A DNA stretch of 53,274 nucleotides from Candidatus Nitrosopelagicus sp. (GTDB lineage: Archaea; Thermoproteota; Nitrososphaeria; Nitrososphaerales; Nitrosopumilaceae). The notes beneath the pieces are model-generated. The model searched no databases, was not told where the DNA came from, and saw nothing but the letters and a program-made list of their open reading frames with translations. This document shows, piece after piece, positions 1 through 53,274 of the stretch. The stretch is taken from positions 1 through 53,274 of the forward strand of contig JAOMCX010000009.1 of the NCBI GenBank assembly GCA_028345195.1, written 5' to 3'. The number at the start of each line of letters is the position of its first letter. Position 1 is the first letter of the stretch. A program made the translations under genes and the position numbers.

Positions 1-2
1 CA

Positions 3-719
3 GAAGCTCGTCGTGCAGAAAAATTTCTTGAAAAAGATTTAATGAATCATCAAGATATTACAAAAGCAAAACTTTCGCTTCAAATACTTCAAGAATTATT
101 TTCTGTAACTGTAGAAAAAATAGACGAAGAATTTACAATTTTAGTCAGTGATTATCTAAAACACTCTATTAATTTTCACGAGCGTGAATGGAAATTAATT
201 AATCGTAAGGTCACAAATGGGAAGGTTCACCTAACACCGCATGAAACCGTAAGATTAGTTAGAAAAGAACTTGACAGACATATCTACACAAAAATCAATT
301 CATCATCAACTCCTGAAATGATAATCGGATTTGAGACCTATGTTGATAAACTAAAACAACTTGCAAAAAAATTCGAAGTAAAAACAGTAGAGTCAAAGGA
401 ATTTCCTCCATGCATAAAGCATGCAATAGAGGTTTTAGAAAAAGGAGAAAACTTACCGCATTCAGGAAGATTTCTACTTGCAACTTTTCTCTTAAACAAG
501 GGGCAGACTGTTGAACAAATTGCACCTTTATTCAAAAATGCACCAGACTATAATCCAAAAGTTACAATTTATCAACTGAATCAACTTTCTGGTATATCTG
601 GTACTACTGAATACAAATCTCCATCTTGTGAAAAGGTAAAGAGTCAAAATCTTTGTTTTCCTGTTCCTGCATGTGACACAATAATCAATCCTCTTCAATT
701 CGGGAGAAAAAGAGTATGA
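3..719 (+). CDS. priL: DNA primase large subunit PriL (5' end cut by window)
   Basis: C-terminal part of the large subunit of archaeal primase, which with PriS makes the RNA primers for replication. The frame is open from base 3, so the gene starts outside the window; the first Met (42) is internal. Counting from that Met, the four Fe-S cysteines of the PriL C-terminal domain are visible at C124, C196, C205 and C211 (FPPC, SPSC, NLC, PAC), with the helical basic region around 130-180 (SGRFLLATFLLNKGQ). It overlaps priS by 4 nt (ATGA), the usual translationally coupled arrangement. The family assignment is firm; only the length is unknown. Confidence 0.9.
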   Translation, partial: EARRAEKFLEKDLMNHQDITKAKLSLQILQELFSVTVEKIDEEFTILVSDYLKHSINFHEREWKLINRKVTNGKVHLTPHETVRLVRKELDRHIYTKINSSSTPEMIIGFETYVDKLKQLAKKFEVKTVESKEFPPCIKHAIEVLEKGENLPHSGRFLLATFLLNKGQTVEQIAPLFKNAPDYNPKVTIYQLNQLSGISGTTEYKSPSCEKVKSQNLCFPVPACDTIINPLQFGRKRV

Positions 720-1837
720 ATGGAAAAGATGTTACATTCTTAGAAGATACATTCAAAAAATTTTATTTTGAACATTTTGATCTTTTACACGTGCCTGATG
801 ATCCTAATCAAAGAGAATTTGGTTACCAAAAATTTAACGGAGGAATGAATAGACATATTTCATTAAAATCCGATAAAGAACTGCACTTACTTTTAATGCA
901 AAACAAACCTTCTGATGTTTATTGTTCTAATGCACGATACATGTTCCCAAATTTACCAATGTCTGAAAAAGATTGGCAAAATGCAGAGCTAATTTTTGAT
1001 ATTGACGCAAAAGATCTAAGAAAAGAACACCCAAAAAATAATACGCTAATCAAATGCTCTGAGTGTAATGAAATTTCTGAACTTGGTGAATCATGTCCTA
1101 AATGTAATTCGACAAAACTTTCGTTTACCACACTAACATGTGATGACTGTATAAATTCAACAAAAGACGAGGTTTTAAAATTAAATAAAATTCTCATAGA
1201 TGATTTAGGAATTAATGAAGAAAATATCAAGATCTTCTTTTCTGGAAACGAGGGATTTCATATCTATGTTCATAAATCCGAATACGAAAGTGTTGGCTCT
1301 AGAGAACGAGCGGAACTTTCTGATTACATAATGTTCCGTGGAGGTATTCCTGAAACGTTTGGATTTAGAAAATTTAACACAAACAAATCATCTCTTCCAA
1401 AATTTGATGATGTTGGATGGAATGGAAGACTTGCAAAGCATTTGTATGGAACAAAATCAAACCGCTCAAAAATTTCACAAGAAATACTTTCTGGTGGATA
1501 TGCGTTGTTTCAAAAAAAGTTAGAAGACTTTAGAGATTCAATTGGAATAAAAATTGATCCAAATGTCACACAAGACATTCACAGAATTTTTAGATTACCT
1601 GGTTCCATTAACAGTAAGAGTGGTCTTACGAAAATTTTCGTAGAGGATCTGAAAAAATTTGATCCATATACTGATGCATGCTTTATTGATGATGATGAAA
1701 CAGAAGTTGCAGCAAATTGTCCGATCGAGTTTTCATTAAAGAAGAAAAAATTTGGGCCATTTAACAATGAACAAGTATCTGTACCAAAGTTTGCAGCAGT
1801 CTATATGATGTGTAAAGGCATAGCATCAAGCGTGTAA
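716..1837 (+). CDS. priS: DNA primase small (catalytic) subunit PriS
   Basis: Catalytic subunit of the archaeal/eukaryotic-type primase, 373 aa, near the normal family length. The metal-binding acidic motif FDIDAKD lies at 94-100 (D95, D97). A zinc-knuckle insertion carries C114/C117, C127/C130 and C142/C145. The nucleotide-binding motif SGNEGFHIYVH is at 176-186. A late QDIHRIFRLPGS segment matches the third conserved block, and all key catalytic positions look intact. The start overlaps the priL stop by 4 nt, so the two subunits are made together. Confidence 0.93.
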   Translation: MNGKDVTFLEDTFKKFYFEHFDLLHVPDDPNQREFGYQKFNGGMNRHISLKSDKELHLLLMQNKPSDVYCSNARYMFPNLPMSEKDWQNAELIFDIDAKDLRKEHPKNNTLIKCSECNEISELGESCPKCNSTKLSFTTLTCDDCINSTKDEVLKLNKILIDDLGINEENIKIFFSGNEGFHIYVHKSEYESVGSRERAELSDYIMFRGGIPETFGFRKFNTNKSSLPKFDDVGWNGRLAKHLYGTKSNRSKISQEILSGGYALFQKKLEDFRDSIGIKIDPNVTQDIHRIFRLPGSINSKSGLTKIFVEDLKKFDPYTDACFIDDDETEVAANCPIEFSLKKKKFGPFNNEQVSVPKFAAVYMMCKGIASSV

Positions 1838-1901
1838 TCTAAGATTTTTTTGTAATTCTACCAATAAGGTATTAATTTAATGAAAATCGAGTTTATTCAA
1901 C

Positions 1902-4754
1902 TTGTACAGCGCCAAAAATGAAGACAGTAGTCAACCACCACCAGATGCTGGCAAATTTATCAAAATTGGTATTATTGCATTAATCGGAATTATAATTTTT
2001 GCATTGGCTGGAAATCAAGCAGTAGTTTTGTCAATGAATGTGACAGAATTTGCTGATGTATTTACAAAACCACTAATGTTTGCATTGATAGGTGGAGTCA
2101 CCCTTGCAAGTATAGCATTACTTCGAGTTAACGTAGTTGGCAGATCATCAATTTTCTGGTTTGCCATAACTAGCGTAATTAACATGATGAACCGTGGTCC
2201 ACAAGATCAAGTTCAACAAACCGTACCAAACTTTTCTGAATTCAAGTTATCTGGTGTACAATTTGCAATATGGCAAGTCACAAAAATTCTTCTCTTTGGT
2301 GCATTCTTTGCAAATCTCATGTTTGGATTTGGTTTACTTTACATGGTAGAAGGAAATGATTTAGGCGTTGAAAATATTACAACACTATTCTCACTTCCAT
2401 TTGTAACTCCACCAAATGATCCAATGTTTGCAATGGATAATGTAACACCAATGATTCCTTCACTTCTAATTATAATTCCACCAATCATTGGAGCGATTGG
2501 ACTTCGTTTAATCCTCTTTGTAGGAATTCATTACATAATCAAAGTTGTTACACTCTACCTACATGATACGAAAGAAGGAAAACCAAGATATCTTAACTAC
2601 ATGGCTACAATTGAGGCTGTAATTGGAATAGGAATAATCTGGGCTGCCTTTAACATGTTCTTTACAGATACTATTGATTATAACACTAGATATGCAATAG
2701 GTGGAACCTTTGTTGTAGGATTTGCGTTAATTGCATTTTCAATCTTTGATAGAATGCGTGCACGTGTTTTAACACACATGTTCAAACGTGATGTATACAT
2801 TCGTGTTGCAGCAATCATTGCTATTGCTCTCATCGTAGGAATTGCAATGGGTGTAAACAACAGTGTTGCAGATGCAAAAAAGATTGAATATCTTGGACCA
2901 TACACTGCACAACAAATTGGTGTTAATCGTCATCTTGCAGAACTTGATTTGATTAATGAAAATACTCACGAAGTACAAATTACATCTGTTAATCCAAACG
3001 TAATTGATTCTTACATTGACGCTAATGAAGATGTACTAAGTAAGATTCGTGTATGGGACTGGAACGCTGCATTTGCAAAATTAAAACCAGAGATTGGTCT
3101 TATTCCTTATGTAGACTTTGAAGATAATGATATTTTGAGATTTGACGATAAACTTTACTGGACTGCATCAATGAAGCCAATACTTCCTTCATCTGTAAGC
3201 CTTGAAAATCAATGGTATAACGAACATTTAGTATACACACACGTGCCTGATGGATTTCTTACACTAGAAGCAACAGAAGGAAAAATTGTTGATAGTTCTG
3301 AATTATTCCAACAAAGATCAATTTACTATGGTGAAGGTGGATTATTAGATGAAACCTGGTCTGGTTACCCTGTAAATCGTGAAACAAGTGCAGAGCTTAA
3401 TGGTGCAAAATATAATGGAATGGGAGGAGTTGACGTACCACCACCACTTTCATGGATCTTCGAACCAAACTTTATCCTATCTTACCCTGGAGAATCACTT
3501 CACATTATGAGATACAAAGACGTCAACGATAGAATGCAAACACTTTATCCGTATTTCTTGTATAACATGTTTGGAAAAGAACTAGATTCCTATCCTGTAA
3601 CTGATGGTACTAACACATATTGGCTTGTTCCATTAATTGTTGGATTTGATACACGTGATGTTCCATATTCTGCTGGAAATCCATATCTTAGATTAGCAGG
3701 ATTTGCACTTGTTGATACATACAACGGTAACATTGATCTGATAAAAAATGGTGATGACTTTTTCTCAAACATGCTGATGGCACAATATGATGATCAAATA
3801 ATTGATACACCTGCATGGCTAGAAGAACAAATTCGTTATCCAGAGGAATTATTCAACTGGAAAACAGAAATGTACAATATTTACCATGTAACTGATGTTG
3901 AAACATTCATTCAAGCAAACGAGTTTTATGAAATTCCTAGAGGACTTGATACATATTACATTCAAGCAAAACCACCTGGATTTGAAGAAACTGAATTCAT
4001 CGGACTCTTATCATTAGAACTTCGTGGTTCACAAGGACGTAACTTGGCAGGATACATGATTGTAGAAAATGATATGGATAAACTTGGTAAGATGACCTTC
4101 TATGAAGTTCCATTAGATTCTGAAACAAAACTTTTGGGACCAACTTCAGTAAGAGAAGCACTTGACCGTGATCCTGACTTTGCACAACTCAAGACATTAT
4201 TGAGAAATCCAAGAATTGGTGATAATATTTTGTATCGTGTAGGAGATCAAGATACTTACTTTATTCCAGTATACACTGCAGGAGCCGGTGGTTCTGTAGC
4301 ACAATTAGGTACTATTGCTGCAGTAGGTGCTGGATTTACAGGAGAGTATTATGTTGGTTTAGGCGATACACAAGAAGACGCATTTGAAGCATATCTACAA
4401 AAGCTATCCGGCGTTGTCTCTACTAGTAAAACTGGTGAAACTATAATACAATTAGACAAAGATGAAAGATTCGAAAAAATCATGGAAATGATAAGCAATA
4501 GTGGTTTAACAATTACAAAGCCAACTGCAATTCAAATTCCATTATCATTTGAAGAAGGTGAAATTGTATTCTTTAATGAATCTGATAAAGCCGCAACTGA
4601 GGAAATGATTAATGAGTTCATGAGCGAATACGCTATAGGAACATCTAGAGTATTGATGTGGGAAGAAGATACTTCTCTATACTTTGGAGTAATTAACACT
4701 GTAGACGGAATTGCTGAAATTCACTACATCAAGATTCAGATTGGAAAAGACTAA
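1902..4754 (+). CDS. UPF0182 family large membrane protein
   Basis: A 950-aa protein with about seven hydrophobic segments in the first ~310 residues, then a long soluble, probably extracytoplasmic, region rich in aromatic and acidic residues. Length, architecture and segments such as WTASMKPILPSS and ENQWYNEHLVYTHVPDG match the UPF0182 (COG1615) family, whose function is unknown. The start is a TTG at 1902 directly before a polar N-terminus and the first membrane segment (residues ~20-40). The following amidotransferase begins 3 nt after the stop, so the two are probably cotranscribed. Confidence 0.85.
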   Translation: MYSAKNEDSSQPPPDAGKFIKIGIIALIGIIIFALAGNQAVVLSMNVTEFADVFTKPLMFALIGGVTLASIALLRVNVVGRSSIFWFAITSVINMMNRGPQDQVQQTVPNFSEFKLSGVQFAIWQVTKILLFGAFFANLMFGFGLLYMVEGNDLGVENITTLFSLPFVTPPNDPMFAMDNVTPMIPSLLIIIPPIIGAIGLRLILFVGIHYIIKVVTLYLHDTKEGKPRYLNYMATIEAVIGIGIIWAAFNMFFTDTIDYNTRYAIGGTFVVGFALIAFSIFDRMRARVLTHMFKRDVYIRVAAIIAIALIVGIAMGVNNSVADAKKIEYLGPYTAQQIGVNRHLAELDLINENTHEVQITSVNPNVIDSYIDANEDVLSKIRVWDWNAAFAKLKPEIGLIPYVDFEDNDILRFDDKLYWTASMKPILPSSVSLENQWYNEHLVYTHVPDGFLTLEATEGKIVDSSELFQQRSIYYGEGGLLDETWSGYPVNRETSAELNGAKYNGMGGVDVPPPLSWIFEPNFILSYPGESLHIMRYKDVNDRMQTLYPYFLYNMFGKELDSYPVTDGTNTYWLVPLIVGFDTRDVPYSAGNPYLRLAGFALVDTYNGNIDLIKNGDDFFSNMLMAQYDDQIIDTPAWLEEQIRYPEELFNWKTEMYNIYHVTDVETFIQANEFYEIPRGLDTYYIQAKPPGFEETEFIGLLSLELRGSQGRNLAGYMIVENDMDKLGKMTFYEVPLDSETKLLGPTSVREALDRDPDFAQLKTLLRNPRIGDNILYRVGDQDTYFIPVYTAGAGGSVAQLGTIAAVGAGFTGEYYVGLGDTQEDAFEAYLQKLSGVVSTSKTGETIIQLDKDERFEKIMEMISNSGLTITKPTAIQIPLSFEEGEIVFFNESDKAATEEMINEFMSEYAIGTSRVLMWEEDTSLYFGVINTVDGIAEIHYIKIQIGKD

Positions 4755-4756
4755 CC

Positions 4757-5293
4757 GTGCTACTTTTAGTAGATAACGGCTCTGTCTTTACAAAAGATAT
4801 TTCAAGCACACTTTCAAAATCTGATGTAAAATTTGAGCAAAAATCATTTGATGAGATTAGTTTAGATGAAATAAGAAAATATGACTCGTTTATTTTATCT
4901 GGTCGGCGTCAGAACGATTCACAAATGAATGCAAAAAATTCAAAAATTATTTTACATGCGGTAAATGAAAAAAAGAAACTCTTAGGAATCTGTTATGGTG
5001 CTGAAATCCTAGCTCTTGCATTAGGTGGAACCATACGTAAATCTTCTGTGATACAAGGTGAACAAGAAATTGTTTCAAATGAAAGTGCTCTTTGTACTGG
5101 AAAAGAAACAGTTTTTGAAAGTCATTCATACGAAATTTCCAAACTTGGAAATTCACTAGACTCTATAGCAAAGTCTGAAAATTGTAAAAATGAGATTGTA
5201 AAACATAAAGAACTGTCAATTTTTGGTACACAGTTTCATCCAGAGATGTCTAACGATGGTCAAACAATGATTATAAAATTTACAAAACTTTGA
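4757..5293 (+). CDS. class I glutamine amidotransferase (GuaA-N / TrpG-like)
   Basis: A 178-aa stand-alone glutaminase domain. The nucleophile elbow is GICYGAE (C79) and the His-Glu pair is FHPEM (H161, E163), so the catalytic triad is complete. These domains release ammonia from glutamine for a partner synthetase. In archaea the GMP synthase glutaminase is a separate polypeptide of this size, which makes that the first guess, but the N-terminal LLLVDNGSVFT is also TrpG/PabA-like and no partner synthetase is adjacent. The GTG start lies 2 nt after the UPF0182 stop. Confidence 0.8.
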   Translation: MLLLVDNGSVFTKDISSTLSKSDVKFEQKSFDEISLDEIRKYDSFILSGRRQNDSQMNAKNSKIILHAVNEKKKLLGICYGAEILALALGGTIRKSSVIQGEQEIVSNESALCTGKETVFESHSYEISKLGNSLDSIAKSENCKNEIVKHKELSIFGTQFHPEMSNDGQTMIIKFTKL

Positions 5294-5325
5294 TGATATT
5301 AATATGATAAAATTATCGTATCAAC

Positions 5326-6294
5326 ATGAGCGACGATTCTGGGCATGAACTAGTTTTACCACCAATTTCTGATGATGACAATATTTGCTTACCACTTTCA
5401 GTAAATGCTGTAGCCAAATATTGGAATATTGATCTTCCAATCGAAGAAGCAAACGAAATTGCATCGAAATATGTAGGAATGAACGGCAGTATCTTAATTG
5501 AAGGTATTAACCTTGCAGAACGACATGGACTTTCTAGTTTAATTTTACACTCTAGTATTACAGAATTAAAACAGGTAATTGATATGGGAATTCCCCCAAT
5601 TGTTATTTTACCTGGATTGCATGATGTGGTACAACATGCATCAGTAATTTCTGGCTATGATGATAACGAAAAAACAATTTTTCATTATGTTCCAGAACAA
5701 AAACCATCTGAGGAAGGAATTCAGGTTGGTGTTATACCAGAAAAAAGATTTGAAAAACTCTGGTCTGAAGATGGATGTCTAATGGTTCTGTTAGGCCCAA
5801 CTGATATCATATCTGCACTCAAGTCTGATCAAAATAAATCAAAATCAAATAGACTGTGCTTTGAATCTGAAAAACTTAGTTTACAAAAACAAACAAAGGA
5901 AACAACTGACTCATTAGAAAAAGCCATTGAAATTAATCCCGATAATTCTACAGCATTATGTCTTTTAGGAGGAGTACTAAACGAGCAGAATAATCCGGAA
6001 TGTGTTTCATACTATGAAAAAAGTCTTGAAAAAAATGAAAACTGCTATTTGGCTTACCGAGGTCTTGGAAATTTCTATTTAAAAAATCAGCAGTTTGATA
6101 AATCTGAAGAAAATTATACCAATGCAATTAAAATTAATGATAACAGATTTGGTCCTATATACAAAAATCGTGGTTATGTAAGACAACAACAAAATAAAAT
6201 GGAACAAGCTAAAGAAGACTATCAAAATTATATCAAATTTACACCAAACGCAAAAGATCGTGGAACGATAGAACGTGCATTAAATGAAATGTAA
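5326..6294 (+). CDS. peptidase C39-like domain fused to TPR repeats
   Basis: A 322-aa protein. Residues ~10-160 resemble a C39-like papain-fold domain: the N-terminal NICLPLSVNAVAKYW carries C21 in the position of the nucleophile, the segment at 56-82 resembles the substrate-binding region, and VQHASVISGYDD supplies H104 and an acidic residue (D112). Residues ~190-320 hold about four tetratricopeptide repeats. No signal peptide or membrane segment is present, so it is probably cytosolic. Catalytic activity is inferred from the Cys/His spacing and has not been shown. Confidence 0.7.
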   Translation: MSDDSGHELVLPPISDDDNICLPLSVNAVAKYWNIDLPIEEANEIASKYVGMNGSILIEGINLAERHGLSSLILHSSITELKQVIDMGIPPIVILPGLHDVVQHASVISGYDDNEKTIFHYVPEQKPSEEGIQVGVIPEKRFEKLWSEDGCLMVLLGPTDIISALKSDQNKSKSNRLCFESEKLSLQKQTKETTDSLEKAIEINPDNSTALCLLGGVLNEQNNPECVSYYEKSLEKNENCYLAYRGLGNFYLKNQQFDKSEENYTNAIKINDNRFGPIYKNRGYVRQQQNKMEQAKEDYQNYIKFTPNAKDRGTIERALNEM

Positions 6295-6303
6295 TTAAAA
6301 TTA

Positions 6304-6480
6304 TTACTGCACTAATTTTTTCTTTTTTACAGGTTTATTCTGATGTTGAATCAGTGTAATTTCTTCTTCTTCTTGCATCTGAATCATTGCTTGTTCAAAC
6401 AATTCAATTAGATGTTGGCAGTTTTTTGATTTTACTTTAGAATACTCTGAAAAAGTTTCTGCAATTTCATTATAACTCAT
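6304..6480 (-). CDS. small hypothetical protein (58 aa)
   Basis: A 58-aa minus-strand frame with an ATG at 6480 and TAA at 6304-6306, convergent with the preceding TPR gene (9-nt gap). The product begins MSYNEIAETF and has a predicted helical middle, a run of four Glu and a Lys-rich tail. It contains a single Cys and no recognised domain. A TATA-like stretch (TATATAAA on plus) lies just upstream. Coding status is inferred from codon use, the compact fit between neighbours and the upstream promoter-like sequence. Confidence 0.5.
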   Translation of the reverse strand: MSYNEIAETFSEYSKVKSKNCQHLIELFEQAMIQMQEEEEITLIQHQNKPVKKKKLVQ

Positions 6481-6565
6481 AAAAATACTCGTACTTTATT
6501 TTATATAAAATCTTACAATCAAATCACTCGATCAGAATTATATACTTTGGATTGTTACCAGAAAC

Positions 6566-6742
6566 ATGCTTGATGCAAGATGTCCTGAATGTGAAAATGT
6601 GGCAAAAGTAAATGATGAAATCACAAAAGTCACTTGTCCTCATTGTAAATTTGAGGCATCATATGAAAAATATCTTGAAATTATGAAAGATCAAGCAGTT
6701 AACATGGCTACCGATTATATTCCTGACAGACCGGGTTTTTAA
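6566..6742 (+). CDS. zinc-ribbon microprotein (58 aa)
   Basis: A 58-aa protein with two CPxC knuckles, RCPEC (C6, C9) and TCPHC (C24, C27), followed by an amphipathic helix. This is a minimal treble-clef or rubredoxin-like zinc ribbon. A TTATATAC box about 27 nt before the ATG points to a leaderless transcript. It is convergent with another zinc microprotein, and the two stop codons lie back to back (6742/6743). Function unknown; proteins of this kind in archaea are often nucleic-acid-binding or assembly factors, but nothing here decides that. Confidence 0.75.
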   Translation: MLDARCPECENVAKVNDEITKVTCPHCKFEASYEKYLEIMKDQAVNMATDYIPDRPGF

Positions 6743-6865
6743 TTACCAAACTGATCCTTTATCTGAACAATCCATATGCGATCCACATCTAGGACAGATG
6801 AGATGGCATGCCTGTACGTCGAGCATTATTTCATTACATCTTGGACACTCGACTTTTTCTTTCAT
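6743..6865 (-). CDS. zinc-ribbon microprotein (40 aa)
   Basis: A 40-aa protein beginning MKEKVECPRCNEI. Its cysteine pairs C7/C10 and C24/C27, plus C33, form a zinc ribbon ending in GSHMDCSDKGSVW. The frame is open further upstream, but the ATG at 6865 gives the compact domain and leaves room for the divergent S6e promoter, so it is preferred. Its 3' end abuts the preceding zinc protein. Function unknown. Confidence 0.65.
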   Translation of the reverse strand: MKEKVECPRCNEIMLDVQACHLICPRCGSHMDCSDKGSVW

Positions 6866-6956
6866 GGTTGGTGTACAAGAAAATCGAATTAAAGATTTTT
6901 TGCAAATAAAAATTGTCCAAAGGTTAATTAGTAGTTCACAAATTTTTGAGATCGCA

Positions 6957-7370
6957 ATGGCTAATTTCAAACTGACAATTTCAGATGTTAAAGGCAAATC
7001 TATCACCAAAGAACTCAAAGAAGGAGATGCAAATCCACTCATGGGTTTAATAGTTGGTGCAGAAACCGATGCTGCAATTGTAGGATTAGCTGGTAAATTG
7101 AAAATTACCGGTGGTAGTGATAAGTCAGGCGTTCCAATGAGAGGAGACCTTCATGGAATGGCAAGAAAACGAGTTTTACTATCAAAAGGAGTTGGACTAC
7201 AAGATACTGAAAAAGGATTGAGAAAAAGAAAACTTGTCAGAGGAAACACAGTTTCTGACGAAATATTCCAAGTAAATTGCAAATATGATGGAGAAATCAA
7301 AGATGAAGCTCCTCCAGCAGAAACCGAAGCTGCAGCAGAAGACGCACCTAAAGAAGAAACTAAAAAATAA
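6957..7370 (+). CDS. rps6e: ribosomal protein S6e
   Basis: Small-subunit ribosomal protein of archaea and eukaryotes, 137 aa. The N-terminus MANFKLTISDVKGKS, the central ITGGSDKSGVPMR and the basic GLRKRKLVRGN segment are diagnostic of S6e. The Ala/Glu/Lys-rich tail after residue ~115 is a low-complexity extension typical of marine thaumarchaea. The frame stays open upstream to 6798, but the ATG at 6957 gives the conserved N-terminus and is clearly the real start. Confidence 0.95.
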   Translation: MANFKLTISDVKGKSITKELKEGDANPLMGLIVGAETDAAIVGLAGKLKITGGSDKSGVPMRGDLHGMARKRVLLSKGVGLQDTEKGLRKRKLVRGNTVSDEIFQVNCKYDGEIKDEAPPAETEAAAEDAPKEETKK

Positions 7371-7411
7371 TAATATCAAGGGTTTTAATTTCTAAATACA
7401 CACTATCATTA

Positions 7412-8770
7412 TTGAAATACAAAAAATCACTTTTTGTCTTTAGACGTGATTATCGTTTAGATGATAACACTGCTTTAATTCAAGCTTGTGAAAATTCTGA
7501 AGAAGTTGTACCTTGTTTTTTATTTGAAAAAAGTTTGATAAATGAAAATAATCCAGTTTTTGCAAAAATGCGTATTAGATTTATGATTGATTCACTAAAA
7601 GATTTGTTTGAGCAAGCAAAAAATTGTAATATTCTAATCAAACAAGATTCTATTTCCTCATTAATCTCATCATCTGTAAAACAAGACAAAATTAATGCTG
7701 TATTTATGAACCGAGATAATTCACCATATGGTAGATTCCGTGATAATCACTTCAAACTTGTATGTGAAAAAAATAATATTGATTTTGAGGCATATGGTGA
7801 TCTTTTACTACGTGATGCAGGTTCTGTTTTAAAGCAAGATGATACACCTTATCTTGTATTTACTCCGTTTTATCGTGCAGCATCCCAGTATAAGGTGAGA
7901 TCACCACGAAAATTTACTCACAAAAACTTGATCAGTTCAAATCAAGACTCTGATAACACAATTTCTAAACTTGAAAAAATAATTCCAGATACTACCGTAA
8001 TCAAAGGAGGAAGAAAAAATGGTCTTAAAATTTTAGAAAATTTTGATGATATTGCAGATTATAATGTACAAAGAAATATTCCTTCAAAACCTACATCACA
8101 ACTTTCTACACATAATCGTTTTGGAACTGTTTCAATAAGAGAAGTCTATCAAGCAGCCTCTAAATTTTTTGGAACTGATCATTCATTCATATCTGAATTA
8201 TACTGGCGAGATTTTTTTTCACATCTAATGTTTCATTTTCCACACTCACAGAAAAAAGAATTTCAAGAAAAATATCAAGATCTAAAATGGTCTCACAATA
8301 AAAAGAAGTTTGAAAAATGGACTGATGGGATTACTGGATTCCCTATAGTGGATGCTGGCATGCGTGAACTAAAACAAACGGGTTTCATGCATAATAGATG
8401 TAGAATGATTGTTGCATCATTTCTTACAAAGGATCTTCAATGTGATTGGAGACTTGGCGAAAGACATTTTGCAAAATATCTGATTGATTATGATCCGTGT
8501 GTTAATGCAGGTAGCTGGCAATGGTCTGCATCTACTGGTTGTGATGCTCAACCATATTTCCGAGTCTTCAATCCATGGCTACAACAAAAAAGATTTGATC
8601 CTGAATGTGTATACATAAAAAAATGGGTTCCAGAATTAACTGACGTTTCTACCAAAGAGATACATGAAATTGACACCAAACCATTGGATGCATCAATAAA
8701 TTATCCTAAACCGATGGTAGTCCACAAAGAGGAATCAGCTCGCTCAAAAATAATGTTCAAGGTTGTTTAA
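7412..8770 (+). CDS. phr: class I deoxyribodipyrimidine photolyase (CPD photolyase)
   Basis: Light-driven repair of cyclobutane pyrimidine dimers. The 452-aa length fits class I enzymes. The N-terminal antenna/Rossmann domain begins SLFVFRRDYRLDDNTAL. The helical FAD domain carries ELYWRDFF, the substrate/FAD block FPIVDAGMRELKQTGFMHNR, and GSWQWSASTGCDAQPYFR, where class I photolyases have WQW(S/A)AG-type sequence around the FAD and the electron-transfer Trp. The start is a TTG at 7412 shortly downstream of S6e. A second photolyase of a different class lies at 13680-15203. Confidence 0.92.
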   Translation: MKYKKSLFVFRRDYRLDDNTALIQACENSEEVVPCFLFEKSLINENNPVFAKMRIRFMIDSLKDLFEQAKNCNILIKQDSISSLISSSVKQDKINAVFMNRDNSPYGRFRDNHFKLVCEKNNIDFEAYGDLLLRDAGSVLKQDDTPYLVFTPFYRAASQYKVRSPRKFTHKNLISSNQDSDNTISKLEKIIPDTTVIKGGRKNGLKILENFDDIADYNVQRNIPSKPTSQLSTHNRFGTVSIREVYQAASKFFGTDHSFISELYWRDFFSHLMFHFPHSQKKEFQEKYQDLKWSHNKKKFEKWTDGITGFPIVDAGMRELKQTGFMHNRCRMIVASFLTKDLQCDWRLGERHFAKYLIDYDPCVNAGSWQWSASTGCDAQPYFRVFNPWLQQKRFDPECVYIKKWVPELTDVSTKEIHEIDTKPLDASINYPKPMVVHKEESARSKIMFKVV

Positions 8771-8808
8771 TTGCCAAGTCTCAAATATTCTTCGTTGTAA
8801 TTTTTTAC

Positions 8809-9369
8809 ATGAATCGACTAATTTTTGCTTCAATAGCTATAATGGCGGTATATTTTCTAGTTATGGGCATTGTATTTCCAGATACAATGTCATTAACAGA
8901 AAAAAAAATAACATCGCCATTTTTTGTTACGTCATTAGATAACCAATCAATCTCTAGTGGAGAGTCAATTAATCTAATCATTGATTCAGGTGTAACTGGT
9001 GGAGATTCTGATATGTTAATACTAATCATTGGTTTTCCTGACGCAAAATCTTTTGATGAAATAAAAATCATATCAAGTGAGTTTACACAATCAGCAAAAT
9101 TTTTTGAGATTGGTGATGAAGTAAAAACATACTATCCTAGTGATTTTAAAATTGCAGATTACCCTTTATTGCACATTTTTAATATGCCAAATCCAATTAA
9201 CAAAAAACCAATTTTACAACTAGAAATTTCTCCAGAAAATTTAGGTGAATTTAGAATTTTTACTAAAGCAAAATCTGCTCCATTTACTGTAGATTCAATC
9301 TTTCCAAAAGGTGGATCTATAGATGAAGATAATGAATTTGTAGAAAAAAAGGTGATTATAGTTGAGTGA
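8809..9369 (+). CDS. membrane-anchored exported protein of unknown function
   Basis: A 186-aa protein. Residues 4-23 form a signal anchor (LIFASIAIMAVYFLVMGIVF) and the rest is a predicted beta-rich extracytoplasmic domain (repeated SINLIIDSG, LILIIGF, LQLEIS strands). No catalytic motif is recognised. It overlaps the following multi-spanning membrane protein by 8 nt, so the pair is probably one operon and may act together at the membrane. Confidence 0.65.
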   Translation: MNRLIFASIAIMAVYFLVMGIVFPDTMSLTEKKITSPFFVTSLDNQSISSGESINLIIDSGVTGGDSDMLILIIGFPDAKSFDEIKIISSEFTQSAKFFEIGDEVKTYYPSDFKIADYPLLHIFNMPNPINKKPILQLEISPENLGEFRIFTKAKSAPFTVDSIFPKGGSIDEDNEFVEKKVIIVE

Positions 9370-10417
9370 TCAAATATCTGAAATAAAAGAGAATATTCCT
9401 TTTTGGAAAATTGTCATACCTTACATTGTTTTAGGAATGGGTGTTGTTCTTGTTACTGGTGCTGGTTCTTGGGACATTACTAATCATATATTGAATAAAC
9501 CTGAATCTTTCTTTGCAGAACCTCATATCATTTTGTATGCTGGTGTAATTGTTTCAATTAGTGGATTTATTGGATTATTTCTACCAATAAAAAACAAAAA
9601 TATTTTCAACTTAAAATTTCCAAAACTTTTTTCTGGACTTGGAATATTTTTGTTGATAATTGCAGGACCATTGGATTTTTGGTGGCACGACACGTATGGT
9701 CTTGATGGTCTATTGAGTCCTACACATTTAGTATTGATGACGGGAATGTTATTTACCAGTATTGCATCAGTGATAGGAATTATTCGAATTGAAAATAAAT
9801 TAAAACGAAAAACTGGTGTAATTTTACAAGGATTAATTTTTACTGGTGTATGGTTTTCACTTACCGGCTTTGCACATTCATTTTCTCTTCCTTTTTCAAA
9901 AACTGATTATTTTGATTTTAATCCAGAACCAACATTTGCAGCAGTATTTGCAACAATTGTTTATCCAATTGTAATGGCATTCATTCTAATTAGTTCATCC
10001 AAAGTAAATCCAGGAAGATTTGGTTATCTAAGTACAACTGGAGCATTTTACATTCTAATTATGATCTTGTCTGCTTTGTTACCAAATCCTGTCTTAGTAG
10101 ATGCTGTACCATTTTATCTACTCAATCTAGTTCCGTTTGTTTTAGCAGATGTAATAATAAACAAATCAAAAATAAAGAAATCTCATTATATTGCAGGTGC
10201 AATGATCGGTTCTAGTTTCATTTTTTCATATTTTCCTCTAATCACGTATACATACAACGAAGTTATGTTTCATCGACTTGTATGGCCTAGTATGATACCT
10301 TTAATTTATTCAGAATTCATCGTAGTAATTTTTCCTATGTTAATAGCATGTGGTGCAGTATCAAGTGTTATTGGAACTTTAATTGCAGTTAAAGTATCAC
10401 GTAGAATTATCCTTTGA
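9362..10417 (+). CDS. polytopic membrane protein, thaumarchaeal family
   Basis: A 351-aa protein with about nine hydrophobic segments. Two loop motifs stand out: WDITNHILNKPESFFAEPHI (residues ~38-58) and HDTYGLDGLLSPTH (~107-121). The His/Asp-rich loops resemble metal- or haem-binding positions, but no family name is recognised. A shortened paralog with the same two motifs lies at 12074-12673. The start is a TTG at 9362 inside the end of the preceding gene, so translation is probably coupled. Confidence 0.65.
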   Translation: MSDQISEIKENIPFWKIVIPYIVLGMGVVLVTGAGSWDITNHILNKPESFFAEPHIILYAGVIVSISGFIGLFLPIKNKNIFNLKFPKLFSGLGIFLLIIAGPLDFWWHDTYGLDGLLSPTHLVLMTGMLFTSIASVIGIIRIENKLKRKTGVILQGLIFTGVWFSLTGFAHSFSLPFSKTDYFDFNPEPTFAAVFATIVYPIVMAFILISSSKVNPGRFGYLSTTGAFYILIMILSALLPNPVLVDAVPFYLLNLVPFVLADVIINKSKIKKSHYIAGAMIGSSFIFSYFPLITYTYNEVMFHRLVWPSMIPLIYSEFIVVIFPMLIACGAVSSVIGTLIAVKVSRRIIL

Positions 10418-10558
10418 CATTGTTTGTCGTAGACGATGTTGACCCATTCCAATTTTTTTGTGTCCTTGTTTGATTAATTCCATAGCACATTTGATGGATT
10501 CTTCGTATGTATGATCAGAAAGTTTTCTTTCACATAAATTACAAATTGGATCTGTCAT
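10397..10558 (-). CDS. small Cys-containing protein (53 aa)
   Basis: A 53-aa minus-strand frame (ATG at 10558) beginning MTDPICNLCERKLSD, with one CxxC pair (C6, C9), a later Cys and a His at 33-41 (GHKKIGMGQH). It may be a small zinc-binding protein. Its 3' end overlaps the 3' end of the membrane protein by 21 bp in convergent orientation. Coding status rests on the CxxC knuckle and its fit in the gap; function unknown. Confidence 0.5.
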   Translation of the reverse strand: MTDPICNLCERKLSDHTYEESIKCAMELIKQGHKKIGMGQHRLRQTMSKDNST

Positions 10559-10690
10559 ATCCTGTTATACACATTATAAGAAAAAAGGGTTACTAATGTC
10601 CCAATTATCATTGTAAAATGTCTAATATGCAAATTATACTATGAACAAATTCTAGGATCCTTTTTTATATCAATTATCAAACGATTTGAT

Positions 10691-11389
10691 ATGACAAAAC
10701 TTGTTGGAAAATTAGCAGCTTTAATGTTGATTAGTGTATTAGTTACATCCGTTGGTGCAACTCCTGCATTTGCTGATTGGGATAAAACAAGCTATCCTGC
10801 AATTCAAGGAACAATTCCTATTGCAGATGGTCAAGATTTTGCTGAGTTAAGCAACATTACATTAGTTGATGCAATGTCTACAGCTGAAGATGCTGTACCT
10901 GATAGTAAAGCAATTTATGGAAAACTTTCTGTGATTAACGGTTTTCTTGTATACAAAGTTGTAATGATGGATGACAACAGAGGTCATAACAAAGTTCTAG
11001 TTGATGCTGGAACTGGAGAACAACTTTACGTATCCGATGTTGTATCAAAGGATTCTTACAAAAACAAACGATACTCTGATAAAAAATATGATAAAAAATA
11101 TAATCAAAAAATGAAAGACTACTACAAAGACATGACTCCTGAGCAGATTGCTGAAAAGAAAAAGCAGTTTAAAGAAATGGGTGATGCATGGAAGTCTATC
11201 TCCCTTCAAGACCGAGCTGCTATGATTATTCATTTTATGCAAATGAAAATGCAATGGGATACAATGTCTGATGAAGATAAAGAGCTAAAGAAACAAGAAA
11301 TGAAAGAACAATGGAAAGAATTCCTGCCATTATCTCCTGAAGAAAAGAAACAAAAACTTGAAGATTATGTAAAATCTTTGAAAAACTAA
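10691..11389 (+). CDS. exported protein with PepSY-like domain and charged tail
   Basis: A 232-aa secreted protein. A signal peptide covers residues 1-28 (cleavage after ATPAFA). Residues ~40-115 form a PepSY-like alpha/beta unit (LVDAMSTAEDAVPDSKAIYG, then VYKVVMMDDNRGHNKVLVDAGTGE). Residues ~120-232 are very rich in Lys, Tyr, Asp and Met and predicted helical (KYDKKYNQKMKDYYKDM). The charged half resembles periplasmic helical spacers; metal or protein binding is only a guess. A TATA box (TTTTATAT) lies just upstream. Confidence 0.65.
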   Translation: MTKLVGKLAALMLISVLVTSVGATPAFADWDKTSYPAIQGTIPIADGQDFAELSNITLVDAMSTAEDAVPDSKAIYGKLSVINGFLVYKVVMMDDNRGHNKVLVDAGTGEQLYVSDVVSKDSYKNKRYSDKKYDKKYNQKMKDYYKDMTPEQIAEKKKQFKEMGDAWKSISLQDRAAMIIHFMQMKMQWDTMSDEDKELKKQEMKEQWKEFLPLSPEEKKQKLEDYVKSLKN

Positions 11390-11847
11390 TCTGAATACTG
11401 TTTGATTTTTACAAGCGCGTTTTTAATCGGTTCTGAATCTTTTTGTGCCTCTTGTAAATCTCCTAATAACTTCATAAAATATTCTCTACCTGTATCTTGC
11501 GCCTTTGCAATATCTGATTGATGACATTCTAACGCTTTTTCTAAAGTGTCCAGATCCTCTTCTAATGATTGAGCAGATATCGTTCCTTGTAACATCTGTT
11601 CAATTTTTTTCATTGCTCCTATAACCATTGGGTATCTTTTCTGTGCTTGCGATTGTAAAATAGGTGCAAACATAGCAGCTGCTTCTTTTAATTCTGGACT
11701 CTCGCCTATTGATCGTAATCGTTTCTTATAATGGGCAAGTGATCTCAAAACGATCTCATATCCTCCTTCATCTTTTAGAAATATTCCACCCAGCCAGACT
11801 GACATACAACCGAGTTTTTTTCTTTCATTAAATCTCTTTGTAGGCAT
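11386..11847 (-). CDS. conserved hypothetical helical protein
   Basis: A 153-aa all-helical soluble protein with two or three long amphipathic helices after residue ~30 and no signal peptide. No domain recognised. It is convergent with the PepSY gene, overlapping it by 4 nt. An ATG at 11847 (MPTKRFNERKKLGC) is the likely start. Confidence 0.6.
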   Translation of the reverse strand: MPTKRFNERKKLGCMSVWLGGIFLKDEGGYEIVLRSLAHYKKRLRSIGESPELKEAAAMFAPILQSQAQKRYPMVIGAMKKIEQMLQGTISAQSLEEDLDTLEKALECHQSDIAKAQDTGREYFMKLLGDLQEAQKDSEPIKNALVKIKQYSD

Positions 11848-11935
11848 AAATTCTAAAAATTTGATCTCAAGTTATGATCTTAACGTCAATAATGAAATAC
11901 TTGTTTTAATTGTCTTTTTTTTAAAAGAGCTAATA

Positions 11936-12010
11936 GAGAAGTTGTCATTAGTTACTAACGTGTGTAGCAGATGAACACACAGTTACTGGTCTTAAACTTC
12001 TCATTTTTTT
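11936..12010 (+). ncRNA. candidate small structured RNA (67-nt closed stem plus T-run)
   Basis: GAGAAGTT (11936-11943) pairs perfectly with AACTTCTC (11995-12002). Inside is a second hairpin, GTGTGT (11960-11965) with ACACAC (11975-11980), extended by AAC/GTT across one bulged A. A run of seven T follows (12004-12010), like an archaeal terminator on the plus strand. It lies between divergently transcribed genes, where an ordinary gene terminator is not expected. The opening 13 nt recur with one change at 13340. It could be an independent small RNA or a leader element of the next gene. Confidence 0.35.
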
Positions 12011-12073
12011 AACTAATTCCATTATATGATTTTATGAGATTGGTTTTTTAATATAAAAAAACGGCATTAAATC

Positions 12074-12673
12074 ATGCTTACCACTCTACTTGAAAAAGTC
12101 TCTAATCGTCTTTGTTTAAAGTCTAATTCACAATTATCTATAATTTCAATTCTAGCAGTTACTGGACCTCTAGTAATTCTTGTAGCAGGTATATGGGATG
12201 CAATTAATCATATTCAAAACTCACCAGAATTTTTCTGGTCAGATCCACATATTGTAGTATACGCTGGTGTTACACTTGTTGCCGTTGCATCTCTATTTTC
12301 TATTAATTTATTGATAAAAAATTCAATTAATGGAATTTTGAAACGTGGACTTCAACTTGTAATAGTTGGTTCTATAATGCAAATTGTCTCAGGTTTTGGA
12401 GATTCCATATCTCATGATATGTTTGGAATTGATGGTTTGTTATCATTAACACATCAACCACTTGAGATTGGAATTGTTTTATCTGCATTAGGTGGATTTC
12501 TAATAATAAAATCTCGTCAAAATACAACTCTTAATGCATTTTTACCATTTTCAATTGTAACTTTTCTACTTATGACAACATGGCTTGCATTTAATTTTGC
12601 ATTATACTTTGGCCATTACATTCAATGTATGCCAATTCATCTGATATTTTCATCAGGTTGTTCTGTTCTATAA
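12074..12673 (+). CDS. truncated paralog of the 9362-10417 membrane protein
   Basis: A 199-aa membrane protein carrying both signature loops of its neighbour: WDAINHIQNSPEFFWSDPHI (~41-60) and HDMFGIDGLLSLTH (~115-128). It stops near residue 199 where the paralog continues to 351, so the last three or four membrane segments are missing. The last ~20 residues (CMPIHLIFSSGCSVL) look like read-through into unrelated sequence, and the 3' end runs 37 bp into the convergent gene. It may be a decaying copy or a functional short form. Confidence 0.55.
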   Translation: MLTTLLEKVSNRLCLKSNSQLSIISILAVTGPLVILVAGIWDAINHIQNSPEFFWSDPHIVVYAGVTLVAVASLFSINLLIKNSINGILKRGLQLVIVGSIMQIVSGFGDSISHDMFGIDGLLSLTHQPLEIGIVLSALGGFLIIKSRQNTTLNAFLPFSIVTFLLMTTWLAFNFALYFGHYIQCMPIHLIFSSGCSVL

Positions 12674-13128
12674 TTTTTCAACTTCATAAAAGATGTGAAT
12701 AATAGTAATAATCCTCCTACAAACATAATTCCGGCTGGAATCATGATTTTATTGGCATCTGTACTTCCAATTTCTATTTCATACCTCATATTCTCCTGAG
12801 AAAGATTTGTTACGATCATTGTATGCACGCCTGATTCTTTTACATCAAAGTATCTAATTGACATCTTTGTTTCAGATATTCCCTTTGATATGGTATTTTG
12901 GTTCTCATCAACAATTCTATAAAATACTCCTTGACCCTCGAATTCTGGAATTGTTATCTTGTAATATGCTATATCTTCTGCCTCAAAAAACAAACTTACT
13001 TCATTAAATTCTGTCTGTTTTAATGTCATTACTTGTTGTATTTTATCTGATTCTGAAAATATGATTCCAGTACCAGATGCTCCAATTATTATCAGTAAAA
13101 TGCTCATTTTGAATAGTGAAAGTCTCAT
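12637..13128 (-). CDS. bitopic membrane protein with extracytoplasmic beta domain
   Basis: About 163 aa from the preferred ATG at 13128 (MRLSLFKMSILLIIIG); the frame is open to an earlier ATG at 13167. An N-terminal signal anchor (~7-25) and a C-terminal membrane helix (~130-150, GIMFVGGLLLLFTSFM) flank a beta-sandwich-like domain with FEAEDIAYYKITIPEF and SGVHTMIVTNLS. This layout is common in thaumarchaeal envelope proteins of unknown function. A TATA-like stretch at ~13145-13160 favours the later, leaderless start. Confidence 0.6.
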   Translation of the reverse strand: MRLSLFKMSILLIIIGASGTGIIFSESDKIQQVMTLKQTEFNEVSLFFEAEDIAYYKITIPEFEGQGVFYRIVDENQNTISKGISETKMSIRYFDVKESGVHTMIVTNLSQENMRYEIEIGSTDANKIMIPAGIMFVGGLLLLFTSFMKLKNYRTEQPDENIR

Positions 13129-13226
13129 ATAATTTTTGCATATTTTTTTCAATAAATAATTTACCAAATTTTTTTAGAAAAAAACTTCTCTACATACTTT
13201 TATTCTACAACTGTGTATGCTAACCC

Positions 13227-13322
13227 ATGATATACGAAGGTAAATGTCCTTTCTTCAAAGTAATTGATGAATTTATCTCACGATATATTCCAGATGAAGA
13301 AACAAAAAAACAGAAAAAGTGA
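13227..13322 (+). CDS. possible microprotein (31 aa)
   Basis: A 31-aa frame from ATG 13227 (MIYEGKCPFFK) to TGA 13322, with one Cys and a Lys-rich tail. A TATA-like ACATACTTTT lies about 35 nt upstream. Its stop codon is built into the base of the stem-loop at 13317-13379. It may be a real small gene or a chance frame. Confidence 0.35.
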   Translation: MIYEGKCPFFKVIDEFISRYIPDEETKKQKK

Positions 13323-13379
13323 TTATGATTAAACATTCTGAGAAGTTATCATCCGTAGTGGCTTCTCTCAACTTCACTT
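13317..13379 (+). other. nested inverted repeat / RNA stem-loop
   Basis: The outer arms AAGTGA (13317-13322) and TCACTT (13374-13379) enclose an inner hairpin GAGAAG (13340-13345) with CTTCTC (13362-13367). The inner arm begins GAGAAGTTATCAT, matching GAGAAGTTGTCAT at 11936 in 12 of 13 positions, and both copies close with CTTCTC. No T-run follows directly, so it is not a standard terminator. It may be a second member of a small RNA family or a shared regulatory element. Confidence 0.3.
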
Positions 13380-13426
13380 AATACAAATAGATCAATTTTA
13401 TTTATGACCAACGCATAAACTATACC

Positions 13427-13678
13427 ATGATGTGGGAGAATGTTACTCCATTTCAAGTGGATAAATTATGGTCCCAAGTTGTACATTATTACATTGACAA
13501 AAAAAAATTATCTAAAGAAGAGGCAAATAAAATTGCAGCATCTATTGTAAAAAAACAAATTGAAAAAAATACTTGTCAAAATATAGCTTGCCGACACTTA
13601 AAATCAAAACATCTTGGAGATAAGCGGCAATGTATGGTAGTAACCTGTCCGTGCTCTGAATTTATGAAAAAAATATAA
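13427..13678 (+). CDS. small zinc-binding protein (83 aa)
   Basis: An 83-aa protein. A helical N-terminal half (1-48) is followed by a cluster of likely zinc ligands at C50, C55, H57, H62, C69, C74 and C76 (CQNIACRH, QCMVVTCPC). The spacing resembles small thaumarchaeal metal-binding proteins of unknown role. The stop is 2 nt from the 3' end of the convergent photolyase gene. Confidence 0.65.
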   Translation: MMWENVTPFQVDKLWSQVVHYYIDKKKLSKEEANKIAASIVKKQIEKNTCQNIACRHLKSKHLGDKRQCMVVTCPCSEFMKKI

Positions 13679-13679
13679 C

Positions 13680-15203
13680 CTATGTTTTAGTGATTTGAAT
13701 TAGAAAATTTTTAGAGTCATTTTGAATCTGTTTCTTTTTTTCTTTTGACATTTTCTTGATATTAGAAAATACGGTCCAAAGTCTTGGATTATTTTCTAGT
13801 TTCTTTTTGTTTGTTAAAAAAAAGTTCCAGTAAAGATAATTAAATGGACATGCATCTTCTCCTTCTTTCTTTTTTACATCGTATTTACAATCTTTACAAT
13901 AATCTGACATTTTGTTGATATAATTTCCACTTGCAGCATAAGGTTTTGTTCCAACAATGCCTCCATCTGCATAAAGGGTCATTCCATGTGTATTTGGAAG
14001 TTCAACCCATTCAAATGCATCTGCATAAACTGATAGATACCAATCACAAACTTGTTTAGGATTAATTCCTGCAATTAATGAAAAATTTCCTGTAATCATT
14101 AATCGTTGTATGTGATGAGCATAGGCATCTTTTATTGTCTGATTCAAACAATTTTTCATGCAATTCATGTCTGTTTTTCCTGTCCAATAAAATTCTGGAA
14201 GATTATTTTTTGCATTAAAGTAATTTGTTTCTGAATATTTTGGCATTGTTAGCCAGTAAATTCCTCTAATGTATTCTCTCCAGCCTAAAATCTGTCTTAC
14301 AAACCCTTCTACAGACTCTACTGGAATATTCTTTTTTTGTAAAACTTTGTCAATTACTTGCTTTGGTTCTAACAATCCTATGTTGAGATATATCGATAAA
14401 ACTGAATGATATAGAAATTTTTCATCTTGTGCCATAGCATCTTCGTATGGACCAAATAATTCTAATCTATTTTCTATAAATTCATTCAAGCTTTTTGTTG
14501 CATTTTGATGAGTTGTTCCAAACCAAAATGATTCTAAATTACCAAAATGTTTTGGAAATTTTTCTTTTACATCTTCAATTACCTGCTTTGTAATGTTATC
14601 TGGTTTATGTTCCAAGGGTTTTGGAATACTTGGATAATTTTTTGGTAATCGCTTTCTATTTTTTATATCATAATTCCATTTTCCTCCTTGGGGTTTTCCA
14701 TTTTCATCAATCAATATGTTGTATTTTTTTCGCATCATTTGGTAAAATGTCTCCATCTTTAGTTCTTTTTTACTTGAAGCCCATTCCTGAAACTCTTCAA
14801 TATTACAAAAAAATCTCTCATCCTCAACTATTGATACTGGAATTTTTACAATTTTTTTCCATTTTTTTATTTCTTGTAATACTCGATATTCACCAGGATG
14901 TGTTATCACAATTTCTTTTGGTTTTGTATTTTTACATTGCTTGACTAATTCTTCAGTAAATGTATTTGATGAATTATTAATTTTTGAATAAATGACTGTG
15001 TATCCTTGTTTTTTCAAGTCTTCTGCAAAATGTCTCATTGCACTGAAAATCAAAATTAGTTTTTTTTTGTGATGATTTACGTATGTTGCTTCATTTACAA
15101 CCTCCATCATCAAAATTTTATCGTCTTCTTTTCTAAGATTTTTTAAAGATGTAATATTTTGTGATAGTTGATCTCCAAGAACAATACAAAGATTTCTCGT
15201 CAT
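13680..15203 (-). CDS. Fe-S bacterial-type photolyase/cryptochrome (FeS-BCP, 6-4 type)
   Basis: A 507-aa flavoprotein of the FeS-BCP (COG3046) family, whose studied members repair (6-4) photoproducts. It opens with LCIVLGDQLSQNITSL, followed by a Rossmann domain. The FAD domain contains QILGWREYIRGIYW and ITGNFSLIAGINP. The cluster cysteines have the family spacing: one in CMKNCLNQ, then YCKDCKYD and a fourth in DACPFNYLYWNFF. GMTLYADGGIVGTKPYAASG is a further family block. It overlaps the uspA-like gene by 4 nt (ATGA). It is not homologous in detail to the photolyase at 7412. Confidence 0.92.
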   Translation of the reverse strand: MTRNLCIVLGDQLSQNITSLKNLRKEDDKILMMEVVNEATYVNHHKKKLILIFSAMRHFAEDLKKQGYTVIYSKINNSSNTFTEELVKQCKNTKPKEIVITHPGEYRVLQEIKKWKKIVKIPVSIVEDERFFCNIEEFQEWASSKKELKMETFYQMMRKKYNILIDENGKPQGGKWNYDIKNRKRLPKNYPSIPKPLEHKPDNITKQVIEDVKEKFPKHFGNLESFWFGTTHQNATKSLNEFIENRLELFGPYEDAMAQDEKFLYHSVLSIYLNIGLLEPKQVIDKVLQKKNIPVESVEGFVRQILGWREYIRGIYWLTMPKYSETNYFNAKNNLPEFYWTGKTDMNCMKNCLNQTIKDAYAHHIQRLMITGNFSLIAGINPKQVCDWYLSVYADAFEWVELPNTHGMTLYADGGIVGTKPYAASGNYINKMSDYCKDCKYDVKKKEGEDACPFNYLYWNFFLTNKKKLENNPRLWTVFSNIKKMSKEKKKQIQNDSKNFLIQITKT

Positions 15204-15622
15204 TTTACTATTAGAACTGGAACTTTACTCTTGTCCAAAACATATTTTGAAACACTTCCTAGAAGTGCTCCTTTAACTGAGCCTCTTCCTCTAGAACCAA
15301 TTATCACCATATCTACATTCATTTGGTCATCATTTGCCATTTTTTCAATTGTTGTTTTTACATCTCCGGTTCTTATCTCGGTTCTAAATTCAACATTATT
15401 CTTTTCACATTTTTCTCTTAAATTTTGAAATGATTTTTTTGCAATTTCATCTTGATGTCCTGAAAACACATCTCCATATCTAAGAGAATCTACTGAATGA
15501 GGTTTTACAAATAAACCTAAAATTTCTTTTTTGGTCTCTTTTACAAGACTAATTGCTATATCTAGTCCTTTTTCAGAATGTTCTGAACCATCCACTGCAA
15601 CTAAAATTTTTTTTATTTCCAT
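15200..15622 (-). CDS. universal stress protein UspA family
   Basis: A 140-aa single-domain Usp protein. The N-terminal ILVAVDGSEHSEKGLD supplies the first strand and the Asp of the nucleotide site. GSRGRGSVKGALLGSVS is the G-2x-G-9x-G-S/T ATP-binding motif, so this is the ATP-binding subclass. It is the first gene of a two-gene operon, with its stop overlapping the photolyase start, which suggests co-expression during light or UV stress. Confidence 0.88.
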   Translation of the reverse strand: MEIKKILVAVDGSEHSEKGLDIAISLVKETKKEILGLFVKPHSVDSLRYGDVFSGHQDEIAKKSFQNLREKCEKNNVEFRTEIRTGDVKTTIEKMANDDQMNVDMVIIGSRGRGSVKGALLGSVSKYVLDKSKVPVLIVK

Positions 15623-15769
15623 ACTGTATTAGATATTCTAGAAAATAAAAATGACAACTAATTTTTCATTATTTGGTCACTAGATAATCCAAAACTGGTA
15701 AGCTAGTTATTGGCTTTTTTCATATTTGAGATATTGTCACAAAAATCCACATTTTCTAAAATAAAACAG

Positions 15770-16573
15770 ATGAAAATTTTATTATTTATCGTAGGAATTG
15801 CAGCAATTCTTGCTCTATTAGATATAGTAGAATTTTACATGCCAATGGAGTTTGAAGATATGTCTGTTAACAGACACTCATTGTACGTACATTTAGATCC
15901 TGTTTGGAATAGTTATCCATCAAACATTGTATTTGATGTTACATCAACATGGAACAAATCAAATGCTGTATTGGATGATTCACAAAAATATGTTCCATTT
16001 GATGAAACTCTTCCGGATAATTATGGTACAAATGAACTAGATTCAATGCATGAAAAGTCATTTGTTCGTTTATCACATCAAAACAATCAGTGTCAGTACA
16101 ACTTTCAACCACATCATTATCGTTCTACGGTTGATGTGATAAGACAAAACATCGAGGTTGCTATGGGTCTACAATTAACAAATGATCCTTACAATATTCA
16201 ATTTCCAAATGTAAAAAATACTTCATATTCTGATTCTCAACAGGAATCAAAATTACCTACTGCATTCGCACATTTTATTCCAATTTGCATGATAAGTGAT
16301 ATATCAAATTTTGATTATAGTATTAGAATTGATGATAAAACAATAGGTGCAAATTTGTACTTTGTTCCATCTATTTCTGAATATGAAAGCTATAAGGAAA
16401 CTGGAACCTTCTTTTATTATACCGAACCTGGGTGTTTTGCTAAAAACTTAATCAGTCACTCAGGAACATGTTCTAATGTAACGCAAGATAGTGGAATAAT
16501 GATTATTCTACCTGATGATGTTAGTCGTTCTCTTGTAAAAGCAACTCTAAACATTTACGAGCAAAAAAATTAA
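15770..16573 (+). CDS. exported or membrane-anchored protein of unknown function
   Basis: About 267 aa from ATG 15770, beginning MKILLFIVGIAAILALLDIV, a signal anchor. The frame is open to a TTG at 15710, but that would bury the hydrophobic segment 20 residues in, so the ATG is preferred. The mature part is extracytoplasmic, Ser/Asn/Tyr-rich, with several Cys (NNQCQYNF, EPGCFAKN, SGTCSN) that could form disulfides. No domain recognised. Convergent, overlapping the next gene by 4 nt. Confidence 0.6.
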   Translation: MKILLFIVGIAAILALLDIVEFYMPMEFEDMSVNRHSLYVHLDPVWNSYPSNIVFDVTSTWNKSNAVLDDSQKYVPFDETLPDNYGTNELDSMHEKSFVRLSHQNNQCQYNFQPHHYRSTVDVIRQNIEVAMGLQLTNDPYNIQFPNVKNTSYSDSQQESKLPTAFAHFIPICMISDISNFDYSIRIDDKTIGANLYFVPSISEYESYKETGTFFYYTEPGCFAKNLISHSGTCSNVTQDSGIMIILPDDVSRSLVKATLNIYEQKN

Positions 16574-17094
16574 CTATATTTTTCTTGTAATTTCTTCCAT
16601 TCATTGTTTGCCCATGAAAGTTCTGCAAGTTTCCCTGGTTTTACGCTCGAAACATAACTCCAATATTTAGATTTTTTAACAAATTGTTGTTTCTCCCATT
16701 GTGTATTTCTTCCAGCATTTGGTGCATCATTCACATTTGCTAAAATATCTGCAATTTTTACAATTTTTGCTTTTGTACTTGAAGATTTCAAATCTTTTCC
16801 ATATTTTATTTCTCTTTGTTTTTTTGGCAAGCGATTATCTTTAGTAACTGATACTACAATATCTGCAACATTTTTTCCAAACATATCTTTTATTGAATCA
16901 AAATCTGTATCGGTATCCTCAATTGTATCATGTAACCATGCAGCACAAATGGTATCTTTGTCTGTGACCTTCATTTTTTTTAAATTTTTTACTACATCTT
17001 TTAAATGAGAAAATGTTGTTGTTTTACCATTTTTTCTTAATTGACCCGCATGTTTCTTTTTAGCAAAATTTCTTGCATCTGCAACATTAGACAT
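16570..17094 (-). CDS. MESH1/SpoT-type HD hydrolase (stand-alone)
   Basis: A 174-aa HD-superfamily hydrolase like the hydrolase half of RelA/SpoT and the small enzyme MESH1. The metal ligands fit: H30 in TFSH, H55-D56 in WLHDTIEDTD with the adjacent E59-D60, and D116 in KIADILANVND. RKNGKTTTFSH matches the SpoT RKxGxPYxxH block. There is no synthetase domain, so ppGpp or a related nucleotide (MESH1 can also act on NADPH) would be hydrolysed only. Substrate is inferred. Confidence 0.8.
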   Translation of the reverse strand: MSNVADARNFAKKKHAGQLRKNGKTTTFSHLKDVVKNLKKMKVTDKDTICAAWLHDTIEDTDTDFDSIKDMFGKNVADIVVSVTKDNRLPKKQREIKYGKDLKSSSTKAKIVKIADILANVNDAPNAGRNTQWEKQQFVKKSKYWSYVSSVKPGKLAELSWANNEWKKLQEKYS

Positions 17095-17155
17095 ACTATC
17101 ATCTAATTAATTGAGTTAAAAAATCATCTATATTGTATTGATGAATATCTAATTC

Positions 17156-17635
17156 ATGGGTAATATCTTAAAGGCAATCTCGATGATGCTTATTTCTATA
17201 ATTGGTATTGGAATTGTCGCATATTCTATTTCTACTACGCCACCTGATACCTCAATTAATTGCGATGATCAAATTTGTACAACAGGTGTAATTGCTCAGG
17301 TAGTTGATGGTGATACAGTAAAATTTCTTTCAGACAGTGGCGAAGAAATTAGAATTAGACTTGCACTTGTAAATGCACCAGAACGTACAGAACCTGGTGG
17401 TGATGAATCAAAAGCATTTGCAGTATCACAGTGTTCTGCAGGAAGTGAATCTGTATTCATTTTAGATAGAGGTCAAAAACCATCATTCGATAGAGAAATT
17501 GGTCTCGTATTTTGTAGTGAAACATCACTTAATGAATTACTTTTAGAAAATGATCATGCTGAACTTGATCCAAGATTTTGTGGAAGAAGTGAGTTTGGTG
17601 GATTAGATTGGGCCCTAAAATATGGCTGCGATTAA
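17156..17635 (+). CDS. exported staphylococcal-nuclease-like (SNase/thermonuclease) protein
   Basis: A 159-aa protein with an N-terminal signal or anchor (~5-26) and an SNase OB-fold. VVDGDTVKF gives the Ca-binding Asp, RIRLALVNAPE matches the catalytic Arg-(x)n-Glu segment, and FDREIGLVFC corresponds to the second Arg block. The domain is on the outside of the cell, suggesting extracellular nucleic-acid degradation. It is slightly shorter than bacterial nucleases (~140 aa mature). Four or more Cys could form disulfides. Confidence 0.8.
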   Translation: MGNILKAISMMLISIIGIGIVAYSISTTPPDTSINCDDQICTTGVIAQVVDGDTVKFLSDSGEEIRIRLALVNAPERTEPGGDESKAFAVSQCSAGSESVFILDRGQKPSFDREIGLVFCSETSLNELLLENDHAELDPRFCGRSEFGGLDWALKYGCD

Positions 17636-19332
17636 TTATCTCCTAAAAATTCCTTGAAAGAACTTGGAAAAATTATATCATGATAGGCATGTGGTACCAT
17701 TTTTCTATTCATTAAAAGTAACTCATGTGCTGCAGAATCAAGAACATATGTGTCGGCCCAGTCACCATAATCTCTAATTGATCTACCAAATCCTTGCAGT
17801 AATTTCATAATTGCTTGTGCCTTATACCATAGCGGATATTTTTGCATCTTTATTTTAGTTCTAGTCTCTGATAGCATTGGATAAGGTGCTTTTGCAACAA
17901 TTTGAAATCTTGACAGGTCTTCTTTTAGATCAACTCCTTCCCATAATGAGGATGAAAGTAAAACTCCATTCTCACTTTCTGCATGTTCTTGTACAACTTG
18001 ATCTTGAGTTTTACCATCTGAATTAAAGCTGTGACAAATTCTAATCCGTTTTTTATTTACTTCTGAAAGATTTTGTAAAATTTCAAAGCATCTTGATTTC
18101 GATGATGTCAAAACCAATCCCTTCTTATCAGAATACTTAGTCATTATCTCATCAATTTTCTTTATTACTAGTAATTCGTCATCTCGTGTTGAATTGTAAC
18201 TTAATCTTTTAACATCTGTAAACTCTACTTTTCTATTTTCAATTGGAAATGGTGAGACTTGTGTATCAACAATTTCTACAATGCCTGGATCAAATCCTGT
18301 ATTTTCACAAAAACTTTCTTTGTCTATTGTAGCAGACATAAAAATTTGAACTGGATGTTCAAAAAATGTACTAACATATTTTGATATATCAAGTGGTTTT
18401 ACAGATAGTGATCTAAATTTCCCACCTTCATCAAAATATGGTTTGTTTAAGATAAAATTTTGTTTATTTGAATAAATTTCAGAACGTGCTTCGGCATATT
18501 TTTTATATTTATTTTCTAATGTTTGAACAACTTCATAATCTGGATTTTGGGCAAAAGCACTACTGTCTTCTAAATTACTAATTTGTCTTGCATAGGATTC
18601 AGATAAACCATCTGATAATTTCATTACATCATCTATATCTTCTAAATCATAACTTTCTACATCAATTTTACATTCATTCAAATTTCTTTCATAAATATCG
18701 ATTCCAACAAATTGAATTATTTGATCTTCAATTCTATGTGCTTCATCAAATATTGCAACTTTTTTGTTCAAATATTGAGCGTATTTTTCTTTTTGATACT
18801 TCATCATTTGAAAGTAAGAGGCATAATTCCATATGGAATGTGAAGAAATCAAACTTTGATATTTTTGTAAATAGTATAAACAGTCATCTGGTTTTCTTTT
18901 CCCTTCTGCAACTTCAGCAAGTTTTGGTTTGTATTTACATTCTTTTTTTGTTTTTTTATCAAAACACGTACCCATGTCACAGGTCCATTTGTTTTGTACA
19001 GCAAAATCTGTCTCTGTCAAATCTATTCCATGTTTTTCCATCATTTTATGACATGCAAAATTTGGCATTCCCTTGTTTGGTTTGAACCACGGCATATCCT
19101 TGGTATATTGGTCCTGCAAATGCTTTGATGCTGTTACAACAAATGAACTACCAAAATATCCTGCAATACTTGCAGCAATGAGTGATTTACCAATTCCTGT
19201 TGGGGCTGAAAGTAAGACAACTCTGACACCTGAATCAATCTTTTCTTGAATTTCTTCTATTAATTTTTCTTGAAGTGGTCTTGGAGCAAATTCCTTTGGG
19301 AAAGATTTGAGAATTGTACTTTGTGAAGACAT
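17632..19332 (-). CDS. Fe-S superfamily 2 DNA helicase, XPD/DinG type
   Basis: A 566-aa helicase. Walker A is APTGIGKS (43-50) and motif II is FDEAH (195-199). Between them lie C94, C118, C123, C132 and C151, four of which would ligate the 4Fe-4S cluster of the XPD family. The C-terminal half has SSSLWEGVDL and QGFGRSIRD (motifs V and VI). The family unwinds DNA 5' to 3' in repair. Length is close to archaeal XPD. Convergent, overlapping the nuclease gene by 4 nt. Confidence 0.88.
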   Translation of the reverse strand: MSSQSTILKSFPKEFAPRPLQEKLIEEIQEKIDSGVRVVLLSAPTGIGKSLIAASIAGYFGSSFVVTASKHLQDQYTKDMPWFKPNKGMPNFACHKMMEKHGIDLTETDFAVQNKWTCDMGTCFDKKTKKECKYKPKLAEVAEGKRKPDDCLYYLQKYQSLISSHSIWNYASYFQMMKYQKEKYAQYLNKKVAIFDEAHRIEDQIIQFVGIDIYERNLNECKIDVESYDLEDIDDVMKLSDGLSESYARQISNLEDSSAFAQNPDYEVVQTLENKYKKYAEARSEIYSNKQNFILNKPYFDEGGKFRSLSVKPLDISKYVSTFFEHPVQIFMSATIDKESFCENTGFDPGIVEIVDTQVSPFPIENRKVEFTDVKRLSYNSTRDDELLVIKKIDEIMTKYSDKKGLVLTSSKSRCFEILQNLSEVNKKRIRICHSFNSDGKTQDQVVQEHAESENGVLLSSSLWEGVDLKEDLSRFQIVAKAPYPMLSETRTKIKMQKYPLWYKAQAIMKLLQGFGRSIRDYGDWADTYVLDSAAHELLLMNRKMVPHAYHDIIFPSSFKEFLGDN

Positions 19333-19412
19333 ATTATAAAAAAAATTTCTAAACTACTAAAGTTAAATCTATTTCAGCTATCTTGATTAACCGTTTGTAA
19401 ATAATACTGACT

Positions 19413-19712
19413 GTGATTACCGATACCTCAATTCTAAAATCATTAAATGACTATATTTCAAGGAGAATTCAAGAAATACCTCTAGAAATCAAAGAAACAT
19501 TTCTAGAAACAAAAAAAGTTTGGAAGTGTGAAAACGAACTTGATTTTCTTTATGGATACTATGTAGGAAAAATTGAGGAGGCTACATTACATTATTTGTT
19601 AAAAGCTACTAGAGCATCAGCTGGTGGTTATGTGGATACGTTTGAGATTCGAGGTATAATTGAAGAGCATCGAGATGCGTTACAAAATGCAATAAAGAAA
19701 GCATTGAATTAA
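19413..19712 (+). CDS. conserved hypothetical protein (99 aa)
   Basis: A 99-aa, mostly helical soluble protein with a GTG start at 19413, divergent from the helicase gene. FLYGYYVGKIEEATLHYL and a GGYVDTFEIRGIIEEHRD segment stand out. No family recognised; it may be thaumarchaeal-specific. Confidence 0.6.
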   Translation: MITDTSILKSLNDYISRRIQEIPLEIKETFLETKKVWKCENELDFLYGYYVGKIEEATLHYLLKATRASAGGYVDTFEIRGIIEEHRDALQNAIKKALN

Positions 19713-19726
19713 TTTAAGATAATAAT

Positions 19727-19933
19727 TTAATCATATTTCCCACTACCAAGTCTTTTCTTTACTTTTTGTGGTTTAGAATGTGCTTTAATCATGTGCCTCA
19801 TTGTTCTTTCAGGATTAGAAAATTCCATCTTACATATTTTACATACTAAATCGGTCGTAGTTTTAGATTTTTTTTTGAATAAATCCAATTGATGAATATA
19901 CAATTGAAGTGTATATAATGTTTGAAATATCAT
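19727..19933 (-). CDS. C2H2 zinc-finger small protein
   Basis: A 68-aa protein containing one classic C2H2 finger: C31, C34, H47 and H52 in CKICKMEFSNPERTMRHMIK. A basic tail (KPQKVKKRLGSGK) follows, suggesting nucleic-acid binding. The finger is complete and regular, uncommon in prokaryotes but seen repeatedly in thaumarchaea. Its first ~25 residues are less convincing, and a downstream start is possible. Confidence 0.65.
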   Translation of the reverse strand: MIFQTLYTLQLYIHQLDLFKKKSKTTTDLVCKICKMEFSNPERTMRHMIKAHSKPQKVKKRLGSGKYD

Positions 19934-19994
19934 ATTACTTTATTTTTTTGGGATAACCGATTATACTAAATTATCACAACATCTAGATAGATTA

Positions 19995-21005
19995 TTGTCT
20001 GAAATAGAAACAATTCAACTTGCACCAGATTTTTCAATTTGCAGAATTCTAAATGGAATGTGGCAGGTAGCTGGTGGACATGGTCAAATCAATCATGATT
20101 CAGCTATATCACAAATGTTAGAGTATAATGAAAATGGATTCAATACTTGGGATATGGCCGATATCTATGGACCTGCTGAATCATTTTATGGTGATTTTAG
20201 AAATGAATTAGAAAAAAAGAAAGGAAAAAATGAACTAGAAAAAATTCAAGGCTTTACAAAATTTGTTCCTAACCCTGGACCAATGACAAGATCTATTGTA
20301 GAACATTACATAGATCAATCAATGAAAAAGATGAATGTAGATGTAATTGATGTGATTCAATTTCATTGGTGGGATTATAATGATGCAAGTTACATTGATG
20401 CATTACACCAATTGACAAAACTTCGTGATGATGGTAAAATATCCCATCTTGCACTGACTAATTTTGATACAGAACGAATGCAAATAATGAATGATAATGG
20501 AATAGAATTAATCTCAAATCAAGTTCAATATTCAATAATTGATCAACGTCCAGATGTAAAGATGGCATCATTTTGTAAAAATCATAATATGAAATTATTA
20601 GCATATGGAACTTTACTAGGTGGATTACTCACCGAAAAATATCTTGGTACATCAGAACCAACACAATCAGATCTTGACACATTTAGCCTTCAAAAATATA
20701 TGAATATGATTGATGCATGGGGTGGTTGGAAATTATTTCAAGAATTACTTGTTGTATTAGATGAAATTTCAAAAAAGTATAATGTAAAAATTGCAAATGT
20801 TGCAACACGTTTTGTTTTAGATAGACCTGCAGTCGCTGGTACCATAATTGGTTCAAGATTAGGCTTATCTGATCATATTGGACAAAACACCAAAACATTT
20901 TCACTACAATTACAAAATGATGACTATGAAAAGATAAAATCTGTTACATCAAAGGCAAATGATCTTTTTACATCAATTGGTGATTGTGGTGGAGAATATA
21001 GATAA
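19995..21005 (+). CDS. aldo/keto reductase
   Basis: A 336-aa TIM-barrel NADPH oxidoreductase. It carries DMADIYGPAE (the Asp and the catalytic Tyr), the Lys block at GFTKFVPNPG, and the His of the tetrad in VIQFHWWDYND. The C-terminal VAGTIIGSRL matches the cofactor-binding stretch. The substrate cannot be told from sequence. The start is a TTG at 19995, which gives the usual AKR N-terminus; no other genes are coupled to it. Confidence 0.87.
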   Translation: MSEIETIQLAPDFSICRILNGMWQVAGGHGQINHDSAISQMLEYNENGFNTWDMADIYGPAESFYGDFRNELEKKKGKNELEKIQGFTKFVPNPGPMTRSIVEHYIDQSMKKMNVDVIDVIQFHWWDYNDASYIDALHQLTKLRDDGKISHLALTNFDTERMQIMNDNGIELISNQVQYSIIDQRPDVKMASFCKNHNMKLLAYGTLLGGLLTEKYLGTSEPTQSDLDTFSLQKYMNMIDAWGGWKLFQELLVVLDEISKKYNVKIANVATRFVLDRPAVAGTIIGSRLGLSDHIGQNTKTFSLQLQNDDYEKIKSVTSKANDLFTSIGDCGGEYR

Positions 21006-21007
21006 TG

Positions 21008-21160
21008 TTATTCTTTATTGGCAATTCTATATCTTAGATATTTATCATCTGGAGAAAATTTTGCAGGATGAACACTTTTAGTAGCTTGATCACATTTTTT
21101 ACATATTTCTTTTAGTGTATATTCTCCACATTTCTCACATTTTCTTAATTGAAAACGCAT
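21008..21160 (-). CDS. nop10: H/ACA RNP protein Nop10
   Basis: A 50-aa zinc-ribbon protein of the box H/ACA pseudouridylation complex (partner of Cbf5, L7Ae and Gar1). MRFQLRKCEKCGEYTLKE, then CKKC (four zinc Cys) and HPAKFSPDDKYLRYR are a textbook archaeal Nop10. Its ATG overlaps the aIF2-alpha stop by one base (TAATG), the conserved archaeal gene order. Confidence 0.93.
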   Translation of the reverse strand: MRFQLRKCEKCGEYTLKEICKKCDQATKSVHPAKFSPDDKYLRYRIANKE

Positions 21161-21960
21161 TATCCTTCACCAATTTTTATCGATTCTTCTCGTGTAAAAA
21201 TATAAACTCCATTTTGCTTTTTCACACTTTTCTCAATTTTTTCTAAAATTGGTTTCAATGATTTTTCAGCAGTTTTAAAATCTTGAGAAACTAAACTTAA
21301 TCTGTATTTTGGTGCGCCCAAATATGTTATCTCTATTTTTGCATCTTCAACATTTTCTGCATCTTTTAGTGTTTTTTTGATTAGTTCAACTCCGTTAGAT
21401 TGATTATTTGAAATTTCTAAAATTCCTCTTAACTCTACTGATGGAAGTTTCATTTTTGAACAAATATCTTCAATAGTTGTCACTACTTTCTTCTGTAGTT
21501 TCAAATCTTCTATCTCGGCACTACCTTTGATTGCAATATTCAACATTGCATCGTAAACTGAATCATATTTTGATAAAAATTTATCTTCTAAATCTTCAAT
21601 TTGTTTTGTAGTTAATTCTGATTTCTCTTGAATATTTTTTAAAATTCCCTGTTCTTTTTCAAATCTTTTAACATCAAGAAGTTTCTTTTTTCTTTGATCT
21701 TTTGAAATCTGTTTTAATGATAGATCAATTTCTTTTCTACCGCTTTCGACTTTTTTTACTAGTAATACTTTCTTTTCTCCTTCTCTCACATACTTGTTTA
21801 CTTTACGTACCCACCCTGGAGCAATTTCTGAAACATGTAAAAATCCTTGAATTTTATTATATTCATCTAATGTGACGTAAGCACCATGATCACTAATTTT
21901 TGTTACCGTTGCAATTACAATCTCACCAGTTTCTGGTAATTCTTGTGTATCTGATACCAT
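21160..21960 (-). CDS. eif2a: translation initiation factor aIF2 subunit alpha
   Basis: A 266-aa alpha subunit of the heterotrimeric initiator-tRNA carrier aIF2. An N-terminal S1 OB domain runs about 10-85 (GEIVIATVTKISDHGAYVTL, FLHVSEIAPGWVRKV). A helical domain (~90-170) and the alpha/beta C-terminal domain (APKYRLSLVSQDFKTAEK) follow in the right order. It is followed directly by nop10 and preceded by cobA with a 26-nt gap, so all three may share a transcript. Confidence 0.95.
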   Translation of the reverse strand: MVSDTQELPETGEIVIATVTKISDHGAYVTLDEYNKIQGFLHVSEIAPGWVRKVNKYVREGEKKVLLVKKVESGRKEIDLSLKQISKDQRKKKLLDVKRFEKEQGILKNIQEKSELTTKQIEDLEDKFLSKYDSVYDAMLNIAIKGSAEIEDLKLQKKVVTTIEDICSKMKLPSVELRGILEISNNQSNGVELIKKTLKDAENVEDAKIEITYLGAPKYRLSLVSQDFKTAEKSLKPILEKIEKSVKKQNGVYIFTREESIKIGEG

Positions 21961-21986
21961 TTCTAATTTTTCTCTATCTGCTAAGG

Positions 21987-22520
21987 TTAAAAATCAATTC
22001 CTTTCTTTGCCTTTATTCCAGATTTGAATGGATGTTTGATCTCTTTCATCTCTGTAACTAAATCTGCTAATTCTACAATCTCTTCTTTTACATCTCTTCC
22101 TGTTAAAACAAGATCCAAATTGGAAGGTTTTTCTTTAATTAATTTTATAATTTCCTGAACATCTATCAAACCTAAATTGATTGCATAGTTTACCTCGTCA
22201 AGTATAACTACATTATAATTTCCTGAATTAATTTTCTCTCTACAAATTCTTAATGCTTCTGCGGCATATTTTTCATGCTCCTCTCTAGGGCTATTGTCAT
22301 CTAATATTCCAACAAATCCTTTTCCTATTGCAATTAATTCAAAATTTGGTTCTAATTTCTTTGAAGAATCCATTTCGCCATAATGCCATGATCCTTTGAT
22401 GAATTGTAACATACACACTTTATGGTCATAACCAACCGCCCTCATTGCCAGACCTAATGCCGCGGTGGTTTTACCTTTCCCATTTCCTGTATAAACAATT
22501 ACCAATCCATCTTTACTCAT
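21987..22520 (-). CDS. cobA: corrinoid adenosyltransferase CobA/BtuR type
   Basis: A 177-aa P-loop enzyme that attaches the 5'-deoxyadenosyl group to cobalt in cobalamin synthesis. Walker A is YTGNGKGKTTAALGLAMRA near the N-terminus. VCMLQFIKGSWHYGE, VVILDEVNYAI and LVLTGRD are the CobA blocks. Length is normal. It lies directly upstream of aIF2-alpha and diverges from cobB across an 85-bp AT-rich region. Confidence 0.92.
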   Translation of the reverse strand: MSKDGLVIVYTGNGKGKTTAALGLAMRAVGYDHKVCMLQFIKGSWHYGEMDSSKKLEPNFELIAIGKGFVGILDDNSPREEHEKYAAEALRICREKINSGNYNVVILDEVNYAINLGLIDVQEIIKLIKEKPSNLDLVLTGRDVKEEIVELADLVTEMKEIKHPFKSGIKAKKGIDF

Positions 22521-22605
22521 ATCTACACAAGAAAATCATCTAGTAAAAACATTGTAAATATTAAATTAAATCCATTTAAATAAAAAACAACATTAACAAA
22601 AGAAA

Positions 22606-23949
22606 TTGAGAGTTCCAAGATTAGTAATTGCAGGTTCCACTAGTGGTGTTGGAAAAACATCAATCACTAGTGCGATAATTTACGGTTTAAAAAAAAGAGG
22701 TTTTTCAGTACAACCATTCAAAGTTGGACCTGATTACATTGATCCAAGTTACCTGAGTTCTATTTCAAAAAATGAAACTAAAAATTTGGATGTCTGGTTA
22801 ATGGGAACACAAGAATTAATTGAAAGTTTTACCAGAAATTCAAAATCAGATATCTCGATTATTGAAGGTGTAATGGGTTACTATGATGGTTTTGGTGGGA
22901 AATCAAATCTTGCAAGCACACATCATGTTGCAACATTACTTGAATCACCTGTAATTTTAATTCTTGATGCAAGTAAAACTTCTCGTTCAATTGCTGCAAC
23001 TGCATTAGGATTTACTAAATTTCATAAAAATTCAAGAATATCGGGAATTATCTTAAATAAAATTGGAAGTAAAAAACATGAAGATCTTTGTCGGGCTGCC
23101 TTACAAAATTTAAAAATTCCAATAATCGGTGTTGTTCCAAAAAACCCCTCATCTAATCTGGAATCAAGACATTTAGGATTAATTCCTGTACGTGAACAAA
23201 AAGATCTTCATAATAAAATTAAACAAATCTCAAAAGAGATTTCAGATTATCTTGATTTTAATTTAATTGAAAAAATTTGTAAAACAGCATCCTCTTTAAA
23301 TAAAATTAAATCTGTAAAAACCACAAAATCAAAAATCTCAGTTGCTATTGCTCTTGATAATTCATTTAATTTCTATTATCATGATAATATTGAAGCATTA
23401 AGACGTGAAGGTGCAAAAATAAAATTTTTTAGTCCAATTAATGACAAAAAAGTACCCAATTGTGATTTAATTTATCTTGGTGGTGGTTTTCCTGAAATTT
23501 TGGCTTCATCACTAGCAAAAAACTCGTCAATGAAGAAATCTATAAAAAATAATGCTGAAAATGGAACATCAATTTATGCTGAATGTGGTGGACTCATGTA
23601 TCTTACGAACTCAATTACTTATGGAAAGAAAAAATCAAAAATGGTTGGTCTATTTGATGTAGATACTATAATGACAAAAAAAATGACATTAAATTATACT
23701 GAGGGAAAAATTAATTCAAATTGTATTTTATCTAAACCGCGAAATTTTCGTGCACATGAATTTCATTATTCAAAAATAATTAATGTACCAAAAGATTCAA
23801 AATTTCTTTATGATTTAAAAATTGGTGAAGGAATTTCATCACATAAAGATGCAATAACTGAATATAATACAATAGCATCATACTGTCATCTTTATTTTGA
23901 TAGTGGAAAATTTGCTTCAAATTTAATTAAAAATACTTTGAAAATTTAG
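22606..23949 (+). CDS. cobB: cobyrinate a,c-diamide synthase CobB/CbiA
   Basis: A 447-aa ATP- and glutamine-dependent amidase of cobalamin synthesis. The N-terminal P-loop is GSTSGVGKTSITSAI, the KVGPDYIDPSY segment is diagnostic, and the C-terminal class I glutaminase has its nucleophile in YAECGGLMYLT and its His in YCHLYFDS. The start is a TTG at 22606 immediately before the first strand. The pairing with divergent cobA fits shared use. Confidence 0.93.
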   Translation: MRVPRLVIAGSTSGVGKTSITSAIIYGLKKRGFSVQPFKVGPDYIDPSYLSSISKNETKNLDVWLMGTQELIESFTRNSKSDISIIEGVMGYYDGFGGKSNLASTHHVATLLESPVILILDASKTSRSIAATALGFTKFHKNSRISGIILNKIGSKKHEDLCRAALQNLKIPIIGVVPKNPSSNLESRHLGLIPVREQKDLHNKIKQISKEISDYLDFNLIEKICKTASSLNKIKSVKTTKSKISVAIALDNSFNFYYHDNIEALRREGAKIKFFSPINDKKVPNCDLIYLGGGFPEILASSLAKNSSMKKSIKNNAENGTSIYAECGGLMYLTNSITYGKKKSKMVGLFDVDTIMTKKMTLNYTEGKINSNCILSKPRNFRAHEFHYSKIINVPKDSKFLYDLKIGEGISSHKDAITEYNTIASYCHLYFDSGKFASNLIKNTLKI

Positions 23950-23983
23950 AAATGCTTATGTAAAATTATGATAATCTATTGTA

Positions 23984-24409
23984 ATGGGATTAACAGAGGC
24001 AGATGCAAAAGCTCTAGTCAATGAAGGAGTTCTTTCAGCAGATTATGATGAACACAAAGAGGCAGTAGAATTTTACGACAAAGCTCTAAAAATTATTGAA
24101 ACTAGCGAAACTTATCTAAACAAAGGAATTTCACTAGTAGAGTTAGAAAAGTATGAAGATGCTGTAACGTGTTATGATAAGGCAGCAACCATTGATACTA
24201 ATGATTCTCTCATATGGTATAATCGTGGTGTTGCATTAACACAATTGGAAAAATATGATGATGCCATTTCTAGTTATGAAAAGGCAATTGAGGTATCACC
24301 TGGTTATGCAGATGCATGGTATAACAAAGCAGAACTTCTAAAACACAAGGGTCAAGATGCAGAATCTGAAACTTGCTTCACAAAAGTCAAAGAACTAGAA
24401 GGAGAATAA
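23984..24409 (+). CDS. TPR-repeat protein (141 aa)
   Basis: A small soluble protein made of about three and a half tetratricopeptide repeats (EAVEFYDKALKIIE, DAVTCYDKAATIDTN, DAISSYEKAIEVSPG). It probably acts as a protein-protein adaptor. No signal peptide is present. The stop directly abuts the convergent sorbosone dehydrogenase-like gene (24409/24410). Confidence 0.8.
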   Translation: MGLTEADAKALVNEGVLSADYDEHKEAVEFYDKALKIIETSETYLNKGISLVELEKYEDAVTCYDKAATIDTNDSLIWYNRGVALTQLEKYDDAISSYEKAIEVSPGYADAWYNKAELLKHKGQDAESETCFTKVKELEGE

Positions 24410-25582
24410 TCATCTTCTTCGTTTTATTACAATAGCAGCTATCACTCCTACAATAACAATTCCAACTATCGCGTACATTACAGTTAGATTATCTCCTGAT
24501 TCATTAGACGTAAATTTTGTAACCTCTTCTAGCGGTGCTTCAGAGATGCGAATTATCTTATCATTGTCTCCATTTGCTGTTAGTAGATACAAAACTCCAT
24601 CAGGACTAATCTGTGCTGTTCGAATTCTACCAAAATCTCCTTCAAACATTTTTTCTGCACTGATTAAAGAACCATCATCTGCAACATCTAACACCATCAA
24701 ATGCTCTCCTCTTAACGCTCCAACCAAAAACTTTCCTTCTAAACTAGAAATTTTATCTGAACTGTAAAACACCATTCCGCTTGGTGCCCACGTTTGTTCA
24801 CCACTATGAATAATTGGATTTACATAATTGTCATCAGATGAATCCCCTACAACTTTTGGCCAACCATAATTTTTGCCCTTTACAATTACGTTAATCTCAT
24901 CATGTCCATATCCCATCTCTCCAGATGGTCCATGCTCTGATGATACAAGCAAACCATCATCATTCCATGCAATTCCTTGTGGATTACGATGACCATAAGA
25001 AAAAATTGCACTTGAATCAAATGGATTATCATCAGGTATAGTTCCATCAGAATTAATTCTTAAAATTTTTCCTGCAAGAGATGTTAGATCCTGTGACCAT
25101 CCAGGATTAACTGCATCACCTGTTGTTATGTATAATTTTTCATCAGGGCCAAATGCAATTCTTCCACCGTCATGCCATGGTGCACCAGGTATGTCATCTA
25201 TTACTGTCTGCACATCTATTAGTTCATCTCCATCAACTGTAAAGCTAAAAACTTTGTTTTGGAAAAATTCTAGTTCTAAATTTGTTTGATAAATGTAAAT
25301 TTTCTTATTCTCTTCAAAATTTGGGTGTAAGGCAAGACCAAGTGTTCCTCCCTCATATGATCCACTCTTTGGGAATGTTTGGATTACTTTGGCCTCACCA
25401 AAATTTTCAATTTTCCATACACGTCCGTCTCTTTCTGAAAAGTAAATGTCTCCATTTGGTGCAAAAACCATTTCCCATGGGTTGTTCAACCCGTCAACTA
25501 CAACATCTATGTTAATCTCAGCAAATGCTGGGGTAATCAAAGAAACAAAAGCAATGGCAATTAATGGTGCAAAACGTTTCAT
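24410..25582 (-). CDS. membrane-anchored glucose/sorbosone dehydrogenase-like beta-propeller
   Basis: About 390 aa from ATG 25582, which starts a signal peptide (MKRFAPLIAIAFVSLITPAFA); an ATG at 25597 is also in frame. The six-bladed PQQ-type propeller blocks are present: LNNPWEMVFAPNGDIYFSER, ALHPNFEENKKIYIYQT, PWHDGGRIAFGPDEKLYITT, GHRNPQGIAWN and SSEHGPSGEMGYGHDEIN. A C-terminal membrane helix (VGIVIVGVIAAIVI) and KRRR anchor it outside the cell. The family oxidises sugars with PQQ; cofactor and substrate here are not determined. Confidence 0.85.
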   Translation of the reverse strand: MKRFAPLIAIAFVSLITPAFAEINIDVVVDGLNNPWEMVFAPNGDIYFSERDGRVWKIENFGEAKVIQTFPKSGSYEGGTLGLALHPNFEENKKIYIYQTNLELEFFQNKVFSFTVDGDELIDVQTVIDDIPGAPWHDGGRIAFGPDEKLYITTGDAVNPGWSQDLTSLAGKILRINSDGTIPDDNPFDSSAIFSYGHRNPQGIAWNDDGLLVSSEHGPSGEMGYGHDEINVIVKGKNYGWPKVVGDSSDDNYVNPIIHSGEQTWAPSGMVFYSSDKISSLEGKFLVGALRGEHLMVLDVADDGSLISAEKMFEGDFGRIRTAQISPDGVLYLLTANGDNDKIIRISEAPLEEVTKFTSNESGDNLTVMYAIVGIVIVGVIAAIVIKRRR

Positions 25583-25639
25583 GATTGAAATATGCATTTT
25601 TTGCTTAAAATGCTATGCAATGAAAAACTCATCCTCAGA

Positions 25640-25915
25640 AAATTTTTCGTGCTTCATAATTCGGCGTTCAAATGAACTTTGTCTCATCACTGTTTGAGGA
25701 AGTCAGAGAGAACCTCGTCTAATCTATAATCATCAGCAAATAATACAACACACATTGCCTATTTAGAATCATTCATTTGAAATAGAAGAAATCCTGAAAA
25801 GACAACGTTTGTCGTCTCTTCAGGCAGAGAAATTAATCTCCTGTTGGCGTGCAAACCAATAGAAATTATCAATTTTGATTCAAACTAAAACCTTTCTGAT
25901 AACAATGAAATACTC
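25640..25915 (+). ncRNA. rnpB: candidate RNase P-like RNA
   Basis: The longest gene-free stretch in the window. GAGGAAGTC (25696-25704) resembles universal RNase P region CR-I. TCAGAGAG (25703-25710) can pair with CTTTCTGA (25892-25899) as a P4 helix. TTCATAATT (~25654) pairs with AATTATCAA (~25864) like P2, giving the crossed P2/P4 order of RNase P. GTTCAAATGAAC (~25667) could be P3. A 14-bp hairpin with two mismatches lies at 25793-25824, followed by CAGAGAAA (CR-II-like) and a TTGG-CGTGCAAA-CCAA hairpin. A T-run ends it (25914-25920). P1 was not found. Confidence 0.4.
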
Positions 25916-25933
25916 TTTTTACCAATCATAATC

Positions 25934-26227
25934 ATGGTATATGCTTGGATAATTCCAATCTCAATAGTCGCAATTTTAGGAATATCTGGCTATCTGGTAT
26001 ACAGATATGTGATTTTTGATATCTTGGCAAATGGTTCAATCAATAGAACCTTGAGAAGGTATAACATCAAAAAAACACAGTTTGAGATAATCAAAGAGTT
26101 TAACGAAAACAAAGGTGAAACATTATCTGACGCAGAAATTAATCGCTTAGCAAAACATTATCGTAGAAACGAACCTGACCAATTTTTATCAATGTACGAT
26201 AACTTGAGAGATAAACCTAAGAACTAA
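25934..26227 (+). CDS. small membrane-anchored protein (97 aa)
   Basis: An N-terminal membrane helix (residues 4-30, WIIPISIVAILGISGYLVYRYV) is followed by a basic helical cytoplasmic part with a winged-helix-like segment (NIKKTQFEIIKEFNENKGETLSDAEINR). It has no catalytic motif. Convergent with the SPFH gene, overlapping by 4 nt. Confidence 0.6.
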   Translation: MVYAWIIPISIVAILGISGYLVYRYVIFDILANGSINRTLRRYNIKKTQFEIIKEFNENKGETLSDAEINRLAKHYRRNEPDQFLSMYDNLRDKPKN

Positions 26228-27099
26228 GGTCTTTGGTTATTTGTTGGAATTTCAATAAATGGAGTTGCTCCATCACCGCCAGTAACTAGCGGTAGTATTC
26301 CATCCCATTTCTGAATCTTGAGCCATTCTAGATAGTATGGGTTGTTTGCAAGTGCTTGGTTGATAATGTTAATTGCTTCTGCTTCACCTCTTGCTTCTGC
26401 AATATTTGCTTCTGCAATACCAAATGATTGTGCTTCAAACTGTCTTGCTTCTACCTCAATTCTCACCAAATCATTTTCTGCTTTTAGTGCGCGTTGTTCT
26501 GCCTCTACTTTAGATTCAATTGCTTGTGCAAATAATACTGAGAACTGGAAATCTGTAATTGATACAATTTCAGTTGTAATGTTAAAGTCAGCGAGACGTT
26601 CAGAAATCTCATTTTGAATATCTTGTTTTACTAGAGGTCTTTTTGTGATTAACTCTTCAGCGTTATAATTGGCTGTTACCTGTTTTACAACCTCCTCTAC
26701 AGTTGGTTGAATGATACGATTCTCATAGTCTAAACCGACCTCTTTGTACAGATAGTTAACACGAGTTGGGTCTGGATGATAGTTTACTGTAATCTCAGTT
26801 GACACTGTCTGCAAGTCCTGTGATGCCGACGTTGTCGCTTTTGTATACTTTAGGGTACGAACCTCAAGTGGAACAACTGAATCTTGGAACGGAACTATAA
26901 AATGCAGTCCTTCCTCTAGTGGAGGATCAACTAAATCTACGGCGTTCCAGTGAAGTAATACTCCTCTGAATCCTGCATCTACAATTGATACTGCAGAACC
27001 GACCATAACTCCAATTATAATTAAAACAATTAATCCTAAAACTACTCCTTTAGCCTTTCCAAAGTTTACGTTCATTGGCTGATTTTGATATTTAGACAA
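26224..27099 (-). CDS. SPFH/Band 7 (prohibitin-like) membrane protein
   Basis: A 291-aa membrane scaffold protein. One N-terminal membrane helix (~16-43) is followed by the SPFH domain (SIVDAGFRGVLLHWNAV, LHFIVPFQDSVVPLEVRT, TVSTEITVNYHPDP). A long Ala/Glu coiled coil runs from ~190 to 255 (EQRALKAENDLVRIEVEARQ). The layout matches prohibitin. Such proteins assemble ring-like microdomains and often regulate membrane proteases. It appears to be transcribed alone. Confidence 0.88.
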   Translation of the reverse strand: MSKYQNQPMNVNFGKAKGVVLGLIVLIIIGVMVGSAVSIVDAGFRGVLLHWNAVDLVDPPLEEGLHFIVPFQDSVVPLEVRTLKYTKATTSASQDLQTVSTEITVNYHPDPTRVNYLYKEVGLDYENRIIQPTVEEVVKQVTANYNAEELITKRPLVKQDIQNEISERLADFNITTEIVSITDFQFSVLFAQAIESKVEAEQRALKAENDLVRIEVEARQFEAQSFGIAEANIAEARGEAEAINIINQALANNPYYLEWLKIQKWDGILPLVTGGDGATPFIEIPTNNQRP

Positions 27100-27182
27100 C
27101 GTATTCGATCTGCATTTACTCTAAATATAGTATGCGAAAAAAACAGGCACATCCTCGAAATTCTTAATTTAAGTATGGAATA

Positions 27183-27407
27183 ATGTATTTTATGTTCTGT
27201 CAAAAATGTGGCATAAAAATAGCCGAACATGGTGATTATTGCTCATCGTGTAATACACCATCAAAAAAGACTCTTTCCTGGTGGAATAGGATATCATTAC
27301 CAAAAAAAATTGTACTATGTTTTGGTATAGGATTTGTCGCATTTCAGGCACTAAATTTTGTTATTGCATATTTTATGGAATTAACAGACAGCATTAGTGG
27401 TGCCTGA
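27183..27407 (+). CDS. zinc-ribbon plus membrane helix protein
   Basis: A 74-aa protein. A zinc ribbon uses C6/C9 and C20/C23 (FCQKCGIKIAEHGDYCSSC) and a single membrane helix spans ~42-64. An internal Met at 27192 would start exactly at MFCQKCG, as in many zinc-ribbon membrane proteins, and is an equally good start. The function of the family is unknown. Confidence 0.7.
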   Translation: MYFMFCQKCGIKIAEHGDYCSSCNTPSKKTLSWWNRISLPKKIVLCFGIGFVAFQALNFVIAYFMELTDSISGA

Positions 27408-27439
27408 TTTAAAACTAAAATATGGTAATTGACCTATTC

Positions 27440-27540
27440 TGATTACTGTCTTCGTCAGTAGCGGTCTATGATTAGGCCGTTGTGGTTACGGAGATGGTGA
27501 GTAGCTTTGAAAAAGGTGAAAGCCGTTTCCATCTTTAAAT
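27440..27540 (+). ncRNA. candidate structured RNA with three consecutive hairpins
   Basis: A 155-bp gap holds three stems in a row. TACTG (27444-27448) pairs with CAGTA (27456-27460) over a TCTTCGT loop. CGGTCT (27462-27467) pairs with AGGCCG (27474-27479) over ATGATT. AGATGG (27492-27497) pairs with CCATCT (27529-27534), with GCTTT/AAAGC inside. Local GC is clearly above the flanks, as expected for RNA genes in AT-rich genomes. TTTAAAACTAAAATAT upstream may be the promoter. It is no family I can name; a 5' leader of the next gene is the alternative. Confidence 0.38.
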
Positions 27541-27562
27541 TATTTGGTTTACAGAATAAATT

Positions 27563-28102
27563 ATGATGAAAATTTTTCTCATATTCATAATTGCAGCAAT
27601 TACAATAGTTGGTGTTGAAAATGCATTTTCAACTCACATTTCGCAACCAATCTTTACCATTGATGAAAATTTTGTATATTCAGTTGGTGATGATTTAGCA
27701 ATAACCGGCTGGGTTGAGTATGATGATGCATCAACTTCAGATGTTTTACTAAGTGTAAAAATATCAAATCCAAATGGAACTGTCATCTCTGATTTCTTTT
27801 TGACTAGTGACTCTAATGGAATGTTTGAGTTTCCATTTGAGCTGTCTAATGATGATACATCTGGTGATTATCTAGTGAACATAATGAGTATGTGCAGAGA
27901 GATACATCGAGATATTTGTACACACAAGACTGCAGAAACTACCATCAGTGTAATAGGAGAAGAAAGTAAGATTCCTGACTGGGTTAGAAACATCTTTGTT
28001 TGGTATGCTGATGATAGCATTTCAGAAAAAGAGCTGTTACAAGCATTACAATATCTGATAAAGGAAAAGATTATCCTAGTTGATGACGTTACTAACACAT
28101 GA
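27563..28102 (+). CDS. exported beta-sandwich protein of unknown function
   Basis: A 179-aa protein with a signal peptide (1-22, ending VENAFS). An Ig-like or MG2-like beta domain follows (FVYSVGDDLAITGWVEYDD, VLLSVKISNPNGTVISDFFL, GDYLVNIMS), with two Cys near ICTHK/MCRE. The C-terminal ~45 residues (IPDWVRNIFVWYADDSISE) form the short helical motif common at the ends of thaumarchaeal secreted proteins. It heads a three-gene operon with two microproteins and overlaps the next gene by 4 nt. Confidence 0.65.
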   Translation: MMKIFLIFIIAAITIVGVENAFSTHISQPIFTIDENFVYSVGDDLAITGWVEYDDASTSDVLLSVKISNPNGTVISDFFLTSDSNGMFEFPFELSNDDTSGDYLVNIMSMCREIHRDICTHKTAETTISVIGEESKIPDWVRNIFVWYADDSISEKELLQALQYLIKEKIILVDDVTNT

Positions 28103-28215
28103 GTAAATACATGAAAATGGAGTGTCCAAAATGTGGACGCAAGCTAAAAGATCATTCTAGAAGTGAATTAGCAAAATGCTCATTGAAAAACTGGACCTCG
28201 GGCTGGAAAAAATAA
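28099..28215 (+). CDS. zinc-knuckle microprotein (38 aa)
   Basis: A 38-aa protein (MSKYMKMECPKCGRKLKD) with C9, C12 and C27 as possible metal ligands and a Trp-rich end (NWTSGWKK). It overlaps the preceding exported protein by 4 nt and the next gene by one base (TAATG), so it reads as the middle gene of a coupled trio. The overlaps at both ends are the main evidence that it is real. Confidence 0.6.
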   Translation: MSKYMKMECPKCGRKLKDHSRSELAKCSLKNWTSGWKK

Positions 28216-28316
28216 TGTCTGAAGATGAAGAAAACAAAATTGTTAATCTTCGTGGAATTGCAATAATCTCAATGTTTGTTACTATTTGCGTAATTTTGTA
28301 CATTCAAACTAGTTAG
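28215..28316 (+). CDS. single-helix membrane microprotein (33 aa)
   Basis: A 33-aa protein: an acidic head MSEDEENKIVN followed by one membrane helix (GIAIISMFVTICVILYI). Its start overlaps the previous stop by one base. The head-in topology and tiny size fit a membrane-complex accessory peptide. Two strong stem-loops follow 12 nt after the stop. Confidence 0.6.
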   Translation: MSEDEENKIVNLRGIAIISMFVTICVILYIQTS

Positions 28317-28328
28317 TAAAATAATAGT

Positions 28329-28380
28329 GTGGAAGAGAAACTGAAAATTTCTCTCCCACCCATGAACTGCGTGTTCATGG
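28329..28380 (+). other. tandem stem-loops after the microprotein operon
   Basis: Stem 1: 28329-28340 pairs with 28348-28359 (12 bp, one mismatch; arms GTGGAAGAGAAA and TTTCTCTCCCAC, loop CTGAAAA). Stem 2 follows with no gap: CCATGAAC (28360-28367) and GTTCATGG (28373-28380), perfect over a TGCGT loop. No T-run follows, so this is not a classical terminator. It may protect the 3' end of the upstream mRNA or belong to a small RNA. Confidence 0.45.
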
Positions 28381-28446
28381 AATCAACGATTGTGCTAGTA
28401 TGGTCAGTGATAAAAACCTAAATCTCACGATGACCTATACGATCCC

Positions 28447-28839
28447 ATGAAATATGATGCAACCATGAAACGAATAATGGACTCTGATCCAAACATAAGA
28501 AACTGCATTGTAGCTGATAGTGAAGGAGAAATCAAGGCAGTAATGCATAGAGCTGGAATCCGTAACTATCTTAGTGATGAAGAAACATCTGAATCACTAA
28601 AACGTGCAGCAACTTCATGGAAGGCACGAAAACAACTATCCCCAAAGATTGGTCAAGGACAATATGCTGTTGCAGCATTTGAAAAACTAACAAGAATGAC
28701 TTTTCCTGCAGGAAAAAATCATTTAGTATTTGTTAGCATGGCCTCAAATCCGGTAAGGGATGACTATCATCAAGGTGGAAGAGAAGATGTTGTTGAACAT
28801 GTCTTGAATATCCTTAGCGGTGATCCTACAAAAAACTAA
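28447..28839 (+). CDS. conserved thaumarchaeal protein, possibly Roadblock/LC7-like
   Basis: A 130-aa soluble protein. The alternation of helix (YDATMKRIMDSDPNIRNC), strand (IVADSEGEIKAVMHR), helix and two strands (HLVFVSMASNP) resembles a Roadblock/LC7 or profilin-like fold, but no diagnostic motif is present. A TATA box precedes it (ATAAAAAC, ~28411). It is transcribed alone. The fold guess is weak. Confidence 0.55.
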   Translation: MKYDATMKRIMDSDPNIRNCIVADSEGEIKAVMHRAGIRNYLSDEETSESLKRAATSWKARKQLSPKIGQGQYAVAAFEKLTRMTFPAGKNHLVFVSMASNPVRDDYHQGGREDVVEHVLNILSGDPTKN

Positions 28840-28879
28840 ACATCAGAGATTACAATATTGGATATTTCTCTAGACTTCT

Positions 28880-29065
28880 CTATGCCCATTTTTCCAAATT
28901 ACTATCAAAGATAGTTCTCTTGTGAACTTTACGTAGATTCATTTTTGTTTTGTATTTTAGAACACAGGATGCACAAATTTTGTGTGGTTTTAGACAATGG
29001 TTACAATGAAAGGATTTTGATGCATGTTTCTTTTTACAAAACTCACAAATTGACGAATCAATCAT
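28880..29065 (-). CDS. Cys-rich zinc-finger small protein (61 aa)
   Basis: A 61-aa protein with three CxxC pairs (C7/C10, C21/C24, C31/C34) and interspersed His (H14, H20, H28), enough ligands for two zinc ions in a cross-brace or B-box-like arrangement. A basic tail (KYKTKMNLRKVHKR) may bind nucleic acid. The ATG is at 29065. Confidence 0.65.
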   Translation of the reverse strand: MIDSSICEFCKKKHASKSFHCNHCLKPHKICASCVLKYKTKMNLRKVHKRTIFDSNLEKWA

Positions 29066-29283
29066 TTGCTATTTTACATTTAGATTTTATTAAAAAACAG
29101 ATGATGATTATTCAAACTTATTCTATATATGAAAAATAGAGAAAAAGACAGGATATTTCTTTGAAATAATCGACTTTGAGATGCTCATATATAACAAAAC
29201 TTGAAAATTGTCAAAAAATTAAACCTCTAAGATAACTTTCTCTCATAATTTTATTTCAAATACTCTGGATGATGTGGTATATC

Positions 29284-29454
29284 ATGGTAGAAGCATATGA
29301 TGTGAAGGCCAGAAAGAAAGTAGAGATCAAGGATCCTAAAGTCGTTCAACTAAAGAACGGACGTTATGCGATTAAAGGAACATCTCCTGATACAGGTATC
29401 ACAGTTATGAGAATATGTGGTTCAGATAAAGCTAAAGCAGAAGCCCTAATCTAG
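29284..29454 (+). CDS. DUF5679-like protein lacking its zinc cysteines
   Basis: A 56-aa protein from ATG 29284 (a further in-frame ATG at 29269 is less likely). The fold sequence EAYDVKARKKVEIKDP, LKNGRYAIKG and SPDTGITVMRI matches the small zinc-ribbon family DUF5679, whose usual YCxxC and TCPxCG cysteines are all replaced (D and A, then S and T). The rest of the domain is conserved, so this is a real homolog that has lost metal binding. Confidence 0.65.
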   Translation: MVEAYDVKARKKVEIKDPKVVQLKNGRYAIKGTSPDTGITVMRICGSDKAKAEALI

Positions 29455-29461
29455 AACCTTT

Positions 29462-29490
29462 AACAAAAATGCGGCCCCTTTTGTTTTTCT
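29462..29490 (+). terminator. stem-loop terminator after the DUF5679-like gene
   Basis: AACAAAA (29462-29468) pairs with TTTTGTT (29479-29485) over a GC-rich loop and is followed by more T (TTTCT). It begins 8 nt after the preceding stop codon. Orientation and spacing fit transcription termination. Confidence 0.5.
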
Positions 29491-29646
29491 AAATTTTTAA
29501 CAAGCTTTTGCTATAAACTATTTTTAAAAAATGTGAGCAGAGACAGTAGTTTCAGTTCTTTTACAAGAAAATTACTAAAGCTCTTCCATCATTGTGTATG
29601 AACAGTTTGGTTATAGGTATTTCAAATGAAGATTATTTAGCTAGGA

Positions 29647-29871
29647 GTGAAATGTACATTCATGCAAGAAGATTCTGCTAATGACTTGAAGGTTTTACAA
29701 GAATGGTTTGAGACTAATCGTATTCGAGAGACAGGGATAGTTGAGAATGTACAAAAACAGCCAGCCTCGCCTGAGAGAGACGAGATGTTGGAAATTTGTA
29801 AGGGCAATATAGAAGAATTTTCTATGATGATTCAGTTAGTTGCATCAATAATTGAAAGAGAAAAAGAGTAG
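29647..29871 (+). CDS. conserved hypothetical protein (74 aa)
   Basis: A 74-aa helical protein with a GTG start at 29647 (MKCTFMQEDSAND); an ATG at 29662 is possible. It consists of two acidic amphipathic helices. No domain recognised. It lies just outside the left edge of the accessory island and converges with the receiver-domain gene. Confidence 0.5.
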   Translation: MKCTFMQEDSANDLKVLQEWFETNRIRETGIVENVQKQPASPERDEMLEICKGNIEEFSMMIQLVASIIEREKE

Positions 29872-29895
29872 ATTCTGGTAGAGCAATAGTTTAGA

Positions 29896-30516
29896 TTAAT
29901 TCAACTTGAAAAATCTTACAATAATTTTTTCATAGGCGTCCCATTCTACATCATCTATACTTCTGTCTTCCAAAAAATTAATAATTTTTTCTGCCGTCGT
30001 TTTTCCTTTTAGCAACTGACCTAAACCTAACGTTGCCAACTCTGGCATGTCGCTAAGATCAACTTCATCTTGAAAACGTCCCTCGTTTCTAAGCCTTTGT
30101 TTCATGTATTGTAATGAAACTAAATGGCCAGGTTCATTTGCCGCCTTTATTGCAGCTCTGACAAGTTTCCCCAACCAAGATTCACTACGTGCAATGTAAT
30201 CAAAATACAACTCATTTTGTTGTTTTGCAATATTCTCTACACTAACAACTGAAGAATACACTATTACCGGAACACGGAAAATTCTATTCCTCTTTCTGAT
30301 TCTCTCCACTATTTTATATCCTGGATCAGGTGAATCACGAATGCTTACATCAGTAACTATTACTCTAAATCTATCCGGTTCGATTTTTTCATTAAATTCT
30401 TTTTCATTAGAAACCCATGTAACCTTAAAATCTCCGTCATCTTCTAGTGCATCAATTACCAAGTCTGCATTGTCTTCATCGTCGTCAAAGAGAAGAAGTT
30501 CTGGTTTTTCACTCAT
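29896..30516 (-). CDS. receiver-domain (REC) response regulator-like protein
   Basis: A 206-aa protein. Residues 5-115 form a REC domain: acidic pocket FDDDEDN (D11-D13), phospho-acceptor D56 in IVTDVSI, and Ser in VIVYSS (88-89). The usual Lys is replaced near 109-110 (IARSES), which may alter phosphorylation kinetics. The C-terminal ~90 residues are helical with no DNA-binding motif recognised. It is the last gene of the island operon, overlapping the histidine kinase fusion by 8 nt, so it is the obvious phosphotransfer partner. Confidence 0.75.
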   Translation of the reverse strand: MSEKPELLLFDDDEDNADLVIDALEDDGDFKVTWVSNEKEFNEKIEPDRFRVIVTDVSIRDSPDPGYKIVERIRKRNRIFRVPVIVYSSVVSVENIAKQQNELYFDYIARSESWLGKLVRAAIKAANEPGHLVSLQYMKQRLRNEGRFQDEVDLSDMPELATLGLGQLLKGKTTAEKIINFLEDRSIDDVEWDAYEKIIVRFFKLN

Positions 30517-32755
30517 CTTTCAACAAATCCTTATTGAGATTCTCCAAAGGAATTCTTATCAAAAACATAGTCTCGCCTTTTCCAGGATTTGTAACTTCTT
30601 CTATACTATTTTCAATCTTAGCCTCTCCGCCATAATCTTCTTTGACGATTTCTCTGATGAGAGTTGCACCCATTCCGGTTCCTGACTTTTCTGCACCCTT
30701 GTATGTTGTCCAGAGTGGATCAAATATACGCTCAAAGTTATGCTCGTTTATTCCATGTCCGTTGTCGTAGAATCGAATTGTAAGATGGCTTGATGATGCT
30801 TCAAACATAATTTTGATTATCTTTTGTGCGCGTGGAACTTCTGTCAAAGCCCTGAACGAATTAGAAAACAGGTTTATTATTACTGATTCAAATGATGCTT
30901 GGTTCATCCATATGTTTTTCTCACAGCCAGGTTCAATGACATGTTCAAACTTTATTCCATGTTTACTCATCAAATCTCCAAATCCGTATTCAATTTTTTT
31001 GATAGTTTCTTCAATGTCCATTTCTTCGCGCTTCTTTGACGATCCCTTTGCACCTTTGAACAGTGCTGCGAATTCCCTGATATACGAGTTCAGCGAGCGG
31101 ACAATCTCAATATCTTTAGATGATTTTGTAAGATAGTCAAGCTTCTTCAAATCCTCATACTCGTCCCATTTTTCTATTAATTTGTTAATCCTCGCATCAA
31201 CCCTTGACATAGGTGTTGTAAACTCGTGGTGGAATGTTAATGCAGAAATTCCAAGTGATGACAGATTTCTATACATTTCCAAGTTTGATGCGAGTTCCTC
31301 AACTTCCTCCTCCTGCTGCTCATCCTGGAGTTTTGTATTGTGCTCAATTTCTTTTAGCTTTTTTGCTATTCCTTTCTTTTGTTCCATGTATGCGGGACTT
31401 GGGTCCTTGACATCTAATTTTTCAATAAAGTCCATGACCTGTTTTACATCAGATCTTACTGCTGCGCCAGCATTTACCTTCTTAGTTTCTTCTTTTTTCT
31501 TTTCCTTTTTTGCCTCTATGTAATTTTCAAGTTGCTCAATCACGCCCAAAACAAAGTTGTTTTTCAAAATGTAAAAGTCAAGATTTTCCTCCACTCTTTC
31601 CCTAGTGGTGGTCTCTCTGATTCCTGGATTCCCATCTTTGGAAATTGTTACGAATCCAATTGTCTGTTCATTTCGTATATGACTTCCCCTACGTCCCTCG
31701 TATCTTGGGCCAAGTCCTACCCAGTCGTTTCCTTTGCTTCCATACGGCATGACTCTGACATTGTCATTGTAGATCTTTATTCCTGCATTGTTTTTTAACT
31801 GATCATGTAGGGTTTTACTATCTCTAACTTTGGTAGGTGCCCATTCAGAAGATTTTTCCTTGTAATGGAATAATCTAATCTCCGCATCTCCAATCTCGTG
31901 TGGATTTCCAAGTGCAATTTTTCCTCTTCCTTGAATTTTTTGATTGATTGGATCGGCTTGCTTTCTTGTATCATCTTCAGGTTCTTTTGAATAAATTGTG
32001 TACGTGATAAGAGAGCCTCGTAGTCTTGCTCGAATCTCCCAAGGTGCATATTTTTCTACTGTACTTTCTATATCTGCATTTGGCGCCTCGAATCCATGAG
32101 ATTCAATTTCTATATTGAATGCGTGTTCGTCTCTCTTTGAGATAAACTTTGGTGGTAGAAGATTTCCTAATTTACTATGTACTTCTTCTATCTCTTCTTT
32201 TTTCCATTTGTGCTTAAGATCTGTAATTTCCAGGACGATTCCGTGTTTCTTGTCCTCTCTTTTTGAAAATCCAAGTTCATTTGGAATATCTGTAAGATTT
32301 TCTCCTGTTTGGTAATCGTTCCAGTTAATGTTCAAAGTTAGATTATCATCTGGACGGTCACTCTGTCTTCCTTTCCACATCATAGGCGATGACTTTAGAG
32401 TAATTTTGTTTCCAAGCTTCTGGCACGCAAAGTGCCCCATGCCCTTTGCTCCTGAAACACGTCTCTTGAAAAATCTAGAGATAGTTTCCTCCTCCTTGCT
32501 CTTTGTTCCTATTCTCATCCACTTGTCTCTTATGTCTTCAAATGTCATTCCAAATCCGTCATCTTCTATTACAATCTTTTTGACATCAAGAAAATTCTCT
32601 AATGACACATCTGCGTAAAAGTGAACCTTGCAGTTTAATGCGTCTGCATCATGAGAGTTTTTCACTAACTCGATAAGTGCTTGAACTGGTGAAGAAACGG
32701 ATTGTTCACCAATGTTCTTCAGATGTTTTGCATCTACTGTATGTTTAATCTTCAT
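30509..32755 (-). CDS. MORC-type GHKL ATPase fused to a histidine kinase (paraMORC-like)
   Basis: A 748-aa protein with two ATPases. The N-terminal MORC/MutL-type GHKL domain has ELVKNSHDAD (29-38), DDGFGM (65-70) and GAKGMGHFA (102-110), followed by an S5-like domain with VRVMPYG and NDWVGLG (333-350). A coiled coil (~405-495) leads to a dimerisation helix with HHEFTTP, placing the phospho-accepting His at H510, then a histidine-kinase ATPase: N628/N632, DNGHG (664-668), GTGMG (692-696). All catalytic motifs look intact. The layout recalls the paraMORC group linked to restriction-modification loci. No membrane segment, so it senses an internal signal. Confidence 0.8.
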   Translation of the reverse strand: MKIKHTVDAKHLKNIGEQSVSSPVQALIELVKNSHDADALNCKVHFYADVSLENFLDVKKIVIEDDGFGMTFEDIRDKWMRIGTKSKEEETISRFFKRRVSGAKGMGHFACQKLGNKITLKSSPMMWKGRQSDRPDDNLTLNINWNDYQTGENLTDIPNELGFSKREDKKHGIVLEITDLKHKWKKEEIEEVHSKLGNLLPPKFISKRDEHAFNIEIESHGFEAPNADIESTVEKYAPWEIRARLRGSLITYTIYSKEPEDDTRKQADPINQKIQGRGKIALGNPHEIGDAEIRLFHYKEKSSEWAPTKVRDSKTLHDQLKNNAGIKIYNDNVRVMPYGSKGNDWVGLGPRYEGRRGSHIRNEQTIGFVTISKDGNPGIRETTTRERVEENLDFYILKNNFVLGVIEQLENYIEAKKEKKKEETKKVNAGAAVRSDVKQVMDFIEKLDVKDPSPAYMEQKKGIAKKLKEIEHNTKLQDEQQEEEVEELASNLEMYRNLSSLGISALTFHHEFTTPMSRVDARINKLIEKWDEYEDLKKLDYLTKSSKDIEIVRSLNSYIREFAALFKGAKGSSKKREEMDIEETIKKIEYGFGDLMSKHGIKFEHVIEPGCEKNIWMNQASFESVIINLFSNSFRALTEVPRAQKIIKIMFEASSSHLTIRFYDNGHGINEHNFERIFDPLWTTYKGAEKSGTGMGATLIREIVKEDYGGEAKIENSIEEVTNPGKGETMFLIRIPLENLNKDLLKDE

Positions 32756-33362
32756 TCAAACTTCTCCTAGAATCTAGTTTTTGGCCACCAATTATTTCCA
32801 GTCTAATCAATTCCCTTCTAAGCATAAACTGATACTTTACTATTTCTCTAATTGCATAGTATGCAATTGTCGCAAACTGCGGCTTTACAATTAACACCAT
32901 TCTTCTTTCTTTAGTATATGTGGTCCATATCGTATCATTGAGCGCCTCTCTTGGAAATGCAGTTGTAACTAGCATTCCCCATTCCGACTTGTCTTGAGTT
33001 ATGTTCTTGTCAAGTTGTTCCAAAAACTCACTTGACCAGGTCTTTGTTCTTTTAACGCTGACTGAAATCTTACCAATTTCCATTCCCCCTTCTCTCACAA
33101 ATGCAAGTATGTCAGTTCCATGTCTTGCTGCCTCCTCCTCTGAAAAAGAGTCGTAAGGACAGCCTGCCTTGAGATGTGACAAAGTTACAACCTCCTGTGC
33201 AAATCCTACATCCGTTCCAAACAGTCTATTTCTGACTTCTTCTAGGAACCTTTCTATTTCCTTTAGTCGCTTGCCTGTATCTTCTTGCATAGACGAGAAC
33301 CTTTCCATTATTTCATATGTGGAAAATTGCTTTTCTTCTTGTTTTTGATTTGTTTTATTCAT
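32745..33362 (-). CDS. DUF2130-like PD-(D/E)XK-fold protein with altered active site
   Basis: About 205 aa from ATG 33362 (MNKTNQKQ; an ATG at 33377 is also in frame). A coiled coil (~15-45) precedes a nuclease-like core: HGTDILAFVREGGMEIGKIS, then KRTKTWSSEFLEQL, which aligns by eye with the DUF2130 pattern GxDI...ExKxTKxWS. The expected Glu of ExK is Ser here (S-V-K), while the Asp and Lys remain. It could be a binding-only domain or a nuclease with unusual metal ligation. It overlaps both neighbours (8 and 11 nt). Confidence 0.6.
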   Translation of the reverse strand: MNKTNQKQEEKQFSTYEIMERFSSMQEDTGKRLKEIERFLEEVRNRLFGTDVGFAQEVVTLSHLKAGCPYDSFSEEEAARHGTDILAFVREGGMEIGKISVSVKRTKTWSSEFLEQLDKNITQDKSEWGMLVTTAFPREALNDTIWTTYTKERRMVLIVKPQFATIAYYAIREIVKYQFMLRRELIRLEIIGGQKLDSRRSLNED

Positions 33363-34095
33363 TTTTTGTACCTGCATATTTTTTCATTTTTTCATTTATA
33401 ATATTGGAAAACTGACCAGTTTCACAGCTCAGTTTATTTTTCTCTGCATGCTCGTAGAACTCCCTGATGCATCTTGTCAGTTCGTTGACGTAGTTGATTG
33501 GTTCTTGTACACTTACTTGGGTCTCACCGTTTTCGCAGGAGACAATTGTAACAATCTGCTTAATCATTTCAGATGTCGTCTCTCTCCACATAAGCGAGTA
33601 TGCTGTCTCCTGGATGTAGTGGTTTAGTAAGATGTCCGGAGTCTTGCTTCTTGTTGCCGATTTGAAGTCAATTACAGAAAGAACTCCATCAAATGTTCCT
33701 ATGCAGTCGACCTGTCCTGCCATGCCAAATTTGTGACTGAACATCGGGGTCTCCATAACGCGTATGTCGTCTATTCTGTCTATCTCGCTCTTTACAAGAT
33801 TGAACAGACCCATTGCAAGAATTTTGTTCCGATGCTTTGAGATATCCATGTTGCTCAGATAGTCTGTGCATATCTCGTGAAATGCGGTTCCTCTTATTGC
33901 TCCCATCCTTGCCGCATAGCTTGCAACATTCTTTCCTACCCTCTCCTTCCAGCTCTCAAGCTTCTCATTACTCTGAATGGAAAGTATTGACGTGATTGAC
34001 GGATACATATTTCCATCTATCTGATAAAATCTAAATCCTGCCACCTGGCGCCTGTCAAGCTTTCTCAAACTGGCTGCGGGCATATGGCTAAACAT
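33355..34095 (-). CDS. PD-(D/E)XK exonuclease, MGME1/phage-exonuclease type
   Basis: A 246-aa nuclease. YPSITSILS and ESWKERVGKN (31-55) are the entry motif of the MGME1/phage exonuclease group. Active-site residues follow in order: H73 in RGTAFHE, E115, D130 in AGQVDCIG, D143-F-K145 (the DxK motif) and Q162 in YIQETAYS. All catalytic positions look present. This family digests single-stranded or frayed DNA ends. A copy of the island promoter element lies inside its 3' end. It overlaps the zinc protein upstream by 8 nt. Confidence 0.75.
   Translation of the reverse strand: MFSHMPAASLRKLDRRQVAGFRFYQIDGNMYPSITSILSIQSNEKLESWKERVGKNVASYAARMGAIRGTAFHEICTDYLSNMDISKHRNKILAMGLFNLVKSEIDRIDDIRVMETPMFSHKFGMAGQVDCIGTFDGVLSVIDFKSATRSKTPDILLNHYIQETAYSLMWRETTSEMIKQIVTIVSCENGETQVSVQEPINYVNELTRCIREFYEHAEKNKLSCETGQFSNIINEKMKKYAGTKNE
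33396..33435 (-). promoter_or_regulatory. island regulatory element, copy A (TATA plus operator)
   Basis: AAACTG-AC-CAGTTT followed by CACAGCTCAGTTT (33409-33435), one of three near-identical 27-bp copies. On the minus strand it is followed by the TATA-like AATATTATAA (33396-33405), about 38 nt before the ATG of the DUF2130-like gene. It lies inside the coding end of the exonuclease gene, so it would drive the downstream signalling genes separately. Confidence 0.65.
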
Positions 34096-34528
34096 CTCCG
34101 TCCCCCCTTACCACGCCTGAAATTCTTGCTGTAGTGCACCAAGACGACAGCCTCTCCCTGTCGCCCTCGCTCATCCTTTCAAAGAGCGCGTCCATTGCTG
34201 CCCTCGCTCGCATATCCTCCCCTGTGTTAATTTCTAAAAATGCGTTCTTTCTGTCTCCATTGGACGAAATGTTTGGCGTATGCTTTGAGAGTACCTCTTT
34301 TACGCTCTTTCTTTTTCTTCTAGAGTTTGATTTTTTCTTTTCCTCGACCTTTTCATTAACGTCTTCAGTAGAAAGGCTGATCGACATTTCTGGATGACAT
34401 GTCTCCATTTCCATCCAACAGCCTATACAGACATATTCAATTTCGCGAATTTCCCTGTTCATTTCAATGTTGTCTGTCTCCTCATTACAATAGATGCATT
34501 TTCCCAGTTTGATCTCTTTTTTCTTCAT
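34088..34528 (-). CDS. zinc-binding accessory protein of the island
   Basis: A 146-aa protein. The N-terminal zinc ribbon has C11/C14 (KCIYCNEE) and C34/C37 (VCIGCWME). A basic linker follows (KKKSNSRRKRKSVKEV), then a helical end. No named family. Its ATG overlaps the PIN gene stop by one base (TAATG) and its 3' end overlaps the exonuclease by 8 nt, suggesting a fixed stoichiometry with these nucleases. Confidence 0.6.
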   Translation of the reverse strand: MKKKEIKLGKCIYCNEETDNIEMNREIREIEYVCIGCWMEMETCHPEMSISLSTEDVNEKVEEKKKSNSRRKRKSVKEVLSKHTPNISSNGDRKNAFLEINTGEDMRARAAMDALFERMSEGDRERLSSWCTTARISGVVRGDGDV

Positions 34529-35103
34529 TATTGTGCTCCCGTCCAGTAATCCCAGAGTGCCCTTTGTGGAACCAAACTGTAGTATCTTCCACGGTTTCTA
34601 ATTTTACCGCCTAAGTTCCTCTTCTTTCTAATTTTACCGCCTGGAATCTGCTTCTCCACATACCTGTTCATTTCTTCATTTACGCAGACATACTTGGAAC
34701 CGATCTTTTTGCAACATGCCTTGAGATCGTTATCTGATGTAACGAGTATCGATTTGGTAGTGATACAGTGCGCTAGGATAAAGTCGTCACCTCTGTGAAG
34801 CTCACGTAACATTTTGCGCAAAATTCTGGCATATGATATTGTCTGTTCCGAAATCTCCTCACAGGCAATCTTAGTTCCAAGAATTACCTCGACAGATGAT
34901 ATAACTGCCTGGAAATCCATTCCCTTTCTTTCAACCTCTTTTCTTGTCTGGGATGTTACAATTACCAGATCCTCTTTGAAGTCTATTTTTTCTTTAATGA
35001 CAGCGCCTGCACAAGGATGTGAAAACACGTTCAACAAGTCGCACGTATCGAATACATATCTTGTGCAAAGTATGCCGTCTTTTTGGTTTATTTTTTGTTC
35101 CAT
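34528..35103 (-). CDS. PIN-domain nuclease of the island
   Basis: 191 aa from ATG 35103. PIN acidic residues fall in order: D19 in YVFDTCDLL, E56 in TRKEVERKG, D106/D107 in HRGDDFILAHC and D124/D126 in LVTSDNDLK, fitting a metal-dependent RNase or ssDNase. The frame is open to 35181, where an ATG overlaps the preceding stop by 4 nt, but copy B of the regulatory element lies between the two starts with its TATA about 27 nt before 35103, so the shorter leaderless start is preferred. The C-terminal tail has an in-frame duplication. Confidence 0.7.
   Translation of the reverse strand: MEQKINQKDGILCTRYVFDTCDLLNVFSHPCAGAVIKEKIDFKEDLVIVTSQTRKEVERKGMDFQAVISSVEVILGTKIACEEISEQTISYARILRKMLRELHRGDDFILAHCITTKSILVTSDNDLKACCKKIGSKYVCVNEEMNRYVEKQIPGGKIRKKRNLGGKIRNRGRYYSLVPQRALWDYWTGAQ
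34595..34642. repeat. tandem 30-bp repeat inside the PIN gene
   Basis: TTTCTAATTTTACCGCCT occurs at 34595-34612 and again, identical, at 34625-34642. The 30-bp spacing duplicates ten codons and gives two GGKIR(K/N) units in the basic tail of the PIN protein. The perfect match suggests a recent slippage or duplication. Confidence 0.7.
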
Positions 35104-35125
35104 GATCTTTATAGGCTGATTTTTG

Positions 35126-35166
35126 TATATAATATCTAGAAACTGACCAGTTTTACAGCTCAGTTT
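35126..35166 (-). promoter_or_regulatory. island regulatory element, copy B (TATA plus operator)
   Basis: The 27-bp element at 35140-35166 (AAACTG-AC-CAGTTT followed by TACAGCTCAGTTT) is next to a minus-strand TATA box (ATTATATA, 35126-35133), which is about 27 nt upstream of the PIN start at 35103. That is ideal spacing for a leaderless transcript. It differs from copy A at a single base within the 27 bp. Confidence 0.7.
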
Positions 35167-35177
35167 TTGCTTTGAAG

Positions 35178-35447
35178 TCATCGCATTGCCTCCCGCTCAT
35201 CTTTTCTCTTTTGAAACTCTTCGTCATCTTTTAATTTACTAAGTGCCGTTCCTGGGGTGTCACAGTTCTTTCCGCTTGGTTCCAGCACCAAGTTAACTAT
35301 CCTTTCCCTTTTCTCTTCTTCCATGTGATATGCGTGTTTTACATACGACGTGCTGTCACTCCAGTTGATCAGTGTACCTGGGTAAACAATTTTCTTGCAG
35401 ACACGACATGTGCCTCTGTATCGTGCGTAAATTCTATGCCACGTCAT
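35178..35447 (-). CDS. small zinc-finger-like protein (89 aa)
   Basis: An 89-aa protein. The N-terminal YRGTCRVCKKIVYPGTLINW, then KHAYHM, has the layout of a small treble-clef finger (C14/C17 with H38/H41). A charged helical tail follows. Related fingers occur in phage and restriction proteins. It overlaps the upstream small gene by 4 nt. Confidence 0.6.
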   Translation of the reverse strand: MTWHRIYARYRGTCRVCKKIVYPGTLINWSDSTSYVKHAYHMEEEKRERIVNLVLEPSGKNCDTPGTALSKLKDDEEFQKRKDEREAMR

Positions 35448-35650
35448 GCTTTTTCTCCCGACAGCCTGTATGAAGGAGTTCTTCCCTCATTTCTCTCTAG
35501 GCTTGTCAGAAACCATAGCAGATAGCGGTCTAACAAAATATTGCTAATTCCTGCTTTTACTGTTGGACCTAGGGTTGGTATTTTACTGATACCGATCATC
35601 ATTCCCTCAATCTTCCAATCTTCTTTTTTGTTTGAATTTATTTTATTCAT
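35444..35650 (-). CDS. first small gene of the island operon (68 aa)
   Basis: 68 aa from ATG 35650 (MNKINSNKKEDW); an ATG at 35674 is in frame but falls on the TATA box. TATA box to start is 26 nt, a leaderless layout. The protein has a Gly/Ile-rich middle and a Leu/Trp-rich helix (LLDRYLLWFLTSLERNEG). No family recognised. It overlaps the next gene by 4 nt. Confidence 0.55.
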   Translation of the reverse strand: MNKINSNKKEDWKIEGMMIGISKIPTLGPTVKAGISNILLDRYLLWFLTSLERNEGRTPSYRLSGEKA

Positions 35651-35672
35651 ACTTTTTTTTACGTGCTGTTGC

Positions 35673-35717
35673 ATATAATGTCCGAAAACTGACCAGTTTT
35701 ACAGGTCACTTTATATC
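35673..35717. promoter_or_regulatory. island regulatory element, copy C (shared divergent promoter)
   Basis: The 16-bp perfect palindrome AAAACTG-AC-CAGTTTT (35685-35700) begins the 27-bp element (35686-35712). It is flanked by two opposite TATA boxes: ATATAAT (35673-35679, serving the minus-strand gene at 35650) and TTTATATC (35710-35717, serving the plus-strand gene at 35739). Each TATA is about 26 nt from its start codon, so one bound protein could control both directions. Its second half (TACAGGTCACTTT) differs from copies A and B at two or three bases. Confidence 0.75.
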
Positions 35718-35738
35718 GTATGTGGTATTACACTTATT

Positions 35739-36536
35739 GTGAAAACACGTACGCGTTCTAAAAAGAAAATTAAGAAAAAGGTATCGTATGATGAAAGGCA
35801 TGTCAAGTGGGTGAGAAAAATAGTAGAAGAGAATAATCCGACTGGTATTTCTAGAAACGAATTGACAAGAACTAGGCAAAAAATGAGCAAAATTGCATTG
35901 GATCGTGCAATTGCATCGGGAGAGGATCCTCCTGGAAGAGAGAGAATTGATCAAATTCTCAAAGACTACAACGGCACCTACTTTGAGTATAAAGAAAATT
36001 CTGGCGGTTCTGGAAACAAATCATTGGTCACCCCCTTGGAACTTGACAATACTACTCTGCTTGGAAATTTGGAAAATGTGTCAACTTTGCATGAGATTAA
36101 TGATAATATCAAAAAGCTTACTTTGGGCAGAGGCTATGATAATGACCGAAATTTTAAGACCGCCGAATATGTAAATCTGGTAACGGTTGAGAAGAAAGTA
36201 CACTCCTTTCCAATAACAGCCGTCAAATCGGCGATTCAAAACGACGCGAACTATTCAGAACGCCTAGAGGCACTAGTTTCCACTACGAAAAAACAGCTCA
36301 ATTCAATCAAGAAAATAAAAAAGAATCAAAAGTATAGCACCAAACATTTTGACGAAATATACAAGGAATTTGAAAATGTATTGGAGATGAGCTTCGTAAA
36401 CCAAATTATTTCTAAAATTCTCTCTGACCGTAATTTTTTTGCACTGCTTCAGGAGGAAAATATTGACCTTGACGAATTACAACCTAGAAGAAACAAGATA
36501 AGAAGGCTGATGAGTCAGGCTAGTGAGAAAATATGA
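35739..36536 (+). CDS. island protein of unknown function, candidate regulator
   Basis: A 265-aa protein with a GTG start at 35739. The very basic N-terminus (KTRTRSKKKIKKK) is followed by a helical segment with NPTGISRNELTRTRQKMSKI that could be a winged-helix or helix-turn-helix unit. The second half is charged and helical. No family recognised. It is the only divergent gene on copy C and sits beside the methyltransferase, the usual place of a controller gene in restriction-modification loci, hence the regulator hypothesis. Confidence 0.55.
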   Translation: MKTRTRSKKKIKKKVSYDERHVKWVRKIVEENNPTGISRNELTRTRQKMSKIALDRAIASGEDPPGRERIDQILKDYNGTYFEYKENSGGSGNKSLVTPLELDNTTLLGNLENVSTLHEINDNIKKLTLGRGYDNDRNFKTAEYVNLVTVEKKVHSFPITAVKSAIQNDANYSERLEALVSTTKKQLNSIKKIKKNQKYSTKHFDEIYKEFENVLEMSFVNQIISKILSDRNFFALLQEENIDLDELQPRRNKIRRLMSQASEKI

Positions 36537-36555
36537 AAAAATACACTTTCTTAGA

Positions 36556-37536
36556 TCAAGCATAATCAAGGATAGTTTTTCTGACTTTGTTTTGATGCAT
36601 TGTCTTTACAATTGACTTTGCAATTTCCTTTACCACCGGAACCACTACTGCGTTTCCAAACTGTCTGTATGCTTGGTTGTCTGATACCTCTATCTTGAAT
36701 GATTTCGGAAATCCCATAAGGCTTGCACATTCCCTAGGAGTCAGCTTTCTTGGATTCTTTCTTTTCTGCGCTATGAGAATCTCGGCACCGTCCTTGTAGT
36801 ATCTTGCACTGAGCGTCTTTGAAATCTCTTTTGTATTGGTGACAAGATTAAATCCAAAGCCGTTTCCCTTTGCCTTGTGCTTTTCTTTGTGTCTTTGTAG
36901 TGAATTCCATGTTCCATCTTTCAGTGTATACTTTTCGTCAACCTTCTTCTGAAGTATGTTGGCAAGTGTGGGTCTCTTGTCTATCATCTTTGGAAACTTG
37001 AAATCCATCGGCTTTTTGAATCCCACAATGAAAATTCTTTCCCTGTGTTGTGGTACGACGCTGCTTGCATCTACAATCTTTACGTGAACGTCATATCCCA
37101 AATCTTCCTGAAGCTTTTTCATTATCACCTTGAACGTTTTTCCCTTGTCATGACTTTTCAAGTTCTTTACATTCTCAAGTAGAAATGCCTTTGGTTTTTT
37201 GTCCCTGATTATTCTGACAATATCAAAAAACAATGTTCCCTGTGTCTCATCCTCAAACCCGTGCTTACGTCCGAGAGAATTTTTTGAGCTAACTCCTGCA
37301 ATGGAAAATGGCTGACACGGAAATCCTCCCACAAGAATGTCGTGAGTTGGAATGTCCTTTGTCTCTATCTTTGTAATGTCGCCGTCAGGAACTTCGCCAA
37401 AGTTTGCCTCGTACGTTTGCTGTGAAAATTTGTTCCATTCAGAAGAGAAGACGCATTTTCCTCCTGCCTTTTCAAATGCAATTCTCATGCCTCCTATTCC
37501 TGCAAAAAGATCGATAAACCTGAATCCTTTTTCCAT
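36556..37536 (-). CDS. DNA (cytosine-5) methyltransferase, type II
   Basis: A 326-aa C5 methyltransferase. Motif I is [19 protein letters not shown], motif [13 protein letters not shown] holds the catalytic C74, motif VI is ENVKNL, motif [15 protein letters not shown], and motif [12 protein letters not shown]. All are intact. It methylates the host's copies of the restriction site; the target cannot be read from sequence. It lies downstream of the endonuclease gene with a ~60-bp gap and converges with the unknown 265-aa gene. Confidence 0.93.
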
Positions 37537-37596
37537 CTTTCTTTTGTTGGTTTGTTTGATTATTAATTTTGGTTGTTCTAAAATTTAGATCAGTTG

Positions 37597-38361
37597 TCAA
37601 GGATGTCTGCTGATAATCAGTGAATCCCAGAAAGAATTTTGGGCCCGCCATTGACAATAATTCCTTGAATTTCCTTCATACATTCCACTATCAAAAAAGA
37701 TCTCTCCAGTTTTAACATGTTTCATAAAAGTCTCAAAATTCATGGGCCCGCCAAACACTATTTCTTCATATCCGCGTTGGCCAATTTTGCATTTGAACCA
37801 CCCACTCTGATTAAATTTCCTTTCTAGCTTTTCTCTTAACGAGTTTTTGCCCTCTGCATTCCATTTTGCAATTATGATCTCACTTTGCCTTAGTTTTTCC
37901 GGAACTTTCTCTGCTTTTTCTTCTCTTGTATCATCTTGGTATGAGTATACAAATGATATGTTGTTACTTTCATCAATTACAGTCTTGACTCCGAACGAAT
38001 TGATTCCGTTTATTTTTGGTACTGGTTCCCCTGACCAAGAAAGTCTTCCACCCTTATGCTTGTTGGGCTTTCCAAATATTCTGAGAAAGTCATCTCTTGT
38101 CATATCGTATTGACTATCTCTAAAGATCCAATAATTTGGACTCCAGTCACCGAATGTTGTTTTCATCATTGTATCGTTTTTCATTTCATATCCGAATAGG
38201 TCCGCTGTGTTGCTTGCATTAGGCTCTACGCCCATTTTCTTCTCCAGCCAATGTCCTTCTTTTCCATCATGACGTTCATTGGATCCTGTCGTATCTGGAA
38301 TTTTCCCATAAACATTTTTCATAAAAAGCTCGATGATCCTCTTTTGAATTTCTTCACTCAT
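37597..38361 (-). CDS. type II restriction endonuclease (LlaMI-like)
   Basis: 254 aa from ATG 38361 (MSEEIQKRIIELF); an ATG at 38385 is in frame. The core HDGKEGHWLEKKMGVEPNA, then ADLFGYEMKN, holds a PD-(D/E)XK site (D, then E-M-K) and is followed by KTTFGDWSPNYWIF. These features recall the LlaMI/ScrFI-type enzymes of CCNGG or CCWGG specificity, but the match is from memory and the target is not established. Placement beside a C5 methyltransferase and Vsr supports the role. Confidence 0.72.
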   Translation of the reverse strand: MSEEIQKRIIELFMKNVYGKIPDTTGSNERHDGKEGHWLEKKMGVEPNASNTADLFGYEMKNDTMMKTTFGDWSPNYWIFRDSQYDMTRDDFLRIFGKPNKHKGGRLSWSGEPVPKINGINSFGVKTVIDESNNISFVYSYQDDTREEKAEKVPEKLRQSEIIIAKWNAEGKNSLREKLERKFNQSGWFKCKIGQRGYEEIVFGGPMNFETFMKHVKTGEIFFDSGMYEGNSRNYCQWRAQNSFWDSLIISRHP

Positions 38362-38410
38362 GAACGCATAATACCGCAATAACAATTAACTATGATCTTT
38401 TCTTTTTTAC

Positions 38411-38803
38411 ATGGCAGACATCTTCACTCCGGAAAAGCGCTCGTGGGTCATGTCGCGCATCCGCTCAAAGGACACAAAGATTGAGAAAGCCATGGCATCA
38501 CTTCTAAGAAAAAACAGGATACACTACAGGAAATATCCGAAGCTATTCGGAAACCCAGACTTTATCATTGAAAAAAAAGTTCTGCTCTTCTGCGACGGCG
38601 ACTTTTGGCACGGCTATCGGTATGACAAGAAGAAAAAGCCGCAAAAAAAGTTCTGGCGTGAAAAGATAGAGCGTAACATGAAACGTGACAGGAAGGTCAC
38701 AAGAACTTTGAGGCGAGACGGCTGGTCCGTAATTCGCATATGGGAGCACGACATACAAAAAAATCCCGACAGGTGCGTCAGAAAAATTTTGAATGTACTC
38801 TAG
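38411..38803 (+). CDS. vsr: very short patch repair endonuclease Vsr
   Basis: A 130-aa nicking enzyme for T:G mismatches left by deamination of 5-methylcytosine. MADIFTPEKRSWVMSRIRSK, then GNPDFIIEKKVLLFCDGDFW, contains the catalytic D50 and the D62/H67 region. WSVIRIWEHD is the final family block. Normal length. Divergent from the endonuclease gene across at most 49 bp. The GC-rich codon use differs clearly from chromosomal neighbours, a sign of transfer. Confidence 0.92.
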   Translation: MADIFTPEKRSWVMSRIRSKDTKIEKAMASLLRKNRIHYRKYPKLFGNPDFIIEKKVLLFCDGDFWHGYRYDKKKKPQKKFWREKIERNMKRDRKVTRTLRRDGWSVIRIWEHDIQKNPDRCVRKILNVL

Positions 38804-38985
38804 GAAATAATTTCCGCAAGCTTCTTTCTGTCTTCCTTTGAAAGCGAGAGCATGAAGACTATTCCGTCCGGATTTTTTGCATTTTCTCCCTTTGGATAAA
38901 ATCTAATCTCAACATTTCCTCCGGATTCTTTTGTCTCATAAGGCACTCCACCAATTTTATCTCTCATGAAAAACATGTAATCCAC
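38800..38985 (-). CDS. small hypothetical protein at the island edge (61 aa)
   Basis: A 61-aa protein (MDYMFFMRDKIGG) with a predicted beta hairpin and a C-terminal helix (LSKEDRKKLAEIIS). Its 3' end overlaps vsr by 4 nt in convergent orientation. No family recognised. Confidence 0.5.
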   Translation of the reverse strand: MDYMFFMRDKIGGVPYETKESGGNVEIRFYPKGENAKNPDGIVFMLSLSKEDRKKLAEIIS

Positions 38986-39030
38986 TTGTACAAAAGAAAT
39001 TACATCTCTTACTGCAACGACAAAAATTTA

Positions 39031-39081
39031 CTGTCATTTTGGGCATTTTTTTGTGCCTAGTTTGACAGTTTTTCTGTCAAA
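39031..39081. repeat. overlapping inverted repeats at the right island edge
   Basis: TTTGACAG-TTTTT-CTGTCAAA (39061-39081 region) is a perfect 8-bp-arm palindrome. A further CTGTCA at 39031-39036 can instead pair with the same TGACAG (39063-39068), enclosing GGCA/TGCC (39042-39045 with 39054-39057). It lies in the 163-bp gap between two divergent genes, so it could be an operator with three half-sites or a pair of alternative RNA hairpins. Confidence 0.5.
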
Positions 39082-39148
39082 ACGGAACTAATTGCATTTC
39101 TACGTTACATAGAATTCTTATAGTAATGGCAGTCTAGGATCGATCACT

Positions 39149-39544
39149 ATGACACAAGAAATTGACATCCCTTTAGACTTGAAACGAGTCGTACTGATGG
39201 GTGCTGAAGAGACAAAACTTGGCGATAAGAAAGGCGCTCTAAAACAATACAGAAAAGGAAATTTACACATCAGAGAGTACAAAGACAAATTTACAGTTCA
39301 TACCGACAAGGTAGACCCAAGAGAAGACCCAATGGGACATCTCATCCATGATGCACAAGAAGTGTTAATCGGTTTAGCAGGTGCTGCAATTGGAGGTGCA
39401 GCAATTGGCTCTTACATTTACAAAATTAAAAAAAACAGTCCATATAGAAAACAGCAAGCGGTAATTGGTGGATTGGCAGCATCGTTGGCTGCAGGATATG
39501 CATCATACAAAATATCTAAAAAAATAAAGGAAAAAATGGATTGA
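39149..39544 (+). CDS. protein with Gly/Ala-rich membrane segments
   Basis: A 131-aa protein. A soluble N-terminal half (~1-70) is followed by two Gly/Ala-rich hydrophobic segments (VLIGLAGAAIGGAAIGSYIY at ~72-92, AVIGGLAASLAAGYASY at ~104-122) and a Lys-rich tail. GxxxG-type patterns suggest helix packing in a membrane. No domain recognised. Followed after 4 nt by a coiled-coil microprotein and then the UbiB gene. Confidence 0.6.
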   Translation: MTQEIDIPLDLKRVVLMGAEETKLGDKKGALKQYRKGNLHIREYKDKFTVHTDKVDPREDPMGHLIHDAQEVLIGLAGAAIGGAAIGSYIYKIKKNSPYRKQQAVIGGLAASLAAGYASYKISKKIKEKMD

Positions 39545-39548
39545 TACA

Positions 39549-39683
39549 ATGGACGAAAAAGAAACAATTCAAAAAACAATTGATTTTATCGCATCTGAGA
39601 TAAGAGAAAACAAAATTCAACTGAAAAAATTAAATCTAGAGCTACAAACAGCGATCAAAAAACAACAGGAACTAAAGGAGTAA
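39549..39683 (+). CDS. coiled-coil microprotein (44 aa)
   Basis: A 44-aa protein beginning MDEKETIQKTIDF, a single heptad-patterned helix. It sits 4 nt after the previous gene and 6 nt before the UbiB start, and a GGAG precedes the UbiB start within its own stop region. The tight spacing marks a three-gene operon. Confidence 0.6.
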   Translation: MDEKETIQKTIDFIASEIRENKIQLKKLNLELQTAIKKQQELKE

Positions 39684-39689
39684 CTTACA

Positions 39690-41240
39690 ATGGTTTTAGG
39701 AAGGACAATCTACGTTTTCATCAAATTACTACCATCAATCCTAGCGTTAAGAAAAGATCGCGTCTTATGGATATCTGATGACAAAAAAGATGTAGATGAA
39801 GAGCGATTCAAGCGTCATGCAAGACGCATCTTAAACACATGCATCTCTTTAGGTCCTGTCTACATAAAATTTGGACAATGGCTATCATCAAGAGCTGACA
39901 TTTTACCAGAACCATATCTCAAAGAGCTATCAAAATTACAGGATGATGTTCCAGCAGAATCTTTTGAGAAGGTTAGACCAGTAATAGAACGAGACATTGG
40001 AAAGATTGATGAAAAATTTGATTCACTAGAAACTACCGCGCTATCTGGTGCTTCTCTAGGTCAGGTTTACAGAGGAACTAGGAACGGTCAGCAAGTAATT
40101 GTTAAAGTAAAACGACCAGGAATTGAAAAGGTTGTAGAAAAGGATCTCAAGGTACTAATGAAGATCATTCCATTTGCAATGAAGTTTGTAGATCCAAACT
40201 TGAGATTTTCTATCATTCCTATAATGAAACAGTTTGTAGAGTCGATGCATGAAGAGTTAGACTATACAAAAGAGTCTGACAATCTCAAAACAATAAAGAA
40301 AAACATGGAACCATACAACAATGTCGTTATTCCGAACGTACATGATGATTATTCCACAAAAAACATTCTCACAATGGAGTATATCCCAGGAATCAAGGTT
40401 ACAGACATTCAATCATTAGATGAAAAAGGCATAGACAGGCAGCAACTGGTAATTGATGTCCACAAGGTTTTCTTTACGATGCTTCTCAAGCATTCCATAT
40501 TTCATGCAGACCCACATCCAGGAAATATCTCGGTAAAAGATGATGGTACGCTCATTTTGTATGACTTTGGCATGATTGGTCGTATCAATGATGAAACTAG
40601 AGTAAAGCTAGTCAGGCTATACCTAGGATTAATAGAAAAAAATCCACCACGTACGGTCACAGCAATGGACGAGCTAGGAATGCTTGCACCTGATTTTAAT
40701 CGTCAAGTGATTGAAAAAGGAATTGAGCTATCAATCAAGTCCATGTATGGAAAGAAACCTGATGAGATGGAGGTTGAACAGTTAATGAATATGGCAAATA
40801 AGACAATGTCAAAGTTTCCGTTCAAGCTACCAAAACATTTAGCGTTATACTTGAGAATGTCCACAATAATAGAAGGCATTTACCATACACACAAAGTTGA
40901 TTTCAAGTTCATCAAGGTATTAGGACAAATCTTAGAAGAAGAATCACTAATCAAAGACGCATACGTTGAAGAAATTAAAAGATCATTTTCACGTTTTGCA
41001 AAAACAATTGAAGATACATTAACGATTGCACCTGAAATTAAAAAATTCATGGATGACACAAAACTGATGCAGCAACAGTCTGGCAGAAAAAACAATACAA
41101 TGTTGGCCGGAAGTATTTTTGCTGCAGCCGTTTTTCTTGGTTCTGCATTTATGTTCCAGTCAAATGAAACCGTCGGAGTACTAGGAATGATCGCATCAGG
41201 CGTAATAATTGGAATTTCTGCTCTATTCAAGAAGAGATAG
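39690..41240 (+). CDS. ABC1/AarF/UbiB family atypical kinase
   Basis: A 516-aa protein of the UbiB atypical kinase family, linked elsewhere to quinone synthesis and lipid transport. IKFGQWLSSRADILP is the KxGQ motif, SGASLGQVYRGTRNGQQV the Ala-rich nucleotide loop, and HADPHPGN with LYDFGMIG the catalytic and metal loops. Two C-terminal membrane helices (~470-510) anchor it. All motifs are intact. A GGAG lies close upstream of the ATG. Confidence 0.9.
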   Translation: MVLGRTIYVFIKLLPSILALRKDRVLWISDDKKDVDEERFKRHARRILNTCISLGPVYIKFGQWLSSRADILPEPYLKELSKLQDDVPAESFEKVRPVIERDIGKIDEKFDSLETTALSGASLGQVYRGTRNGQQVIVKVKRPGIEKVVEKDLKVLMKIIPFAMKFVDPNLRFSIIPIMKQFVESMHEELDYTKESDNLKTIKKNMEPYNNVVIPNVHDDYSTKNILTMEYIPGIKVTDIQSLDEKGIDRQQLVIDVHKVFFTMLLKHSIFHADPHPGNISVKDDGTLILYDFGMIGRINDETRVKLVRLYLGLIEKNPPRTVTAMDELGMLAPDFNRQVIEKGIELSIKSMYGKKPDEMEVEQLMNMANKTMSKFPFKLPKHLALYLRMSTIIEGIYHTHKVDFKFIKVLGQILEEESLIKDAYVEEIKRSFSRFAKTIEDTLTIAPEIKKFMDDTKLMQQQSGRKNNTMLAGSIFAAAVFLGSAFMFQSNETVGVLGMIASGVIIGISALFKKR

Positions 41241-41302
41241 TTCTAAATTCTCATTCCAAAGAACGATCGCTTTCTTTAAAATGAATAAAGGCTTAGTGGT
41301 GT

Positions 41303-41431
41303 ATGAGCAAAATGGCATCATCAAAGTCAAGAAAATCAAGTAAAATCAAAGAAGAGGTTGAAGAAATCGTTAATGATGAAGAAACCACACGCCTCGATAA
41401 ACTAAAGGTAGGCAGAAAAAACTTTTCATAA
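41303..41431 (+). CDS. basic/acidic microprotein (42 aa)
   Basis: A 42-aa protein with a Ser/Lys-rich head (KMASSKSRKSSK) and an acidic middle (EEVEEIVNDEE). A TATA-like stretch lies ~25 nt upstream. No domain recognised; disordered by composition. Coding is plausible, not certain. Confidence 0.45.
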   Translation: MSKMASSKSRKSSKIKEEVEEIVNDEETTRLDKLKVGRKNFS

Positions 41432-41473
41432 TCCTGCCCAAGATTTTAATTCAAAGAAACATTCGTCTATTCA

Positions 41474-42055
41474 TTGATAATTACATTTGAAGGTGGTGAC
41501 CAAGCTGGAAAAAAGACCCAGTCTGCAATGTTACAAAGAAAACTTCGTTCTGCAAAATTAAAGGTAAAGCTATTCTCATTTCCTGATTATACAACTCCTA
41601 TTGGAAAAGAAATTGATAGATATCTTCATGGAAAGCGAAAATATCCAGCACAGGTAATCCACTGTTTACTTGCAGCAAACAGATGGGAACGAGCAGGTGA
41701 TGTGATAAAAGCTAATGAGAAAAATTCTGTTGTTATAATGAATCGATACAGGGAATCTAATTTGGTATATGGAATAACAAACGGCCTCAAACTAGACTGG
41801 CTAGAGAAATTAGATGAGGGATTGCCAAAATCTGACCTAGTCATCGTTTTAGATGTGCCTCAAAAAGAGTCATTTGCAAGAAAAAAACAAAATCGTGATA
41901 AATTTGAAAAAAATAAGGAATTTTCAAACAAAATCTCTCAAGGATATCGTAAATTAGCAAAAAAGAAGAGATGGAAGGTGGTAAATGCATCTCAGTCAAA
42001 AAATGATGTTCATAATGACGTAATGAAGGTCGTAGCAAAAAAGATGGGGCTATGA
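41474..42055 (+). CDS. tmk: thymidylate kinase
   Basis: A 193-aa dTMP kinase. The P-loop is FEGGDQAGKKTQ at the N-terminus, followed by LFSFPDYTTPIGKEID and the NRYRESNLVYGI block with the DR(Y/W)-like motif. The start is a TTG at 41474 directly before the first strand. It overlaps the HD gene by 4 nt; together with pyrH downstream it forms a nucleotide-metabolism operon. Confidence 0.92.
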   Translation: MIITFEGGDQAGKKTQSAMLQRKLRSAKLKVKLFSFPDYTTPIGKEIDRYLHGKRKYPAQVIHCLLAANRWERAGDVIKANEKNSVVIMNRYRESNLVYGITNGLKLDWLEKLDEGLPKSDLVIVLDVPQKESFARKKQNRDKFEKNKEFSNKISQGYRKLAKKKRWKVVNASQSKNDVHNDVMKVVAKKMGL

Positions 42056-43290
42056 AAAATCAATTTTTAGAAATTACAGATCCAATACATGATTTCATTC
42101 GACTGAACAGTACTGAACAAAAAATAGTTGATACATCTGTCTTTCAAAGATTAAGAAGAATCAAACAATTATCTGGTGCACATTTGACATATCCTGGTGC
42201 ACAACATACAAGATTTGAACACTCACTTGGTGTGATGCACATTGCCGGAATGGCTGCAAACTCATTAGCATCAAAAAAACAAATGCCAGTAACTGACATT
42301 GATGATATTAGATTAGCAGCATTACTACATGACATTGGGCATGGTCCATTTTCACATCTATTTGAAGAGGTGTTACAGAAAAAAAAGCGCATAACACATG
42401 AACAGATTGGAAAAGAAATAATCTTAAAATCAGAAATTGGAGATATAATTTCTAAAACAACTGATAAGAAAAAAATTAACCGTCTTGCAGTTGGAGAGGG
42501 AAGTAAACAGTTTGAAAATGAAATCATCTCTGGTGCACTTTCTGCTGATATGATGGATTATCTTCTAAGAGACGGCTATTTCACAGGCGCTGAACATGCA
42601 AAAATTGATCATAATCGTATAACAAACTCCTTTGAGATTTACAAAAATAAACTTGCGCTACAAAGTTCTGCTCTAGTAAATTTTGAAACTATGATGATCT
42701 CTCGTTTTCAGATGTTCAAGGCCGTATACTTTCACAAAACTGTCCGTGCAGGAGAGGTAATGCTGTTGGAGGCGATGACTTTGGCTGATGATCATCTGGG
42801 ATTAAGTAAAATGAATGCTCAAGAATATGTAAAACAAACAGATGATACCATTTTAGAACAATTAACATCTCTTCCAGAAACAAACTCAGAGTTAAAGGCA
42901 GCCAAAAAAATCGCAGTTGACTATCAGGATAGAAAACTCTTCAAATGTGTTTTTGAGAAAACAATTTCTGGCAAAAAGTCATTTGGAAAAAATACGCTAA
43001 AACAATTCAGAGAAGATATTGCTAAAAAAGCAAAACTAGCAGAAAATCAAGTTTTCATAGATACTACCACTACTCATTCCATGCCTCTTGCTCCATCAAA
43101 AAAAGAATCAAACTCTATAATCTTAATCAAAAAAGAGGGAAACAAAATTACTCCTCAAATAATCCCAATATCAGAAATACCTCTCGTATCTACAATGTCT
43201 GGAAAAATGAATATTCTTAGAGCATATACTCAACAAAAGAACAGAAACAAAGTTGAAATTGCTGCAAAATCAATTCTTGGTGAACTGTAA
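42052..43290 (+). CDS. HD-domain phosphohydrolase (SAMHD1/dNTPase-like)
   Basis: A 412-aa HD hydrolase. [11 protein letters not shown] and [19 protein letters not shown] open the domain. The metal ligands are H in [12 protein letters not shown] in [12 protein letters not shown], and D in [15 protein letters not shown]. This is the YdhJ/SAMHD1-like group that removes triphosphate from dNTPs. Its position between thymidylate kinase and UMP kinase fits control of the dNTP pool. Confidence 0.88.
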
Positions 43291-43292
43291 CA

Positions 43293-43976
43293 ATGAAGAA
43301 AAAAATTGTAATCAAATTTTCAGGCAAGGTCTTTGCAATGGAGAACGTCAAACTCCTCAAGGATTATGCTAGATTTTTGGTAAAAATTAGCAAAACATAC
43401 CAACCAATCATAGTTGCTGGTGGTGGAAAGATTGCAAGACACTATATTACACATGCACGTTCTTCTGGCGCTGATGAATCCACCTTAGATGAATTAGGAA
43501 TTGAGATATCAAGATTAAATGCAAAATTACTCATTTATGCACTAAAAGACAAGGCTTATCCTCATCCACCGACCACTTTACGAGAAGCAAAACATGCAGT
43601 AGATAGTGGACTAATTGTAATTGCTGGTGGATTACATCCAGGACAATCAACAAATGGAACCGCTGCACTAATTGCTGAAAAGGTAGACGCTGAACAGTTC
43701 CTTAATGCAACTGATGTTTCTGGAATTTATGACTCTGATCCTAACAAAAATAAAAAAGCAAAACTCTTCAAAACAATTGAAATGAAAAACCTGAAGAAAC
43801 TTCTAATCCACGAGGATTCAGTAGCAGGTGGATATGACCTAATGGATATTGTTGCACTCAAAATTATAGAACGCTCAAAAATTAAAACTAGAGTAATAAA
43901 ATCTGATATCAAAACTCTTGAAAAGGCAATCAAGGGTGGACCTGCAGGTACTGAAATTCTTTTAGGAAAAAAATAA
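43293..43976 (+). CDS. pyrH: UMP kinase (archaeal type)
   Basis: A 227-aa amino-acid-kinase-fold enzyme that phosphorylates [16 protein letters not shown] holds the ATP-binding Lys, [15 protein letters not shown] the Gly-rich loop, and [15 protein letters not shown] the diagnostic motif. Length matches the short archaeal enzymes. It begins 2 nt after the HD gene and is followed by a TPR gene after 11 nt. Confidence 0.92.
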
Positions 43977-43987
43977 TTACATAATTC

Positions 43988-44479
43988 ATGTCTGAAATAG
44001 AATCATTACTAAAAAGTGGACAAACATCACTAAATTTGGGTAATCCAAAAGATGCATTGGAATTTTATCAAAAAGTTCTTGACCAAGATCCAACCAATTT
44101 AGAGGCGTTACTCAAAAAAGGTAACATATTTGGAAAATTTGGAAAATTCGAAGATGCAATAATTTGTTATGATGGTGTTTTGGTACAAGAAAAAGAAAAC
44201 ATCTTGGCATTACTTAACAAGGGATTATGCTATCACAAAATTGAACAGTATAATCCTGCCATCGAATGTTTTGATATAGTTTTGAAGGTAAAACCAGACA
44301 GCAAGACTGGAATGTACAATATGGCATCATCTTTAATCAAATCTGGGAAACTCACAGAGGGATTAGAGCTATTATCTCAATTGATAAAATTAGATGCTGC
44401 ATACAAGGAACAAGCAAAATGTGATATTGATTTTATTGATATCAAAAATCTAAATGAGTTTAAAGCAGTTACAATCTAA
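43988..44479 (+). CDS. TPR-repeat protein (163 aa)
   Basis: A soluble protein of about four tetratricopeptide repeats (LGNPKDALEFYQKVLDQDP, KFEDAIICYDGVLVQE, YNPAIECFDIVLKVKP). A protein-interaction adaptor, probably in the same operon as pyrH. It resembles but is not identical to the TPR protein at 23984. Confidence 0.82.
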   Translation: MSEIESLLKSGQTSLNLGNPKDALEFYQKVLDQDPTNLEALLKKGNIFGKFGKFEDAIICYDGVLVQEKENILALLNKGLCYHKIEQYNPAIECFDIVLKVKPDSKTGMYNMASSLIKSGKLTEGLELLSQLIKLDAAYKEQAKCDIDFIDIKNLNEFKAVTI

Positions 44480-44486
44480 AATTGCA

Positions 44487-44840
44487 TTATTTGAATTCTG
44501 ATTGAATCGTATCAAATGTCTCTGTCCAAATTGTAATTTGATTTCCGGGAAATTGCTCAATTCCTGATTCTTCAACTTTGGAATAAATTTTTGCAGCCTC
44601 TTCTTTTTCTAAATCCTTTGTCTGTGCTTTGGTATATCCTTCTGCATCAACCAAGATTACTAAATATCCTTCAGGTCGATGTATTGCAGCACAGTAGTTC
44701 TCCACTCCTATGGGAATAAATTTTCCATCCTTCTTTTTTGTAGTCAGAGTCAACATGGCAAATCCTGCAACATCGAATAATTTCATTTGAGCTTCATTTG
44801 CTCGTTTTTTGCCTTCCTGAACCGCCTGAAAATACTGCAT
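44487..44840 (-). CDS. conserved hypothetical protein (117 aa)
   Basis: A 117-aa soluble alpha/beta protein (MQYFQAVQEGKKRANEAQ). FAMLTLTTKKKDGKFIPIG and GYLVILVDAEGYTKAQ are strand-rich, with a PAS- or profilin-like feel. No family assigned. Convergent with the TPR gene, 7-nt gap. Confidence 0.55.
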   Translation of the reverse strand: MQYFQAVQEGKKRANEAQMKLFDVAGFAMLTLTTKKKDGKFIPIGVENYCAAIHRPEGYLVILVDAEGYTKAQTKDLEKEEAAKIYSKVEESGIEQFPGNQITIWTETFDTIQSEFK

Positions 44841-44906
44841 AATCTCCTTCAGTACTAGTGCTATATTTTAGGTTCCTTTTTATGAACAAAAAACAAGAAA
44901 TTTTTA

Positions 44907-45458
44907 TTGAATCCGAAAATACCTGTTCTTGGAGTTATTGGCGCATTTGCGGTAGTAATTCTGATAATTGCATATTCAGGTACCTCAATTATCGATGATA
45001 CCTCAAGCGAGGTTCGTATCGGTACTTCTGGTGGAATGCCTACACTAATTCCATTAATCATTGAGCTTGAAGATGTAGAGATTCTAGACGTTGATGAAAG
45101 AACCGCATTTGTTGAAATTTCATTCAAGGTCACAAACCCAAATTACAAAGGTGTAATCTTGGAAATGATTCGTTATACTGTTTATGAAGATGATATGAAG
45201 ATTGGTGTAAAATCAATTGGAGATAGAGCCGCTCCTGGTGGAATAGTATCTGCATCAAATTACTTTACAATTCTAAGTGATAGACCAAGTATTATCTCAG
45301 ATGAGTTTACCATCAAAAATAATGGCAATATTCCTGAATTGTGGAGTGCATTAGAAAATGGCGATCCTAAGTGGAGAGTTACTGGTGAGGCATACTACAA
45401 CCTCAGTTCTATGACTGCAGGCGGAGAAAACGAAGTATTCTTCGAATTCACTAAGTAA
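44907..45458 (+). CDS. membrane-anchored protein with LEA14/WHy-like domain
   Basis: A 183-aa protein with a TTG start at 44907. A signal anchor (~5-25, VLGVIGAFAVVILIIAYSG) precedes a beta-sandwich: LEDVEILDVDERTAFVEISF, KVTNPNYKGVILEMIRYTVY, VRVTGEAYYNL-like ends. The pattern VxNPNxxxVxLxxxxYxVYxxD is that of LEA14/WHy domains. Extracytoplasmic; role unknown. Confidence 0.65.
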   Translation: MNPKIPVLGVIGAFAVVILIIAYSGTSIIDDTSSEVRIGTSGGMPTLIPLIIELEDVEILDVDERTAFVEISFKVTNPNYKGVILEMIRYTVYEDDMKIGVKSIGDRAAPGGIVSASNYFTILSDRPSIISDEFTIKNNGNIPELWSALENGDPKWRVTGEAYYNLSSMTAGGENEVFFEFTK

Positions 45459-45460
45459 TA

Positions 45461-45488
45461 GTATCACAATTTTTCAAAATTATGATAC
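45461..45488. promoter_or_regulatory. 28-bp inverted repeat upstream of a microprotein gene
   Basis: GTATCACAATTTT-TC-AAAATTATGATAC: two 13-bp arms pairing at 12 of 13 positions. It begins 3 nt after the LEA14-like stop and ends just before the GTTATATTC TATA box of the 45523 gene. It may be an operator for the microprotein or the stem of a terminator for the upstream gene; no T-run follows, favouring an operator. Confidence 0.5.
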
Positions 45489-45522
45489 AACACGTTATAT
45501 TCTATTTCTAAAAGATTTCACC

Positions 45523-45636
45523 ATGGCAGAAGCAGATATGGCCGCATTCGGTTCAGCAATTGGCGTAGCAATCGCATTAGCAGTAGTTACATTTGCACTT
45601 AGAGGCAAAGGCCACCCAGAAGAACCAGGCGAATAA
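45523..45636 (+). CDS. single-helix membrane microprotein (37 aa)
   Basis: A 37-aa protein: MAEADMAAFGSAIGVAIALA then a membrane helix (~9-26) and a polar tail RGKGHPEEPGE. It has its own TATA box ~30 nt upstream, a strong 28-bp palindrome before that and a clear terminator after it. Codons are GC-rich for the region (GGC, GCA, ATC), as in highly expressed genes. Probably a small subunit of a membrane complex; which one is unknown. Confidence 0.65.
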   Translation: MAEADMAAFGSAIGVAIALAVVTFALRGKGHPEEPGE

Positions 45637-45647
45637 ACTAAAACCAC

Positions 45648-45675
45648 AAAAGAATTTTCTTTTCTTTTTCTTATT
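45648..45675 (+). terminator. terminator after the 37-aa microprotein
   Basis: AAAAGAA-TT-TTCTTTT (45648-45663) is a perfect inverted repeat followed by a T-rich tract (CTTTTTCTTATTTTT), 11 nt after the stop codon. A T-rich tract like this is what archaeal RNA polymerase uses to terminate. Confidence 0.55.
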
Positions 45676-45680
45676 TTTAT

Positions 45681-46337
45681 CTAAGATTTCATGCTGTCGA
45701 GGAAGTCTTTTCCTGCACCAAAGAAGTTGATGGTCTTTCCAGCCTTCCTATTTGTATAACATCTTTCAAAATATTGACAATCTGTACATTCTACAGATGT
45801 CTCTAAAATTGGGGTCTTTTTCTCTTTTAGTAAATCATTTAGTACGCGAACTCTTCTGATAGTTTCTTCGAACATTTTCTTATGTTTTGTAACTGAAAAT
45901 GATATTTCATCACCTTTTCCGTTTATGTAAATTATAACTCCATCAACCTTTTCGTATGCGTACATACATGCGTTAATGTACAACAAATCTTTTGCATTTG
46001 GACTCTCTGGAAAATCTCCAGTTGATCTGAAAACCATTACTAAATCATCTACAATCAGGTCTGCTTGAGCTTGTAGATTGATATCTTCTAGGGAAAAATC
46101 TTGAGGTTTTGCACCATAATCTAACTGTCTAAACATACCTCCTATTAGATCTGAAAAACTTGTTCTATCTTTTTCAATTTCATCAGTTCTGTCATAAAAT
46201 GCTCTTCTGAGGCATCCTGTTACTTCACTTGCATGGATTTTTGATATGTCATCTTTCTTGAATCTATATTCTAGCTCTCTTCCGACTGATTCGACTGAAT
46301 TTTGAATAACCGACCTATAGTCGCGATCTCCCATCAT
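45681..46337 (-). CDS. Cas4-like Fe-S protein with altered nuclease residues
   Basis: A 218-aa protein. HASEVTGCLRRAFYDR (C42) and the C-terminal ECTDCQYFERCY (C184, C187, C193) give the four Fe-S cysteines and flanking motif of Cas4/RecB-type nucleases. D93 in AQADLIVDD matches the metal Asp, but the following ExK motif reads V-F-R (102-104), so two catalytic residues appear changed. There is no CRISPR nearby. It may be a DNA-binding or structural descendant. Confidence 0.65.
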   Translation of the reverse strand: MMGDRDYRSVIQNSVESVGRELEYRFKKDDISKIHASEVTGCLRRAFYDRTDEIEKDRTSFSDLIGGMFRQLDYGAKPQDFSLEDINLQAQADLIVDDLVMVFRSTGDFPESPNAKDLLYINACMYAYEKVDGVIIYINGKGDEISFSVTKHKKMFEETIRRVRVLNDLLKEKKTPILETSVECTDCQYFERCYTNRKAGKTINFFGAGKDFLDSMKS

Positions 46338-46407
46338 TGTAGATCAACTGCAAACCACCAGTGTTTTAAAGTTGTTCATAATAGGCGTATAATCTGAATA
46401 TAGGAGA

Positions 46408-46911
46408 CTAGTAGGTTAGTTTAGGCGTTTTTTTAGAATACTTGTTTAATGCCACATGGAATACCTGATGTTCAAGCATGTAACTGTGGACATCTTTTTT
46501 GTCCTTTCCGTTTTCCTTAATGCTCAATACTACCACATTTTCCTCATCTGTTTCAAATGTGAGAAAGTCACTTGACATGAATCCGTGGATATCTGCTTTC
46601 TTTTTCTTATCATCTATGAGATTTGTCAGAAAATGTGAAATCTTATCTGAGACCAATAAGAGCGCAAAATGAGTGCCTACTGCAAGTACTGCACCAAGTA
46701 TAAGATTATCTAAAACTACGTAAAAGTATACAAAAACTCCTATTGATGGAACGGCCAAAATTACTCCTAAAATAGAACTTACCCAAACTCCTAACGCAAG
46801 AAAATCAATTTGTGCATCTTTGTATGGGCTCATTACCCTTTTGATTTCTGGTTGAGCTCGTTCCTTGATTACATAATACAGTTTATTATTTGGAATTACT
46901 CTTAGTTGCAT
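46408..46911 (-). CDS. membrane protein adjacent to A-ATPase subunit C
   Basis: A 167-aa protein. Two or three membrane helices lie in the middle (~38-90, VWVSSILGVILAVPSIGVFV and NLILGAVLAVGTHFALLLV), flanked by a basic N-terminus and a C-terminal soluble beta domain. It begins 3 nt after the atpC stop, so it is cotranscribed; a link to the ATP synthase is possible but unproven. Confidence 0.6.
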   Translation of the reverse strand: MQLRVIPNNKLYYVIKERAQPEIKRVMSPYKDAQIDFLALGVWVSSILGVILAVPSIGVFVYFYVVLDNLILGAVLAVGTHFALLLVSDKISHFLTNLIDDKKKKADIHGFMSSDFLTFETDEENVVVLSIKENGKDKKDVHSYMLEHQVFHVALNKYSKKTPKLTY

Positions 46912-46914
46912 ATT

Positions 46915-47964
46915 CTATTCAGCTTCTTTTATGATTAATTTTGACATTGTGGTTTCAACTGGTATTTTTTGTTCAACTGCAAATGCAATTGCCCCAATGT
47001 TTCTTACTTCATATCCTATTAATTTTGAAATTCCTATGACTGTTGCAAAACTAAACATTTTTGAAAATGATCCGTTAATGGCTTTGTAATATGCCATTTC
47101 AAATGCATGTTCAAACTCTGCAATTGCTTCTACTTCATCTTCTGTTTCTGGTACCAAATCCTTGTATCGTGTTGATGCTAATTCATCTAGTGCATCTTTG
47201 ACACTCTCTGCTGCTCTCATTCTATCCATTACCTGGTTTGGAATGTTTAGTGTTGCAGAACAACTCAAATCTTGAATTCTCTCATCATCTAATCCCCAGA
47301 ATTTTCCTCTAACAACGCTCATCACATTGTAAAAGTCAATTTCCATTCCAAAGACATGAGATATGTCTTGGTCATTTTCACTACGTAGTGATTTTGAGAT
47401 ATTTTGGTAAAACATCTTATCAAAATAGATATCAAATGCTTGAATGTTTTTAGTTTCATTGTACAGTTCAACTGCTTTTTGAATTTCTGCATTAAATGGT
47501 GATGAACCTAATGAAGATACTGCTTCTTCCAAATCCTTTGCAACTAGCGCTTTGACTACGGTATCTCTTTGTTTTGTTAATTCTTCAGCATGCATGTTAA
47601 AGTAGGCTGAAATTTCCTCTTGAGTTTTTCCAAGAATTTTTCCTTTCAAAATAAGTTTTAGATTTGATATAAGAAATTTCTGAAAAAAGGCATCAAGAAT
47701 TTTTGCGTTTCCAGAGGCTTTTGCAATCTTAAATTGCTGGTTTGCAAGATATGTCTTTAGAGCCATTTCCAATTTTTCGGCTGTATATGGCTTTGAGACA
47801 GAGTTGACTGCTTCAAGATATTTTGTATTTTTAATTCTAGTAACTAATTCATCTAGATCACGAGATTCGGCTAATGTTTGGAGATCTGGTCTTTTTAGTA
47901 ATTGACCACGCTTACTATAGGATTTTACAGTAACGAAAATTTTCTGAGAACCTCCAGAGCCCAT
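46915..47964 (-). CDS. atpC: A/V-type ATP synthase subunit C
   Basis: A 349-aa subunit of the central stalk socket (V-ATPase subunit d/AC39 family), linking the rotor to the catalytic head. VKSYSKRGQLLKRPDLQTL and the repeated three-fold helical units with (Y/F)FxxxF pattern (DAFFQKFLISNLKLILKGK, YNVMSVVRGKFWGLDDERI) match the family and its length. Subunit I lies ~3.5 kb away on the same strand; the catalytic subunits are outside the window. Confidence 0.85.
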   Translation of the reverse strand: MGSGGSQKIFVTVKSYSKRGQLLKRPDLQTLAESRDLDELVTRIKNTKYLEAVNSVSKPYTAEKLEMALKTYLANQQFKIAKASGNAKILDAFFQKFLISNLKLILKGKILGKTQEEISAYFNMHAEELTKQRDTVVKALVAKDLEEAVSSLGSSPFNAEIQKAVELYNETKNIQAFDIYFDKMFYQNISKSLRSENDQDISHVFGMEIDFYNVMSVVRGKFWGLDDERIQDLSCSATLNIPNQVMDRMRAAESVKDALDELASTRYKDLVPETEDEVEAIAEFEHAFEMAYYKAINGSFSKMFSFATVIGISKLIGYEVRNIGAIAFAVEQKIPVETTMSKLIIKEAE

Positions 47965-48010
47965 TTAGCTTTTCTCACGCCGAACTGATTTTAAATGTTT
48001 GTTAAATATC

Positions 48011-48679
48011 TCAGTCAATCTTCTTTAGAAAATCGATAGTTTGATCCCGATCTGCCTTTGAAAGCTTTGAAAATCCTTCTAACAACTCCATCTGAAGTTG
48101 AGCTGAATTATCTGCAGATTTACTCACATTTTCTACCGTAAATGGAAGCAGATCGTCTATGTTACTTTCACAATATGCTTTGACATATCTTTCAAAAACT
48201 GAGAAACCAAAATGAGGTGCAATCTTAACTAATTTTTCCATGATCTCGAATGCCTGTTTTTCATTATCATCTGCTGCCTGATGCACTATTGCTTTGAGAA
48301 TTTTTTTCCTATCTGAAATCTTGTCGATAGCTAAAGATACAATCATTCCTTTTTTTGTTAAATGATAAAATGGCATTCCATTTTGCTGCAGTGCTTTTGG
48401 TCCTCTTTTGAGAGGAAGTCTTCCTTCTTCTGCTACTATTCCTAATGGAATTAAAACTTCATCCAAATCTCTGAATATTCCTGAATAGATATTCTTCCAC
48501 AAGATTTTATTTTCCTCTGCTATGCTTTGAGATATCGCAGTTCTCGTTTTTGATGCAGAATTAGTCGAATTTGATAGATGATGTATAATTGCTCTTTGTC
48601 TAATTGCCTCCCCTGTTATCTGCTGTTTTTTTGTTTTGAAGGTATCAAATATTGCCAATCGTGTTTTTTCAGATTTCAT
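48011..48679 (-). CDS. conserved protein, possibly a winged-helix regulator
   Basis: A 222-aa soluble protein. The N-terminal half looks like a DNA-binding wing-and-helix layout (IFDTFKTKKQQITGEAIRQR, LTKKGMIVSLAIDKI), and the second half is helical. It diverges from the ammonium transporter across a 137-bp region containing a strong inverted repeat. It is the obvious candidate to bind there; this is inference. Confidence 0.5.
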   Translation of the reverse strand: MKSEKTRLAIFDTFKTKKQQITGEAIRQRAIIHHLSNSTNSASKTRTAISQSIAEENKILWKNIYSGIFRDLDEVLIPLGIVAEEGRLPLKRGPKALQQNGMPFYHLTKKGMIVSLAIDKISDRKKILKAIVHQAADDNEKQAFEIMEKLVKIAPHFGFSVFERYVKAYCESNIDDLLPFTVENVSKSADNSAQLQMELLEGFSKLSKADRDQTIDFLKKID

Positions 48680-48698
48680 TTCTTATTTTGCCTCATTA

Positions 48699-48728
48699 AG
48701 TAACATGATTTATTCATTTTATGTTACT
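48699..48728. promoter_or_regulatory. inverted repeat between the putative regulator and amt
   Basis: AGTAACAT (48699-48706) and ATGTTACT (48721-48728) are perfect 8-bp arms separated by 14 bp, centre to centre about two helical turns. It lies 60-90 nt upstream of the amt TATA box and just upstream of the divergent gene, the right place for an operator controlling one or both. Confidence 0.5.
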
Positions 48729-48786
48729 ATCACAATATACTAGAATATAATAATTTACACCATGTACAGAATTTAAATCTTAATTG

Positions 48787-48796
48787 TTATATACAT
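48787..48796 (+). promoter_or_regulatory. amt TATA box
   Basis: TTATATAC at about 48787-48794, 30 nt before the amt ATG at 48817, preceded by A-rich sequence. The spacing predicts a transcript with almost no 5' leader. A second TATA-like TTTAAATC lies at ~48772. Confidence 0.55.
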
Positions 48797-48816
48797 TCAT
48801 CCAGCGGTTTTGATCA

Positions 48817-50397
48817 ATGAAATCTCGAAACCATAAGTATGCTCTAATACTTATGGCCGCAGTCGCTATGACGGCAACAGGTGCTCTATCAACAGCATAT
48901 GCCCAACAAACCTCTGATGGTATGGATGGCTATGTAGTCGGTGATCCCGATGGTGGTGCTGGTATCTATACCGGTAACCCAAACGAATGTTGGTACGACA
49001 CTGATGATGACGGCGTCCCAGACATGTACTGTTATGTAGATACAGGTGACATGGCTTGGATGCTAACCGCAAGCTCTCTAGTACTTTTCATGACTCCAGG
49101 TGTTGCATTCTTCTACGGAGGATTAGCAAGATCAAAGAACGCAGTCAATACAATTGGCATGGTGTTCATTATCATGGGTCTCATGAGTGTACAATGGGTA
49201 TTGTGGGGTTATTCACTTGCATTCGGCGGAATAGATAATGATGCAAACATGTTCATGGGCAACCTTGATTATGTTGGCTTCAACCAAGTTTCACACTGGG
49301 CACCACTAGGTGCTCCAAGTCCTTGTGAAGATACTTGGGCACACTATTACCAAATGCAAACGATGAAGGAGGGAGATGTATGTAGTGATACATGGCCAGG
49401 CACAGTGCCTCACCAACTATTTGCTATGTTCCAAGCAACCTTCGCAATCATCACACCAGCACTAATTGTTGGTGGTTTAGTTGACCGTATGAAATTCAGT
49501 GCAATTGTAGTCTTTGTTCTCTTATGGGGAACATTCGTCTATGACCCAATTTGTCATTGGGTATGGGGCGGTGGTTACATCGGCGGAGGAAGCTTAGACT
49601 TCAACCCTGACTTATCACCATCATATGCACTTGACTTCGCAGGCGGAACTGTGGTTCACATTTCATCTGGATTTACAGCACTTGCAGGAGCCTTAATCCT
49701 CGGAAGAAGATTAGGTTATGGCAAAGTTCCAATGGAACCACACAATGTACCTATGGTAGTTCTTGGTGCATCAATTCTATGGTTCGGATGGTTCGGCTTT
49801 AACGCTGGAAGTGAAGTAATGGTAGATGGAATCACTGTAAGCGCATGGACAGTCACAAATACTGCCACCGGTATGGCGACAGTAACGTGGGTGTTGATGT
49901 CATGGGCACACACAGGCAAACCTAGTATAGTAGGTGCCGCAACAGGAGCCGTCGCAGGCTTAGTCGCAATCACACCAGCATCTGGTTGGGTTGGACCAAT
50001 GGCTGCAATAATTATCGGTATTGCTGCAGGTACAGTTTGTTATGGATGTGTTGCATTCAAGAACGCTCGAAAGTGGGACGATGCCCTCGATGTATGGGGA
50101 GTTCACGGTATGGGTGGTTTAACCGGTGCTATCTTAACAGGTACACTAGCTAGTCCACATATCTGGGACACAGGTGACGGTATCGGCGCATGGACAGGCA
50201 CACCAGAAGGTTACGAACAACAAGCAATTTCTATAGTTGCTGCAGGAATGTCAATTGCATATGCATTTGGTGTCTCCATTGTAATCTTCAAGGTAATGGA
50301 TGCAGTTTGGCCTGGAGGAATCAGAGTCACTCCTAAAGAAGAGGAAATCGGACTCGATCTCTCACAAAACGGTGAAAGAGCATACGTAAACGAATAG
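48817..50397 (+). CDS. amt: ammonium transporter Amt (with signal peptide)
   Basis: A 526-aa Amt/MEP/Rh channel for the energy substrate of an ammonia oxidiser. A signal peptide (1-29, cleaved after STAYA) and an acidic extracellular N-terminal extension precede eleven membrane helices. VFFYGG-like SVLFMTPGVAFFYGGLAR, DFAGGTVVHISSGFTALAG (the twin-His pore region) and DVWGVHGMGGLTGAILTG (second His) are diagnostic. It is longer than typical Amt (~400-450 aa) owing to the N-terminal extension and a Cys-containing loop (residues ~165-195). GC-rich codons suggest strong expression. Confidence 0.95.
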   Translation: MKSRNHKYALILMAAVAMTATGALSTAYAQQTSDGMDGYVVGDPDGGAGIYTGNPNECWYDTDDDGVPDMYCYVDTGDMAWMLTASSLVLFMTPGVAFFYGGLARSKNAVNTIGMVFIIMGLMSVQWVLWGYSLAFGGIDNDANMFMGNLDYVGFNQVSHWAPLGAPSPCEDTWAHYYQMQTMKEGDVCSDTWPGTVPHQLFAMFQATFAIITPALIVGGLVDRMKFSAIVVFVLLWGTFVYDPICHWVWGGGYIGGGSLDFNPDLSPSYALDFAGGTVVHISSGFTALAGALILGRRLGYGKVPMEPHNVPMVVLGASILWFGWFGFNAGSEVMVDGITVSAWTVTNTATGMATVTWVLMSWAHTGKPSIVGAATGAVAGLVAITPASGWVGPMAAIIIGIAAGTVCYGCVAFKNARKWDDALDVWGVHGMGGLTGAILTGTLASPHIWDTGDGIGAWTGTPEGYEQQAISIVAAGMSIAYAFGVSIVIFKVMDAVWPGGIRVTPKEEEIGLDLSQNGERAYVNE

Positions 50398-50399
50398 AA

Positions 50400-50430
50400 A
50401 AAAAATACTTTTCTTTTTTTCTTTTTTTAA
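50400..50430 (+). terminator. T-rich terminator after amt
   Basis: Directly after the amt stop a run of A (AAAAAAAA) is followed by CTTTTCTTTTTTTCTTTTTTT. The A/T runs can form a weak stem, and the long T tract is the typical archaeal termination signal. Confidence 0.5.
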
Positions 50431-50487
50431 TTTTACCAAACAGCGGATGCTAAACTAATTTTTATTCCACACCACAAAGAATTATTC

Positions 50488-51264
50488 ATGTTTATCTCAA
50501 CTCAGGACTTGGAAAAAATCCACCAAGATAATTCTGTTTTGATTTTGGATGCTCGCTCATACAAGGATTATTCTGCTGGTCATATTCCTGGTTCTGTCAG
50601 TTTAGATCTATTCTCATTCCATTGGGCAGATACCTCTCAAAAGGGTCTGGTAAGTTTTGGTGAACATATGAGAAAGATCTTATCTTATGCAGGAGTTGAT
50701 GAAAATAAGAAAATAATTTTTTATGATAATACTTCTGGAATGCTTGCAGCTAGAGGTGTTTGGATGTGTCTTTACTTTTCACATCCAGATGTCCAGTTAT
50801 TAGATGGCGGTATCTCAAAATGGATTGGAGAAAACTTACCAACTGTTACTGAATCTACTATTTACAAACCATCGAATCTTACTACACAAATTGATCCTTC
50901 AATCATAATTGGATTTGAAGAATTAAATGAAAATATTGGAAAAGTCACAATAATTGATGCTCGTTCTTCTGATGAGTTTGATGGAACTACTCCTAGAGCT
51001 GCTCGTGGTGGACATATTCCTACTGCAAAAAATATCGATTGGAAAAACAACCTTGATGGTTCTGGCAAACTCAAACCTGATGAAGAATTAGAATCTCTAT
51101 ATCAAATGAATAAGGATGCACCAATTGTTACTTACTGCCAGGGTGCATATCGTGCTGCAAACAGCTATCTGTCTTTGAAAAAAATAGGCTTCAAAAATGT
51201 CAAAGTGTATTTGGGGTCTTGGGGAGAATGGGGAAATAACTTGGATCTTCCTATAGAAAAATAG
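50488..51264 (+). CDS. two-domain sulfurtransferase (rhodanese / 3-mercaptopyruvate type)
   Basis: A 258-aa protein of two rhodanese domains. The N-terminal domain (1-120) begins with VLILDARSYKDYSAGHIPG and has D80 in place of the active Cys, so it is structural. The C-terminal domain (135-258) has the persulfide Cys C217 in the loop TYCQGAYRA. RGGHIPTAKNIDW precedes it. Sulfur transfer from thiosulfate or 3-mercaptopyruvate is known for the family; the loop sequence does not decide which. Confidence 0.88.
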   Translation: MFISTQDLEKIHQDNSVLILDARSYKDYSAGHIPGSVSLDLFSFHWADTSQKGLVSFGEHMRKILSYAGVDENKKIIFYDNTSGMLAARGVWMCLYFSHPDVQLLDGGISKWIGENLPTVTESTIYKPSNLTTQIDPSIIIGFEELNENIGKVTIIDARSSDEFDGTTPRAARGGHIPTAKNIDWKNNLDGSGKLKPDEELESLYQMNKDAPIVTYCQGAYRAANSYLSLKKIGFKNVKVYLGSWGEWGNNLDLPIEK

Positions 51265-51300
51265 AGAATCTCTATATCATCTTCAAGTGATAAAGTAGTA

Positions 51301-51504
51301 ATGATACCGAAATTTCTTGTAATGTTTCTAGGTTGTTTCTCTGGAAGTATAGCCGGAATTGTTCCAAGTAATCTGATTATGTTTTATGGATTCACAACTG
51401 AAACTTTTACCATATCCATCCCGTTTATTGTTGGGGGTGTTATTGGTACTGTAGTTTGTTTTGTTTTTGCTCATAAAATGAATGATGTTAGAACTGAAAT
51501 GTAA
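51301..51504 (+). CDS. small membrane protein with two helices (67 aa)
   Basis: A 67-aa protein of two hydrophobic segments (~4-26 and ~35-58, FLVMFLGCFSGSIAGIVP and IPFIVGGVIGTVVCFVFA) and a short charged tail. No family recognised. Convergent with subunit I, 9-nt gap. Confidence 0.6.
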   Translation: MIPKFLVMFLGCFSGSIAGIVPSNLIMFYGFTTETFTISIPFIVGGVIGTVVCFVFAHKMNDVRTEM

Positions 51505-51513
51505 AAAAAATAA

Positions 51514-53274
51514 TTATTTTTTATTCCACTTGAATTGGTTATAGAGCATTTCTGGAACCACTTGTCTGAATGGTTGTGCACCGCCATCATACCATTTTGT
51601 AAAGAACTCGTAAAGATGAAGTCTTAGTGATTGGATGTAAACAATTAATCCTTCAATCATCATGATTCCAATATTTCCTCCGATAAGTAATGCTAATGCT
51701 CCTGGAGATTCTACTCCGCCTAATGAAACAAATGAATTATTGACTGTAAGTAATAGCGCTGCATGTACAAGCAACATGATTCCAAGCCGAGCATAACTAA
51801 TTGTATGTGCAAGACACTCTACACTTTTTCCAAGTAAAACTTCCATGAAGACGTTTGCGGGACTTCCTCCTTCTTCTGGATGTGCTTTGATGTGTTTTAA
51901 TCCACCAATCATCATAACCACAATTGATGCAATTACTATAACTCCTGCAATTCTTGTAATAATCCAAACCTGAGCCCAATCTCCTAAGAAAACAGTTACC
52001 CATGGTACAGCCTCTGTGTGTATTTTTGAGTACATGTTCATTACATCATAACCTGAACCAATTGCACACATCATGATTACAACGATTCCACCGTAAAGTG
52101 TAACATTTGGAATTGCTTCTGTAAACATTGTAGTTTTCTTACCCTCTTTTGCCAATTTTTTGATGTGTAACAAAAATGCCCAAACAATGTGAATTATTCC
52201 CAAAAATAATGAAACCTTTAGAATCATAATTACTTGTTCAAAGTTTAGTTCTGCTACACTAATCACGCCTACTAGCCATGAGATTGAATATAATGCTCCG
52301 CCCTCTTCCAAGAGTCCTTCAAATGGTTGTATGTGGTCTATATGGAATCCAAATGCTTCGCCTGTTCCAACTCCCGCTATTGCTGCCGCTGCACCAGAGA
52401 TTGCAATCAGCATTCCCCATCTAGAAAGATTTCCTTGTCCTTTTAATTTGAAGACTAAACCTAATCCCATTAGTAATAATCCGTGACCTACATCTGCAAA
52501 CATCAGTCCATAAAAGATTGGCCACATCAATGCAATCATTGGTGTTGGGTCTGATTCTCCTTTCTTTGGAATTCCCTGACTTTGTGTGATTACCTCAAAT
52601 GTTCTAACAAAAATTTTATTATCAAATAGAGTTGGTGTCTTTTTTACTAGTTCCGGATCTGAAACATCTTCTACAACAGACATCCATTTACTTGTAACAT
52701 CTTTGAATTTCTTCTCCATCTTCTTTGGAATGTATCCTTGAATTACCGCAAAGTTTTTTGTTCCACCAGGTTTTCTTAATAATTCTAAAATATCTTTTGC
52801 AACCTGTGCCTTTTCATGTAGTGTTAGTATGTCTTTTCTAACCTTTGCAGTTAACTTTGCAAGTTCTTTTGATACTTTCTTGTGTTTTTCCTCAAATTCT
52901 TTAATTTTTAATTCTGCAGTTGCATATGCCTTTGTTGGAACTTGTTCTACGCCTTCTGGAATAGAAAATGGATTTGCATTAAAACTACGCATCACTTTGA
53001 GAATTTTCTCCAAGTTTGCAACATCTGCAATAATCATAATTGCTGATTCTTCTTTTGTATTCAAATCATATTGATTAATTGTAATATTATCCAGTGTTCT
53101 TCTAATTTCATCAATATCTTTTGTTTGAACAATAAACAAGTTTGTGTAAAATTGCTTCATTAGCCCAAATCCGGCAAGATCAATGTTTAGCTTCTTTACT
53201 ACTTCTAATGTCTCTTTTAATGTGGTATAATCACCAATCTCTTTTTTGTACTCCTCTTGTTCTTTGAGTAATTT
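51514..53274 (-). CDS. atpI: A/V-type ATP synthase subunit I (5' end cut by window)
   Basis: The membrane stator subunit (subunit a) that carries protons to the rotor. The frame is open through the window end (38 codons upstream of the first Met at 53160), so the N-terminus is missing. A long coiled-coil soluble part (first ~200 residues shown) is followed by about eight membrane helices. WPIFYGLMFADVGHGLLLMG and CLAHTISYARLGIMLLVHA are diagnostic; the latter contains the essential proton-path Arg. Confidence 0.92.
   Translation of the reverse strand, partial: KLLKEQEEYKKEIGDYTTLKETLEVVKKLNIDLAGFGLMKQFYTNLFIVQTKDIDEIRRTLDNITINQYDLNTKEESAIMIIADVANLEKILKVMRSFNANPFSIPEGVEQVPTKAYATAELKIKEFEEKHKKVSKELAKLTAKVRKDILTLHEKAQVAKDILELLRKPGGTKNFAVIQGYIPKKMEKKFKDVTSKWMSVVEDVSDPELVKKTPTLFDNKIFVRTFEVITQSQGIPKKGESDPTPMIALMWPIFYGLMFADVGHGLLLMGLGLVFKLKGQGNLSRWGMLIAISGAAAAIAGVGTGEAFGFHIDHIQPFEGLLEEGGALYSISWLVGVISVAELNFEQVIMILKVSLFLGIIHIVWAFLLHIKKLAKEGKKTTMFTEAIPNVTLYGGIVVIMMCAIGSGYDVMNMYSKIHTEAVPWVTVFLGDWAQVWIITRIAGVIVIASIVVMMIGGLKHIKAHPEEGGSPANVFMEVLLGKSVECLAHTISYARLGIMLLVHAALLLTVNNSFVSLGGVESPGALALLIGGNIGIMMIEGLIVYIQSLRLHLYEFFTKWYDGGAQPFRQVVPEMLYNQFKWNKK

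Follow-up and report, generated by a model that had tools for sequence, protein, structure and literature searches.

The window, that is, the whole stretch of 53,274 nucleotides that was analysed, comes from an ammonia-oxidising archaeon and encodes a protein with a MORC-like ATPase at one end and the parts of a histidine kinase at the other. This locus raises the question of whether the MORC-like half could be the input of a two-component switch, as the preliminary description of this DNA had suggested, and what such a switch would control. The kinase and its partner have the following layout:

30509..32755, minus strand: paraMORC-type histidine kinase, 748 aa (Pfam, residue check, AF2, Foldseek, conservation)
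Kinase, N-terminal part: GHKL ATPase at residues 24-123, S5-like beta-rich region to about residue 371, coiled coil from residue 392
Kinase, C-terminal part: DHp hairpin (helices 454-528 and 535-567, with H510), CA domain 577-738
31226..31228, minus strand: codon of H510, the phospho-accepting His (residue numbering, conservation)
29896..30516, minus strand: response regulator, 206 aa, with REC at 8-108 and a helical C-terminus of about 90 aa (PF00072, AF2, Foldseek)

Pfam assigns the N-terminus of the kinase to HATPase_c_3 (PF13589, residues 24-123, 3.7e-24) and the C-terminus to HATPase_c (PF02518, residues 620-738, 2.7e-21), both far above the cut-off. The claim that both ATPase sites are intact was confirmed by a residue check, which found N33, D65 and G102-G107 (GAKGMG) in the first site and N628/N632, D664 and G692/694/696 in the second. 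H510 indeed lies within HHEFTTP, a match to the HExxxP kinase motif, which occurs once in the protein against about 0.07 occurrences expected from its composition. The protein thus combines the N-terminal GHKL domain with intact ATP motifs of a paraMORC with the hallmarks of HisKA-type kinases, a His in a DHp hairpin and a CA domain that has its N and G boxes. It had also been described as having no sensor or membrane domain, and Pfam gives neither a transmembrane nor a classical sensor domain match. NCBIfam relates the C-terminal half to AtoS and other sensor kinases (5.9e-20) and the N-terminal half to the restriction enzymes of the BbrUII/HgiDII family (2.9e-18); neither match comes near the cut-off for full membership.

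An AlphaFold model (AF2) of the kinase was built on a 36-sequence alignment (mean pLDDT 81.3). It runs from the GHKL domain through a beta-rich part (137-371) to a long helix that carries H510 (454-528), a turn, a second helix (535-567) and a CA fold. In a Foldseek search the C-terminal part matched HK853 best (2.8e-15), with entries of the HK853-RR468 complex among the matches, and as modelled it is an HK853-like DHp-CA transmitter. The beta-rich part of the model is a candidate for the S5-like segment, and R385 is invariant among relatives. When a profile of the N-terminal part was compared with the PDB, the best matches were Hsp90/HtpG (5.7e-9) and MORC was absent from the best 60; as a single query against the PDB, this half gave chance matches to lysenin only. 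Its GHKL fold is secure, but since the best matches of the profile are Hsp90/HtpG, the label "MORC" is based on Pfam, on context and on the literature. ATP makes GHKL N-domains dimerise, and a DHp bundle is itself a dimer, so that a coupling between the two would be natural.

Relatives of the kinase were collected from bacterial genomes (32 loci), Nitrososphaerota, plasmids (including those of a haloarchaeon and of Campylobacter) and IMG/VR. A single-protein scan of viral contigs found none; a profile search was used instead and yielded the 80 IMG/VR loci. The following counts refer to 134 aligned kinase sequences, the window protein included. H510 is kept in 132 of them; N33, G102, G107, N632, G694 and R385 are present in all 134, D65 in 133, N628 in 132 and D664 in 126. 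Of HExxxP, most relatives keep the His but not the Pro. Because the key residues, H510 among them, are invariant even in an alignment of relatives with 19-26% identity to the window kinase (A5), we rejected the possibility of a chance motif. A pseudogene reading was considered and rejected as well. Within the archaeal family of the host, the kinase was found in 15 of 250 genomes (the window's own counted), and it is absent from the other genomes of the same genus among the matches listed.

The gene of the response regulator overlaps that of the kinase by 8 nt, and its product matches PF00072 with 38.6 bits (cut-off 30.2). The phospho-acceptor D56, the acidic D11/D12 and S88 are present; the usual Lys position appears to hold Arg or Ser, and signalling may therefore be atypical. 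The AF2 model matches receiver domains in Foldseek, with a C-terminus of low model confidence in which no known output domain and no DNA-binding domain was recognised. D56 is the only invariant column in alignments of 27 receivers (A1) and of 70 downstream proteins (A4), although these proteins are very divergent (Pfam sees REC in 13 of the 70) and single columns are thus prone to alignment error. At all 32 bacterial-genome loci a REC gene adjoins the kinase gene. The assignment of the overlapping REC protein as the partner of the kinase thus stands: the conservation of His and Asp over a large family, the gene overlap and the fact that the His is missing only from two relatives that have no REC gene either strongly support a genuine kinase-receiver pair rather than a chance arrangement, and the two very probably form a competent His-Asp pair.

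Both genes lie in a segment that appears to have been exchanged as a unit. Up to position 29864 and from 39022 onwards, the window is 91% identical to the complete genome of a congener, which carries an unrelated 14.4-kb stretch in between; this delimits the island, whose GC content is 38.9% compared with 33.2% outside. Besides the kinase and REC genes, it contains:

29865..39021, unstranded: the whole exchangeable island, 9157 bp (flank identity, GC)
32745..33377, likely start 33362, minus strand: DUF2130 protein, PD-(D/E)XK-like nuclease candidate (PF09903, 1.3e-16)
33355..34095, minus strand: PD-(D/E)XK (Cas4-like) nuclease candidate (PF12705, 1.2e-5, 25.8 bits against a cut-off of 22)
34088..34528, minus strand: 146-aa protein (ORF that overlaps its neighbours)
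34528..35181, likely true start 35103, minus strand: PIN-domain-like protein, weak match (PF01850, E=0.005, below cut-off)
35178..35447, minus strand: small Cys-containing protein of 89 aa (ORF, 4-nt overlap with the PIN gene)
35444..35674, likely start 35650, minus strand: small ORF at the operon head (operator and TATA-like box upstream)
35739..36536, plus strand: divergent 265-aa protein, candidate local regulator (ORF, nothing above the Pfam cut-off)
36556..37536, minus strand: C5 cytosine DNA methyltransferase (PF00145, 8.2e-102)
37597..38385, minus strand: LlaMI/MvaI-BcnI-type restriction endonuclease (PF09562, 4.3e-55)
38411..38803, plus strand: Vsr mismatch endonuclease (PF03852, 1e-20)

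The kinase and the restriction-modification (R-M) genes share one exchanged island, and the site is a defence hot spot with unrelated islands in two congeners. The island of the congener (L168, 3663-18095, reverse strand) holds a C5 methyltransferase-like gene and two unknowns of 1042 and 524 aa. The DUF2130 gene overlaps the start of the kinase gene by 11 nt, and its family is one that we take to be a PD-(D/E)XK-like nuclease. DUF2130 as a conserved partner of the kinase was dropped: one other carrier was found in the 250 family genomes, and it has no kinase.

Three copies of an operator-like element are found in the island:

35686..35708, unstranded: copy 1, contains AAACTGACCAGTTT (6 nt from ATTATA)
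35140..35162, unstranded: copy 2 (genome search)
33409..33431, unstranded: copy 3, upstream of DUF2130-kinase-REC (genome search)

The element is 23 bp long, contains a palindrome and reads TGA(G/C)CTGT(A/G)AAACTGGTCAGTTT in operon sense. It occurs nowhere else in the 1.1-Mb assembly (85.5% complete), and a control gave 0 copies. Each copy is followed by ATTATA after 6 nt and by an ATG after 35-46 nt. Three copies in front of TATA-like boxes point to three co-regulated, probably leaderless units, of which DUF2130-kinase-REC is one, which makes the element a probable private operator that serves three leaderless promoters. Candidates for its binder are the REC protein and the divergent 265-aa protein.

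We propose that the kinase is the sensor of a soluble (cytosolic) two-component switch in a mobile R-M/defence island. Its input module would be the N-terminal GHKL and S5-like (paraMORC) half, whose ATP-driven dimer closure, most likely around DNA, would reach the DHp bundle by way of the coiled coil; the CA domain would then phosphorylate H510, and the phosphoryl group would pass to D56 of REC. Phospho-REC would set the activity of the island nucleases, or their expression from the promoters that share the operator. The intact sites, the conserved His and Asp, the transmitter fold, the genetic linkage, the shared exchanged island and, in relatives, the methyltransferases near the kinase and the effector-type genes behind REC support this switch as a whole, from paraMORC input through H510-D56 relay to island nucleases, and we consider it rather more probable than not. 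Phosphotransfer, DNA as the signal and nucleases as the output are steps that we infer: DNA as the cue for the paraMORC half seems to us an even call, and nuclease control as the output of kinase and REC is a tentative assignment that we rate somewhat below even. Of the original idea that the MORC/S5 half is a sensor feeding REC, the kinase and REC part is thus strongly supported; the paraMORC half may plausibly be the input, as had already been proposed (PMC8011034).

For the bacterial sister branch it has been proposed that the system is a transcriptional regulator (PMC8011034). Applied here, kinase and REC would read a cytosolic cue (e.g. an NTP) and mainly regulate the R-M and nuclease genes at the transcriptional level, with no DNA sensing by the paraMORC half, and the three identical operator-like elements right before TATA-like boxes, which are private to this island, fit such a role. 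However, REC has no recognised DNA-binding domain, several archaeal partners (L053-L055) are bare RECs of 131-135 aa, and the divergent 265-aa protein could be the operator binder instead. Moreover, the operons of relatives also hold effector enzymes, which suggests direct control. We thus regard purely transcriptional regulation as unlikely.

Exceptions to the conservation of the His bear on a second alternative. Homologs that lack the His had been named beforehand as evidence that would speak against the sensor kinase. Two such relatives do exist (L056 and L059, with His replaced by Arg and N628 by His), but in both a helicase-type gene takes the place of REC, and no REC was found within 18 kb. 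Loss of the His together with absence of REC fits a functional link between the two. Both relatives come from one genus, so this is probably a single event, and from their residues an apparent loss of phosphotransfer. Another relative (L062) keeps the His and has no REC that we could find. A Fisher test of kinase damage versus REC absence (p=1e-5) was discounted because the "damaged" set had been picked after the fact, relatives that do have REC can carry D664N as well, and the His-less pair represents one genus. In a separate case (L058:3845-4945), a kinase half with HExxxP has no in-frame N-terminal ATPase, and a P-loop ATPase gene lies beside it on the opposite strand. That His-less relatives paired with helicases survive agrees with a classical paraMORC role, in which the protein would be the part of an R-M complex that uses ATP to loop or clamp DNA, with DHp-CA as a dimeriser, REC as a structural subunit and phosphorylation as a vestige; the R-M context and the published looping model (PMC2292703) agree with it, too. 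Yet His and Asp stay invariant across many phyla even where identity is about 20%, which is unexpected if phosphotransfer is vestigial, and we find this explanation quite improbable.

The neighbourhoods of the relatives reveal a usual gene order of DNA methyltransferase, paraMORC kinase, REC and effector. A methyltransferase lies within 6 kb of the kinase in 114 of the 134 loci and immediately upstream of it in 73 (48 C5, 25 N6). An ordinary two-component system that is a mere passenger without functional tie to R-M is therefore very unlikely, even if defence islands gather unrelated genes and about 3.8 kb separate the methyltransferase of the window from the kinase gene, given also the published R-M enrichment (P<0.0001; PMC8011034).

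A fourth gene frequently follows REC with a small or zero gap (84 loci listed); in the window, this usual downstream effector gene is missing. Pfam analysis of 56 fourth genes gave HNH (10), metallo-beta-lactamase (3), trypsin-like (1), HEPN_AbiV (1) and Peptidase_C25 (1). In the product of the Bacteroidota fourth gene, His-Gly and a distal Cys are invariant (A7 alignment), and its profile gave weak matches in the PDB, nearly all to caspases (E 0.03 and up). We infer from these residues and matches a caspase-like peptidase as candidate effector (L001:12711-13340, its counterparts in about 31 Bacteroidota and related loci, and L074, L130 and L148). Other arrangements are a trypsin-like protease behind REC (L055:10574-11341) and a HEPN_AbiV-type protein that follows a kinase relative whose CA site is altered (L060:6212-6985), both assigned to their loci by sequence inspection, and a subfamily that has an MBL-fold hydrolase gene alongside REC (L072, L075, L090, L091, L103). 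It is conceivable, though we hold it with less than even confidence, that these loci form a large, mobile class of defence systems in which the methyltransferase marks self, a MORC-like clamp in the kinase checks DNA, and the His-Asp relay fires exchangeable effectors, namely HNH nucleases, MBL-fold enzymes, trypsin-like and caspase-like proteases and, here, PD-(D/E)XK nucleases.

With HK853-type (HisKA) kinases, the window kinase shares the DHp-CA fold and the H-E-x-x-x-P box, but it is cytosolic and has a GHKL ATPase as N-terminal input. Detocs, to our knowledge, has neither a paraMORC half nor a methyltransferase. Membership was rejected, because PADLOC does not name Detocs in any match to the kinase or REC. 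Two-component phosphotransfer tied to defence, with an effector behind the receiver, would be common to both, whereas the genes of Detocs (DtcABC) are others; in the best-described case, DtcB buffers phosphate and a PNP is the effector (PMC11728103, PMC11249213). In the Shedu protein VcSduA, which defends against phage, a GHKL (paraMORC3) half is likewise fused to an output domain, but this is a PD-(D/E)XK nuclease instead of a kinase (PMC12137116); as an analogy, it speaks for the proposed switch. Iyer et al. (2008) defined paraMORCs in R-M systems and put forward the looping model (PMC2292703); the window protein shares their N-terminal GHKL domain with intact motifs, their R-M neighbourhood and possibly their S5 region, but has a kinase transmitter at the C-terminus rather than a nuclease, TIR or unknown domain, and REC rather than a helicase as partner. 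The closest description is that of Bellieny-Rabelo et al. (2021), who described proteins encoded next to Response_reg_2 in an R-M context, 174 of 222 of which combine HATPase_c_3, HEF_HK and HATPase_c, suggested HATPase_c_3 as the sensor and put forward NTP sensing (PMC8011034). Like this system (PF19191, PF19192), the window has a soluble protein with N-terminal HATPase_c_3, DHp and C-terminal HATPase_c without a transmembrane match, an adjacent REC gene, and a type II R-M system with C5 methyltransferase, Vsr and MvaI_BcnI neighbours. However, its DHp scores 14.9 bits, under the HEF_HK cut-off of 24.1, its partner is a 206-aa PF00072 REC with no PF19192 match, and it is archaeal, whereas the survey covered bacteria only with a response regulator query of 600 aa.

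The kinase architecture is thus not new in kind, and the idea of the MORC half as sensor is largely in print, since the 2021 study gave both the architecture and the sensor suggestion and the 2008 study defined the paraMORCs of R-M systems. What is new is an archaeal member outside both the HEF_HK and the Response_reg_2 domains. The family is far wider than these domains, which cover neither the window protein nor most relatives (in the wider set, Pfam sees HEF_HK in just 2 of 56 and Response_reg_2 in just 1 of 70; no PADLOC match at 1e-20). Also new are the exchanged island with its private operator in the window and, judging from the gene orders, the methyltransferase-kinase-REC-effector quartet with exchangeable effectors, one of them probably caspase-like; we found no description of this quartet in the open-access literature. 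The system reaches the archaea, and most of the kinase family escapes the models of Pfam and PADLOC. If the switch is real, a MORC-like ATPase would be the signal input of a phosphorelay, and a single module would join R-M, two-component signalling and effector-type immunity. The conserved His/Asp pair provides an assay handle on what paraMORC ATPases sense, a question that has been standing since 2008.
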